Shown one piece after another: positions 1 to 64,000 of a DNA stretch of 64,000 bases (its first letter is position 1; each line of letters opens with the position of its first letter). The stretch spans positions 11,486,291 to 11,550,290 of the forward strand of contig OZ020515.1 in assembly GCA_963971425.1 (NCBI GenBank), written 5' to 3'. This DNA is from Bryoerythrophyllum caledonicum. Its lineage: Eukaryota > Streptophyta > Bryopsida > Pottiales > Pottiaceae. The notes below the pieces were generated by a model. That model made no database searches. It was not told the origin of the DNA and saw only the letters and a program-made list of their open reading frames with translations. The translations under genes and the position numbers were made by a program.

Positions 1-741
1 TGTGTAATGATATGGATTGGGTACGTGTTTGTAGCATTTGCACCAATGATGCTAAAATAGTTTTATTGAGGTGGCTATTGTACATAGTAGGATGTTGAAT
101 TTGCGTGTTTAAAAGGTATAATACATTGATGCAATTTGTGAATATGTATGCGGGCTCATTTGGATATTCAGCATTTAGGATTCGTAGTGTTTTACGGACA
201 ACCATCATTTCGGCTCTAATGATGTTTTGTAGTCCATGTAGTTGTTTGGCTATTTTAATGTCTTTTGGTGCATTATATATGCCAAAGCCGGCTTTTTCTC
301 TGTGCCAATGTCCCGGGCTTACTTCTTGTGGTTCTTTAAAGGATCCGTCTGTGTAATAGCTATACTCTAGATTAAATTTAAAGGATATATTTGTGTTATA
401 GGGTGGGAGTGGTATTGGAATAACGATGAGTGTTTGATATGGGTTTTGATGTTTGGCTTTGGACCATTGTTTGTTACGGTTAACCGTGATGGGTGTGGGT
501 GTTGATGGGGCTAATTTGGCATATATTTGTTATATGTTGAGGGTATTTGTTAGTGCTTTTAGATGTTCTATATTTATTTGGGTGCCTATTGTTTTGTTTT
601 GTTGATGTATACATATTATTTGTAAAGTGGATTATTCTGTTCAGGGTTTTTTGTTTAGTTACTCTGGTATGGTTGGTTCAAAATAAGCTATGGTATCTGC
701 TGGGAATAGACATATGGGAAAGTATGCAAGAAGTTGCACTT
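1..741 (-). mobile_element. LINE-3: truncated RNase H region of a giant LINE
   Basis: Read on the minus strand, this stretch matches the RNase H part of the two nested LINEs further right. About 290-350 encodes YYTDGSFKEP followed by VSPGHWHREKAG, the first catalytic Asp region of RNase H. About 1-60 encodes a stretch like the TSMVQMLQ-RTQ segment just before the last RNase H motif. The upstream linker (about 480-380) matches the NRNKKWSK segment. The copy runs off the left window edge and stops abruptly at the gypsy element near 742-751. No LINE sequence resumes on the far side of the gypsy element. It is a non-functional relic of the same family. Confidence 0.8.
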
Positions 742-750
742 TAGCTATTA

Positions 751-1102
751 TCACGGGACGTGGCGTCGAGGGCCTCTCCGTATCGTAGATTTTAGCGTAG
801 ATTAGTTTGTTACTAATCTACGTGTGTAGGGACGAACGGCGGCGCACCGTTTTCATCCGTGGATGATTTTCATCCACTTAGGGTTGTTTGCGTGTGCGTA
901 TAGCGCCGCACACGTCCTTGACTTGACGTCTTTGTCAAGTCAAGCTTTGTGAGTGTGTTTAGAGAGTGATTAGTGAGTCCTTGCTTGTTAGTGATGGTTT
1001 GTCATTAGTAAAGACTCTACATTCTCTAGTTCCACTCGCACTCGTTGATTCTTCCTTCGTGGAGTGCGAGACGCTTGACTATTTGTGATTCATACATCTT
1101 TC
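751..1102 (+). repeat. 5' LTR, lacking its first ~105 bp
   Basis: This is the shared B part of the LTR, from the TCACGGGACGTGG block to ACATCTTTCA. Compared with the 3' LTR it lacks the first ~105 bp (A part). It contains several strong hairpins, including 10-bp arms at 796-805/813-822 and 11-bp arms at 917-927/934-944. Confidence 0.85.
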
Positions 1103-2237
1103 ACTTGACAAAGACCCTCCCACGTTTCTTGCTATAGTTCTCAAATTTGACATTGAGTGATTTGAAAAAAATTGTGGGTACTTTGAATTTACGAATAGAG
1201 CGCGTGGAGACGGAGCCAACGCCACCGACCGCGCCCAAATCGGACGATTTTTGGAGAAGTTGTGGAGATTGGAAGTTGTGGAGCAAGAAGTTCTGGAGTT
1301 TCTGGAGTTTCAGCAGTTTCATCCAATTTGCGATTTCTCATCCATTGTCGACGTTTCATCCGCTGCGCACGACTTCATCCATCCGGAGCAGTTTTCATCC
1401 GGGTATGCATATGCACAAGGGTCGCAATTCCGTTAGGGACCCTAAACCGTGCCGAAGTTCCCAATTCCGTTAGTTTGAGTGCTGAAATTTCAGGGAGTCC
1501 CTGGAATGAACACTTAAAATTTCAACTTTTGGAGTTTTACATATTTTTTGATTCTGATTGCGGATTTGAGTTATGTTATGTGATCTCTTAAAAAAAAAAA
1601 AAAGATAGTGCTAAACTTTGGGAGTAGATTTCAAAGGCATTGTCACTCGGATGTAAGTGACATTTATGCTTATAGTTAGGGTTTCCGCCATTTGACCTAA
1701 TTTTAGCATTAGTTTGGCGTTTGTTGTGATTATCTACCAATGTATGTGATTTCATTGGATGGATAGTGTTTTTAAACACCACGGTCAATCTCCACTACTC
1801 CCTTAGTTTTAGACGTTAGGGGGGAACACTTTCAGTGTTTCTCTTTGATTTGTAGGTTTTGCGACTTTGAGGCATCCACTGCAGGCGTGTGCTAGTGGCG
1901 CTGTCTCTTTCATTTTCCTGCTTTTATGTTGTTGGGGGAGAGGATCCGGTTTTGATTTCTGGATTCTTGTGCAGTACCTCCCCCGTGTTGCGGGCTTGTT
2001 GCCGGTGTTTTCCGGTGGCCCCATTTCTTGTTGTTCCAGTTTGTGATAGGGTACCGTAGGGGTGAAGTCGGATTTATGGCCGGCAAGACCTTTCTATGTG
2101 GGGGGATGTGGTTGGACCTGTGGTAGCCGGAGGTGATGACCGGTGATCCACACAGCTTGGTGATTTTGCAGGTGCAGGTTGCCCGTTCGTACCCTTACCC
2201 TTTAGATAGTACCCGTAGATAGATCCCGAGGAGGTTT
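1103..2237 (+). other. Untranslated leader of the gypsy element
   Basis: There is no convincing coding frame here. The leader has a short poly-A run near 1590-1603 and a perfect splice-donor-like AAGGTGAGT at about 2243, just past its end. Its role is unknown; the length (~1.1 kb) is large for a gypsy leader. No tRNA-complementary primer-binding site was recognised after the LTR. Confidence 0.5.
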
Positions 2238-2660
2238 TTGTTTAAGGTGAGTACCCGGAGTCGGTATTACCGCTCTCCCTCACCAAACCACTCGGAGAGT
2301 GCTTCCACCATAGACTTTGGGCCAGGGTCGGATACCGACGAGGCTTTTGAGCCTGTTTCGGCGTTGGATACCGACCGTAGGCTTCGGATCTGGAGTGTGG
2401 GCACGTTTGACGACATGGAGGACGATCACCGTCATGTCGTGCGAGACAGGTTCTCGGGACGGGCTGGGGGCATCTCCTTGCCCGATTGGCGTCTCCGATT
2501 CCAAACTTGGATGAAGGAGAAGCGCCAGCGGACGCCGTCGTTCAACGATTGGTACGCGTTCGAGCTTTTGCCCCAGCATTTGGAGCTGGAGGCACTTCAG
2601 ACATATGGGAGGTGGACCACGCAGCACGAGGCAGAGTTGCGCCCGGTTGAGGAGTATTGA
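2238..2660 (+). pseudogene. Gag N-terminal segment
   Basis: This frame encodes an acidic, Trp-containing region followed by LPDWRLRFQTWMKEKRQR, consistent with the start of a gag matrix/capsid region. There is no ATG at the start; the first in-frame ATG is near 2415. It ends at TGA (2658-2660), but coding-like sequence (RQRVELVTTLKESAVAQ) continues in the same frame to about 2715. There the frame switches to that of the main gag ORF. The TGA could be a CGA-to-TGA transition. I read this as gag damaged by a nonsense change and a frameshift, although programmed frameshifting is not excluded. Confidence 0.55.
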
Positions 2661-4177
2661 CGCCAGCGTGTGGAGTTGGTCACTACACTCAAGGAGAGTG
2701 CGGTTGCCCAACTCTCGATTCCACCGAGGAGCCCATGGAAGAGGAGAGTTTCCTCGGTGAAGACTCCAAGGGCAAGGGTGTTGCCATTGTGGGCGAACGA
2801 GCTCGCATGAGGGCCATGTCTCGTTTGGCCGTAGCGACACGTGCAGCATTGGTGGCGGTTGGCAACCCGCCAGCCTTCGATCCTTTGGCGCAGTTCATGG
2901 CGCATCTGGAGGTGGAGTACGGGGGGTTTCGGCGCGATCAGATGCACTGCATCCAGGACTTCCGCCGTGAGAAGGAAGACACGCCACGCACCATGTACAC
3001 ACGGTTGGCACGGTTGGCGGCGGAGGCTGGTGATGTCTTTACGGAGCGCCAACTTGTGAAGATTTTTATCTCTAAGCTCGACAAGCGGATGGTAGAGTTG
3101 ATCAGTCCGAATTTGCTCTTCCGGTACCACAGCAACGCGACCTTGGCTCAGGCGTTCGCCGAGGTGGAAGCGCTTGACCGGGCGTTGGGTGTGAGCGAGG
3201 CCACAGACTTCGTCACTTCGCTCATGGATGCTCCGAAGCCCAAGAAGCTTGCTACGGTGACTGGTAGCTTGGCAGAAGCACAACCTGAAAAGGTTGTGCA
3301 TTGTTGGGCTTGTGGAGAGGCCGGTCACACCAAGGGGGACCCCAATTGTCCGAAGAAGAAGGAGGCAGTGGCGAGGAAGTCCAAGCCCAAGACCGAGGCG
3401 GCCAAGCTTACGGAGAAGACTGGGAGCAAGGGGAAGAAGCCTGTGACATGCTCTCACTGTGGCAAGCCTGGCCACAGTGATGAAAACTGCTTTTCTCTTC
3501 ACCCAGAGAAGCGCCCAGGATCTTCGGCTGTTGGATCGGATGCCGTGAAGTCACTTCAATCCGAATTGGCGGAGTTGAAGAAGCAGATGAGCGCGATGGC
3601 TTCTTTGGGGCAAGTGGTAGACACACGGCCTGTGGTGACGGGTCAGGGCTCATCTTCAGCCTTAGATCGCTACTTGTATGGCGCTTCGGGGGAGGTAGTG
3701 GCAGCGGTTGCCACTCGTGCTCAGACCATTTCACAGGCGGTGGCACCCTCTTCCACTCTGCCGGGTAGTAGCGGTCGTTCACGCCATGCGGGTTTGCCGG
3801 ACCACATTGGTCAGTCCCGACTACCTCTGTCGTTCAGCATCGCGGATGCGACTACTTCTACTGCCGCTCCCACTTTGATTTCGGTCCCACCGGTTTCTTC
3901 CAGTCCTGGAGATGCTGTACATACCTTGGCGTATAAGGTGTTGCAATTGCCGGTGTTTGCTGGTGTGGACTTTCTCACACCGGATTTTCAACCATCCGGT
4001 ATATTCCATTTGGCGGGTAGTATGTTGGAAGACAAGGTGCCCATTCCGTCGTTGGAGGTGTCACAGGTAGTGACCGCTCCACCCATTGAGGAGGATTTGG
4101 TGGCAATGCGGGCCAAGTTGGCGGCGGAGGCTATTTCCGTGTTTGAGGCCAATGCCACTTCCGCACCTATGGAGTAG
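2657..4177 (+). CDS. gag: Gag polyprotein (capsid and nucleocapsid)
   Basis: The main gag frame reads well from about 2720. A capsid-like helical stretch (PAFDPLAQFMAHLE, then REKEDTPRTMYTRLARL and FISKLDKRM) corresponds to the retrotransposon gag domain. Two nucleocapsid zinc knuckles follow. The first, CWACGEAGH...C at about 3301, has a longer last spacer (CX2CX4HX6C). The second, CSHCGKPGHSDENC at about 3451, is canonical CX2CX4HX4C. They lie in a Lys-rich stretch suited to RNA packaging. A Ser/Thr/Pro-rich tail follows. The frame ends at TAG 4175-4177 and stays open after it into protease, so readthrough would give Gag-Pro. The N-terminal part of this frame before 2720 is probably not coding. 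Confidence 0.85.
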   Translation: MTPACGVGHYTQGECGCPTLDSTEEPMEEESFLGEDSKGKGVAIVGERARMRAMSRLAVATRAALVAVGNPPAFDPLAQFMAHLEVEYGGFRRDQMHCIQDFRREKEDTPRTMYTRLARLAAEAGDVFTERQLVKIFISKLDKRMVELISPNLLFRYHSNATLAQAFAEVEALDRALGVSEATDFVTSLMDAPKPKKLATVTGSLAEAQPEKVVHCWACGEAGHTKGDPNCPKKKEAVARKSKPKTEAAKLTEKTGSKGKKPVTCSHCGKPGHSDENCFSLHPEKRPGSSAVGSDAVKSLQSELAELKKQMSAMASLGQVVDTRPVVTGQGSSSALDRYLYGASGEVVAAVATRAQTISQAVAPSSTLPGSSGRSRHAGLPDHIGQSRLPLSFSIADATTSTAAPTLISVPPVSSSPGDAVHTLAYKVLQLPVFAGVDFLTPDFQPSGIFHLAGSMLEDKVPIPSLEVSQVVTAPPIEEDLVAMRAKLAAEAISVFEANATSAPME

Positions 4178-4903
4178 TCGTCCAGGGATCGGGCCTTGAT
4201 ATCTGGAGTGGCTTATTTGTCTGACGTTGCAGCCCGGTCGGCACGGGAGCGACGCAGTGTGCGTCCAGGGGTGGTACGTTTGGTGAATGACGATCGAGTC
4301 ATGGTGGTAGGCTGTACGGATGGCAACTCCACTCGAGCTACCCCCCTACGTGTTATGTTGGACTCCGGGGCTCAGCCAGTGATGATTGGCAAGCAGCTAG
4401 CCCAGGATTTGGGTCTAGGTGCTTTGGACCTCGAGCCTTGTCCATTCACGATTGTTACATCGGTTGGGGGCACGGAGAAGGCCATGGGCTACACCCGACA
4501 TCCGTTGCAGTTGATGTTTGGCGTGGGATCTGGTCCATTATTCTCCCATGTCTCCCTTCAGTGCGCTGTTACTGGCGCCACCAACTACGATATTTTGGTG
4601 GGCCAACAGGCACTATATCCACTTGGATTTGGGGTGGATAACTGGACGGAGGAGGCCTGGATTAGGCCAGGGTGGTCTGCCGGTGATGGCAGGAAGGAGC
4701 TCATCCCCGTAGTCTTCGCAGCTAGCGCAGTGACTTCGACGACAGATGCTATGTTTGGGTGTAGTGCTCTGGCATCAGACTTGCCGTGTGCTTCTTCACT
4801 TTTGGAGGAGACATATGCATTTATGTCTGTGGTGGAGGATTCACGCGAGCACCCACCATTGGCGATCCCTGCCCGTCATTGCAAAGATCCGCTTCCGCTG
4901 TAG
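4178..4903 (+). CDS. Retroviral-type aspartic protease
   Basis: This is in the same frame as gag after the TAG at 4175. The retropepsin active-site motif LDSGAQPVMIGKQLA lies at about 4360, with a flap/second-half region and the hydrophobic YDILVGQQAL motif at about 4590, the gypsy protease equivalent of ILGxD. It would process the element's polyprotein. No ATG precedes the catalytic Asp closely enough to give a sensible independent start apart from one about 20 codons upstream. Production as a Gag-Pro readthrough product is therefore plausible. The frame ends at TAG 4901-4903. A 35-codon linker (4904-5008) and a third TAG (5009-5011) then separate it from the methyltransferase. Confidence 0.85.
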   Translation, partial: SSRDRALISGVAYLSDVAARSARERRSVRPGVVRLVNDDRVMVVGCTDGNSTRATPLRVMLDSGAQPVMIGKQLAQDLGLGALDLEPCPFTIVTSVGGTEKAMGYTRHPLQLMFGVGSGPLFSHVSLQCAVTGATNYDILVGQQALYPLGFGVDNWTEEAWIRPGWSAGDGRKELIPVVFAASAVTSTTDAMFGCSALASDLPCASSLLEETYAFMSVVEDSREHPPLAIPARHCKDPLPL

Positions 4904-5011
4904 GGGACACCGTTGGAGCTCACTTGTCGTAGTGGAGAGATCGTGGATGCTCTTGATGCTCCACTGCCTTCAGTGGACTCTTCCACTCCGTTGTTGGCTC
5001 GTACTATTTAG

Positions 5012-6283
5012 TGGCGACCACCGGATGAGGGTATTACCCTTGTGGAGTTATTTGCCGGTATCGGTACGGGGCTCGCGGCTGTATTGGAGGCCGGGCTCAA
5101 GGTACGACGGTATATCCACGTGGATAGTGGCTTTGCAGCCAACCGTGCCGCTCACCATCACATTCAGCGTCTTCTGGCGTTGTATCCAGAGCAATTACCA
5201 TCTTCTGCGATTCGAGGGTGTTTTGGCAAGTTGCCACGTGATGTGACGTTGATCAGTGAGGATGATCTTCGCCGGTTAGGTCACGTGGACTTGGTGATTG
5301 TCGGATGGCCTTGCCAAGGCCATTCACGGGCGGGAAGTGGACGTGGCTTGGATGATCCACGGTCGGGTCTCTTTGCGGATTTGCTCAGGCTCGTCCAGTG
5401 GTGGATTACCCACCAATCGACACCACCGGGGTACATTTTTGAGAATGTACCCCCATTGGGGGATACACGGACGAAAGTGCGTGAGGATGGGGCGTACATC
5501 CATCACCTTCTTGGTCCCCCTACGTTTGTTGATGCCGCAGCGTTGGGATCTTACGCCCATCGGCCACGTTGGATTTGGACCAACATGGCATCATCCACGA
5601 CGTTCACTTCTGCACTTGCTCAAGTGCAACGGCCCGTGCGCCGTGAGCTCGATGACATTTTAGACGACCACCGTGTTTCCACGGAGGTTACGAAGGATGA
5701 TGAGCCACCATTGGCGGTGGTCAACCGCGTTGGTTTCACTCGGGGGGCATTTCCCACTCTGATGTGCTATCGAGGATCTTTTGCCTTCAGGTCACGCGGT
5801 CCGGGCATGGTTTGGGATTCTTCTTCCCAAACTTTCGAGGAGCCTTCTGCCGATGAGAGGGAGCGGGCGATGGGCTTTTTGACAGGCACCACCGCCGCAC
5901 CGGATATCTCTGAGGGCCAACGCCGTTATTTGTTGGGTCAAGCCATTGACCTCAACACCCTTGTTTGGATATGTGGCCTCTGTTTCGCCGCTCAACGCCG
6001 TTCGAGTGACCATCCACGCGTGCTGGGGGCAGACTCTGATGGTCAGGGGGCAGCGGTGCCACATCTCACAGAGATCGAGGAAGCGGAGTTGCTTTTTCGT
6101 TTGAAGAGGCATGCAGCTGAAGAGCTTCGTGCTCAGCATGTCTTTGCAGCCTTGGCAGAGGACTTTGGCTGTGAGGATGCTCGGGATATCTTTTCCCAGT
6201 TTTATCATCACGACACGGGATTTTCTATAGATCCTGTGAGTGAGGGGTGTGGGGGCATTAATGCCCTCTCTGCTACCAAGTAG
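5012..6283 (+). CDS. DNMT3-like C5-cytosine DNA methyltransferase in the retrotransposon
   Basis: The reaction would be transfer of a methyl group from S-adenosylmethionine to C5 of cytosine. Motif I is LVELFAGIGTGLAAVLEAGL near 5030 (SAM binding). Motif IV is GWPCQGHSRAG near 5305, with the catalytic Cys in PCQ. Motif VI is FENVPP near 5437. Motif VIII is AHRPRWIWTN near 5555, close to the AHRxRYFWGN form of DNMT3/DRM enzymes. A motif IX/X region ends in RRYLLGQAIDLNTLVWI near 5925. All key motifs are present and there is no internal stop across ~415 codons. The small gap between motifs VIII and IX fits DNMT3 rather than DNMT1/CMT. There is no ATG near its start, so it probably depends on readthrough of upstream TAG codons. 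It ends at a TAG in a leaky context. Confidence 0.9.
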   Translation, partial: WRPPDEGITLVELFAGIGTGLAAVLEAGLKVRRYIHVDSGFAANRAAHHHIQRLLALYPEQLPSSAIRGCFGKLPRDVTLISEDDLRRLGHVDLVIVGWPCQGHSRAGSGRGLDDPRSGLFADLLRLVQWWITHQSTPPGYIFENVPPLGDTRTKVREDGAYIHHLLGPPTFVDAAALGSYAHRPRWIWTNMASSTTFTSALAQVQRPVRRELDDILDDHRVSTEVTKDDEPPLAVVNRVGFTRGAFPTLMCYRGSFAFRSRGPGMVWDSSSQTFEEPSADERERAMGFLTGTTAAPDISEGQRRYLLGQAIDLNTLVWICGLCFAAQRRSSDHPRVLGADSDGQGAAVPHLTEIEEAELLFRLKRHAAEELRAQHVFAALAEDFGCEDARDIFSQFYHHDTGFSIDPVSEGCGGINALSATK

Positions 6284-6289
6284 CAATCA
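6281..6289 (+). promoter_or_regulatory. Possible stop-readthrough signal TAG-CAATCA
   Basis: The stop between methyltransferase and RT is TAG followed by CAATCA. This fits the CARYYA context known from tobacco mosaic virus type leaky stops. The RT frame continues directly in phase with no ATG for about 100 codons. Readthrough is inferred from context only. Confidence 0.5.
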
Positions 6290-9016
6290 CCGGCCGTGCC
6301 GGTACGCGGTGAGTCTTCTACGGTGGAGAAGGAGACCACGGAGTTTGATGATTGGCCTTTGGATTTGGGGCCACATCTTACTGGTGCCGAGGCACGAAGG
6401 GTACGAGCGTTTATACGTTCGTATCGTAGTTGTTTTGCCTTTAGTCTCCATGATTTGGAGGGCTATAGAGGCAAACCAATTCACATTCAGTTGGAGGATG
6501 ACCACCCGATCTTCCGACGACCGTACAAGCTCAGTCTCTCCGAGAAAGTTGGGGTTCAAACTCGTTGTCAGGAGTTGTTGGACGCCAGCTTGATTGAGCT
6601 CTCTAACGGCGAGTACGCTTGTGCCACGGTGATGCCATCGAAGAAGGACATCTTTGGCAACTGGACGGAGAAGCGGATGTGTGGGGATTATAGGCCGGTC
6701 AATCGTAAGACCAAGTCGGATCGGTATCCCATGCCCACGCCAGAGGAGTTGTTTGATGCGGTGGGACATGCCAGAGTATTTAGTACTCTGGATTTGCGGT
6801 CCGGTTACCACCAGTTACCATTGATGGTGGAAGACCGGGTGAAGACCGCGTTCTGGGGAGTTGATCTGGATGGGAGAGATCAGCTCTACCATTGGAAGTT
6901 TCTCCCATTTGGCCTCAAGAACGCACCCGCTGAGTTTCAGAGGGTGATGGACCGGGTGTTGACCGGTTTACCGTTTGCCCGATGCTACATTGATGATGTT
7001 ATCATTTTTAGTAGCAGCCCACAGGAGCATGTGAGGCATCTTCAGGCGGTGTTTGAGAGGTTACGGCAGTGGGGATTGCGCTTGCACCATGGCAAATGCA
7101 AATTCTTCCATGACCGGTTGCCATACTTGGGACATATGATTGTTCCAGGAGGTCTTGGCGTGCAGCAGGCGAAGGTTGACGCGCTGCAGAAGATCCCAGC
7201 CCCAATCGACGTGTCGCGGCTCAGAGCTTTTCTTTGCCTGGCGAATTACTATCGCCGGTTTGTCAAGAACTTCAGCTTGATTGCCAAGCCGTTGACTATT
7301 CTCACGGGGAAGGATCAGCCATGGACTTGGGGACGGGAGCAGCAGCAGGCGTTTGCTACTTTGAAGCTGAAGCTCGGTTCAGCGCCTGTACTGCGGCGTC
7401 CAGATGCTACACGGCCTTTCCACTTGCACACAGATTGGAGTGCAGTAGGATTGGGAGCCGTGTTGACTCAAAAGGATGAAGAAAGACGGGAGTACGTTAT
7501 GGCAGCGGATGAGGAACCAGACAAGGCCCAAGTTGTTAGCGACGTGTGGGAAGACGTTCTAGTCTTGTACAAGCTGCAACATGGCACACTTCCGCCCGCT
7601 CTTTCGGCCATGGAGCGCGATCGAGTTGGACACCGGATAGCGAGGTTCCGTTGGGAGAACGGCCTTCTATTTCGGTTGTGGCCGGATGGAACTAGGCGCA
7701 TAGTTCCCAGACCGGATCAGAGGGCTTTGTTGGTACGGCAAGTACACGAAGACCTTGGTCATTTTGGTGTGCGGCGGACTCTTTCGATGTTGCGCAGTCA
7801 ATATTGGTGGACCGGCATGTATGAGCAGGTGGCCATGTACGTTTCACGGTGTGAAGTCTGTGATCGGGTCAGATCCAGCTTCAACACATTGTCACCACAG
7901 TTGCAGCCTTTGCCCATCATGGGTTTGGGCTACCGTTGGTCTCTGGATTTTGCTGGGCCACTTGTTGTCACCCCACGTGGAGCCAAGTACGTGTTGGTGA
8001 TGGTGGAGCACTTCAGCAAGTGGATTGAGCTTGTGGCATTACCACAGAATTCCTCGGAGTTGGCGGCCATGGCATTCCTTGACCGGGTGCTCGCTCGTTT
8101 TGGAGCCCCAACTGAGGTGTTGACTGACCAAGGGCGTGAGTTCCTTGGTGCTTTCGAGGCTTTGTGCACCAAGGCTTTGATTGACCACCGTACGACTTCT
8201 AGAGATCATCCGGAAGCGGACGGTTTGGCGGAGCGTGTGGTTCAGACCGTCAAGCGTGGACTACGGAAGTATGGATTACTTCAGGGTGGCCACCGTGATT
8301 GGGATCTGATGATACCATGGATCGCCATGGGATACCGGTTTAGCCGGCAGGCCTCTTTGGCCGCTTTCAGTCCGTATCAGTTGTTGTACGGACGGGAGCC
8401 GATTCTACCCAATTCTGTACGGGAGAAGTTGGCCCCAGTTGTGGACTTGGATGATCCAGAGGTCTGGATCCAGTGTCTGCGTGACCGAGCGGAGTTCTTC
8501 AAGCGGGCCATGCCAATGGCCATGGAGAATTTATCCATCGCTCAGCACCGCGACACATTACGGTACGCTCGCATTCGCAGCGGCGCTTATCGACCTCAGT
8601 TGCGGCGTTTCTCCACTGGAGATTACGTTTATTTGCAACGTGAGGCGCCTACGACGTTAAACGTCAAGGCCGGGCGCACCATTCTTCGTGTGAAGGATGT
8701 GTTGCCCAGTGGCATCTTGTTGCTGGAAGGCAAAGATGGCCGGGAGTGTCGGGAGCACTCCAAGAACTGCGCGCCCTGCCATTTACCCATTGATGGCTCC
8801 GTGCATCCTGAGTTGGCCGTTGTGCCACAGGGTCTTCCGTGTTTTGTATGTGGTGAGAAGAAGGGTACGGCTACTATGTTGCTTTGTGACCATTGTCAGC
8901 GTGGTTGGCATATGGCTTGCTTGACGCCGCCTCACTCTACTCTACCGTCCGGGGATTGGACTTGCCCTTGTTGTCGGAGGTCTTCGAGTCACGTTTCACC
9001 CGATGAAACGGCTTGA
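6284..9016 (+). CDS. pol: Pol: reverse transcriptase, truncated RNase H, integrase, C-terminal PHD finger
   Basis: The RT domain covers about 6480-7150 with FSTLDLRSGYHQ (motif A), FLPFGLKNAPAEFQRVMD and the catalytic YIDDVIIFS near 6990. RNase H starts at HLHTDWSAVGLGAVLTQKD (about 7425) but is cut short: the frame passes straight to YVMAADEEPDK and the ERDRVGHRIARF spacer, missing the later catalytic residues. Integrase has an HEDLGH...CEVC zinc site (about 7745-7862) and the DDE core: D in LDFAGPL, D in LTDQGREF, E in HPEADGLAER. The C-terminus (about 8840-8974) is a C4HC3 PHD finger (CFVC, LLCDHCQRGWH, WTCPCC). It takes the place of the chromodomain found in many gypsy integrases and may read histone tails to direct integration. 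The reading frame is complete. Confidence 0.93.
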   Translation, partial: QSPAVPVRGESSTVEKETTEFDDWPLDLGPHLTGAEARRVRAFIRSYRSCFAFSLHDLEGYRGKPIHIQLEDDHPIFRRPYKLSLSEKVGVQTRCQELLDASLIELSNGEYACATVMPSKKDIFGNWTEKRMCGDYRPVNRKTKSDRYPMPTPEELFDAVGHARVFSTLDLRSGYHQLPLMVEDRVKTAFWGVDLDGRDQLYHWKFLPFGLKNAPAEFQRVMDRVLTGLPFARCYIDDVIIFSSSPQEHVRHLQAVFERLRQWGLRLHHGKCKFFHDRLPYLGHMIVPGGLGVQQAKVDALQKIPAPIDVSRLRAFLCLANYYRRFVKNFSLIAKPLTILTGKDQPWTWGREQQQAFATLKLKLGSAPVLRRPDATRPFHLHTDWSAVGLGAVLTQKDEERREYVMAADEEPDKAQVVSDVWEDVLVLYKLQHGTLPPALSAMERDRVGHRIARFRWENGLLFRLWPDGTRRIVPRPDQRALLVRQVHEDLGHFGVRRTLSMLRSQYWWTGMYEQVAMYVSRCEVCDRVRSSFNTLSPQLQPLPIMGLGYRWSLDFAGPLVVTPRGAKYVLVMVEHFSKWIELVALPQNSSELAAMAFLDRVLARFGAPTEVLTDQGREFLGAFEALCTKALIDHRTTSRDHPEADGLAERVVQTVKRGLRKYGLLQGGHRDWDLMIPWIAMGYRFSRQASLAAFSPYQLLYGREPILPNSVREKLAPVVDLDDPEVWIQCLRDRAEFFKRAMPMAMENLSIAQHRDTLRYARIRSGAYRPQLRRFSTGDYVYLQREAPTTLNVKAGRTILRVKDVLPSGILLLEGKDGRECREHSKNCAPCHLPIDGSVHPELAVVPQGLPCFVCGEKKGTATMLLCDHCQRGWHMACLTPPHSTLPSGDWTCPCCRRSSSHVSPDETA

Positions 9017-9331
9017 ATTCCTCATAGACTTGTCATTGTGTGGTGTGTTGCCATCCAGTTGGAGCTCCTGGTTTCGGTTCAGGGATAGGCAACGTGGAGA
9101 TTGACCAAGGGATTGGCAATAAAATTGCCTAAGGCGATTAAAGATGGGGCTCACATTGCACCCGGCCTACCATCTCTTTGTTACTTCTTCATATGCTTAT
9201 TGATTTGATGACGGCGACATCTTTGGCTGGATGCGTACAGTTGTTGCAGCGACATCACCGTGGCGTTTAGTCTTATTAGTGTTGTTTGGTCCTAGCTGGA
9301 TAGAGGGTCTCTTTATCCGCTAGGGGGGGCA
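9017..9331 (+). other. 3' untranslated region and polypurine tract
   Basis: This short non-coding stretch after pol ends in a G-rich tract (TAGGGGGGGCAC at 9321-9332) directly before the 3' LTR, where plus-strand priming would occur. Confidence 0.7.
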
Positions 9332-9795
9332 CTTGAGGGTGTATTACGTATACTTGTTTTAGTGTATGTTTTTCGTTTATTTGATGTTGGTTAGGACTCT
9401 CGATCTGTTGTGGTTATTGATCTTTCTTTACACGACAGCTGTCACGGGACGTGGCGTCGAGGGTCTCTCCGTATCGTAGATTTTAGCGTAGATTAGTTTG
9501 TTACTAATCTACATGTGTTTAGGGACAAACGGCGGCGCACCGTTTTCATCCGTGGATGATTTTCATCCACTTAGGGTTGTTTGCGTGTGCGTATAGCGCC
9601 GCACACGTCCTTGACTTGACGTCTTTGTCAAGTCAAGCTTTGTGAGTGTGTTTAGAGAGTGATTAGTGAGTCCTTGCTTGTTAGTGATGGTTTGTCATTA
9701 GTAAAGACTCTACATTCTCTAGTTCCACTCGCACTCGTTGATTCTTCCTTCGTGGAGTGCGAGACGCTTGACTACTTGTGATTCATACATCTTTC
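9332..9795 (+). repeat. 3' LTR (A + B parts)
   Basis: It begins right after the polypurine tract with TTGAGGGTGTATTACG. The first ~105 bp (A) is absent from the 5' copy; 9442-9795 (B) matches 751-1102 closely. It carries the same hairpins as the 5' copy. Confidence 0.85.
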
Positions 9796-9901
9796 CTTGA
9801 GGGTGTATTACGTATACTTGTTTTAGTGTATGTTTTTCGTTTATTTGATGTTGGTTAGGACTCTCGATCTGTTGTGGTTATCGATCTTTCTTTACACGAC
9901 A
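9796..9901 (+). repeat. Second copy of the LTR's first 105 bp
   Basis: The A part (9332-9437) is repeated here with about one difference, joined to the end of the 3' LTR and ending at CACGACA. The order of the insertion is therefore B-internal-A-B-A. Confidence 0.8.
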
Positions 9902-10093
9902 CTATGTATAAAGTAGTTAATGAAAAAACACTATTTTATATTGTTGTAAAACTTGACTGCTTGTCAACAAATGGAACCATTTTTTATTCACTAGCATGAA
10001 GATGTAGTTTCCATAGATACATGAAATATTCATGGATGTATATACTCTTAGACCCTTAGATACAAATGAACTTGGATTTGTCAAGGTGGATTT

Positions 10094-10383
10094 CATCCTT
10101 TAAGGTTGATGAGCTCAAAAAGCTTGGAAGAATCTATGAGTGTAACAAATCATGCAAAACAACATCTAAACATAGGGTACATTTCATCATGACCCTACTT
10201 CACAAAAATCACGGTAGCTCCCCAATACTTGCATAAAATTTGGTGGCATCGGTCCCAACATATAGATGGCCGTCTTCCTTTACCTCTATGTCACATTTTT
10301 ATTTTTCATGGAGGTGGCCTGTAGCATTTGCGTCCAAGGTTAACATGGTGCAGAAGGGACCCAAGAATGCACAATAGGGTTTA
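10094..10383. mobile_element. MITE, family with CCTTTAAGG ends
   Basis: About 290 bp, ending in AGGGTTTAA and alignable along its length with 51119-51423. Shared blocks include AATCTATGAGTGT, the GGTACATTTCA-like stretch and GAGGTGGC-TGTAGCA. It has no coding capacity. Confidence 0.6.
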
Positions 10384-10676
10384 ATCCTTTAAGGCCAAGA
10401 AGTCCCACATATAGCCTCCAAGGGGGCATAATCACACCATAGCAGTGAATTGAGGAAACATGGTCGCAAATAGTCTTCACAACGGATGTGCAACACGTTA
10501 CAATGATTCCGATGAGACCATTCGCGTACAAATGGGTGCCGGAAATTGGTCATGAGCCTCATTTCTGTAAAGTGGGGTCATGATGAAATGTACCCCCTCC
10601 ATAGATGATGTTCTTTGTAATATATTACACTGAAAGATTCTTTCCAGGCTTGGTGAGCTCTCAGGCCTTAAAAGAG

Positions 10677-10918
10677 TTAACCCTTAAACGTCAATCGGGA
10701 ACCATATATACAAGCACGTATTTTACTCTACAGAATACATCAAATGTATTGAAGTTTAGCAAGAATTACATCTGTTGGTTGTAGATTCTTCAACTAACAT
10801 ATTTCATTCGGAGGTCATTTCAATATCTCAACCTTATCATGTTCAAATACAACATTAAACATGTAGAATATTGAGGCCACCAGTGGCACCTTATGACACT
10901 TAAGGGTTGAAGGGTTAA
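10677..10918 (+). mobile_element. MITE-alpha, near-complete copy
   Basis: It starts at TTAACCCTTAAACGTCA and ends at AGGGTTAA, with TTAA at both borders. The interior (GTATTGAAGTTTAGCAAG, TCATTTCAATAT, CTTATCATGTTCAAATAC) recurs at 18535, 21060/50342, 53530, 62473 and 62684. Confidence 0.75.
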
Positions 10919-11768
10919 TAACACTGTTTGGGATCCTTGGGCTTGTCCTTCTTGCTGGGCTTGTGTGCAATGTGGTCTGCTTCAAGAAGAAGAAGAAGAA
11001 CTCCAATCCTCACTAGTAGGGGCCGGAGTGAATAAAATGTCTATTTGTTACACCACTAAACCAATGTCCACAGTCCGCTTCAATTATACATCCACTTTCA
11101 AAAACACTTGAAACCATCAAACCCCGGCAAAAGAGGCAAATCAATTCACCCAAAGTCAAACACACAGCACATGTTGACCCCGCAACTCACATGACACCAC
11201 AAACCCGTCATCCCCTACCCAAAAACCGTCACTCCCCCTTATTACCACCACAATCTACACCAGGCCAACACCACTAACGCGAGAATCTACCAGATACACT
11301 AACGGATTTACGCGCCCCACCCCAAGCGCGTGCCAGCGGAACCATCATCTTCAAATCGTATACGAATACGAAGTACTGTACGCTAGTGCTCCTATACATG
11401 TACATGAATACCGGGTACAGTACACTATGGTCTCTATACGTAGAGGAGCGGGGAGCATTGTACTCGAAGCGCAGAAACGTTGCCAATCGCGTTTCGCATT
11501 TCAGATCTATCTCCAATTTCTGGTGCGTTCAGGCTGCTGTTCGCGCGTCGAAGTTTGGATTACGGATCTGCGCCGAGTTTCTACGAGTTTTTCGAGTGTT
11601 TTCGAGCCGGTTTTGCGTGAGTTTTGAGTTATTTTGAGGCAGTTTTGAGGCTTTTGGCGCAAATCGTGGTGGCGGATAATGAGGGAGAGAGGTGGAGGCG
11701 GATGGGGATGAGCGGCAGGCGAGTTTCAGGAGGGAGAGAGCGCGAGTGCCGACGACGAGGTGGTTTCC

Positions 11769-13859
11769 ATGTCATCCGACAACCAGAAGGGGTTGGCTCT
11801 GGCCGTCAGTTCCAGTCTCTTCATCGGCGCCAGCTTCATCATCAAGAAGAAAGGCTTGAAGCGAGCCGGCGCCTCCGGCGTGCGCGCAGGTGCGCGTTTC
11901 GGGATTCGATTTTGGAGGGAACTAGGGTCTGGTGCTTGAGTTAGGGTTTGGCGCTGAATGTGGTGTGATATTTGCAGGGAGCGGGGGCTACTCGTATCTG
12001 TATGAGCCGCTATGGTGGGCGGGCATGATAACAAGTAAGGTTGTGGAGCCCTAGGGTTAGGTTTTTCCAGTTCTTTTTATTCTTTTGAGGTGTCTGATCT
12101 TTGAAGAGTTGTGGTGATTTTGGCAGTGATTGTAGGGGAGGTTGCCAACTTCACAGCGTATGCGTTTGCTCCGGCTGTGTTGGTGACGCCTCTAGGCGCG
12201 CTGAGCATCATTGTCAGGTTTGGCTTCGATTCCTGATGGGAGGGTTTATCTCTTGGTTGTCTCTGACCAATTGTTGGATGCTGCAGTGCGGCTTTGGCGC
12301 ATGTGGTTCTCAAGGAGCGCTTGCATTTGCTCGGGATAGTAGGTTGCGTGCTTTGCATAGTTGGCTCCACGACGATCGTGCTCCATGCGCCTCAGGAACG
12401 TGCTATTGAGTCGGTCAAGGAAGTCTGGGTGCTTGCCACTGAGCCTGGTGAGCCTGTCCACGTATTAATGTGGATGATTCTTCTGTAGCTACAACGACAG
12501 GGAGTACTGTGATATGGAACTTATTCGTTGGAGTTTGATTGTTGCAGCTTTTTTATTATACGCTTGCCTCGTGGCTACCGTGGTGCTGGTTCTTACTTTT
12601 CACTATGTGCCACAATACGGGCATACACATGTCATGGTCTACATCGCCATCTGCTCATTGATGGGCTCTTTATCTGTACGTTCTCAACTACATGTGTCTG
12701 TTCCTGTCTGTTTTTACGGTCCTGGCTGTTGTCAGCAGTTCATTTGTGAGGTGGACGAGGAGAAAGGAAAAAAATACAATCTGCACTTGTTTCTTTCGCA
12801 CAAGTGCCTGTTATGATGAGTAGTTGATCTGTTGTTTGTCCAGGTCATGAGTGTGAAAGCACTAGGCATTGCCATGAAGCTCACGCTGCAAGGACAGAAT
12901 CAGTTGATCTATCCGGAGACTTCGGTGTTTGCAATGGTGGTTGTTATATGTATATTGACGCAAATGAATTATCTGAACAAGGTACTAAGCTTGATGCTCT
13001 TTTGAATCGGTTTCAATAGAGTAGGATGGTTTCAATGAAGGCACAGATAATGGGTGGGCTTTTTAAATAATGTGGTATTGGACTTATTATGTTAACTTTG
13101 AAGTTTGTGTGAACTCGTGCAGGCTCTCGACACGTTCAATACAGCAATTGTTTCTCCTATATACTATGTTATGTTCACCTCATTGACCATTTTGGCCAGT
13201 GCTATTATGTTCAAGGTTTGTAAACAGAATTCCATGCTGTTGTGTTCAAACCATTTGCTGCTGTTTGAGGAGGTGACTGATCCGACACGTGAGTTAATCA
13301 ACAGGTCTAGCAGCAACGTTTGTGGAAGATTTGCCGCCCCGCCACTAAAATTTAGGAACTGATAACCTTCTCTCTTCTGAAGATCAAGGAATTACAACTC
13401 TCTAAGTTGCTGTCCACTGTCGTTTGTGAGCAAATCGGTTTTAAGAATACTGACATCGGTTGTGGCAGGACTGGGACCAGCAATCGACACCCCAAATCAT
13501 AACAACGATGTGTGGATTTATTACCATTCTGTCCGGCACATTTTTGCTGCACGCAACGAAGGACATGGGCGAGGCAACCTCTGGATTAAGTTCGTTCACC
13601 GCTCCTATCTCCAAGATTATTTTCCACTTGTAGTAGTTTGGCTTGAGGTTAAACTGCACTCATCCATCATGGGACTAAGTCTGTTTTCAACCAAACTTAC
13701 CGACTTGGAATGATCCCCTGTACAGGTACATACTGGGGCCCAGCCGCCACCCTTTCCCACCGCATATCCATGGGCGGCAGCAACAACACGAAACGTCCTG
13801 AGGACACGGAAAGCGAAGAGATCCCTCTGCGGCGGCAGGACTCGTACGGGAACCCCTGA
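11769..13859 (+). CDS. NIPA: NIPA-type magnesium transporter
   Basis: This is a multi-pass membrane protein of the NIPA (DUF803) family, predicted to move Mg2+ at the plasma membrane or endosomes. Nine exons can be placed: 11769-11889, 11978-12034, 12127-12217, 12287-12447, 12548-12675, 12844-12981, 13123-13215, 13469 to about 13589, and 13726-13859. All junctions are GT-AG and phases agree. Family hallmarks are [72 protein letters not shown] and [10 protein letters not shown]. The C-terminus [11 protein letters not shown] matches the conserved plant tail. About nine hydrophobic segments fit the family. The least certain point is the end of exon 8 (13589). The ATG at 11769 gives the expected [12 protein letters not shown] start. 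Confidence 0.9.
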
Positions 13860-14439
13860 TTCCGTCACTCAACTATTTTTTCCATCAAGCTCAGGTTCAA
13901 GCAAAAGACGCTGGTCAAACCGAGAGTCTAGGATTAGGATTAGCCCCATTTGCTGCTCTAGGATATCAGCTCACTCTCTCTCTCGCTCTCTCAGGGTCCC
14001 TAGGGCCAGGCTCATCAAGTTAACGCACAGCTAGTGTGCCCTGCCTTGTGTACTTATTTCCACTCATGTGTACATCACAACATCAGTCAATCTGACCGCT
14101 TTTTTCTCATGTGGATGCATCTCATTTCTCATCGCATCTTGTCAGATGCTGTTTCAACGTACAGACCTGTGCATGGGGCCGCTTCATGAGACGAGTGGGG
14201 TCACCTTCGAAGCGGAATCTGCGATTGCAACAGGAACAGCTCCGATAATGGAGCGCAATAAGTGGGGCGATCAATGATCCACTCCAATCACGTCCTGTAT
14301 TAATAGACCGAGATTATTGGCTTGATCGGGTTAATATTAGCAAACCTGGCGAGGCCGATTCCGTTGCAACATTCCATGTGCGTGCGAGAGGCTGCTTTGT
14401 CCGAAACTGAAGGTGTGTCATGAGGATGCAGGTGAGGTG
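13860..14439. other. Spacer between NIPA and SPIRAL2-like genes
   Basis: No gene was seen. There is a short CT-rich run near 13974-13992. The region should contain the 3' end of the transporter transcript and the promoter of the next gene. Confidence 0.5.
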
Positions 14440-15130
14440 ATGGCGATGCGGGGAGGAGGGAGGAGGGGGTCAGGGCAGGTGATAGGGAAGGCGGCGTTGT
14501 TGATAGAGCTGAAGAACCGCATTTTGGCGACGCTGCACAAGCTTTCGGACCGGGACACGCAGCAGGTGGCAGTGGAGGAGCTGGAGCGCATCGCGCAGAA
14601 CCTGACGGCGGAGGGAATCGCGCTCTTCCTGACGTGTCTGTACGACACGGACGCGCAGCAGAAGAGCGTGGTGCGCCGCGAGTGCATCCGCCTGGTGGGC
14701 ACACTCGCGTCGCTCCATGGCGACCTGCTGGCATGCCACTTGCCCAAGATGGTGGGCAACATCATGCGCCGCCTCAAGGACCCCGACTCCAACATCCGCG
14801 ACGCGTGCGTCGACACCATGGGCGTGCTGGCCTCGTGTCAAATCGGCGCCGTGGACGTGTTCGTGAAGCCGCTGCTGGAGGCGCTCGCGGAGCAGCACCG
14901 CAACCTGCAGACAGGCGCCGCGCTATGTCTCGCGCGCGTCATCGAGTGCGTCAAGGACGTGCACGCGCTCACGCCGCTTCGCCTCTGCTCGCGCGTCGTC
15001 AAAATGCTCGCCAGCCCCAACTTTCTCGCCAAGGCGTCGCTCCTCACCGTTGTCGGTGTCATGGTCCAGGTATCCGCCCGCAGATTCCACCCATTCTGTC
15101 CCGGATGGATTTGCTGCCAGGAATTAGGTC

Positions 15131-15191
<61 letters not shown>

Positions 15192-18100
15192 GTTTGGTGA
15201 TCGTTTTTACTGCCCCTAAGTATTTTGCCAATGTGATGGTGCTTCAGGTTCCATCCATTTTACCAGGAATTCTGTCGTCTCTCGCTCCCTCTCTCTCTTC
15301 TGGTTGGTAATTGTTTTGCCAATGTGATGGCGGTGCAGGTTCCAGGAGTGGTGTCGTCGTCTCAGTTGCCCGTTCTGCTTGCTTCTGTTCAAGAGGAGCT
15401 TGAATGCAGCGAGTGGGCCGTGCGGAAAGCCGCGGCGGACACCTTATCCTGCATGGCCTTGGATGCGGGTTGTGCTCTTGGATCCTACAGACGAAGTGTT
15501 CTGGCTTCTTTAGAGAATGGCCGGTTTGATAAGGTGATTTAGAGCCTTTGAGCCTATTCTTCCATATTAGGTGGCATTCCGGCCATTGAGTTAGGTTTCG
15601 TTCCGGCCATTGAATTTTTTTATCACTTGCAGGTGAGGCTGTCAGTTACGATGCGCGAGGATTTTCTTTGAAAATAGGTCAGATAATCGAAACACGTGCA
15701 GTTATTGTGATGCTGAGGTGGAAGGTGGTTGTTGATGTGTGACAGGTGAAACCTGTTCGCGACGGTGTGAGTGAAGCGCTGCAGCTATGGAAGGCTTTGT
15801 ATGACCCAAACGCATCACAGGGTGAGTAATTTGTTGTGCTGTATTGATCATAGGTGATAGATCAATGGTGTCGTCCTGATAGGTGCTGAGATTTCCGAAC
15901 GTGGTGTGATGTCAGAATCAGCGTCTCCAACCCGGTTTTTTGATGGAGACGTCACCCCTCCGCGCAGGAACAGTTTTCTGATGAAATCTCGGGCCTCAAT
16001 GAATTCTTCATTCTCGGGTGATATATGCGGAAGGCCCAAGTCCATTCCTGATAGCAGACGTGCAAGTACAATGAGGAAGAGAGCGTCAGGTCTTGGCGAG
16101 AAGAAGGCCAACCCTGATTTTTTCCGCAAGCTCGAAGATGTGAGGGACTCCATCGACTGGCAGTTTGAAGTTGCGGTTCCGCGTGACACTCCACTGGAAA
16201 GGAGCCCAAGAGCTGCAAGTAATGAGCATTACGGAAGCCCAAGAGCTGCAAGTCATGAGCATCACGGAAGCCCAAGAGCTGCAAGTTGCACTGACACGAT
16301 AGTAGAAGCTGCTGCTTTTCCACCACCCAGTGTATGTGGCGGTGGTGAAACGTTGGAGCTGATCAGCATCAAAGTCCACGGTGGAGTTCCTCACCACCAT
16401 GAGCAGGAAGAAGCCAGCCAATTCTATTCACCAGAAGTAAACGGCGAGATTGCATGTGAGAATCTCTCTTACCCTTGCATCCACTGATCTCAGTACTTGT
16501 TTTCAGACCTGTATGCGTTGCATTCTAGAACCAGTGCTAGGGCGGCCTTCCATTTTCGGATCTTTGAGGAGGATGGTTTCCAAATGAAATGAATCAAGTG
16601 GAGGAAATAGATGTGCGTCTAGAAAAGGAATCAATCACTGTTTTAATTCCAACAACTCAACAGGCTAGGGCCACAATGTTATGTGTGTTCGAGGATGGCG
16701 TTTTCTTTCTCAACACTGAGGGTTTTGTTTGGCAAATGGCAGGTAATGGTTATCAAGATGCCGCAGAGTCCGCAGACACGTTGTCGACTCCTGCAACATG
16801 CGGCGAATCGCAGGTATATGGGCATCAGAACAACGGCGAGTGTGGCTCTCAGTCGGAAGCTTATGGCGCTTGTGGCTCTCAGTCGGACGCTTATGGCGCT
16901 TCTGGCTCTCAGTCGGACGCTAATGGCGCTTGTGGCTCTCAGTCGGACGCTAATGGCACTTATGGCTCTCAGTCGGACGCTAATGGCGCTTGTGGCTCTC
17001 AGTCGGACGCTTATGGCGCTTCTGGCTCTCAGTCGGACGCTAATGGCGCTTGTGGCTCTTCTGGCTCTCAGTCGGACGCTAATGGCGCTTGTGGCTCTCA
17101 GTTGGACGCTAATGGCGCTTATGGCTCTCCGTCGGACGTGAATCGCTCCTGTGGCTCTCAGTCGGACGCTAATCGCTCTTGTGGCTCTCAGTCGGACGCT
17201 AATCGCTCTTGTGGCTCTCAGTCGGACGCGAATCGCTCTTGTGGCTCTCAGTCGGACATTAATGGCGCTTGTGATGACAAAACAGCTCTGGACTTGATCT
17301 CGATTCACCGTCATTTTCACAGCTTGGAGCGTCAACAGCTTTCCATCATGGAGATGCTGCAGGTACGAAATAATTGGTAGTGTACATATTTGTTAAGTCA
17401 CTCCAAGTTTCAGTAAGACACCCCCTCATTCTAAAGAGTAATCAGATCAATCAAAGAGCTTGGTGGTCTAATTTTCATGTAGAGCTTATTGCTATCATTC
17501 GAAACGAAAAAAAGGTAGTATCTTATTCAAACTTTGGGTGACTTCACAAATAACTCAGTTGTTTGTGAAGTCACCCAAAGTTTGAACCCCTTTTTTTTTT
17601 AATCTATGTATAATTCTAATATTTCCTCAGTCAAGTTAGAAGTAGTTTCTTCCGCCTTTGAGTGTGAAGGACCTTTTTCCTCTTCGACCTGATTATCAAC
17701 ACTTGGAGCTATTCAGGGATGATGCTTAACATGGAAAAGAGGTCAAAACTCACGTTACAAACAACTCTACTGCTCTCATGAGACTCTCATCACTAACATG
17801 TTCCTTGTCCCCATCGCGTGTGCAGGACTCCATGGTGCGTGTGCACGAGAGCATCCAAGACCTAGAGCAGCGAGTCTCCGGGTTAGAGCACATAGTGAAC
17901 GACATCGCGTACAACATAGCGGAACGAACCAATACCAGTACCAATACTCCGGTCGATTTCCAATACCAGTACGAGAATCCTGAAGCACAGGCTCCGAGTG
18001 TGGTGGACTCCGTGGTTGAGAAGATGACAGAGTCCACGTCCGGAGGAGACTCAGAAGACATCAGCAGGAGACCCAATCTATCATCAGGTGAAGGTCCCTC

Positions 18101-19335
18101 CGCCCGGAGTGTGTGGCACGCCTCCAAAGATGAGGCGATTGCCGCCATCCGCGGCGCTTCCACACCAAGGAAACTTCACAACGCGCGCTCCAAGCACTCC
18201 AACGGGCAGAAGACGCAGCAGAGGGTGGCGGGGGGCCCGTTTTGGATGATGTGGAGCCGGGCCATGGAGAGCGTGAGATCCGGGGACCTGGACGCGGCCT
18301 ATCGCGAGATTCTGGGCAGCAGCGATGAGCTTCTGCTGGTGCGCTTGATGGGCAGCACGGGCCCCGTGCTGGAGCAGCTGGGGGCCGCCACAATGGCGCA
18401 CCTCCTGGGCCGCGTCAAGCAGTTTCTGCAGCAGCAGAGCTTCCTGGATTCCATCATTCCTTGGCTTCAGCAGGTGCGTCATGCCTACTCCCCACCACTT
18501 GTGTTTCTTGCACAAGATACCTCCTCTTTTGATTTTTACCCTTCAACGTCTATACAGGCACGTGTTTTACTCTGTAGAATGCAAAATATGTATTTAAAGT
18601 TTAGCAAGCACCTTACACCTTTATATTGAAGATTCTTCAAATAACATGTTAAATTTGGAGGTCATTTCAATCAATGTGAACCTTATCATGTTCAAATACG
18701 GCACCATACATGTAGAATACTGTGACCTTCTGACGGTTAAGGGTCAATACTACTACCTCTTAGTTGATCTATCAGATCAATGGAAGAGCTTGGTGGTCCC
18801 TCAGCTAGAATCCTTATTGAGTATGGCATGGTGATCTTTGAACTCTAGTTTAGCTGCCGTTGAGAATGAAGAACCTCTTTGAGCTGATCTTAGACCCAAT
18901 TTTTACAACTTAAAACTGATAAAAGGGGTCAAAACTCTTTGCCTCACTTTACAAGTAACCCTATAGTTTTTACTGTTAAATCTAAATAGTTCTTAATATT
19001 TAGAAGCGAGAAAGGCTGCTATGAAACTCTCCCAAAGACGGCTCTGGCTTGAGCTAAGGGACCACCAAGCTCTTCCAATGAAGGATTGTTATTGACTAGC
19101 TCTTCTTTATATAATTATCTAGTATTGTTGGTAAAATCTGCTTATGTTATTATTGTTATTACAGGTATCAGACCTGGTCTCAAGTAAGGGTCCCAGTGCA
19201 CTGGGGCTGGAGGACGAAACAAAGAAGGACCTGGTGTTTGCTTTGCAAGAGGCCACAAGTATGGACTATGCACAGAGCGGGATGGCAGCTAAAATTGCTC
19301 AACTTGCTGAGGATCTTCGCAATGCTTGGTTCTAA
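14440..19335 (+). CDS. TOR1/SPR2-like: TORTIFOLIA1/SPIRAL2-like microtubule-associated protein
   Basis: Plant proteins of this family bind microtubules, especially minus ends, and steer cortical array order and cell growth direction. Eight exons fit in phase with GT-AG borders: 14440-15069, 15339-15533, 15746-15821, 15883-16455, 16507-16575, 16743-17362, 17826-18473, 19165-19335. Exons 1-3 encode N-terminal HEAT-like helical repeats (ELKNRILATLHKLSDRDTQQ; RRLKDPDSNIRDACVDTMG). Exon 4 is a basic Ser-rich linker with a triplicated 11-residue SPRAAS unit. Exon 6 holds 14 copies of a 10-residue repeat, then the conserved coiled coil (HSLERQQLSIMEMLQ), continued in exon 7 (DSMVRVHESIQDLEQRVSGLE). 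The C-terminal domain ends in MAAKIAQLAEDLRNAWF. Introns carry MITEs and a long CT repeat. Confidence 0.88.
15129..15190 (+). repeat. (CT)n microsatellite in intron 1
   Basis: About 30 uninterrupted CT units between exons 1 and 2 of the SPIRAL2-like gene. A pyrimidine-rich intron is neutral or mildly helpful for splicing. Confidence 0.95.
16845..17269 (+). repeat. Coding 30-bp minisatellite (10-residue repeat)
   Basis: Fourteen units of GSQSDANGAC-type sequence run in frame within exon 6 of the SPIRAL2-like gene. There are two subfamilies (-NGAC/-YGAS and -NRSC) and one extra GSS triplet. The unit is 30 bp, so copy changes keep the frame. Confidence 0.93.
17526..17583. repeat. Near-perfect hairpin in intron 6
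   Basis: The arms CAAACTTTGGGTGACTTCAC and its reverse complement flank a short loop (about AAATAACTCAGTTGTTT). It lies in a SPIRAL2-like intron and could be the centre of a palindromic MITE or a small foldback RNA source. Confidence 0.85.
18535..18745 (+). mobile_element. MITE-alpha copy in intron 7
   Basis: It shares the interior blocks of the 10677 copy (AGTTTAGCAAGCACCTTACACC, TCATTTCAAT, CTTATCATGTTCAAATAC). Ends are degenerate (CCCTTCAACGTC ... GGTTAAGGGT). Confidence 0.7.
18770..19085. mobile_element. TIR-bearing MITE in intron 7
   Basis: Inverted ends at about 18785-18808 and 19046-19070 share GAAGAGCTTGGTGGTCCCT and its complement. A partial related copy occurs near 17445-17475. 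No coding content. Confidence 0.55.
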
Positions 19336-20243
19336 TTTCCTTGCTTCAAGGTTCGTTTCTAATTGGTTAGTAAAGAATTGCTTTGGATACTTGATTTTTT
19401 TTCACCATAGGCCTCTTTGAGGATTCATTTCTATAATTCATAGGGAATGATATTAACAAGTCATTTTTTAGAATTAGAAAAAGGATTTGAGCTTCTCACT
19501 CAAAGTTCGGTATCTTTTTGTTTTATGGACAAATGTGCCACATGGCTTTGTATTCATGGAGATAGTGAGTGTCCTGCCTTGAAGAGTTTTATGATCATAA
19601 CTTCATAGTACATGTGAAATATATGAAGAGTTTTATGATCATGGTCATGTAATGTAGTTTGCTTTTAACTTCTATGGGACTTTCTTGACCTGCATTGGAT
19701 GACCACTCTTTGATCTCTTAAAAATCTTCCTTTTAAGACCCATGTAACAAATCTCTTTAAGGGGAATATTAAGTTTTTTTGCATGTATTAAGTTGAAATA
19801 TTTTGTGAATATATATTTTAAATGTTATTTCAATGATTTCAATGAAACTAATGGTAATTCTAAGCTTATGAATGGAATCTAAAAATTCAAATTTACATGT
19901 TTTGTTTTTTATATTACTTCTTAAATATTCTTGTAATTAGTTTTTTGGATAGTTTTTTAGACTTCTTGGTAATTGAATAAATAGAGGTCAAATGTCAATC
20001 TCAAGATGGTTCACGAAGGAGATATTTATGATTGTTTTTAAGAAGAATACGGTAGCTCCAACATGTAAGGGGATTGGCTGACTAAAGTGTATGTATATCT
20101 TACCACTTTACCATGTAGTCCTACTCTCCTTCTTAATGGTATATACTATTGATTAAGTAACAAGTTGCACGTACCACTTATTCGGTGTAAGTGATCAATT
20201 TTGATGGTATGTAGATATTATGTGACAAGAGGAATGTTGACCC
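19336..20243. other. AT-rich spacer
   Basis: No gene, RNA gene or clear repeat was recognised apart from short duplicated phrases around GAAGAGTTTTATGATCAT near 19580-19640. It includes the 3' UTR of the SPIRAL2-like gene. Confidence 0.4.
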
Positions 20244-21059
20244 TTAACCCCTAAAGGCCCGTGACATTTTAGCAACCAAATTCATTGACATTGTTAGTTT
20301 CAATGCATTCAACACAAAATGAAAATAAACACAAATTTTACATATTTAATCATAGGATCTTGTACTAGGATTGTACAAGTATATGTGGTAAAAAAATTGT
20401 TTAGTTTGACCGCACAAATGGAAAGATATAAGCCTTTGAAGTGAGACATAAACTTTTCTTGAGGTCATACTAAACACCTTCAACAAACTTCGACCACCTT
20501 CTATGGCAACTTTTTGCACTACAGTTCGTGATTCTCTAATTCTAACCTTAAAAGGCACATGTTAGGCACATGTGCACCAAATTTTAGAAGTAGAAGAGGG
20601 GTAGAAAATGTCTTTAAAAATCCTCTAATGCAACTATGTGCTAAGAATTAACAATACACTTTAAGTTTTGCATATATCATATCCTTCTCATAATTTTGAA
20701 ATTCAAAAATCCATATTGTAGATGCAAAGCTTTTCATTTTCTTTCTAAGAAGATTTTTTTAAAAAAAATTGAACAAAAAATCAAATTTCTATTGAATTTA
20801 GAATTAATTAAAGTTTTGCTATTCTATTTGTTGTATGTCACACTAAACCCGCTACACTATTTGTATATGTTGCTGGAAAAAATTGTAACTTTTGAACCGT
20901 AAGTCGGATTTCTGCAAAAATTATGTCCACAGAAAGCTATTAAAAAGTTTCCCATTCATAACAATAATTTCTCAGAAATTCATGCCTACATTTGAGATCG
21001 TGGGACCTTATCCAAACTCAAAATGTCCCCTGAGAGGGCGTTGGGTCTGTAGGGGTTAA
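20244..21059. mobile_element. TTAA-flanked TIR element (MITE-beta)
   Basis: About 816 bp bounded by TTAA with inverted ends TTAACCCCTAAAGGCCC and its imperfect complement (TCTGTAGGGGTTAA). It belongs with 55642, 56280 and 63250 by end sequence. It has no open frame of note and is non-autonomous. Confidence 0.65.
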
Positions 21060-21112
21060 ACGTCCAAAGATGCCATTGGTGCCACAATATCCTATATGTA
21101 TGGTGTCCTATT
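21060..21112 (-). mobile_element. Left half of a MITE-alpha split by LINE-1
   Basis: The stretch CACAATATCCTATATGTATG followed by GTGTCCTATT matches the end of reverse-oriented MITE-alpha. The remainder (CAACATGATAAGGTTCACAT and on) resumes at 50342 after LINE-1. The flanking 8-mers GTCCTATT and GACCTATT are the probable target duplication. Confidence 0.7.
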
Positions 21113-22009
21113 CTAGAGTCTCGGAAATTTTTCAGGGAAGCACGAGGAAGGAGTAGCTCCGCAAAACCTGGTGAGGAGGGGTTCAGGTCATAGGCACAAA
21201 CTAGATACACAAGGCAATGAGGGCTATTGGGCCTCATTGCAAATTCCTCTGTGTACCTTGTTTGTTGCTGAACGATGTTTCTATGATGTGGAGTGTGTTG
21301 GAAGGGATTGCAAGGTCTAGATCGTTTGTCATAAGCTTGTATGGGTTGCAAAGATCTAACACTAGTATGGGAGAGTAGATCTGAAGTGGGGCTCTATGTT
21401 GGCCCAGATCTAGTACTAGATCACGCATTACTCATGTCAACGCTTGCACAAACAAATCTAGATCTGAATACCATACCATTAGTTAGAAACACCACACCTA
21501 TCACCTCCTCAACTAGGATACAAGTACATGCACATGAAGAACAATCACTACCCACAATGCGCACGAGATCAAGGCCAAGTTACAAGATATAAGCACGGAG
21601 AGAAACACTCTCCAAACCCAGCTAAGTTCGCTATGTATATTTTGCACTTTGATATGTCACAACATTGTATTTACAAGGTTGCTAGGAATGCTCTAGTCAC
21701 CAGCGTTATTGCTATATACATGCCTGACCACCGTCTCAAGGAACCACAAAGCAACAGTTGTTGCAAGGGAAGACGCATACAAATGACAATATGCAGAGAA
21801 GCACACAAACAACGTTGTCCTGATGGAAATTCTTCCATTATGTAGATATTAATATCAGTGTGGATATGTTTTGATTACAGCTAGCTGATAGATGAGGTCA
21901 AAAGGTTTGGTCGTGGTGAGAACCACGGTTTGAGGATTTGGGCAAGTGTTAGCATGTAGGTGCTGCACCGCTCTTGTCACTGCTCACGGGGGTAGGTAGC
22001 GGGTTGACT

Positions 22010-22150
22010 GGTATTTTTTTTTCCTGCTTCACTAGCGAGTCAAACCATGGGCCGCCCAACCACTCGACGGGCTCGATCGGGTTCGAACCCGGACCGGCGG
22101 TAGCCACTGACCACGACATTTCCAGCCAACCAAGTTCATGACTTGGCGAT
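22010..22150 (-). mobile_element. Possible tRNA-derived SINE in the LINE-1 5' UTR
   Basis: On the minus strand a D-arm-like GTGGTCAGTGGCTACC is followed by a perfect pol III B box GGGTTCGAACCC. The sequence ends in an A9 run (T run at 22013-22022 on the plus strand). Spacing between the boxes is shorter than in a tRNA, so this is a SINE-like call, not a tRNA gene. Confidence 0.4.
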
Positions 22151-23221
22151 CAGGTTGTGCGAATCAACACCTTTATACGTCCGTACCATCAGCTGTCTTA
22201 CGATAAGTTTTTTTTTTAATTTCGTTATTTTTTTTATTTTACTTATTTAGTTGGTTGGAAGGTCTAAGTTTTTAGTCTTCCAATGAATAAAAGACTAGGG
22301 CATTTTATATGGTTGAAAGTGGAAAGGATAAAAAAGTAATGAAGTACCTTGTGGGGTACTTTGGGTAGGGTGACGTGGGCTGGTGTGCCCACGTCCACTT
22401 GAGGTGGAAAAGGTTAGGGGGAAGATTCCTTAGTGAGTGTGTGTGTGCGGGGAGAGAGCAAGGGTTTGGAGCAGAACCTTGACTGTGTGTAATTCGTTGA
22501 GCTTGGATTTTATAGAATTGAAAATTTGTGATCTTGTTCCTTGTTTCAAGAGCTTTCCATACTCGTTTTAAATTTTGAATTCGGAGTTGTAGAGAAAAAG
22601 TTATTAAGGTTTTAATTCTATGAAAACCCAAGGCCATCCATTGAGGGGCATAGGTTTTGAGGAGCCACAACTTTTTTTGTAGTTCTCAATTTGATTTGAT
22701 ATTTTGACGGACTCTGCATCTCTATCTTAGCTTTCTAGGAAGATATTACAATTGAGATTTGGAGTTGTGAACAAGAAGTTATAGAGATCTTAATGAATAG
22801 GGGTAGGCAGAACCAAAGTTATGGACAACCGGTGAGGCGCGATTGCTGGTCACCGTGGGTTTGAATTTTAGGAGCCAATCTTTCGGACGGTTTCAGCTTG
22901 CAGTCTGGCCGTCCCGTTTTACCCGTCCGAGGCCGTGGGTTCTTATCACCTTACCTTTACCCTTAACCCGTTTAGAGCCACCACAGGATAAGCCAATGGG
23001 AAGCTATTTGAAGAGTCGAAGAGATGAAGATATGAAGATTTGAAGAACAGAAGAATTGAAGACACGACTGGACTCTCCTGCCATCTATTCCGGTTGCAGC
23101 CAGATTCCCCGTGAATTCTCAAAGCGCTCCTCTCTCTACACGACAACGTCACGTGGAGAACCACACACGGATGATCGCTTGGACTCCGGTGCGCACTCCC
23201 GGAGAACCTACGACATCAACA

Positions 23222-23660
23222 ACACAACAAAGTCAACACTCCGAGATCAAGCAAGACGTCACCGAATGTACAGCACCGAACACTCAAGACAACGCCACAA
23301 AATCATCTTCCTTAGTCAAGGTAAACACTCCCACTCCCTTACTAATCAATATCTGTTTCCTCCCCCTTTTCACCAGGAAAGACTGCAACCTCTACTGCCG
23401 AGCAACAAGCAACAAAAGAACACGAAGACGAACCCAACAAAGTCAACAGCGAAGTCAACACCCCGTGATCAAGCAAGACGTCACCGAATGCACAGCACCG
23501 AACACTCAAGACAACGCCACAAGATCATCCTCCTCGGTCAAGGTAAGCACTCTCACTCCCCTACTAATCATTCTCTGTTTTCTCTCAGTTTTCACTAAAA
23601 AAGACTGCAACCTCTACTGCCAAGCAACAAGCAGCAAAAGAACACAAAGACGAAGAGTAC
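23222..23660 (+). repeat. Tandem ~219-bp duplication in the LINE-1 5' UTR
   Basis: Two head-to-tail units (about 23222-23440 and 23441-23660) share ATCAAGCAAGACGTCACCGA, CAAGACAACGCCACAA, GTCAAGGTAA and AAGACTGCAACCTCTACTGC. They resemble promoter monomers seen at the 5' ends of some LINEs; each includes a splice-donor-like AAGGTAA. Confidence 0.8.
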
Positions 23661-25576
23661 ATGAGCTAACAAGAAGAAAAACAACAAAGCAACAACAGAC
23701 CAACAACAGTGCGCAGCCTCAATTCGGAACAACAACACCAACATACACCAAGACCAACACTAATCAGCAGCAACAACAAAGGCCGCAGCAACAACAAAAG
23801 CTGCAACTACTAACACCACACAACGAAATCCAGCACCAACATCAAGAAACAACAACACCAACCACATACTACCGCCATGAAGATCAAGATCCTAGATCAA
23901 ATTCAGGACACATATCGATTATCACTCTAGCCACCAAGACATCACAACGCACCTTGATTGTGTTGTGCTGGCAACAAAGTCAAGATCAAGACTAGACGAA
24001 ACCCTAACGCCAAAGTCCCTGAAAAAGACCAAGTAAAGACAACAAGAAATTCAGATCTAAAATCTAACCGTCAAGATCAAATCGTACGACCAGCACCAAC
24101 ATACAACCCTAGCCGCCAGCAAGATGTGAGCGAAATGCATCTAACAACAACAGACAAATTCATCACATTCCAAGAACACTCCAAAAGGTATAAAACACAC
24201 CTACATTTCTTGAAGAAATCCTCTTCCTCTCGATCGCCCCATGCTATCTCTGCTACTTATACTCTCTCTTGGAAGAGCGCGATCCCACTCCAGGGAAACA
24301 TAGCCCAACGTATCCAGCGTCCACAGGAGCAACACGAGGCGCCCTCTTCCGCCAAGCAGCGCGCCCCAGCCAAGAGACGTCACTGCGGAGATAGCACCCA
24401 ACTGGACGACCCCACATCTATCGAGCAGCAAACATCAAGGGAGAAGCGCCGCTGTATCCCACCGAGCTGCAACACCAACTAGAGATCAACAGCTGCCATC
24501 AGCCAAGATCCAACGCACTCCTATACTAGAGAGAATCAGCGCAAGAGACCAAGCAAGCCGAAGCGCACAAGCAAGAAACAGTACATACAATTGAAGAGGA
24601 CGGACCCCAGCCAAAGACACGTAGTGACAAAGAGAAGACGAACACTTCAGGAGAGCTGCAATCAACCGCAAGAAACCGACGCCAGAACGAACGATTGCAA
24701 GAAAACCAACCAAGCCGCAGCACACAAGCAAGAGACATCGCATACTAGTCAAGAGGAAGGACCCCAGCCAAAGACGTGCAGCAGCGGTGAGAAGACGAGA
24801 ACTACCGAAGAACAACAATCAACTGCATGAACACGACGGCAGGCCGCCGAATCCGAAGCATCCGCCCCCCATACCCAGAAACCTGACGCCTAGTCCAGAA
24901 ACTGAGCCCGTAAGAGCGGGAATCGCACTCGGGACTCCAACGCGTCACCACAGCGCCACCAACGGGAAAACGAAGGTGCCATCAATAGACCTAAAGGAAG
25001 AAGAAGACGGCGACAGAAGCCTAGGAGAAGAAAAGAAGAACTGCGTGCCAGCCCCACCACTCCACCACGTTGGCGTTACCCTAAACTCAGCTCACAGAAG
25101 GTTGTGGAAGGTAGCCAAGTCATACGACCACAACGACTCAACTCCAGGTAACTTTGGTAACCAGGAGACTACGCATTTAGGTCACAGTTCGCTCTCACTT
25201 CCTTCACAGCTTGTTAGTTTTTCTTATCACTGGGTTTATTATAAACCTATTGTCACTCACACAAGTCTTAATATCAAATCTACTTACTAGGAGAGGTGCC
25301 CATTTTTTTGGCACCTCTCATGCGTGTGTATGGGTAAAAGTCACTAATTACCACTATCTTAGCCCCTCTCAATTAGAACTCTTAGAAAACAAGGGTCAAG
25401 TCAATTGCTTGCATATCATCTATCTATGTATTGCATACCCCTTCTTGATCACATTAGCTCCAACAAGCTCTCAATACATATTGAGGGAAGGAGCTAAAGA
25501 CAAGGGGATAAGGAGAAATACTGTAATAAACATCTACAATATTCTTGGAAAAATCCTTGCTTTTGATATTTACAAC
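23661..25576 (+). other. LINE-1 5' UTR, CAA/AAC-rich
   Basis: Low-complexity, A- and C-rich sequence with overlapping long open frames (for example to 24482 and 25290). They look like composition effects rather than genes: they are Gln/Thr/Asn/Ser-rich, lack domains, and LINE-2 has no counterpart. Confidence 0.5.
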
Positions 25577-26962
25577 ATGGCTCAAACTACTACTATCCCA
25601 TCAAAAAAATTGTTTGTTGAAGTAGTTGAGAAAAACACACATGTCATGATTGAATCGCAAAATGCTATGGTTGTTGCAAGTACCTCCCATAAAAAGGTGA
25701 AGGCAACAAGTTTGCCTCACACCAAATACAGGTTAGGGTTCAATACGATGAATATTCTTGCAAAAAATAGAGGGAGTCCAAAAACTCCTATAATTGCCTT
25801 AGAAGAACTAGTGAAAAATGGCTTAAATCAAAAAGAAGCAGCTGAAAGCTTTGAAGCTATGCCCTCTTACCCATTTGTTCCTCAAGAAGAATGGATCTCA
25901 CAAAGATCCGATGGGAAGGATGGTAACCACTTTAATCTCACCCAACTTCCAAGTGAAGTTGAGGTAGATGGAGATGGCTTTGCCTTGGATTACCAAGTTT
26001 CAATTCACTTTGAACTTGGTGATCAAACATGGACAAAAGAGGTTGTATTAGACATGACAAAAGCAAGGCTAAAAAACATGGGAATTTCCCTTGGTACCCG
26101 GATTGGGGAACCAATAGCCATCTTTTGTTATCATCAGTTCGAGAAATGGAGTGGAGTCATTAAATTGTATCTAAAAAATCCTGAAAAGGACGGAAAAGGG
26201 CTATTACAAGGGTTAAGACCCTTCATTCTCACTTTGAATGAAGGAATTCCCCACATAGAGAAAGTATGCAAATCATACGACGCCTTGGCCTTTTCACACC
26301 TCCTTTTAGTGAAAATTTCTGGCCCTAGTCTTGTCAATAAAGAACTATATGACTTGCACGCCGAGATTGTGAGAGATGGTTTCAAAAGAGAATATGACTT
26401 TGAAGAAACATGGGTAGGAAAGAAAGGGTTTTTTGAATTTGCATGGGTCAGAACTCCCTCCCCAATGCAAGCGGCCAAAGTAAAGGACTACAAAGTCTCA
26501 TTTGATAATGAGATCTTTGTGCCGGTCTTTGCTACCCGGAAGATGGATGAGGATGAGATCGCAAAAAAGAATTGTTTAATCGTCATTGCAAAAAATCTCA
26601 ACAAAACAAAAAGTGAAAAAGAAATAGTGGATGGGATCAAGTCTGTACTCGGAGAAGAGAATGTGGTCGATACATTCTTCAAACTCGAACATGGCCGACA
26701 TGTAGGGACTTGCAACATCGAGTATCTAAATGCAACAGTATATAAAAAATATGTCAAACAAAACAAAAAACTACATGGCAAGTACATTATGTTTACCCCC
26801 CACCCCAAAAGCTTGGATGGTAGTAACAAACCTAGTGCGGACGAGCTAAACATATTAGGATTTACGGATGTTAACTCGGCTGTAGCAAACGCAGTAATTG
26901 CCATGGAAATGGCCCAAACAAAAATAATGGCATCACCCTACAACAACTCCAAAGAGAAATGA
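25577..26962 (+). CDS. LINE-1 ORF1 protein with RRM-like segment
   Basis: 461 residues from the ATG at MAQTTTIPSKK; the frame is open further upstream. It is homologous to ORF1 of LINE-2: shared features are the LG-(R/K)-(I/L)--PIAI segment, GLRPFIL/GIRPFIL, KVCKxY, and the tail F(T/A)PH--SL(D/E)G followed by a GF-D(V/I)N(S/T)A motif. Residues about 330-410 suggest an RRM fold: a beta strand CLIVIAKNLNK (RNP2-like) and GRHVGTCNIEYLN (RNP1-like). By analogy with other LINE ORF1 proteins it would bind element RNA. I do not recognise the N-terminal domain. It is intact here, unlike ORF2, and ends in ATGA overlapping the next small ORF. Confidence 0.75.
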   Translation: MAQTTTIPSKKLFVEVVEKNTHVMIESQNAMVVASTSHKKVKATSLPHTKYRLGFNTMNILAKNRGSPKTPIIALEELVKNGLNQKEAAESFEAMPSYPFVPQEEWISQRSDGKDGNHFNLTQLPSEVEVDGDGFALDYQVSIHFELGDQTWTKEVVLDMTKARLKNMGISLGTRIGEPIAIFCYHQFEKWSGVIKLYLKNPEKDGKGLLQGLRPFILTLNEGIPHIEKVCKSYDALAFSHLLLVKISGPSLVNKELYDLHAEIVRDGFKREYDFEETWVGKKGFFEFAWVRTPSPMQAAKVKDYKVSFDNEIFVPVFATRKMDEDEIAKKNCLIVIAKNLNKTKSEKEIVDGIKSVLGEENVVDTFFKLEHGRHVGTCNIEYLNATVYKKYVKQNKKLHGKYIMFTPHPKSLDGSNKPSADELNILGFTDVNSAVANAVIAMEMAQTKIMASPYNNSKEK

Positions 26963-27156
26963 AGACCATGAAAGGAGAAATTGTGGAAGACGCAAGACAG
27001 TATGCGGACTTGGTGCAAGCAAATACGGTGAAATTCCTAAGAAGGGAAATATCTACTCTACGATCTCAACTCATTGCAACCATCATGGCAGCGGAAACTC
27101 AAGCATCGGAATGGGAGCAAAGAGTCATCGAAAACAAGATGGACACGTCAAACTAA
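26959..27156 (+). CDS. Small ORF after ORF1, coiled-coil-like
   Basis: 65 residues starting at the ATG of an ATGA overlap with the ORF1 stop. It is helical and rich in charged residues (DLVQANTVKFLRREISTLRS). In LINE-2 a comparable charged helical tail (EENNKKIREENKEYADMKSE) is part of ORF1 itself. This is therefore either a frameshifted C-terminus or a reinitiation product. Confidence 0.5.
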   Translation: MKTMKGEIVEDARQYADLVQANTVKFLRREISTLRSQLIATIMAAETQASEWEQRVIENKMDTSN

Positions 27157-27360
27157 TAACATCAAACAACACTACAACCAAAAACAATATAGTATATATA
27201 TATACTAAAATACATACTAAAAGCCAAAAAATATATAAAAATATAAATAAAAGAGAAGAAAACAAAATATAAATATAAATAAAAGAGAAGAAAAAATATA
27301 TATAAATATAAATAAAAGAGAAGAAAAAAATATCATAGTATATTTATATACTATAATATA
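27157..27360 (+). repeat. AT-rich short repeats before the CAA block
   Basis: AAAATATAAATATAAATAAAAG-type units are repeated three times, with TATATA runs. Two TAA codons at 27361-27366 close the frame of the following Gln block. Confidence 0.7.
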
Positions 27361-27900
<540 letters not shown>

Positions 27901-27987
27901 CTCCTCCCACTAGTAATCATAAACATTACTCACTGCAAACTATTAATTATACTTTGCAGAGACATAGAAACTAACCCGGGCCCAATG
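27901..27987 (+). other. 2A-type ribosome-skipping motif before ORF2
   Basis: In frame with the poly-Gln block, the sequence encodes a hydrophobic run (CKLLIILCR) followed by DIETNPGP (27961-27984) and Met-Pro. This matches the canonical DxExNPGP 2A consensus, where the ribosome skips the Gly-Pro bond. 2A motifs are known at the N-terminus of some non-LTR retrotransposon proteins. Here it would release the endonuclease/RT protein with an N-terminal Pro. There is no ATG between the TAA pair at 27361 and the motif, so how translation enters is unclear. Confidence 0.8.
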
Positions 27988-30232
27988 CCAAATGTCTTCC
28001 ACAACCATCCAAAAACACACAAACGATTATCAAAAATATATTTCATTTCGAATACTATAAAACTCCACCCCGGATATCAACACCTAGCATCTTCCTTTGC
28101 ACCTCTTCTAAAAAATAATCACATACTTCACCAAACTTATTCCACCCTCTACCCCAACATTTCCCGCTACATACATCAAAAAAACAACCACCCATCCACA
28201 CATATCTTATTCTCCATAATTACCACCCTCCACCCTTCAATAGACAAATGCAACAATATCACCAACCAACATTCTACCAACACAAACCCAACACATTGAA
28301 CAAGTATATTACTAAACACCCTATCCTCTCTACACAATCCCCCTGAAAGGCATATAGATACACTCCACCCATACACCAAATTCCTAGAGGAAAACCAACA
28401 CTTTTTTGAACACAAAACCTCTCTATACAATAACCTATATAACTTTATTCATAGCCAAACCCCACCCCCTTCCCCGATGAACTACAACTAAAATTTCCCT
28501 ACTTCCCGCACAATCTTATCCTTGAAGCTCTTAGATGCTTTGAACCAATTCATGCTTACACGCACCCCACCCCGACACCCGCCTACATTTCCCCTCCACT
28601 TTATAACCACAACAATATAGACAATAGAAACACATATATAACTACATGGAACACCTCAACGTTAAACATTGCTTTACCATGCATCCACAATCTAACCGCC
28701 CACACCAACACACCACCCGCCATAATTGCCATACAAGAAACTAAACTAACCGCTACTAAATCCACAAAATACATCCAAAAAACATTCCCCGATTATAAAC
28801 TTATATTTAATAACACTCATTCTCTCACACGATGCATCCAACAACGAAGGCCATATACACCGGCTAGAGGAGGTCTACTCATGCTCATACACCAATCATA
28901 TGCATTCCCCGGGAATATTACTAAAATCCCTACCCCGGCTAATATATCACCATATCTTCAAATTATTGAAATTACTAACCGACCCCTCCAACCATGGCTC
29001 ATTCTTCATCTATACATGCCCTCGCACATAAAAGAATCTAGGCTTATTCTGGAGATCCAAAATTCCATCACTTCACAAATAAATACACACATTAACCATA
29101 CAATAATACTTTGCGGAGACTTTAACTAAGATATCGCCCTTATTGCACGACAAAACGGAGGGGTTTTTACCCCCCCACTTGACATAGACTATTAATGGCA
29201 AAATTATACGGATGACCTAGAATTATATTTAATCCCAACCAATACACAATACTCTCGTCAAGGTGGACTTAATTACACACACACTAGCCTAATTGATGGA
29301 TTTTATATTAAAACACCTTACCGTACTTGATATACATCTATCACCAATACCACAACCAACTTAAACTCGGACCACTTTCCAATCCAACTCAATATACCTC
29401 ACAACACCCTTATAAGTAGACCTCCCACAACCATCAACTCAAATGATATTAAAATACTAAACCTCATCTCAGAAGAAAACCTTGATAACTTTAATACAAT
29501 ATTATTTGGAAAAAACTCACTACAAATAGACTCCCTTACGGATATTCTTTCTAACCACCAACACCTCACACACATACAATGGCAAGAAGCTTACACGACT
29601 ATTGACAAACTTATTAATGAAATTTCTACTATATTAGAAAAGACTTGTAAAGCGCCCCCGCTTCCACAACTCACACCTAGAACCTCGAAACAAGGAGGGT
29701 ATCTCCCGAGAAAACTAGCCAAAAAGTGGAAACAACATCTTGTCACATACCACACTATTCGTAAATCAATTTATATTGCTAAAACTAACCAAAATTGGCG
29801 AACCGACCCCATACTCTCCGAACTACAAAACCTTTGTCACCCTCAAATCCCACAAGTACCACTACCCAACACCCCTCACGAAGACTGGCTAAAAGACATT
29901 GCAATCATTGCAAAAGCTACCAACAAAGAAGCTTGGAAAATTACTACAAAATATGCAAGAGAATGTGTCAAAAAAGCCATTTCTAAGTATTGTCAATTAT
30001 ACGAAACTAGCCCAAAAAATATTAATAGAAAAGTCTTTAAAAATAACACAAACCTGCCACTAGATTGTATTTTAGATCAAAACAATAACATTCTAACGAG
30101 CCCAGATGACATCGCAAACGAAATACATTTTCAACAATCCATAAACAATAGACCATCCACCCCCCATGTCACTTCCAACCACAACATATATCTACATGCA
30201 CGTGCAGAGTTAGGCAATACCCCTGGCATGAT
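27985..30232 (+). pseudogene. LINE-1 ORF2 N-terminal part: APE-type endonuclease
   Basis: Following 2A, the frame encodes PNVFHNHPKTHKRLSK, aligned with LINE-2. Apurinic-endonuclease landmarks are TTWNTSTLN (about 28647), AIQETKLTAT (about 28730), LYMPSH (about 29013), LCGDFN (about 29112) and SLIDGFYI (about 29287). It is broken by TGA near 28300 (TGG in the homologue), TAA at about 29127 and TAA near 29192 (CAA in the homologue), plus frameshifts. The domain would nick target DNA. Downstream sequence to 30232 aligns with the LINE-2 linker (WQEAYTTIDKLINEIS, DDIANEI). Confidence 0.78.
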
Positions 30233-31539
30233 TTGGACGGATTTACCATTGATAAAAGAGGCGAATTAACAACACCTCTCCACACATATTATAACAGAGA
30301 CACATTCAACATGTGCCTAAAAAATTTGGGAACCAACAAAGGCCCCCGCCCGGACCATACACCTAACTCAATTCTAAAAAATATGCCCCCAAGATTCCAT
30401 GACCTTCTATCATTATTCATCCTTCATTGTTATAAACAAAAATCCATTCCTGCATCTTGGAAAACAAGTTTAACAATCTTATTATACAAAAAAGGCAACC
30501 CATCCGTGCTACCTAACCACCGACCTATTGCCTTAGCTAACACCATTTACAAATTATATACTAGCACACTAACATCAATATTATCGGCCTACCGGAAAAA
30601 ACACCAAATATTACACGAAAGCCAAGAAGGGTTTAGAGCCGAGAGAAGTACCATACGGCAACTTCAAACCCTCATTGCCGCTCTTGAAGATGCAAAATGC
30701 ACTAATAAAGACATTTACATACTCTACATTGACTTCAAAAACGCATTCGGTTCCATTGACCATCCTCGATTGCTAGCCATTATGAGCAATCTTGGGTACC
30801 TGGAAGACGCAGTCACATTGGTTGGCAATATATACTCCCGATCTACCACTACATACACTGGAGAATTCTTTGGTAATACACGCCCTATCCCCATCCAACG
30901 TGGTACCATCGAAGGCGATACATTGAGCCCATATCTCTTTATTATTTTTCTAGAACCTCTATTGAGATGGCTTCAAAGAGGTAATAATGGCTACACATTT
31001 GGCACCTCAAAAGTCACCATAAACTCGGCCGCATATGCCGACGATCTAGCGGCCATCTCCGGACGTCTTATATCACTCCAAATTCAATTAGATAAAATAG
31101 ACAAATTTTGTCTATGGACCGGAATGGAACTTGGGGTCCAAAAATGTGCCATAACTGGATGCCCAAACAAATCCAAAATAAATCCGACCGCCTTCAAAGC
31201 CTTTATCCAAGCTACCAATATCCACTATCGTAACCAATCAATTCTGGTTCTCAACCAAAACCAACCCTACATATACCTTGGAATAAACCTAGTCCCATCG
31301 TTAAAATGGAAAATTCAAATTCATGCTACTACTACAAAACTTATTAAACAATGCAATGAACTTACACTATGCCCGGCCACATTGCAACAAAAAATAAAAA
31401 TGATTGATACCGTCATACGTCCGGGTATCTCATATAGTTTCTATGCGGTCCCTTATTCCATGCCCGCCATAAACAAACTTGATAAAAAAATCATAGCCAT
31501 ACAAAAGAAAGTGTGCGGACTCCCTAATTGTACGCCCAA
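30233..31539 (+). pseudogene. LINE-1 ORF2 reverse transcriptase (split by LINE-2)
   Basis: An open frame with non-LTR RT motifs: SWKTSLTILLYKKG and RPIALANTIYKL, EGFRAERSTIRQL, motif A LYIDFKNAFGSIDH (about 30722), motif B QRGTIEGDTLSPYLF (about 30900) and motif C AYADDLAAI (about 31030) with both catalytic Asp. It is intact up to CGLPNCTP, where LINE-2 inserted. The same frame continues as NVITQLPHEIFG at 46631 once LINE-2 and one target duplication are left out. Confidence 0.88.
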
Positions 31540-33684
31540 GATATTGGTTCCATAGCAAAAACGATGGGTAGAGAGTGAGCTCCGCAATTCGTGGTGAGGG
31601 GAGGCACAAGGACTTAGTCTAGAATCTTGAAGGATGTGCAGTAAGAGGTTGCTGGCCTTACTGTGAGCCCACATTGTTCGAGATCTAGAAGTTGGTGAGG
31701 CTGGGGAGGCAGATCACTTGTTGGAAGAGCTCAGAACACCAGATCTGGAAGTTTAGAGGTATTGGACAAGTCTGTGAGATTGTTCTTTGCAAAGTTTGAA
31801 TCTGAAGCATGGGAAACTAGTGTTGTTGCACAGATCAGGACCCATAGACCTTCCACATCTCTAGATGTGACCAGACTGAGTGTAGTAAGATTGAGATCTG
31901 CGCCCACCACCTAGTCCTCGAACCTCCCTGATCCACGACCCAATCATACGAAGAGATTGAGCAACACAAGGAGCCAACAACGACAGTAGGACACATACAC
32001 TCAACCATTCCTTGGAGGCAATTTATGCGTCAACACTCACAGGCTATCTCTAACCTTCTTCACACCTTTCTGTTCTTACATTTATTAGGTATTATTACTT
32101 CCACATTATCACCATGGCCTCATAGGAAAATATATACTCTACAAAACAAAGCTAACATCATTTGTTTAAGGATCTTATGCACTAGATTTGAAGGGCAACG
32201 ACGCAGGAAAGCCTCAAGAGTCAAGCTCAACAAAACACAACATTCAGATCTGCCTCGAGACAGCCACAAAACAGCAAATCAGGTTGTTCCTATCCATCTC
32301 CATTTATTTTCTGTAATAGACTTTTTTGTATCTAGAAACACATTATACTTCACTACATCCACGCACATCAGCTGTAGTGTACCAAAACCTCAACAATACA
32401 CCACACATACACAGATCTGCACAAAAAACCTAACCCTAAACTACACTAAACTCATTCACACGCGGAAGCGCTCGCAAAAATTTTCAGATCTAGATCTACT
32501 TGTGCAGAATCAGCAAACTAGCAGACAGAAGCCACTCCGCGCGCAGCTACAAATAATCTGCGCCAAAAGCACAACCCTGTAGAACATCAGCAACAAAAAC
32601 AATCAACTTGGAGGTGATCAACGACAAAGGACCAGCAGTCAGGACACCACAGCACACTCGCAAGCTCACCAAGCGCGCAAGCAGACGAAAACAAGAACAT
32701 ATCAGGTGAGTAAAAACGCAAAACCCCCCATTTCTTTCACACTCGCACGCCACAGATCTCCTCACTCTCCACGTGATCTCACCTCCCCCCCCTCTACCCT
32801 CTCTCCCCACCCTACCTCTCCCTCTTTCCCTCTTCCCCTTCGCCCCGCCCCCCTCTCAAACCAATCACAGCTCCCCCTCCACCCTACCTCTCCAGTACAC
32901 ACAGGAAATTCACAGCCCCTCCCCTCTCGAAAATTCTCTGCACCCCCCACTCACTGAAGAACCTCAAACACATATCAGTAACCCCAACTCGACTAGAACC
33001 CGACTCCCTTCACAGACTCAGCTCTCATGAGTACCCCCCCCCATCCCCCCTCCTCGGCTCAAACTAGACTTCCCCGAACTCCACCCCCTGTTGACCTCCA
33101 TCGCACACAATCCCCCTGCTGCCTCCCTCGCACACAACCCCACTGCTCCTTCCCTGTCCAAACTACACTCCCCTCTCCACCCCGAATTGCCTCTCCCCCT
33201 CACAGTCTGAGTACCTCCCCTCCCTGGCCGAAAACCCTCCCTCTAAATACACCCCCTCACAGACTGAGTACCTCCCCTTCCCGGCTTAAAACACTCCCTC
33301 TCAATACAAGAACACCCCCACTCTGCTCACGAACCCTCCCTCACGGAACTCTTAATCCCTTCCCCCTGAATCTGCTCACGGAAAGACCCAACACAGTTTG
33401 TAGCTCCTCAGCCTCCCCTGGGAAGGCAAAACCCCAGCCCGCAGCGACCCCCCTTTTCGCAGCGACCTCCCCCGAGCCCAAACCCAACCTTCCCAGCGAC
33501 ACCAGAAACGGAGATAGCGACCTACCTAACCCCCCCTGCGACCCCCCCCATAGGCAATAGCGACCTACCTCTCTTCAAAAGAGAACCCCTTAACACCCAC
33601 AGAGAGCCTCCTCCCTCACATAACGACTTCCCCCCTCCCCATAGCGACCTTCCCCCCTCCCATTACCTCACAGTAGACAAACCA
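31540..33684 (+). other. LINE-2 5' UTR
   Basis: It starts GATATTGGTTCCATAGC and shares GAGCTCCGCAA and TGGTGAGG with the LINE-1 start. The second half (32760-33660) is strongly C-rich with repeated phrases (ACAGACTGAGTACCTCCCC, AGCGACC). Long frames here are composition effects. Confidence 0.6.
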
Positions 33685-35316
33685 ATGAAGGGTAACATCA
33701 GGGATAGCTCCAGCCCCCACATGGAGATAGAGGACGTGGAGGACAACTCCACAACGACCCCAACCACGAAAACATCAAGAAGGATGAACAAGGAAGGTGG
33801 GAGCAGCAAGAAAAGCAAGATATCCCCGAGACAAAAAGGTAAGATAATCTCCACACCAGAACTATGCTCCTTCAAATTTTGGATGGGCTTCCAAGCCATG
33901 GAAGCAATTGCAATTGAAGAAGGAGCCGAACCTCTATTTAGTGGTGAAACGGTGGAAGACATGGTCACTAGAGGGCTAAAACCGGAGGAGGCCAAGGAGG
34001 TAAGCATTGCAAGGGTAGCATTCCCCCGAATCCCACAAGTGCTATATCCGATGTCAAGGAAAGGGGAGGTTGGACAACACTACAACCTCACCCAAATTCC
34101 TTTCGACATCCCCACAAACGAGAACTCAGGTATGTCACTAGACTTTCATGTTGGAATTCACTTTGAAATCCCAAAAACCCCTATGATGCATGATGAGGTA
34201 AAGAAAATGGTCATTGCAAGGTTAAAAATAATGAACATTTCTCTTGGCAAACAATTAATTGACCCTATAGCTATTCAATGTTTAAGCATCAAACAAGGGA
34301 AGATTAAGGGGGCGTGGGCAGGAAGCATTAAGTTACACTTGCTTAAACCCGAAGTTGATGGGTTGATGTTACTAAAAGGCATTAGACCTTTTATTCTTAA
34401 AATTGAGGAAGAACTAGTTGTTGGCAAAGTTTGCAAGGCCTACCAAGGCATTTCTAAAGGTACTAACCTCTCCATGAAAGTCAAAAGTGATGCATTGAAG
34501 GATATCACGGCCCAAGCACTCTTCAAGGACGTGCTCGAAGATAGTTTCCGCCGAGGCTTCGAATTCGAGCTAACCGGAGTACAAAAGAAATATGAGGACT
34601 CCCACGCCTTCCTCATCACCACCACCCCCAAGCAAGTGAAGAAAATCCTCCTCCACCAAGCGACCGCCCAACATGAGGTTTTGGAAACAAGACAAGTGCT
34701 CGAAGTCAATGGGCCAAAAGGTAAGCTCGAAACCAAAGCTAAAAAAGATACACTAACCTTAACCTTATCTCCTCTCCCCATTCACTTGGATGTAGTGCAC
34801 ACCACCCACGAAATTTACAAAGTTATGGGTGGTGCAAATGTCCGCTCCATATGGTTCCACAAGGATAACGGCACTAGCCATAATGGCAATGCCAATATTT
34901 TATGTGCTAACCCTATTGTGTATAGGACCTTTGTGGGGAAAACCCACATCATTGGAGGTAACTATGTGGATTTTGCACCTCACCGGCGTAGCTTGGAAGG
35001 AGACACCCCTCCCACCATGGAAGAAATCAAATCCTTTGGATTTGATGACATCAACACGGCCATTGTCAACACCATGACCACCTTCCAAACACAAGACAAG
35101 ACCAACAATGTGACCAAGGAAGAACTAGTGGCAATATTGGAAGAAAATAACAAGAAAATTCGGGAGGAGAACAAAGAATACGCCGATATGAAGAGTGAGG
35201 AGTTGAAGAAACAAATGGCAAGCGTGCAAGACTCCATGAAGGCCGCCCTTGCCACACTACAAGCCATGGCAAACACTATGTCCACCCCAATGCTTGAAGA
35301 TGGAAGGCCAAACTAG
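33685..35316 (+). CDS. LINE-2 ORF1 protein
   Basis: 543 residues from ATG 33685; intact. The N-terminus is Lys/Ser-rich (TSRRMNKEGGSSKKSK). The middle matches LINE-1 ORF1 (MSLDFHVGIHFEIPK; LGKQLIDPIAIQ; GIRPFIL; KVCKAYQG). An RRM-like region lies at about residues 360-440, ending in VDFAPHRRSLEG. A C-terminal charged helix (EELVAILEENNKKIREENKE) could form a coiled coil for trimerisation, as in other LINE ORF1 proteins. Function is inferred from position and the RRM-like fold. No zinc knuckles were seen. Confidence 0.78.
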   Translation: MKGNIRDSSSPHMEIEDVEDNSTTTPTTKTSRRMNKEGGSSKKSKISPRQKGKIISTPELCSFKFWMGFQAMEAIAIEEGAEPLFSGETVEDMVTRGLKPEEAKEVSIARVAFPRIPQVLYPMSRKGEVGQHYNLTQIPFDIPTNENSGMSLDFHVGIHFEIPKTPMMHDEVKKMVIARLKIMNISLGKQLIDPIAIQCLSIKQGKIKGAWAGSIKLHLLKPEVDGLMLLKGIRPFILKIEEELVVGKVCKAYQGISKGTNLSMKVKSDALKDITAQALFKDVLEDSFRRGFEFELTGVQKKYEDSHAFLITTTPKQVKKILLHQATAQHEVLETRQVLEVNGPKGKLETKAKKDTLTLTLSPLPIHLDVVHTTHEIYKVMGGANVRSIWFHKDNGTSHNGNANILCANPIVYRTFVGKTHIIGGNYVDFAPHRRSLEGDTPPTMEEIKSFGFDDINTAIVNTMTTFQTQDKTNNVTKEELVAILEENNKKIREENKEYADMKSEELKKQMASVQDSMKAALATLQAMANTMSTPMLEDGRPN

Positions 35317-36827
35317 TTAGGAACAAAGACTACATACCACTACATAGAAACCGTATAGTAAATACTCATAGTATACGACGTATAGTATTTGAGCAATACT
35401 CCAAAAAAATAGTAATATGCAAGTATACCAATACAAAATACAAAATACATATCTACTATACAAAAAACAATCATTGCATTCAATACCACATTCAATACAA
35501 ATACTATACCGAATACCTCAAAGACTATACTCAATACTATACAAAAAACTACTATACCCCATATAGTACAACAAACATAAGGAAACATCGTAAATCATAC
35601 AACAAAGTTAAGTTAACACAAAAATATGGTACAAATACGGATACAAATACAAGTACATACGCCGCTACATATACTAGCACAAATACTGATACATACACTG
35701 ATATGCGTATTTATACAGAGACTGGTATGTACCCTGGAAAGCATACGGATACGTATAATTGTAAGTACAGTAATACCGAAACATATACTGATAATACAAA
35801 CTTGAAAAAAAGCAATACAAATACTGGTACAAATACTGGACCAAATACTAACATAAATACTAATACGAATAGTGGCACAAATACCAAGATAAATATTAAG
35901 GCACATACTAACACAAATGTATGTGTGAATACTAATATAAAAACAAACATAACTACATACACAAAAACAACCACACACCGGCAAAAAAACATACACACAC
36001 GCAAAGACGAATACATACAATCAGATAAACAACAAATAAAATATCAAAGCCACACACAAAAACAAAAAATCCTAAAACAAAACAAAAAACCCACATACTA
36101 CAAAATACTAACACAAAATATGAACACTAACATAAAATCAAACACAACTACATATACACACATATATGCAAAAACAACCACACACCATCAAGAAAACACA
36201 TACATACACACATACAAAGACGAATACATACACCCGAATAAACAAAAAATAAAAAACCTAAGCCACATACAAAAAACTCTAAAACAAAACAAAAAACCCA
36301 AAACACTAGTACTAAATATGAATACCAATATATATAGAACTTACATGAAATACATATGGAAAACAATGATTAGAAATGATTCAAAACAAAAAAATACTAA
36401 GAAGAATATTAAAAAACAAAGAAAAACTACAAGAGAAGATATAACTAACAAAGGAAATAAAATAAAACTAAAGAAAGGAAATAAAACAAAGAAAGTAAAT
36501 AAAACAAAAATAAGAAAAGGTAATAAAATAAAAACAAACAAAAAAATAAATGAAAAGGGTAAAATTAATCAAAGGAATAGACTAAATATACAAACAAAAA
36601 ACGAAAGTATCTAAACCAAAATATAAAATATAAAAAATATAAGGAATAAGAGAAGAGATGGAATTAGAATAAATAATAAAAGGAAAGAGAAACTAAATAT
36701 CATAACTACATATAACAAAAAAGGAAACAATAATAATGAAAACAATAATGGAGATTTTGTAATAAAGATAAATAAGGGTAGAAGGGATTCTAAACCCAAA
36801 AACCATCAAAAGACAAGGAATATTAAA
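35317..36827 (+). repeat. LINE-2 inter-ORF low-complexity region
   Basis: Degenerate tandem repeats of about 9-12 bp (ACAAATACTG, ACATACACTG) translate as Tyr/Thr/Asn strings. AAAACAACCACACACC and AAATAAAACAAAG units follow. Open frames such as 35703-36614 are made of these repeats and show no domain. Confidence 0.7.
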
Positions 36828-36939
36828 ATGGCTAGAAATAGGAAAATCAAGGAGAGTAAAAAGAGATATAATAAATTAAATAGGAAGAAGATAGATATTT
36901 ATATAATTTCAAAGGTTTCAATTAGAGCAAGTAATATTA

Positions 36940-38000
36940 AAAATAAAATAACAAAAATGGAGAGGATATGTAAGAAGAAAATAAAGGGTAAAGTAGAAAA
37001 CCATGATCATAAGAAAACAAATAAGAAGAACATAACAATAAAGAGTAGTACTAAAAATAGAGTATGCTTCCTAAGAAATTCCAAAATAAGGGATGGAAAA
37101 TTAACCAAAATAGTAACGAGAAATAATTATCATAAGAATCCAAATATTAAGAATATAGCAACAGAGAACAGAACAAGAAATAGAATATGCTTCCTAAAGG
37201 AATCCAAAATAGGGGATGAAAAAGTAACAAAATTAGTAATGGGAATTAATTATAATAAGAATACAAATACGAAGAACATAGATATAAAAAGCAGTACTAA
37301 AAATAGAATATGCTTCCAAAGAAATTCAAATATAAGGGTCGGAAAATTCACCAAATTAGTAATGGGAATTAATTATAATAAGAATACAAATATGAAGAAT
37401 ATAGCTATAAACAGCAGTACTAAAAATAGAATATGCTTCCAAAGAAATTCAAATACAAGGGTCGGAAAATTCACGAAATTAGTAATGGGAATTAATTATA
37501 ATAAGAATACAAATAAGAAGAACATAGCTATGAAAAGCAGTACTAAAAATAGAATATGCTTCCAAAGGAATTCAAATATAAGGGTCGGAAAATTCATGAA
37601 ATTAGTAATGGGAATTAATTATAGTAAGATTACAAATATGAAGAACATAGCTATAAACAGCAGTACTAAGAATAGAATATGCTTCCAAAGAAATTCAAAT
37701 ATAAGGGTCGGAAAATTCATGAAATTAGTAATGGAAATTAATTATAGTAAGAATACAAATATGAAGAACATAGCTATAAACAGCAGTACTAAGAATAGAA
37801 TATGCTTCCAAAGAAATTCAAATATAAGGGTCGGAAAATTCATGAAATTAGTAATGGAAATTAATTATAATAAGAATACAAATAGGAAGAACATGGCTAT
37901 AAACAGCAGTACTAAAAATATAATATGCATCTTAAGAAATTCAAAAATCAGGGATGGAAAATTAACCAAACTTGTAATGAGAAAAAAAATTACAGAGTAA
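36940..38000 (+). repeat. Eight 123-bp tandem repeats (41-residue unit)
   Basis: The landmark TATGCTTC recurs at 37063, 37186, 37309, 37432, 37555, 37678, 37801 and (as TATGCATC) 37924, exactly 123 bp apart. In frame, each unit encodes 41 residues containing NRICFQRNSNIR, KLVMGINYNKNTN and KNIAINSSTK. The frame (36828-38000) stays open through all units. It is Lys/Asn-rich; function unknown. LINE-1 has the CAA block in the equivalent place. Confidence 0.92.
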
Positions 38001-38289
38001 AAATAAATAATAAATTAGTACAGACAAAAAATACGAATTGGAAAATAAATTACAGGGATAAAAGGAAAGTTACTAGTAATATTAAATTTGATATATATAA
38101 AGTCGAGAAGAGTTTGAGAATAAAGAGTATAAATTTGGCGAGATTATGTAGAATAATAAAAATAGAAGGGGGGATTTATGTCTCGCTGGCCGGATGGGCG
38201 CCGGAGGAGCCAAAAATAGAATTACTAAAAATAGAAATTCTAATGATAGTAAGAATATATACGAATCTGATTGAAATAAATATCAATAT

Positions 38290-38530
38290 ATTTTTTCCGT
38301 ATACTGGTACGTATATATATAAATACATGTATAATGGTACGTATACAGATACGTACACTGTTGCGTATACTAATACAAATACTGTTACTTACACTAATAC
38401 AAATACTAATATCAATATTGGTATGTATACTAGTACAAATTATAACACGAATACTAACAAGGATACTGATACAAACACTGAGACAAAAACCGAGGCATAT
38501 ACTAATACGAACATACGAATAAATACTAAT
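38290..38530 (+). repeat. ACAAATACT-type tandem repeats
   Basis: A second cluster of ~9-12 bp units (GTATACTAATACAAATACTG) coding YTNTNT strings in the frame that leads into the first 2A-like motif. Confidence 0.75.
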
Positions 38531-38736
38531 ATAAAAACAAATAAAAAAATATATACACACACAAAGACAACAACACACCATCAATGTAATACATACAAAG
38601 AAGAACGCCGGTCTCCAAAGAAGGCCGGCGGGAATCATAACACATACATATACATACACACACACAAAAACAAATACATACAATCAAAAAAACACCAAAG
38701 TCACATTCGAAAACAAAAAATTCTAAAACAAAACAA

Positions 38737-38803
38737 AAAACCCATCTACTACAAACTTCTAATATTAATTGGAGGAGACATGGAGACTAACCCAAGACCC
38801 ATG
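38737..38803 (+). other. Decayed 2A-like motif, first copy
   Basis: In frame with the ORF running from 37925: IYYKLLILIGG then DMETNPRP (38777-38800) and MPNILKRHPTSHKK. The critical Gly of NPGP is Arg here, which should abolish skipping. The flanks match the LINE-1 2A site. Confidence 0.7.
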
Positions 38804-39246
38804 CCGAACATATTAAAAAGACACCCCACTTCGCACAAAAAGAATGCCAAAACATATTTCATACCAAATACTAATACAAACACCAAAACAAACAATTGTA
38901 CAAACCACAAAGTATATAATAACACCGCATATGAAAAAAAGGACTTAAAAACCACTTTAAAAACCAACATAAACCCACATACAAATAGTCTTAAACATAA
39001 TAGTTACATATACACACGGACAAAAACAACCAAGATAAAATACAACCAATCATACATACATCCATACACCACTAAAACAAAAACAACCACAAAAAACACA
39101 TGGACAAAAAATAAACTAAAGACAAAAACAACTACACCTACTATAAAAATAAATAAACCCAAAACTCACACACAAAATACAAACATCCACTTACCCCCAA
39201 ACCAACAAGCCATTAATAACACAACAAAGCCTTTAAAATACACCAC

Positions 39247-39302
39247 TAAACATATATACCACAAACTTCTACTACTTCTACATTGAAACCAACCCGGGAC
39301 CC
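39247..39302 (+). other. 2A-like motif, second copy, at the start of ORF2
   Basis: A duplicated ORF2 start: IETNPGP (39282-39302) followed by MPNILKRHPTSHKK. The Asp of DxExNPGP is replaced by Tyr, and a frameshift separates it from the upstream hydrophobic YHKLLLLL stretch. NPGP itself is preserved. Confidence 0.7.
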
Positions 39303-40715
39303 ATGCCCAATATACTAAAAAGACATCCTACATCACATAAGAAAAATGCCAAAATCTACTTTATACCTAATACCATAAAACTCCAACCAGAATATGAACA
39401 CATTGCAAAACCCTTCGCACCATTTCTAAAAAACACACACACATTACACCACATAGACAACACTTCCCACCCAAACATTGCCCAATACATACAACAAAAA
39501 AATACGCATCCACCACCCCACATCTTATATGCACTAATAATCACTACTCATCCAAGCATAGATGAATGTAACCAACTTCTAAATCCACAAAATTTGAACA
39601 CAATTACATGGACTAATACACTCCTACAAACCTTATTAACCTTACAAAACCCACCAGAACGACACATTTACACTCCACACCCCTATACTGAATTCCTAGT
39701 AGACAACCAAAATATTATAAACCATCAGAACTCAATACATAAAAGACTATACGACTTCTTACATAGTCAAGACATACCACCCTCAAAAGATATAATAAAA
39801 CTAAAATTCCCTTACCTCCCTAACAACCTCATAAATGAATCACTAAAATGCCTAGACCCTATACCAGAATACACCCACCCACCCCCACCTCTTCCCTACA
39901 TCCCTCCTCAAAATCAAAACATTAGACCAAACCAAGAAAATACATACATAATCACATGGAATGCTTCCTCACTAAACACTGCCCTTCCTAGCTTACAAAC
40001 TTTAGCCACAAACACAGACATACCACCGGCCCTCATAGTTATACAAGAAACAAAACTAACCGCCACAAAATCTACAAAATATATACAAAATATATTTCAA
40101 GACTATAAACTCATCTTTAACAACACACATGCACTTACAAGATGCATGCAACAAAGGAGACCATACACACCGGGCCGCGGTGGCCTCCTTACATTAATAC
40201 ACAAAAAATATACATTCCCCGGCAACATCAACAAAATCCCTACCCCAATGCACATATCACCATACATTCAAATAATTAAAATCACTAATCACCCACTACA
40301 ACCGTGGTTAATCTTTCACATGTATATGCCATCCCATCCCGAAGATACTAGATTTCTCTTAGATATACAAAACACTATTACAACCCATATTAATAATCAT
40401 CCCAATCATACATACCTATTATGTGGAGACTTCAATAGAGATGTAGCGCTAATTGGCCGCCAAAATGGAAACCACCACAGCCCCCCTCAAAACATTGATT
40501 ACCAATGGCGCCGCTTCACAGAAAACTTAAACTTCACTTACATCAATACCGATACACAATTCTCTAGACAAGGTGGCTACAATTATAGTGATTGGAGTCT
40601 AATAGATGGTTTCTATATAAATACAAACAACAATACACCGCCACAACAAACAAAGATATTATTCTCAATTCAGACCACTCACCCGTACAACTGCACATCC
40701 CAAATAACACACTAA
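39303..40715 (+). pseudogene. LINE-2 ORF2: APE-type endonuclease
   Basis: The frame encodes TWNASSLNTALPSL (about 39957), VIQETKLTATKS (about 40038), GRGGLLTLIHKK, FHMYMPSH (about 40315), YLLCGDFNRD (about 40417) and SLIDGFYIN (about 40596). A one-base frameshift near 40640 moves the coding into the next frame, where the final NSDHSPVQLHI motif (about 40666) is found. These are the conserved metal- and DNA-binding motifs of apurinic-type LINE endonucleases, which nick the target site for priming. Confidence 0.85.
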
Positions 40716-41358
40716 TTAGTAGAACTCCTACAATCCCAAACAAAGACACTATACGCATACTCAACCCCATCCCAAAAACCAACATAGAAAAATTCAACAC
40801 AAAATTCTTTGAAGAAAACTCCGTACAAATAGACTCCCTCATAAACACTCTTGAAAACAATAGCCAATTAACACAAGCTCAATGGCAAGAAGCATGCCAC
40901 TCTCTAGACAAACTCATCAATAAAATCTCTGATACACTAGAACAAACTTGTAGAGCACACCCAATACCCCAAATGACAAACAGAACCTCTCAACAAGGCG
41001 GGTATCTACCCCGCAAACTTTCTAAAACTTGGAAACAACACTTAACCACATACCATACCATACGTAAAACCATTAGAATTGTAAAAACCCTCAATGGCGT
41101 AACCACCCCATACACAACGAACTACTAACCATACAACACATCCAAATCCCTACCCCGCCGCCTCCGGACCTTCCCCACGATACATGGATAAATGATATCG
41201 CGATAATTGCAAAAAATGCCAACATACAAGCCCGGAAAATAATCACAAAATACACAAAAGAAAACATTAAAAAATCCATCTCAAAATACAGACAACTATA
41301 CGAAATCAGCCCCAAAAAAATTAACAAAAAAGTCTTTAAAAACCTTGAATCCCCACCA
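40592..41358 (+). pseudogene. LINE-2 ORF2: linker between endonuclease and RT
   Basis: Frame 2 segment to 41128 (IPNKDTIRILNPIPKTNIEKF; SQQGGYLPRKLSKTWKQHL), then a one-base shift near 41090 to frame 1 (INDIAIIAKNANIQA; DDQYNNILTSPEDIANEI equivalent). It aligns with LINE-1 29430-30150. No catalytic motif. Confidence 0.65.
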
Positions 41359-42422
41359 ATGGATTGTATCAAAGATCAATATAATAATATTCTAACTAGC
41401 CCCGAAGACATTGCGAATGAAATATTTAACCAACAAACAAAAACCAATAGACCAACAGTACTAACATGTAATTACCAGCCACAACATACAATAGAATGCA
41501 CATGTGCAATACGCCAATACCCTTGGCACGACCTGGACGGATATACCCTTGACAAACGGGGCGAACCCGAAATTCCACTTCATAAATACCTCAACAGAGC
41601 CACATACGACACATGCCTTCAAAATCTTGGAAATAATAAAGCCCCAGGCCAGACCGCATACCAAACTCAATACTAAAAAATATGCCTTCAAGATTTCACA
41701 AGCTATTATTTCTGTTCTTCTCCCACTGTTATAAACAAAAACAGATACCAAACTCATGGAAAACAAGTACAACAATTCTACTATACAAAAAAGGCGACCC
41801 GTCCATACTATCCAACCATAGACCAATTGCACTAGCTAACACAATATACAAACTCTTTACCAGTACACTCACCTCCATACTATCCTCATATGGCGAAAAA
41901 TTCAAAATCCTACATGATAGTCAAGAAGGATTTAGAGCAGAGAGAAGTACCGCACGACAAATACAAACTATAATAGCCGCACTAGAAGACGCAAAATTTA
42001 CTAACCAAGATATATACATACTATACGTGGACTTCAAAAATGCCTTTGGCTCAATTGACCATACCCGACTTCTAGCAATAATGTTGGACCTTGGTTACCC
42101 AAAAGATGCAACTACACTTGTTGGAAACATCTATTCTAAATCATCTACATGTTATACCGGTGAACACTTTGGGAAAACAAAACCTATACCCATCCAAAGA
42201 GGAACTATACAAGGGGATACCCTCAGCCCATACCTATTCATTATATTTCTAGAACCACTACTCAGATGGCTAGAAAGAGGAAATTACGGATACACTTTTG
42301 GCACATCACAGGTCATAATAAACTCTGCCGCATAAGCGGATGACCTAGCCACCATAACTAACAAAATCAAATCAATCCAAATACAACTAAACAAAATTGA
42401 TAGATATTGTAAATGGGCCGGT
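41359..42422 (+). pseudogene. LINE-2 ORF2: reverse transcriptase
   Basis: It starts in frame 1 (DLDGYTLDKRGEPEIPLHKYL) and shifts at about 41645 (one base lost in the APGPD segment) to frame 0. Motifs are SWKTSTTILLYKKG, EGFRAERSTARQ, motif A VDFKNAFGSIDH (about 42025) and motif B QRGTIQGDTLSPYLF. Motif C reads SAA-stop-ADDLA: TAA at 42333-42335 replaces the Tyr of YADD. The enzyme is dead in this copy. Confidence 0.85.
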
Positions 42423-44990
42423 ATGGACGTAGGTGTCCCAAAATGTGCCGCTACCGGTTGCCCAAACAAATCCAAATTGAATCCTACCACTTTCAAAGCC
42501 CTAATGCAAGCCTCGAACATCAATTACCGCAATCAACCGATCCCCATACTACACCAAAATGAACCTTACATATACTTAGGCACAAACCTTGTTCCCTCAC
42601 TAAAATGGAAAATCCAAATCCACACCACAACGACAAAACTCATCAAACAATGCAAAGAATTAACAACATGCCCAACCACCATGAAACAAAAAATAAAAAT
42701 GGTTGATACCGTACTACGCCCAGGTGTGGCATACAGTTTCTACGGTGTACCATTCTCTATGCCAGCTATCAAAAAACTTGATAAAAAAATAATAGCCATA
42801 CAAAAAACCATATGTGGATTACCAAAATGTATGTCAAACGCAATAACCCAACTACCACATAACCTATTTGGACTTGAAGCTTTCTCCCTCAAAAACGCAT
42901 ACCTCCGATGTATAGGCGAACAACTGCAAAATGCTCTAAACGATAAAGGAAGACTTGGGAAAATATATAATGGATTAAGTCACTATGTCCTTGCCCAATA
43001 TAGTGGCGCTGAAAACATACCGAGAATTAAAAAAAGTGATTGCATAAGATCACCAATAACACGAACATTCTTCTTATTAAAACATATAGCTAAAGCCCAC
43101 CTTAAAAGTACACTCCCGAACTTCCTCACTAATCCTACAACACTAGAAATACTATGGCGCCAAGAAACATTAAATCATAACACACTCAATGCTCAACTCT
43201 CCCAAAAGCTTCTACAAAAACTCCTCTCAAAAAATATTTTTGAACTAAACCAAATTACCTTACCCAACGGTACACACATCATGAACAATGAGGACTTCAA
43301 AACCTACCACTTCACCCCATCTAAACTAATAAAGAGTGCCCTAAGTGTTGCTAAACAACTATTTTGCCACATAACATGCCCCACTATATGTCATACTCCT
43401 TGCAACATACACCCATACTCTCATACACTTAAAGATCCATTCATCACCCTCAACAATAACATCATTCCAAGAAATATTCCCACACCAACCAATCCCCCTA
43501 ACCCTCCACATACATACCACCCCCGCCCCCCAACATACATCCCCAAAAACCCTACCACATACCCCATTAATAATATCATAAACCATAAACATATCCAACA
43601 CACAGACACAAATAACATACAAAATACCTACACAAAATATCTATGCCAATGGCAACACAATGATAATACATACAATAAATGGCTCCCCCAAAGAGACCTT
43701 TTTCCACGGCATGACACCAATACCTCCACACATAACACTGAAAAATTAAAACAATACTACCAAAAGATCCAAAACAAAATATACTCAGATATCATCCTTG
43801 CCCACCACCCACAAGAACAATCCTTAGATTCAAGGTCCGTAACGCCACCCATAATTATCCCACTCTTAAACATCTACACAACAGAATGCAACCCCAAAAA
43901 TGATATCATTACATCCTCAAACACAATTCAAATAGATAACAATCAAGCACATCTATACGAAGAAAACGGCCAACATTTACACACCATACCCATTACCCGG
44001 CTCCAATGGTTATGGAACCAATATCATACAAAATTACAAACCCCTACAAACATTGAACCAACAACCCAACCCTTTGAAACCGAACTAATATGGCTTTACC
44101 AAAGATATAAATATCGAATACCAAAAACTGACCCCCTCAAAAATGCGCAATACACAATATCCACCCCCATTTTAGACTCACTAATATCATCCTTTAACAT
44201 CGAACACTCATACTTTTCCTCCCCGATCACATGTCCTACCAAACTAAATAAATTTTACTCACCGTACGAAAGAGACAAAATATTTGGATCCCTAGGCAAG
44301 GCCTTTGAACACAAATGGATCGGAAATGGAATAGCTCACCCCCACAACGAGAAAGACATAGAACAAGCCATACATTGGGCTAGACTTGCCGCCAAACACG
44401 ATCCAAATAACACAAAAACAATCATCGTCACACCGAACAACAATTGGTACCAAAACAACAACCAACATTCAAACCCATTCCCAGATTCCCACATCATTGC
44501 ATTATTCGAAGCAGACACAATACCATACGAAGAACCTAATATCCCACCCGAGCTAAAAAAACCCCGAATAGAGCCATCTACATTACAAATACTATGCGTC
44601 CATCATCAAAATCAAAACCTGGGCTCCCTAGAACAACTTGCGGAACTTACCTCCATAACAGACAATCTAGACATACAACGACCATACACAAAACCGGCCC
44701 CACCAACACCCATACAAACCCCCGTAAACAAAAGTAAAAAATGGTCAAAATTAAACTATGACAACAACACATTAAACTACTCCATCATACCTCCCCCTCT
44801 CCCAGACTATCCAACTCATACCACACCAAAATTTAACCCCGCATACAGTTATTACACCGACGGCTCCTTTAAACCACCGGAACAAATTAGCCCGGGCTCT
44901 TGGCGAAGAGAAAAAGCTGGCTATGGCATATATAATTCTACCAAAGAAATTAAACTAGCCAAAAGACTCCATGGACTACAAAATATCCTC
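42423..44990 (+). pseudogene. LINE-2 ORF2: post-RT region leading to RNase H
   Basis: A long frame-0 stretch covering the RT thumb (YIYLGTNLVPSLKWKIQIH; LRPGVAYSFYGVPFSMP) and a large region without recognised domains, rich in Pro/His/Asn. RNase H then begins, with its first catalytic Asp in SYYTDGSFKPP (about 44845) and the Glu region LRAELMAIHKTLQ. It matches the LINE-1 3' portion throughout, so it is genuine ORF2 coding. A 64-bp tandem duplication at about 44985-45110 shifts the frame. Confidence 0.8.
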
Positions 44991-46371
44991 AGAGCAGAAC
45001 TCATGGCCATTCACAAAACACTACAAATCATCACAACAAAATATCTTCAGAGCAGAACTCATGGCCATTCACGAAACACTACAAATCATCACAACAAAAT
45101 ACAAAAATGAACCTGCACATATATTCACCGATTGTATAAATGCACTCTACCTACTAAACACTCAAATAACACACCCAACCCTTCACAACAGTCACCCCGA
45201 CCGAACCATACTAACATCAATGGTACAAATGTTACAAAAACGTACACAAATCACAACCCTTCACAAAGTCAGAGCCCATGCCAACATTGATGGCAACGAA
45301 CAAGCAGACAAACTTGCAAAAGAAGGCCGAGAAAAAACACACAAAAACGCCAAAGACCCTCATGAACATGCTCATGCCACCCCATACTACTTTCAAAAAG
45401 AAGATTGGCCTTCCAAAGAAGATACCCCCGACAAAGGCCCAATTAGATTTCTGGGCAAATATCTCAAAAAACAAGACCTCTACAACAACCTGGATACAAT
45501 CTCAGAAAATATTCCTAACATAGAAAAATGGACTAATAATAACGACATAGACAATGAACTCTCTACAAACTTTTGGAAAAATCCCATCATCTCAGACTCA
45601 CAAATAACGTGCCTCATCAAATTCCGTACGGGTCAGTACATGGGAAACGCTCGCAAACAACTCTTCTTTGGAATAGAAAGATTCCCATCCATAACATGCC
45701 CCATATGCCCCTCAACGGACCCCGACACATGGCTTCATGTGCTACTCAAATGCCAAAACCACCACATACACTCCCTAATTGTTAAAAGACATAACAAAGC
45801 GGTATGGGAAGTCCGAAAACTAATCACCTCCTACAATAAATCGAGATGTTTTATACTTATGAACGCCGGCACTTTTAATAGCAATCCACAAGAAAACACG
45901 GTCCCCCCATGGCTACTTCCATGCTCATGTATGACCCAAAGATGTCATTGCAACGCTAGGCTCAAACCGGACATTCTTTGTGTCAAAGGTTTACCATACA
46001 ACGACCCACCACCCGAGAACATCAACCAAGCCTACACCATTCAATTCATCGAATTTACATATTGCAACGATAGATTCTCCCCGAAAACAATACAAAACAA
46101 AATAGATAAATACCAACCCCTCATAGACGACATCATTGCCCTCGGCTGGAATGTGGACCCCCTTATTGTTATCACATCCGGCGCTCGTGCCACCACCTTT
46201 ATCCCATCTATGAAAACTCTCGAAGATACCTTCAAGATACCCATTGATACAATTAAAACTACCTTTAAAAATATCAACACCATCGCTATTCAACATGCCA
46301 TGTCTATTTTACTGCATAAACGCAAAATCGAAAACAACCAAGTCCTTCCTGATAGGCAAGACCCCCCTTAG
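44971..46371 (+). pseudogene. LINE-2 ORF2: RNase H end, CCHC knuckle and restriction-like endonuclease
   Basis: RNase H completes with IFTDCINALYLL and HKVRAHANIDGNEQADKLAKEG. Then CPICPSTDPDTWLHVLLKC (45697-45753) forms a CX2CX9HX4C knuckle followed by KRHNKAVW. A knuckle plus RHN is a hallmark of R2-type LINEs just before their restriction-like endonuclease. The PD-(D/E)xK-like residues follow: LKPDILC (about 45961), QFIEFTYC (about 46045) and KIDKYQPL with GWNVDPLIVITSGARA. An element with both APE and restriction-like domains resembles Dualen/RandI. The frame is intact to TAG/TAA at 46371. The restriction-like assignment rests on motif order, not on a profile search. Confidence 0.72.
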
Positions 46372-46618
46372 GAACTTTGCCACTCTGTCTCTTCCTGATT
46401 GGCTGCCTGTTTGATTTTGTTTTTTGTTGTTTAGTTAGTTTGGTCGTGGTTGGTCGTTGTTGGTTGGTTTCTGGCTACTCGTTACATAGTGTCTACCCTC
46501 GAAAGGGGGAAGTAGTTCCAGTTCGCTAATTCCTTGTCCGGTGGGCATGGTCTTAGCAATGGAACGAACAGACACTTTATTCACGCCGGTTCCCTTTGGG
46601 AACCGGCGTTCTTCTTCT
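46372..46618 (+). other. LINE-2 3' UTR with terminal hairpin
   Basis: It shares ACATAGTGTCTA, AAAGGGGGAAGTAGTTCCA and GGTGGGCATGG-like blocks with the LINE-1 3' UTR. It ends in a perfect 11-bp hairpin: CGCCGGTTCCC (46584-46594), loop TTT, GGGAACCGGCG (46598-46608), then CTT repeats. The hairpin is the likely recognition structure for the element's own RT. Confidence 0.8.
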
Positions 46619-46630
46619 TTGTACGCCCAA

Positions 46631-48980
46631 TGTCATAACACAACTCCCCCACGAAATATTCGGATTAGAAGTTTTTCCCCTCAAAAATGCCTATCTACGT
46701 TGCATTGGAGAACTCCAAAATGCACTTAACGACAAGGGACGACTAGGACTAATTTACAGTGGACTCCTTGGGCACATCCTTGCCATTTATGGAGGAGCAC
46801 AATACCTCCAAAGACTTAAAAAATATGATTGCCTTCGGTCTTCCATTACCCGCACATTTTTTCTACTTAAAACAGAAGGCCAAACATTTCTAAAAAGCAC
46901 ACTAGAAGATTTCCTTCTAGGCCTTGCGCCGCTCGAACAAAATTGGGCAAATGAAATACATAACCTCCCTAGACTTAACCGACAATTATCCGCCAAACTC
47001 CTACAAAAAAAATTCTCCGCAAACATTACCGATCTAAAACAAATTACACTACCAAATGGAACACACCTTATGGACGACAAGAGCTACAAAACATTCTACG
47101 GCACCCCTCACAAATTAATAAAAAGTGCACTAAATACTGCTAAACAATTATTTTGTCATCCTCCATGCTTCCCTATATGCCCCAACCCTTGCACCACTCA
47201 CGCCCCACCTTACACACTTAAAGACCCGTACATCATTGGTCACAATGACATCCACCCCAACATCAGCCTCCCATTAATCCCTCCAAACCCGCCACATTCA
47301 CGACCATATGTCCCTCCACCACATATATTAAAAAATCCTTCCATGCACCCAATAAACAACATAACCGCGTATAAACATAGAAAGTACATTGACTCCAACA
47401 ACATAAGCAAACAATATACGTCATACCTATGCCATTGGCCCCACAAAAACACCACCTACGCCAAATGGCTCCCGCAAAGAAATCTTTTCCCTTGGCACAA
47501 CCCAAATACTTCCTTACATAACACCGAAATCCTCACACAATACTACTTTAGAACTCAAAACAGTTATTACCTGAATATCATACAAATTCACCACCCCCAA
47601 GCACAACCTCGAGATAGAAGATTTGTCACGCCACCTCTTATAATCCCCCTCCTCAACATCTTTACAACCGAATGCAACCCCGAAACTCACATCCTCGCAC
47701 AAACAAATACAATCAAAATACAAGAAGATAATGCCCACATATACGAAGGTAATGGCAAACACCTAATAACCATACCACTCGCTAGACTACAATGGCTGTG
47801 GAACCAATATCACAACGCACTACAAACCTCCATTAACATTGAACCAATACCCCAAACATTTGAAACCGAAATTGTTTGGCTATACCAAAGATATAAATAC
47901 CGTATACCCAAAAATGACCCTCTTAAAAATGCACACTGCACATTACCCGATCCTATCTTAGACTACCTTATTACATCTCTAAATATCACACATTCAAACT
48001 TATCATCCCCCGTTACATGCTCCACAAAAATTTCAAAATTCTACTCTCCATTCGAACGTGATAAGATTTTTGGTTCTCTCGGGAAAGCCTTTGATTATAG
48101 GTGGAGCGGAATAGGCCTTGCACACCCTCACAACAAAGAAGAAACACAACAAGCATCACATTGGGCACGCCTAGCGGCAAACAATGATCCCAACCACAAC
48201 ATCACCATTATTATTACTCCAGACACTCATTGGTACCACAACTCTAACCCACACTTAGGCCCATTCCCAGACTCTCACATCATAGTACTATTTGAAGTGG
48301 ACTCTATGACTTACAAAAAACCCACTATACCACCGCAAATGCAAACACCCCGCCTTGAACCAGCAACCCTACGTATCCTATGTATACATCACCAAACTCG
48401 AGAGATAGGTACTCTAGAAAACCTCACTCATCTCACTTTGATAGCAAAAAATCTAAACATTAGCAAGATATACACCGCAATTGCCCCACCGACACCTATT
48501 TCAATCCGTGTAAACCGTAACAAAAAATGGTCTAAAACCCCCCGCACAAACATCTCCGCACTACCAATTACCAAATTTAGCCTCCCACTCCCCAATTACC
48601 AAATTAATACCGACCTTAAATTTGACCCCAATTTTAGCTACTACACTGACGGCTCCTTTAAAGAACCAACCGAAGTAAGCCCGGGACATTGGCACCGAGA
48701 AAAAGCCGGTTATGGGATATACAATTCAATCAAACAAATTAAATTAGGCAAAAGACTACATGGACTCCAAAATATTCTAAGAGCGGAACTGATGGCTATA
48801 CACAAAACCCTTAAGATAATCACCACTCAATACCCAAACGAACCGGCTCACATTTTTACAGATTGCATAAATACATTATATCTCCTTAATACACACATAA
48901 AACACCCTACTTTACACAACAGTCACCCGGAGAAAACTATCCTGACATCTATGGTTGTAATGCTCCAAAATCGCACATAA
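46631..48980 (+). pseudogene. LINE-1 ORF2 C-terminal half: post-RT region and RNase H
   Basis: A single open frame of ~780 codons begins NVITQLPHEIFGLEVFPLKN, continuous with the RT segment before 31539. The region to ~48600 has no recognised domain but is conserved with LINE-2. RNase H starts at FSYYTDGSFKEP (about 48634) with RAELMAIHKTL (about 48782) and HIFTDCINTLYL (about 48848). It ends at TAA 48978-48980, where LINE-2 has CAA (Gln). Sequence after the stop continues in the same frame (HKVRAHAYIAGNEQADKLS). Confidence 0.85.
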
Positions 48981-50090
48981 ATTACTACACTCCACAAAGT
49001 CCGAGCTCATGCTTATATCGCCGGCAATGAACAAGCCGACAAATTATCAAAGGAAGGAAGAGAAAAAATCCACAAGAATGCCGAACACCCATACGAACAC
49101 GCCCATGCCACCCCATATTACTTTCATAGATATGAATGGCCCTCTATGAGCAAAACTCCCGATAAAGGCCCCATACGATTCTTGGACAAATACCTCAAAA
49201 AACATGATCTTGTAAATAACCTGGAAAAACTTACAGAAAATTTCTCCAATATTGAAAAATGGACCGGCAACCCAAACATTCACAACGTATTGTCCAACAA
49301 TTTTTGGAAAAACCCCATAATTACGGATCCACAAATCACATGCCTAATCAAATTCCGCACCAAACAATACATGGATAATGCCCGCAAATAACTCTTCTTC
49401 GGAATAGAAAAAATTCCTACAATAACATGTCCAATTTGCAACACCACGGACCCGGACACATGGCTACATGTCTTACTCAAGTGCCAAAACCCCCATATAC
49501 ACTCACTAATTGTCAAAAGACACAACAAAGCTATATGGGCTATTCGTAAACTACTTGTATCATCAACCAAATCCCGTTGCTTTATTCTCATGAATGCCGG
49601 AACCTTTAATGACAACCCACAAGAAAATACGGTCCCTCCTTAACTATTACCATGCATATGTTGCACTCAAAGATGCCACTGTAATGCAAGATTCAAACCG
49701 GACCTACTATGTGTTAGAGGACTATCATACAAAGCCCCCCCACCAAATTACATAGATCATAGTCTCACTATTCAGTTTATTGGATTCACATATTGCAATG
49801 ATAGATTCTCTCCGGACACTATTGCAAACAAAACAAATAAATACCAACCACTACTTGACGATATTCAAGCACTAGGATGGAAAGTAGACCCCCTCATTGT
49901 CATCACCACAGGTGCTAGAGCCACCACCTTCATTCCCTCAATGACAACCTTTGAAGAAACATTTAAAATCCCCATCACTTCAATCAAAACACTTTTTCAA
50001 ATATTAACATTATTGCAATTCAACATGCTATATCGATACTCCTACATAAACAAAAACTTGAAAACAACCAACCCCTTCCTGACGCTTCGG
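48981..50090 (+). pseudogene. LINE-1 ORF2 tail: CCHC and restriction-like endonuclease, decayed
   Basis: Same frame as before with stops at about 49388 (CAA in LINE-2) and about 49640 (TGG in LINE-2). The CCHC knuckle CPICNTTDPDTWLHVLLKC is preserved, with KRHNKAIW and FKPDLLC. The putative catalytic Glu of EFTYC is Gly here (QFIGFTYC, about 49780). It aligns with LINE-2 to the end. Confidence 0.75.
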
Positions 50091-50341
50091 ACCCCCCTCC
50101 ATAGACTAACATATGCATTTCACCGTACACGCCCTCCCTCTTTTGGAGACTTTTGGGACCTATGGTCCTATGTTCTTGGCTACTTGTTACTGGGTACATA
50201 GTGTCTATTCTCAAAAGGGGGAAGTAGTTCCATACTACTAACCCATGCCCGATGGGCATGGACTTAGTGGTGGAATGAACATACACTTTATTCACGCCGG
50301 CCTCCTTCGGGGACCGGCGTTTTTTCTTTTTTTCTTTTTTT

Positions 50342-50530
50342 GACCTATTTCAACATGATAAGGTTCACATATTGAAATGACGTCCAAATGAAAAATGTTA
50401 GTTGAAGATCAATTGAAGGGTGTAAATTTTTCTACTTTAATACATTTTTGTGTATTCTACAGAGTAAATACATGTTTGTATATATAGTTGAGCCTATACA
50501 TATGGTTCCCGATTGTATATACTAGAGTCA
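50342..50530 (-). mobile_element. Right half of the MITE-alpha split by LINE-1
   Basis: After the duplicated GACCTATT it continues CAACATGATAAGGTTCACAT and GAAATGACGTCCAAATGA, as in reverse-oriented MITE-alpha (compare 62515-62680). The left half is at 21060-21112, some 29 kb away. Confidence 0.72.
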
Positions 50531-50625
50531 TTGACCTTATGTCATTGACTTGTTCCTAGGGTTAGTAGGCCTAGAGTCATTGACCTTATGTCATGGAATT
50601 CTTCCTAGGATTAGTAGGCCTTGAT
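50523..50625 (+). repeat. Two tandem ~52-bp units
   Basis: CTAGAGTCATTGACCTTATG and a following CCTAGG-TTAGTAGGCC segment occur twice in a row. Confidence 0.8.
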
Positions 50626-50654
50626 GATATCTAATTAGAATTTATTTTGGTTTT

Positions 50655-50765
50655 AAAGCCTTTAAGGACGATGGCCAAATGTAGTCCTCACCTATTGTAG
50701 ATTTGGTGAGCATAATCTATGACACATGAAGACTGGATTTGACCATTGTCCTTAAAGGGTTAATA
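50655..50765. mobile_element. Short TIR element
   Basis: Inverted ends CCTTTAAGGACGATGGCCAAA (50659 on) and TTTGACCATTGTCCTTAAAG before GGGTTAA (to about 50763). About 105 bp, no coding content. Confidence 0.6.
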
Positions 50766-51118
50766 TTGTAGTGTTTGAGACATGTAAAGTTGTGGAATGA
50801 GGTGTTTTGGTTGCACGAGGGAAATAGATTTCTTTATTTTAGAAGTCATCTTGTAATCTCGATTGATGAGATTTTGTCAAGGGGATTTTTCTAATAAATG
50901 TGATGATGGAGGAAATAGGTTTTCTTGATGAAAAATTACTCTTGGAATTTTAAGCGTTAAAATTTTGACATAAAGATTGTTTAGGGTAAAAAAGATGAAA
51001 TATTTAGTAAGACATAAAGGTGGCTTAAAGGAGTAAATCAACCATAAATACTAGTTTAAAACAACTCACTTCTATAGAGTTGTTTCAAACTTCATGTTCA
51101 TTACACTAAAATATGTCA

Positions 51119-51423
51119 TTAACCCTTTAAGGCCGACGAACCTTTTGGCTTGTGACAATCTATGAGTGTTCTTGATCATGTAAAATGACATTTACACGAG
51201 GGATACATTTCAACACAAAAATCTACGAACTCATTTCAAGGAAATCACTGTAGCTCGTTGGTGCTTGCTCCGATTGCTACGTCGATGGTCTCAATAGATG
51301 CCCATCTTTCTTCACCTCTAAGCCATGGTCTATTTTTTCCTTTGAGGTGGCTTGTAGCACTTTCTATAAAGGTTCATATGCCAAAACAACCCATATATGG
51401 TCGATCGGCCTTAAAGGGATAAA
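51119..51423. mobile_element. MITE with TTAACCCTTTAAGGCC ends
   Basis: It starts TTAACCCTTTAAGGCC and ends GGCCTTAAAGGGATAA. Its interior aligns with 10094-10383. Confidence 0.68.
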
Positions 51424-52488
51424 TTGGTTCAAAGTACCAATTCTTATTTTGGGCGATAACCCTTCATACACAATGAAGTGGTAGTTAAGTCCTTTAACAC
51501 CTACAAGGCCTCAAGAGGGTCACTTAAATATACAACTTCCCACTAACTCGCCGATCCAAGCGTTAAAGGGTTAATTACCACTTTATTGCGCACGAAAGGA
51601 TTATTGGCCCATTGTTGTTAACTCTTTAACGCCTAAGTGGGATAAAAGTTGACCTTTGACGGATAATTGCCACTTGATTGCGCATGAAGGATTGTCCGCC
51701 AGTTGTCATTAACCCTTTAATACTCAACAACAAGTTAGTAGGGTAGTTGCGGCCTCTTACGCGCTGACCCTCTAAGGACAAGGCCAGAGCGACCATGGAC
51801 GGAATGTACCCAGTGCCTTAATGATGGTCAACATAATCTACGGCCCTCATAGATTCCATCCATGGTCGCTTAGGCCTCATCTTTGAAGGATTAACAAGTA
51901 TAAATTTAAAGAGTTGAATGCGTAATTAAAAAAACAACTAAGTCTTCAGCCCCGACGAACGTGCGGCCCCGACCCCGCACATTCATCCACATCCCAGTGT
52001 CCCCGACAATAGCTCATCCACAGAATCCAACTCCTCATCGACAAATTCCACAACTTCATCCTTCTATTCTACACGTGCACCCGCAAGTTCCGTCCCGACA
52101 ACCCAGCTTTTAAAGTAGTCAGTCGCCTTTAAAGCAAGCTTAGCGCGCGTTGGCTATGCCGAGAATTGAGCTCCCCTCCCGTTGCAGCTTCAAACGGAGC
52201 CATGTGACAGACGCGCTGCGTCGCCGCTGCATCTCTCCGGCGATCGTCGGCCCTGCCATCGCATCCCTTGTCTCGCGGGCTCCCGATCGAGCCCTGCCTC
52301 GCCTCCTGCCGATCCCGAATCACTTCACGGCACCCGATTTGGTGCAGTCAATCGCCCAGGGAAACCATTGTGTTGTGGGTTTTGCGAGGTGTTGCGATGC
52401 GGGAGTGGTGATCGCTATGGGAGGGGGAGGGGGAGGGGTGAGGTGAGAGGACACCTTGGAGAGGTGTTTTTGGAGGTGTTAGGGTTTG
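51424..52488. other. MITE-rich spacer and promoter of the phytolongin gene
   Basis: Several TTAACCC-type fragments lie at about 51560-51725. An inverted pair follows: GACCCTCTAAGGACAAGGCC at about 51769 and CTTAGGCCTCATCTTTGAAG at about 51870. From 52100 the sequence turns GC-rich and probably contains the 5' UTR. No other gene was supported. Confidence 0.5.
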
Positions 52489-54229
52489 ATGATGGCGACG
52501 AGCCTGGTGTACTACGCGTCGGTGTCGCGCGGGAGCACGGTGGTGGCGGAGCACAAGAAGGATCTGCAGGCAGCGGAGGTGGAGGTGGAGAAGGTGCCGC
52601 CGTTTCACAATCAGTTTACGTACACGATCAAGCAGCGCATGTTTATTTTCCTCATGGACGACGGATTCACGTACTGCGCGATTGTGGATGAGGCGCTGGG
52701 GAAGGTCAAGGGGTTCGGGTTCCTGGAGCAGGTGCGCGACGAGTTCAAGCTGCTGCTGCGGTCGCGTGGCCTGGTCGGGGCGCGCCTGGAGCGCAACGCG
52801 CTCGTGGCTGACTTCGCCAGCGTTTTTAAGCATCTCGTGAAGCCGCTCACCGGCGTGCCGCAGAAGGAGGTCGACGCCGATGAGCACCATCACTCCGATT
52901 CGAAGGACGAGACGGCGTTGAGCCCGTCGGCTTCGCGCGCGGAGCACTCCTCGCACCCGGCGCCGCTCACTCCGGCGAATGGCCATCCCAAGCCTACTGA
53001 CAAGAAGTCCAGCAAGCATCAGCAGGTGCCTCGCCTTCCTCTTCTAGATGTCATTCTTAACCATTGCATTTAAGCAAGAGAAGGTCTCTATGAATCGGAT
53101 TCAACCTTTTGCAAATCATATGTATGCCGAGTTCAGGAGAACTCGAAGCTAGAGCTTCAACTGCACTTCAGGTGAGGTCCAGGGTCCCATAATATTCCGA
53201 AGTTGAGTCGACGTCGTAAGTTGAGGATACAGAAGCGGAGTCGACGTTTATGATGAGCAGTCGTCGGTAGAGGGAAAACGAGAAGGCGTTATCTCCAACA
53301 ATGTCTTAACTTGTTGATTTCGTGTTCTGTCCAGTCTAGGATTCTCTGATCAGTTTGAATTGTGTAAGTCGTCACATCTGTTTAGATTATGTCGATTTCA
53401 TAAACTTTGGTGTCTAGAAAATTTGCAAAATTAGGGCTGTTGTCATCCAAACACTCACTGAAATGCCGCCAAAGTTATGAATATAGTATTCACATGTTGT
53501 TTTATATTTGAAAGATGAATTTGAATGGAGTATACTGTTTTACAGAAAATGTATTAAAGTTTAGCAAGCACCTTACACCTTTGGATTGAAGATTGTTCAA
53601 CTACCATGTTTCATTTGGAGGTTATTTCAATATGTGAACCCTATCATGTGCAAATAGGACACCATGCATGTAGAATACTGTGACTGTAAACTCTCTTGCG
53701 TAGGATTTACTGACCTTTCTCAATCTAGTCGCGAGCTCATGTTCAAGTCATACATACTTGAAGCTTCGAGGATGGAGTTGGAAACAGTCTTGGTTGAGAA
53801 AGTTCTTTGGAATACAATTGTCGTGTTGGTTGGTTCTTATGTTGAATAAGACTTGTTGGTTTGTGGTTGTAGTAGTGCTAATGGCTCGCGGGTTAGCATA
53901 ATTACCATAGTAGCATCATAATTACCATATATGATGCTTCTACCCAGGTCGTTCAGGTGAAGGAGATTATGATGTCCAACAGTGGCAAGGCGCTTGACAA
54001 ATGCCAGAAGCTAGAGGGCGGCGGTGGCGGCTCGTCCGATATGGACCATTGCGGTGGCCCCGGCGGTAGCAATGGTGGCGGCAACAGGAAGTTCAAGGGG
54101 CGTCAAGTGGCGTCCCGGATGTGGTGGCGCAATGTGAAGCTGGTGCTCATTCTGGATCTCGTCGTGTGCTGCGTTCTCTTTGCAATCTGGCTGGGCATAT
54201 GCAAGGGGTTCAACTGTGTAAGAAGTTGA
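52489..54229 (+). CDS. PHYL: Phytolongin (longin-domain protein without SNARE motif)
   Basis: Phytolongins are plant-specific relatives of VAMP7 SNAREs that keep the longin domain and membrane anchor but replace the SNARE motif; they act on secretory-pathway membranes. Two exons: 52489-53025 and 53957-54229, GT-AG, phase 0. The longin domain (about residues 5-120) includes LVYYASVSRGSTVVAEH, TYTIKQRMFIFLMDDGFTY and GFGFLEQVRDEFK. A charged Ser/His-rich linker follows. Exon 2 gives VKEIMM, a Gly-rich stretch and the family-typical end RMWWRNVKLVLILDLVVCC with a single membrane segment and a short ICKGFNC tail. No heptad SNARE motif is present. The start is one of two adjacent ATGs (52489/52492). 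The intron holds a MITE-alpha fragment at about 53525-53690. Confidence 0.88.
53525..53690 (+). mobile_element. MITE-alpha fragment in the phytolongin intron
   Basis: Shares AGTTTAGCAAGCACCTTACACC, the TTCATTTGGAGGT block and CATGTAGAATACTGTGAC with the 18535 copy. Ends are incomplete. Confidence 0.7.
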
Positions 54230-55641
54230 TGTTGACGTGGGGTTCCGGGTGGGTGTTCTCTATCAAATTTGTATGCGTGTAGAGGGGGAAACAGAACACA
54301 ACAGCGTGTTCACATAGTTGCAAACATTGTGTTTGGATACGAGATTGAAGTAGTTCCCTAGGTTTTGAGCTTTCCTGTCTCGGAGGTGTTTCGTGTCCGT
54401 TACAATTGTTTTTCAATAAGCTCGACGGAGAAGAGTGTGTATAGAGGTTAAATGAATCGGTAGTTGATGCTCATTTTCCACTCTGGAATGAACCTGCTTC
54501 AGTTCCAGAGTCAGTTTTCTTTGAAGCAGTTTGTACATGTAGCCATCACTTGTACCTATTTCTTGTGGCGTTTTCTCATGTCTCTGTTTTAGAGAAGAAT
54601 TTCATATCTATTTCCCATGGACAATCCCTGACTGTAGGTCTGACTGTTGTGTTAAGTGCAAATGAGAAGTGCAGGGTACTACAGCTCGAGGAGAATCCAT
54701 TATCCGTCATCCGGTGGGGTTTGTTGTACATGCATGTCCACAGAAGTGCTTCATGAAGGAGAACGGTCAGCTTTAGTCGCGAAAGTCTTTTTTTTTCCTT
54801 TCTAAATCTCGAAAGGTGCGTGTTGTCAGTTATCCGCTGCTGGCTCTATGAATAGCCAGCTGTACCTCTGCAGGAACCTGAAATCAATGCTTGCCATAGT
54901 GAACCCTCTTCAAGTGCTCGAGGATAAAAGTGTATGAAAGAAGATCGAATAGGACGTACACTCATCCCTCCCATAACTTAAACCTCTCATAAGTTATAAT
55001 GCCGCTAACTTGTCATTTCCGCTAATTTCCGCTAACTATAACCCCAACTAACTTATAACCACTGTTCATGTAAAACGTTTTAACTTATAACCACTCTTGA
55101 TGTAAAACGTTTTAACTTATAACACCAAGTAACTTATATCCACTGTTGATGTAAAAACGTCTACTAACTTATTACCCCTTCTAACTTATACGGCTTCAGT
55201 CATGGGTGGTTGTAGGTGAAACCCAGTAGAACGTACCAAACTTCCACTAAATTCTTGGCTAACTTTAACCTCTACCAAGTTCTTACTACCTCCATCCACC
55301 AGCACTGGATTTGGTTATAACTTCGAGAAGGGATGAGTGTATAACCAGCTCTCTTTACAACAGCATTTGTTACAATAGGCAATATAGGGCAGTATCTATT
55401 CTTGTGGTAGATACAAGGGGTGGACTTTGTAGATATTGGTACGACAAACAAGGCTGTTGTAGAGGGAGTTGAGTGTATCTTAAATTCTGCAGTTGATTTC
55501 GATGACCTCCTTGACTCCTTCATCTCAACCTTGTCACAACATTTTCACATTACAACATTGTCACCCTTGTTACAACCTTTGCAAAACCTTTCAACACTAG
55601 AAGAAGTATGTTGCAATGAGAGTGTTCCTAGCCTCTTGCCA
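54230..55641. other. Spacer with a short minisatellite
   Basis: Phytolongin 3' UTR first. At about 54970-55190 roughly four degenerate ~40-bp units occur (ACTTATAACCACT-TTGATGTA, AAACGTTTTAACTTATAAC). No gene is supported; short frames lack domains. Confidence 0.55.
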
Positions 55642-56165
55642 TTAATCCCTTAAGGACCAAGGTTTTTTAGAGGAATATCTATTCCAAGATGAACTTTTTG
55701 AAAATTTAACTCTGGGATCTTTTTCTAAACTTACATGATGTGATGTGGTAAAAATTTGTGACTTTTGTCCATACAAATTGAAAGGTGCATGAGACACTGA
55801 ATATGGTGTGAATGCATCCAAAAAATTAATGTGGGCACATTTCAACACGTGTCAAGCCACTCATTGCCACCTCTCTGCCTCATACTACTATATATCTCTC
55901 ATTCTTTGCCGCTCACAGTCACCTTTCCATTAATCCACATTTATTTTGTGTCAACAATTTTAAAACATCTCATACTATTTTCTAAGGTATATGATTTGAT
56001 GTGGATTGAGAACTGAGGAGAACCAATATAATTTGCGTATACTAGAATTAGTGCAGGTATTTCAAAATAGTTTGGTCCATAGTATATGGAGTGTAGTGAA
56101 TGGTGTAGTTGCAATCTAAAGAAAAATTTGTCCCCCAAATGGACACGTGGCCCTTCAGAGGTTAA
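55642..56165. mobile_element. TTAA-flanked TIR element
   Basis: Ends TTAATCCCTTAAGGACC and GGCCCTTCAGAGGTTAA are imperfect inverted repeats within TTAA borders; about 524 bp, no coding domain. Confidence 0.55.
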
Positions 56166-56279
56166 TCTTTTAAGCACCACTGATCGTGTTCTAGTCGTTT
56201 TCGGACTTTTTTTGGAAAGTATTGGGTACCTTATGCCACCTCCGTTGAAGCTGGAAACTAAGACTCATCTAGATTCTTC

Positions 56280-57212
56280 TTAACCCCTGAAGGACCACGA
56301 CCACTTTAGCTCTAAAACCAGTCCAAAACTGCCACTGCCAAAAAAAGACATGAAAATCACATTTTAAAGCAAATATTGGACTTTTCAACCGTAAGATCTT
56401 AAAATAGACTTCTACATAAATATGCCAACAAATTTTGGTTGCAATCCACCGCACGGATTGATAGATTTTAGTGTTTAAAGTCAACACAATGGTTCATTTT
56501 CTTCCCTGCGTTGAGTAGATTAGCAGACTTTGACTTCTTTTTGTATCAAATTTTTGCATTGTACAAGGTCTAAATCTTTTACCATTGTCCTAAGCATGAT
56601 GTAATTTCCCAACACACCAATTTTTAGAGGTAAAAAAGGGGTGTAGCATATTCAAAACAAGTGTGCAATTAGAGGAGGTTCAAAAATTGCCATTTCACGT
56701 TTTATTTTTCTGTGAACTACGTATGTATTTGAATGATAATCCAAACGGTCAATAGGAAGGTTTTCACCACATATTCTTGTTGAAAAAATAAAAAGTGAAA
56801 AACATGAAGATCTCTAGGTTTTATGTAGAAAAGATGAAGTTTTTTTCCCCCGTTGCCCGACAATGTGTGAAAGTGTTTGACTTGGAAAAAAAATGCCTTT
56901 TTACACTAAAGACAAGAATTTTTTTGAAAATTCCCAAAAAAGGAAATATTCTTTGTGTGTGAAAAATCTCAATGTCAATAGAAACTTTTGTCAAAAATTT
57001 TGGAGGCGGCCGGTGTCCCCACATTTGGCTTCAAGTGGTACTAACTTTCAAACCACAAATCCAAAAAATAAAATAAAAATATGTCCACGAAGCTCTTATC
57101 AGAGGCAATCTAGAACAAAAATTTCAGAGAAATAGGATTTTTTTTCGAATTTTAGGAACCTGCCCAAAATCAGAAATCCCTTCAAAGGAGACTTTGGTCC
57201 TTTAGGGGTTAA
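56280..57212. mobile_element. TTAA-flanked TIR element (MITE-beta)
   Basis: About 933 bp bounded by TTAA; ends TTAACCCCTGAAGGACC and GGTCCTTTAGGGGTTAA are nearly perfect inverted repeats. The interior (TTTCTTCCCTGC, CAAATTTTTGCA, ACAAGGTC) recurs in 63441-63560. Confidence 0.75.
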
Positions 57213-58700
57213 GTGTTGTTTATTTTTTAATCAATTGAGATTGTAACCGTGGGATCATCTTCTAAACTTTTATGAGATGATGTAGTAAATATTTTGTGAA
57301 TTTTTATCATACAGATTGAAAGATGATTGAGGTCAAAGTGAGAAATTTTGTTCCTTGAAAAAACACTTGGTCCTTTTGGAGTTAAGAAACCAATGAATAA
57401 CCTTGTGGTCCATAGTGTAAATTGGCTCTAAATTGAGTTATTGGTAAAATTAGCTTCTAACATGTGTCCTCTAACATCCCTTCTTGATCTCATATTGTAG
57501 TGTATAAGGTATAATCCTCCATGACCAACAAATTAAGCAATGTGCATATAAGGAGAATCCAAAAAATAATATGTGTTTCTATAAGAGCATATCAAATATT
57601 TTATATAATTATTTTTTGACTCCAACGATTAGAAGATTATAGTATTCAAAACAAGTTTACTAGTCTTTTTGCACCGTGCTTTTATAGGGCAACACCCTAA
57701 ATTTTCTTGATAAAATCAATTTTTTCATAATACGCAAAGTTGCCACTCTTTGCCATCACAATCTATATGGCGTAAAGTATTTGTCCAAAAAAAAAGGTAT
57801 TTGAAACATCCAAAACAATGGTGCAACAGGAAGGGGTCCAAACTCACACAATACATATTTCATTTTATTTTTAATGTCAAATTTATATAAAATCTTAATC
57901 CAAAACATTGAATACAAAGACTATCATTTTTTCCATGGGTAGAATGAAAGATATGAGTAAAAGTAAAAAACCTCAAAATTTTGTGTCTATTAATGTCAAA
58001 GAATGAAAGGTTTTTTTGCACAATAACCAAAAACTTTGACTCCTCCTGATGTGAAATATCTGTACTACAGGAAGGATTTTTTTTCTTTTGTAGAATCTTT
58101 AAAAAAAGTTATGATGGGTACATGTATGTAAAATTTCAATTACTACAACTAATGTTTACTTATGAGAATGTAATAAATGATGTTCTCATAGATGATTATA
58201 ATGCCAACTTGAAAAGCGCTAACATGGCCTTGTTTTTCATTGGTATTCATTATGATTGCGTGTATTTTTTATGACTTCAAATCATAATCTTGTTCTTGCA
58301 TATGGTGCATATGATGTGTGCAAATCTGAACTTTGGAATTCACACTCTAGTTTTCACACAAATTGAGAACTAACTTAGGCGTCCAAAGACCAAAAAGTGG
58401 TTGCATAAGCACCATAGCAAGGTCATCACCATGTTGAGAAATATTTTGCTATGAAGAAGTATTGAGATCTACACTTCAAAAATCCGATATTACGAATTTT
58501 GTTTCGTAAAAAAAGTATTGAAATCGACCACAAAAATCTACCAAATAATGGTAATCAGCTAAAAATAGATATATTCTATCTCCATATTTTAACCCATATA
58601 CAGTCATTTCACTATAACAAACGTTGTTTATAGTAGGCAAACAAACATATACACTAGTAAAGGAAGCAAACTGTAATAAATCAATTTTTCATTTTCAAAC
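57213..58700. other. AT-rich spacer
   Basis: No gene was seen. A degenerate TTAA-type end (GGTCCTTTTGGAGTTAA) lies near 57370-57385, so further decayed TIR elements are likely. Confidence 0.4.
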
Positions 58701-58709
58701 ACTCTGGTT

Positions 58710-59110
58710 AAGGGAGGTGACTTGGTTCAAATTGACCCTAAATTACCCCGGGTGATAGTGTGAGATACCCAAAGACATGGCCAAGGCAAATTGACCCCCT
58801 CGCTGGGAGTTACCCGAGGAGGCCACGAGGTGGTGGGGCCAAACATGGCCCCTATATTGTTTGTGGATGGGGCCCTATTTATAGCAAGGGAGGATCTTGT
58901 AGGGTAAACAATGGCCATAGGCCCCAAATTTGTAAAAAAAAAATTAAAAAGCTTAAAGACCCCCCAAAATAAGTGGGCCCATGCAATCAAGACGGGACCC
59001 ACCTCGGGTAACTCCCAGCAAGGGGGTCAATTCGCCCTGGCCCAAAGACATGAGGTTCAATCCCTGGCTGTAAAATCTTCTCACTCAACGGGACCACTGC
59101 AATTTTGCCA
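58710..59110 (+). mobile_element. SINE-like sequence interrupted by the MULE-like MITE
   Basis: With the MITE and one duplication left out, the flanks join as GATACCCAAAGACATGAGGTTCAATCCC. This contains a pol III B box (GGTTCAATCC) in a tRNA-like context, followed by an A/T-rich end. Weak evidence; the A box is not clear. Confidence 0.35.
58784..59042. mobile_element. MULE-like MITE with ~40-bp TIRs
   Basis: Inverted ends GCCAAGGCAAATTGACCCCC (58785 on, extending to TTACCCGAGG) and the matching CCTCGGGTAACTCCCAGCAA (59002 on) are ~40 bp with few mismatches. An 11-bp direct duplication CCAAAGACATG flanks the element, in the range of Mutator-like transposons. Confidence 0.7.
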
Positions 59111-59574
59111 ATAAATAAATAAACGGAGCTGGCTGTAATTACCCAATTTTTCATTTTCATTTTGTAAAGTTATTTCTGGATAACGCTGCTATGGCATATC
59201 TAGCAATTGTAGCAGCTCCTCCAAACATAAAGAACTAAAGACAAGTTGTGCAACTTCAAAGAGGCTGAAACCAACCACAGAAACAAAACAGTAACGACAG
59301 TTTCTCAAAACCGAGTTTCAAACAAAGGGGCTCTGGTTTTTGTGCAGAACATGAACGTCATTTCTGAGCAGAAAAAGAAGAGAGATTCGTCCCAGTCATT
59401 GTCCGAAATTCGCAACTAATCAAATAAGTGGAAAGAATTATCCAAGATTACAAGCCCAATGAGGCTGAAAATAATAAAGCCCCAAAAGGAAGGTCAAAGT
59501 CCTCTGATATGTGCACACAAACCTCAACTTGTATGTGCAACTAAATCGTGTGGTTCCAAAGAAAAAGACGAGCT
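59111..59574. other. Spacer without recognised features
   Basis: No gene or repeat was recognised; it lies downstream of the minus-strand LRR gene. Confidence 0.4.
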
Positions 59575-60066
59575 ACTAGATTACAGCAAAACCGTCACTG
59601 CCGGCAAAAGTGAACATGAAAACTCTACCTGATGGAACCACTGGAAGAGATCTAGCCTGCCAAAAAACCACAATGAAGGTAACTTCTCAAAGTACGAAGG
59701 TGCCAACTTCTGGTTCCGAACTAGTGTAGTTGTTGCAAGCGGCTAGATTACAGCAAAACCGTCACTGCCAACAGAGAACATGAAAACTCCACCTGATGGA
59801 ACCATTGGAAGAGGTCTAGGCGATGAACTTCTGGTTCCGAAGAACTGTCGGTGTTGCACGCGACCGTTTCTGGATAATAACTTCTCAAAGCCCAAGAACA
59901 AGAACAGAGATGTTGACAACTTCTGGTTCCGAACTGCAGTTGTTGTTGCAAGCGTCCGTGTCTAGATTACAGCAAAACCGTTAACTTCTCAAAGCCCAAG
60001 AACAAGAACCTAGATGTCAACTTCTGGTTCCGAAGTACTGTCGGTGTTGTCGCAGGCGACCGGGTC
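59575..60066. repeat. Tandem duplicates of the LRR gene's 3' end
   Basis: Degenerate units repeat the gene's stop-codon region: AGATTACAGCAAAACCGT at 59580, 59744 and 59965 corresponds to AGTTTACACCAAAAGCACCG at 60068, and CCTGATGGAACCA at 59631 and 59791 to 60130. A second phrase, AACTTCTGGTTCCGAA, recurs at about 59705, 59826, 59920 and 60018. Confidence 0.8.
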
Positions 60067-60070
60067 TAGT

Positions 60071-61402
60071 TTACACCAAAAGCACCGTTATGGCTAGTAT
60101 GAGCATGATGGGGACACTGAAACTACTGCACCTGATGGAACCAGCAGCCGCGTTGGGCGTGACGATGGGCAAGAGAGGAGCTGGGTAATTCGGAGGCGCC
60201 ACTGGCGCCGCGCACATTGAGTTGAGGCCCAGCGGCACCTTGATGGACACCATCTGCGGAGTGTAGCACAGTCCCGGGTTGTCGCCCAACCGCAAGTTTC
60301 TCCCCATTCTCTTCACAAACGCTACCGGAAACGGCACCGGCCCGGATAGCATGTTCGCGTCTAAGTTCAACGTGAAGATCTGCGGCAACGTCGCGAAGGA
60401 GCTCGGGATCTCACCGGTGAGGCGGTTACCGCTCACGGCGAAGAATCGGAGCTCCTTGAGATTACTAAGCTCCGGGATCGGACCGGAGAGCGAGCAACCT
60501 GAGAGATCCACTCGCACCAGGTTGAGGAAGGAGGCTAGGGTGGTAGGAATGGCGCCGTGAAGGTCCGGGTTGGAGCTCAGGAACAGATCCTCCAGGGAGG
60601 TCATAGTCTCCAGGGAGAGCTCCCCGTTGAAGCGGTTGTGGCTGAGGTCCAGGAACGTGAGCTGTTTCAGGTTGGCGAACGTGACAGGGCCCGTGAAGCG
60701 GTTGAAGGAGAGCGCGAGGCGCTGCAGGGAGGCGGAGAGCGGGGGGAGCGGCCCTGAGAGGTTGTTGTAGCGCAGGTCCAGGTTGAGGAGCGAGCTAGGG
60801 AGCGCGGGGATGCCGCCTGTGAGGCGGTTGTGGCTGAGGTCGAGCTGCGTGAGGCGCGTGAGGTTGGCGAGCGACCCCGGGATGGCGCCCGAGAGGTCGT
60901 TCTGCGAAAGGACGAGGCGAGAGAGGTGCTGCAGGTTGGTGAGGGTCTCCGGAATCTCTCCGCTGAGAGACGGGTTGTTGGTGAAGGAGAGGAGGCGGAG
61001 GGAGGTGGGCAGAGGGGACGGGATGGCGGTGGAGCTGGCGTTGCCAGAGAAGCACGAGTGGAAGGCCAGGGACTCCAGGTGAGTGAGGCTCGCGAGCGAC
61101 GCGGGGATGGTGGCGTTGGCGCTGCACGGGATCAGGTTGGCGATCGGAGAGATATACCCAAACTGGATCTCGGTCACCACCAACAGCCCGGTGGCGGCGT
61201 CCGGCGCGCACAGGATGCCCTGCGGCCCGCTCGTGCAGGGGTCTGGGAAGATGGTCTCCCAGTCGTACTCAAAGTTCATGGCGCGCATCGTCTCGTGCAG
61301 CACCTGCAGCTCCACCGGGTCTGTCGTCTGTGCCACCACATGGCCCAAAAACTCCAACAAAAACAGACCCCGCAGCAAACCCCCCAGTCTCCGGTTCGCC
61401 AT
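60071..61402 (-). CDS. Leucine-rich repeat receptor-like protein (TMM/PII-2/RLP29 type)
   Basis: 443 residues in one exon, starting at MANRRLGG (61402), followed by a hydrophobic signal peptide (LLRGLFLLEFLGHVVA). The N-terminal cap has a Trp/Cys pattern (YDWETIFPDPC, GILC), and VVTEIQFG matches the TMM/PII-2 group. About ten plant-type LRRs follow (LTQLDLSHNRLTGGIP; LNLDLRYNNLSGPLP). The C-terminal cap RMGRNLRLGDNPGLCYTP and VPLGLNSMC closely resembles PII-2/RLP29 and TMM proteins. There is no kinase. The end is Pro/Ala-rich, then a short hydrophobic tail (VPIMLILAITVLLV), suggesting a GPI anchor or single membrane segment. Such proteins act outside the cell as co-receptors. An upstream in-frame TTG could add five residues; the ATG is preferred. 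Confidence 0.85.
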   Translation of the reverse strand: MANRRLGGLLRGLFLLEFLGHVVAQTTDPVELQVLHETMRAMNFEYDWETIFPDPCTSGPQGILCAPDAATGLLVVTEIQFGYISPIANLIPCSANATIPASLASLTHLESLAFHSCFSGNASSTAIPSPLPTSLRLLSFTNNPSLSGEIPETLTNLQHLSRLVLSQNDLSGAIPGSLANLTRLTQLDLSHNRLTGGIPALPSSLLNLDLRYNNLSGPLPPLSASLQRLALSFNRFTGPVTFANLKQLTFLDLSHNRFNGELSLETMTSLEDLFLSSNPDLHGAIPTTLASFLNLVRVDLSGCSLSGPIPELSNLKELRFFAVSGNRLTGEIPSSFATLPQIFTLNLDANMLSGPVPFPVAFVKRMGRNLRLGDNPGLCYTPQMVSIKVPLGLNSMCAAPVAPPNYPAPLLPIVTPNAAAGSIRCSSFSVPIMLILAITVLLV

Positions 61403-62472
61403 CGCAGACGTCGTCAATCAAAAACTACTGATGTCGATGCACCTCCAGCACAAAAACTGTATCAGACATTGTGTAAAACCACTCTGACGAGGATCCTCTT
61501 CACCATAACTGGAATCAACCTCGTCTCTCTAGTCTCAAGCGCTGATCGACTCAAGAGAAGAAGTACTCGTCTCACAGGAAAGAAACGCTCACAGCGACTC
61601 AAGCCGACACCACTACTGTAGCAACTAATCCACTGGCTCTCCTCTCCGTTACAGTATCAACGAACATGCAGCAGCTCGCTACCACCACCTGCATATCAAT
61701 CACAGACACATGATCCACACGTACACAGCATGCTTCTCCTGATACCTTGCTCGCTCCCTGATCCTCCAACGCTTGTAGAAACCTTAAGCGTGTGTGGAGC
61801 TCGGCCAAGGACATGGTGAATGCTGCTGTGGTTGATGTGCTCATGGATGGATAGAGGCTGTTGACGGATGGACGTTCGATTTCGCCAGTTCTGGCTCTGC
61901 GCATGAGGTGGTCTTACGCGCACGCATGGATCGGACGGCCATCGCAGCGGTTTATCAGAAATCTAAGGTTAGGCCCCCTAAAACCGACAAGTTAAGGAAT
62001 GTGCATATATGGAGAGAGGAGGTAATTGTACTATTATTTTTCAGTGATAGCCGACAGAATTACAATTCCAACCCAAGTGATTTCATATTTTTTCGATGAA
62101 AACTGAATTAGTTATGAATTTTCAAACTATTTAGTGGGTGGCCAGTAGTAGGTACCCCTGACCAACGACCAAAAGTAAGGGTCTTGACTAATAGCAAGCC
62201 TCCATGTGGAGCTCAGTTGGTGGTAATGGGATGGAAGAGGGTTGGATATACCCCAATTTTATAGGCGTTGGCTATGGGTTTTTGTTGGTTATGGGGAGGC
62301 TTACCTTAGGTCCTTCCTCCGCTACTTCATTGGCTCGACGGGAAAAAAAGTTTGGAAAGAAAAAACTTAAAATATTTATATATAGAAATACCCCCCAAAA
62401 AAATTCTCTATTTTGCCTTTTATCTCACTCTTACGATGTATTAGCTTGCCTTTGTCAAGAAAACAAGGGGAG
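61403..62472. other. Upstream region of the LRR gene
   Basis: On the minus strand, 61742-61860 has an open stretch (MSLAELHTRLRFLQALEDQG) ending at a donor-like AAGGTATC, and GATATGCAG near 61690 could be an acceptor. This may be a 5' UTR exon or a small upstream ORF. Near 62210 GGAGCTCAGTTGGTGGTA looks like a pol III A box (SINE relic). Nothing firmer is seen. Confidence 0.35.
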
Positions 62473-62895
62473 TTAACTCTTAAACATCAACACGTCAGTG
62501 TATTCTGTGTCGTATTTGAACATGATAAGGTTCACGTGTTGAAATGACCTCCAAATGAGAGATGTTGGTTGAAGAATCTTCAATCTAAAGGTGTAAGTCT
62601 TGCTATACTTTAATATATTTTAACTGTGTTCTATGGAGTAACATATGTGTGTATATACGGTTCTCGACTAACGTTTAAGGGTCAACCCTTAAACGTCAGT
62701 CGGGAATCGTATATATGTGTACGTACTTTACTATGTAGGATACAATAAAATGTATTGAAGTATAGCAAGATTTACACCTTTGGATTGAAAATTCTTCAAT
62801 CAACATCCTTCATTTGGAGGTCATTTCAATATGTGAACCTTATCATGTTCAAATACAACACCATTCATGTAGAATATTGTGACGTTTGAGGGTTA
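62473..62895. mobile_element. Head-to-head pair of MITE-alpha copies (large palindrome)
   Basis: A reverse copy (62473 to about 62684) abuts a forward copy (about 62684-62895). Matching blocks are AACATGATAAGGTTCACGTG in the first and its complement near 62825 in the second. The junction reads AAGGGTCAACCCTT. Together they form an inverted repeat with ~210-bp arms. Confidence 0.8.
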
Positions 62896-63249
62896 TTCAG
62901 GTGGTATACTTGATTAGACTGCTTGCTCTTCACCAGGCAAGATTACTCCATTACTCTTCTGGAGGTCATGTTCATACTATGGAAAAATAGTGCATATCCA
63001 AGATAAAGTAGGTGGGAGTTTGGATGTCAGTTTAATTATCCCTTTAATGCCTATCAGTCCTCGGGGGTTGGGGGGGTCAATTTTGGTACTACGGGTGTTG
63101 TAAGTTTTTCCAAAATTTGGTTGTTGACATCGCAACCTTATGAATGCACTTTGAGCTCCGCAAGAGCTTTCCAATGGATCTCCTTAATCCCCAATGGATG
63201 CAGGCATTGACAAAATACAATGATTACCATAAATGGTGTTGTGGTGTTT
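62896..63249. other. Spacer without recognised features
   Basis: No gene or clear repeat was recognised. Confidence 0.4.
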
Positions 63250-64000
63250 TTAACCCCTAAGGCCCAAGGCATTTTCACACCAAAAATACTTCAAAACTAC
63301 TTGTTCTAGTGCAATGAGTAAATTGTAATGAGGTAATCAAAACCTTGTATTTCTATATATAACCATATGATATATATTAAGACTTATTTGTTAACATCCT
63401 CACAAAATTTCATAAATTTTGACTGCACAAATTGAAAGATTATAGTGTTTGAAGTAGAGAAATCCATTCTTTTTCTTCCCTGCTTTGAGTGGATCAGCAT
63501 ACTTTGACTACACTTGGTGTCAAATTTTTGCACTACACAAGGTCGAAAAACATCACCATCATGTTCATCATGATGTTATTTCCTTGTACGCCAGGTTTCA
63601 GAGGAAGAGAAGGGGTGTAGCGTATTTATAACAAATGTGCAAGGAGTGGAGGCTCAAAAATTGTCAATTCATGTTTTATTTTTTGTGAACTAAATATGAT
63701 TTAGAATGATAACCCAAATGATTAATAAGAAGGTTTACACCACATCTTGTAGCAGAAAAAATCAAATGTAAGAGATATGAAGATCTCTAAGTTTTATATG
63801 GAAAAGAAGAAGTTTTTTTGGTAACCTGCCCAACAAAGTGTGACAATGTGCAAAAATATTTGACTTAGATTATTATGCTATTTTACACTTAAGACAAGAG
63901 ATTTTTTTGAAATATGAAAGGAAATCATATTATGTGCTTGTGTAGAAAACCTCAAATTCAATAGATTGTCCTAGTAAAAAAAATTGGAGTTGCTCGATGT
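63250..64000. mobile_element. MITE-beta copy, cut by the window edge
   Basis: It starts TTAACCCCTAAGGCCC. Its interior matches the 56280 element (TCTTTTTCTTCCCTGCTTTG, GTGTCAAATTTTTGCA, CACAAGGTCG, GGGGTGTAGCGTATT). The right end lies outside the window. Confidence 0.7.

Follow-up and report, generated by a model that had tools for sequence, protein, structure and literature searches.

Transposons that carry the silencing enzyme of their host are a puzzle, as DNA methyltransferases (DNMTs) normally silence them. Retrotransposon methyltransferases have been reported previously, as the original prediction for the locus described here noted for charophytes and dinoflagellates; DNMT3 in Gypsy elements is already known from algae, e.g., KnitGypsy-Dnmt3 (de Mendoza 2018, PMC5890265). 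In the consulted parts of that paper, the DNMTs of SymbioDIRS elements methylate CG in yeast, and the KnitGypsy-Dnmt3 enzyme was inactive in yeast, a result that its authors call inconclusive.

In the window (the whole analysed stretch of 64,000 nucleotides of Bryoerythrophyllum caledonicum DNA), a Ty3/Gypsy element spans positions 749-9901 and carries a DNMT3-like methyltransferase and a PHD finger; apart from the target-site duplications, all features given below are on the + strand. Plastid genes, too, indicate a bryophyte rather than a charophyte as the probable host. The order PR-RT-RH-IN, with RT and an rve integrase detected by Pfam, is that of Ty3/Gypsy elements. In uninterrupted copies of the family, gag-PR-DNMT forms a single open reading frame (ORF) ending in UAG-CARYYA, followed in frame by RT-RH-IN-PHD (ORF2), which is long and uninterrupted in the copy L091. 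The gag part of the window copy (2651-4174) has two CCHC-like knuckles (Pfam zf-CCHC and zf-CCHC_6, weak and below cut-off); its frame is broken just upstream of 2651. The aspartic protease region (4178-4900; Asp_protease_2, E 6.4e-5, just under cut-off) is followed by the methyltransferase (5012-6280), the sequence UAG CAA UCA (6281-6289), reverse transcriptase, RNase H and integrase (6284-8823) and the PHD finger (8840-8974). Within ORF2, Pfam gives RVT_1, RNase H, H2C2, rve and then PHD; a chromovirus identity was rejected, as PHD and no chromodomain follows the integrase. No relatives of the element were found among viral contigs.

The window copy is a broken member of this DNMT- and PHD-bearing family. 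It has in-frame TAGs at 4175, 4901 and 5009, which none of 29 other copies examined possesses, and its RNase H lacks 137 residues relative to L091, deleted after window position 7504. An element "encoding its own" methyltransferase, as originally predicted, thus describes the family correctly, but not the window copy in its present state. Similarly, the methyltransferase is present in the predicted interval of 5012-6283, although position 5012 simply follows a stop found in no other copy examined; the junction common to the copies is the TAG at 6281. As all four in-frame stops of the window copy are TAG, an alternative code reading TAG as sense was considered and rejected, three of the four being private to this copy and one shared.

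Could the combination of domains be a chance capture or an assembly artefact confined to the window copy? The broken state of that copy would fit. However, both domains occur in many copies, in a second family and in other genomes, and we regard this explanation as refuted. At least 99 DNMT copies are present in the genome; of the 99 scored, 81 have a PHD downstream, 61 of these at a distance of 4,164-4,181 nt, and 18 have no scored PHD nearby. The second, divergent family also possesses the PHD (8/10 pieces), a contig from another source carries both domains, and the pairing is present in public proteins of Marchantia, Sphagnum, Volvox, Tetrabaena and Cymbomonas. The Marchantia relative is P0049; another protein, P0166, has the DNMT with RT and IN and no PHD listed. 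The presence of PHD in 120/120 listed relatives was rejected as proof of ubiquity, since the query stretch itself contains PHD. The suggestion that the coupling to a PHD may be new holds for the literature searched, in which no partnership of PHD and DNMT in a Gypsy element was found, and not for the databases, where proteins of five genera already contain it. This pairing, as well as the mode of translation and copying considered below, appears to be undescribed.

The predicted C5-methyltransferase between protease and RT is confirmed by Pfam (DNA_methylase on 5012-6280, E 7.3e-12, residues 10-154), and a PDB sequence search returned DNMT3B, DNMT3C and DNMT3A as first matches (about 2e-7). 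As between DNMT3 and DRM, the families against which the domain was to be placed, a 24-sequence profile favours the former (DNMT3A 1.6e-21; DRM about 1e-11 to 1e-9); Dnmt2 and HhaI scored about 1e-9 to 1e-7 and DNMT1 about 1e-4 or weaker. The aligned motifs are in DNMT3 order, I to X, the last being weak if taken alone. By these similarities, the element methyltransferase is closest to DNMT3. DNMT and integrase trees agree in setting the pre-RT placement of the enzyme apart from the pre-IN one (both trees without a host DNMT3 root; the searches returned no protein named as a host DNMT3). The fold might instead serve to bind nucleic acids or to modify RNA, without methylating DNA, and the lack of activity that the consulted part of the KnitGypsy-Dnmt3 report describes in yeast, and calls inconclusive, would fit. 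We consider this improbable: the catalytic PCQ and EN residues are invariant or at least 90% conserved across the 24 sequences, and the enzyme is closest to DNMT3, not to Dnmt2.

Relative to L091, ten copies selected among 30 loci give dN/dS values of 0.10-0.15 for the DNMT, indicating purifying selection; the RT is more constrained (0.04-0.08 in 7/10 copies). Such selection is compatible with any role, and its weakness compared with RT leaves room for another explanation, in which the DNMT has host or other DNA as its target or keeps its own element in check; insertions that are silenced beforehand would be less harmful to the host and hence tolerated, and self-methylation in particles would be beside the point. 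A slower retrotransposition that benefits the host is indeed among the options named by de Mendoza 2018 (PMC5890265, in the part consulted). Against this rather unlikely alternative, a DNMT located in the Gag frame is more readily understood as a packaged protein than as an enzyme free in the nucleus. Self-methylation might be expected to deplete CpG, but the element shows no such depletion (0.84 vs 0.70 in window 10001-64000).

The C4HC3 PHD finger predicted after the integrase was recovered by Pfam PF00628 (E 9.6e-8 on ORF2, residues 853-897, corresponding to 8840-8974; 1.1e-9 on the end piece). Seven copies selected among 10 give it a dN/dS of 0.085-0.135 relative to L091, i.e. it is under purifying selection and less constrained than the C-terminal part of the integrase (0.016-0.027 in 7/7 copies). 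The best PDB matches include PHF12, CHD4, KDM5, UHRF1 and ATXR5, several of which read H3K4me0. The PHD fingers of AIRE and BHC80 have acidic residues just before the first cysteine; the element PHD, unlike these, has none there. PHD fingers are versatile, and this one may, though less probably, help the integrase to fold or to contact other proteins rather than read histones. The C4HC3 pattern with all eight zinc ligands in 18/20 3' pieces of other copies, the dN/dS of about 0.1 and best matches that are mostly chromatin proteins argue for a reader.

The DNMT shares the Gag-PR frame, and RT-IN-PHD comes after the conserved UAG-CARYYA, a putative leaky stop of tobamovirus type. The motif is TAGCAATCA in 29/30 family-1 loci (window copy counted) and TAACAATCA in the remaining one; in family 2 it is TAGCAACCA in 5/7 loci. 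Lying between two in-frame ORFs, it corresponds to the definition of type I stop readthrough, UAG CAR YYA (PMC3542737, in the part consulted), and is predicted to be leaky. Since DNMT and RT-IN-PHD flank this stop, writer and reader would be on different products, made neither as one unit nor in equal amounts. The writer-plus-reader strategy proposed originally may still apply, but not as a single unit. Translation would mostly yield Gag-PR-DNMT, bringing the methyltransferase into the particle in Gag-like amounts, and readthrough would give RT-IN-PHD as the rarer product.

The element lacks the plain LTR-coding-LTR layout. Its repeats are arranged A-coding-B-A-B, as in DIRS elements, and despite this order its ends are TG..CA with 4-bp target-site duplications (745-748, identical to 9902-9905). 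Such duplications were found in 6/6 family-1 copies with both edges readable (window copy counted); these and the rve integrase in place of a tyrosine recombinase led us to reject a DIRS/YR identity. The 5' copy of A starts the element (749-1102; 98% identity over 360 nt to the 3' copy, 9440-9795). Note that the TG end at 749 is decayed in the window copy. A probable polypurine tract (9321-9331), with a G run just before B in 10/10 3' pieces, precedes the first copy of B (9332-9437; 99% identity to the second, 9796-9901, which ends the element with CA). Between the first B and the 3' A, a two-base joint (9438-9439) within the palindrome GACAGCTGTC marks where the 3' end meets the 5' end. This junction is the same in 9/10 family-1 3' pieces (L086 gave no match to the string searched for) and in 2/2 family-2 pieces, and might provide the ends cut by the integrase.

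Tf1/sushi elements are self-priming. Here, a candidate primer-binding site directly after A (1103-1115) is complementary, without a mismatch in 13 nt, to a stretch of the upstream repeat (928-940, the RNA 5' end predicted under self-priming). Its letters are the same in 8/9 other copies, in three of which the leader behind it diverges, and the one family-2 copy read has an equivalent site with covarying letters, so that perfect pairing occurs in two families. The fold of 928-1130 has a z of -6.2, and that of family 2 of -4.1. Complementarity and covariation make Tf1-like self-priming from this predicted RNA start a candidate mechanism, in which the RNA 5' end would fold onto the primer site and prime reverse transcription.

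We give a probability of about one half to the whole model, i.e. a broken Ty3/Gypsy copy whose family combines Gag-frame DNMT, integrase PHD, readthrough and self-priming with methylation of the new cDNA by the DNMT and landing in silent chromatin. The integrase PHD would hold onto nucleosomes with unmodified H3 tail (H3K4me0), i.e. transcriptionally silent chromatin, and the copy would arrive there already methylated. The yeast inactivity of the KnitGypsy enzyme, the lack of CpG depletion and the weaker constraint on DNMT and PHD are points against this model, as are the copies without scored PHD (18/99), P0166 and the missing acidic residues. Two of nine flanks lie inside other Gypsy elements, and of four flanks compared with the whole genome, three consist of repeats starting at or near their first base; both counts, uncontrolled for the repeat share of the genome, are uninformative on targeting.

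More tentatively, one may envisage a Gypsy lineage across green plants and green algae with an ancestral DNMT3-like writer and an integrase-borne PHD reader. In its land-plant branch, Gag and DNMT would form one fusion with a leaky stop of viral type, reverse transcription would be primed by the RNA itself, and the integrase would work from an internal junction of two ends rather than from LTR ends; new copies, methylated on arrival and placed in unmarked (H3K4me0) chromatin, would be self-silencing parasites that persist. With the enzyme encoded in the Gag frame and the chromatin reader located on the integrase, the puzzle can be split into testable steps (methylation of particle cDNA, landing sites), and Marchantia, which holds a relative, is a tractable model. 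For the question of how such elements replicate, both the covarying self-primer site and the occurrence of split repeats together with a DDE-type integrase are relevant.

By description rather than by sequence, the element resembles KnitGypsy-Dnmt3, which according to the consulted parts of PMC5890265 likewise encodes a DNMT3 within its Gypsy polyprotein, shows purifying selection and has its repeats in a DIRS-like order (Fig. 4 legend). The same parts place that DNMT in the Pol ORF, whereas in the present element the gag-PR frame contains it, ahead of the putative leaky stop; they make no mention of a leaky stop or self-priming, and PHD does not occur in the main text. Chromoviruses, Gypsy elements with a C-terminal chromodomain, likewise have a chromatin-reading domain after the integrase, which here is a PHD instead. 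SymbioDIRS-Dnmt3 and PAT/DIRS elements share the split repeats A-coding-B-A-B, and the former also DNMT3, but they use a tyrosine recombinase rather than a DDE-type integrase with 4-bp duplications. In the consulted part of PMC2836005, the Hydra DNA transposon Ginger1-9_HM likewise has PHD among the C-terminal domains of its Gypsy-integrase-like transposase, with Ulp1 beside it and DNMT not mentioned. In Tf1/sushi elements, too, the primer site can pair with a site upstream of it, here the putative RNA 5' end; split repeats, DNMT and PHD set the present element apart from them.

Both open reading frames of the original prediction (5012-6283 and 6284-9016) were recovered as described by an ORF scan of the window, and the two domains assigned to this Ty3/Gypsy element (749-9901) lie within them. 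The first frame matches the Pfam DNA_methylase profile (E 7.3e-12; the match spans just the N-terminal part of the methyltransferase), and the second has Pfam matches to reverse transcriptase (RT), RNase H, H2C2, integrase core and the C4HC3 PHD finger at 8840-8974 (E 9.6e-8, or 1.1e-9 with the 78-residue end piece alone). Among PDB sequences, the methyltransferase (DNMT) is closest to DNMT3B, DNMT3C and DNMT3A (about 2e-7). The claimed DNMT3 affinity also held with a profile of 24 relatives, which matched DNMT3A at 1.6e-21, DRM at about 1e-11 to 1e-9, Dnmt2 and bacterial enzymes mostly at about 1e-10 to 1e-7 and DNMT1 at about 1e-4 or weaker; in the profile alignment the C-terminal motif stands in DNMT3 order, this final segment being weak by itself. 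The roles of DNMT and PHD finger in the element are predicted from these sequences. Elsewhere in the window, long ORFs at about 25000-50000 resemble (by eye) LINE-type endonuclease and RT, and a long CAA/CAG-type microsatellite lies near 27350-27900.

The pairing of DNMT and PHD finger is real and common to divergent families. In the genome of the window, at least 99 copies were scored by DNMT protein search and at least 150 by PHD search. As predicted, other copies carry both domains: 81 of the 99 listed DNMT copies have a same-strand PHD match 2-9 kb downstream (at a distance of 4,164-4,181 nt in 61 of these 81), and the remaining 18 have no scored PHD in that interval. A second, divergent family in the same genome (family 2) likewise terminates in a PHD finger, and its DNMTs have higher Pfam scores than those of the window copy's family (family 1). 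In 20 3' pieces picked from two match lists, the C4HC3 pattern was present in 10/10 of family 1 and 8/10 of family 2. A related contig from another source (L091) encodes a DNMT with 91% identity, an ORF1 of 1,162 aa (the contig begins within it) and an ORF2 of 1,047 aa that includes the PHD finger. This contig is filed under a cyanobacterium, its isolate name AVDCRST presumably pointing to soil crust. Its ends overlap each other (by eye), as in a circle or a repeat-driven assembly, and its bin is filed as a cyanobacterial genome.

The 437-Mb assembly contains two contigs (C894 and C821; loci L087-L090), each with complete psaA and psaB, from two different plastid genomes. Both psaB proteins have the same best PDB matches (7ksq, 6l35, 8htu), chains of moss photosystem I. 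They differ at 18 positions, five of them serine in one plastid vs leucine or phenylalanine in the other; psaA differs at 20, with two differences in the serine-type direction and one reversed. Such differences resemble land-plant C-to-U editing sites, with apparent editing in one plastid. The plastid genes make a bryophyte the probable host, and a mixture of two plants (mixed sample or contamination) is a possible source of the two genomes. On a chromosome-size contig, a cytosine methyltransferase of bacterial appearance, set among neighbours that also look bacterial (by eye; L001, C14:16016358-16017317), suggests contamination or transfer. Contigs C5 and C13, which may be short or foreign, are absent from the listed DNMT, DNA_methylase and PHD matches.

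The window copy is broken, but its family is not, and some members retain long uninterrupted frames. Elsewhere in the family, gag, protease and DNMT share a single ORF; 12 of the 99 scored copies listed have a 1,353-aa open frame, nine of them without a stop inside the match. Three in-frame stops interrupt the window copy, shared by none of 29 other copies examined, and its RNase H carries an in-frame deletion of 137 residues relative to L091. With L091 as reference, dN/dS was 0.10-0.15 for DNMT (10 copies picked from 30 loci), 0.085-0.135 for PHD (7 picked from 10), 0.04-0.08 for RT in 7/10 copies and 0.016-0.027 for the C-terminal part of integrase in 7/7; values for the remaining three RT pieces were 0.32-0.42, probably owing to broken frames. 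These values imply that DNMT and PHD are both maintained by selection, more loosely than RT and integrase.

The DNMT/RT junction codon is TAG (6281 in the window) followed by CAATCA in 29 of 30 family-1 loci, including the window copy, and TAA in one. L091 has the identical context; family 2 has TAG CAACCA in 5/7 loci, the search string giving no junction in the remaining two. UAG CAR YYA defines type I readthrough, as in tobacco mosaic virus (PMC3542737), and CARYYA would follow a stop by chance once in 512 cases on plain base odds. The motif at this junction suggests that DNMT is translated together with Gag, and that RT-integrase-PHD would be the readthrough product.

A query of integrase C-terminus plus PHD matched 126 public proteins, of which the best 120 were examined. 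All 120 contain PF00628 (the query itself contained PHD), and 38 have a DNMT profile match, three of these over <65 positions. Carriers of both include Marchantia polymorpha (P0049), Sphagnum magellanicum (P0140), Volvox reticuliferus (P0065), Tetrabaena socialis (P0070) and Cymbomonas tetramitiformis (P0153, P0154, P0160); for another relative, P0166, the domains listed are DNMT, RT and integrase but not PHD. In the eight proteins with RT also visible, match positions place the start of DNMT between RT-RNase H and integrase in seven (P0078, P0079, P0082, P0122, P0133, P0137, P0154) and upstream of RT in P0108; Pfam searches of P0108, P0133 and P0137 confirmed the position for P0108 and P0133. 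The pre-integrase group is separate in the DNMT tree (100/98; bootstrap not settled, P0108 a long branch, and three of nine rows so labelled, P0065, P0066 and P0070, lacking a visible RT). In the integrase tree this group is not on one side of any branch, and P0108 joins the bryophyte-type group (97/90).

The supposed novelty survives in part: a DNMT in Gypsy elements was already known, but its partnership with PHD looks new in the literature searched (titles, abstract openings and selected passages of mostly non-subscription papers), where no description of PHD within a DNMT-bearing retrotransposon was found. A 2025 paper citing de Mendoza 2018 mentions retrotransposon DNMT3s. The expression and priming layout looks new as well.

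The element is built of repeats A (749-1102, 9440-9795) and B (9332-9437, 9796-9901) in the order A-coding-B-A-B. A is flanked by two B stretches in 10/10 family-1 3' pieces (one second B partial), and no B match was found in ten family-1 5' pieces, three of which begin within A and are hence uninformative. The outer ends are TGTC...GACA (decayed on the left side in the window copy), with 4-bp target duplications in 6/6 family-1 copies with both edges readable and in 1/1 of family 2. Among the matches listed, the repeats at two insertion sites (L078, L080) fall chiefly on the 65-Mb contig C1, possibly a special chromosome. Internally, B meets A at the palindrome GACAGCTGTC in 9/10 family-1 3' pieces and 2/2 family-2 pieces; cutting a two-LTR-like circle at a single B/A joint would yield the observed order.

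Directly 3' of A, a 13-nt stretch is the perfect complement of 928-940 within A. Its letters are identical in 8/9 other copies, three of which have a divergent leader behind it; the string was not found in L073. In the one family-2 copy read, another 13-nt stretch is perfectly complementary to its own A; the two primer sites differ at two positions, and the partner bases covary. RNA reaching from the 928-type site to the primer site has a better fold than 200/200 shuffles in family 1 (z -6.2), as does the equivalent RNA in family 2 (z -4.1). Behind the primer site, the leader (1116-1700) is strongly divergent in three copies (L069, L081, L083) whose DNMTs are 96-98% identical to that of the window copy, a pattern that an exchange of 5' leaders would produce. 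These arrangements (749-1130 in the window; loci L092, L093 and L098) make self-priming a candidate mechanism in a plant Gypsy element. Tf1 is known for a self-priming layout of this type, and its complementary primer-site arrangement is similar to that of both families. The repeat order, too, has a counterpart: KnitGypsy-Dnmt3, the DNMT3-bearing Gypsy element of Klebsormidium nitens, is likewise A-coding-B-A-B according to its figure legend (de Mendoza et al., PMC5890265).
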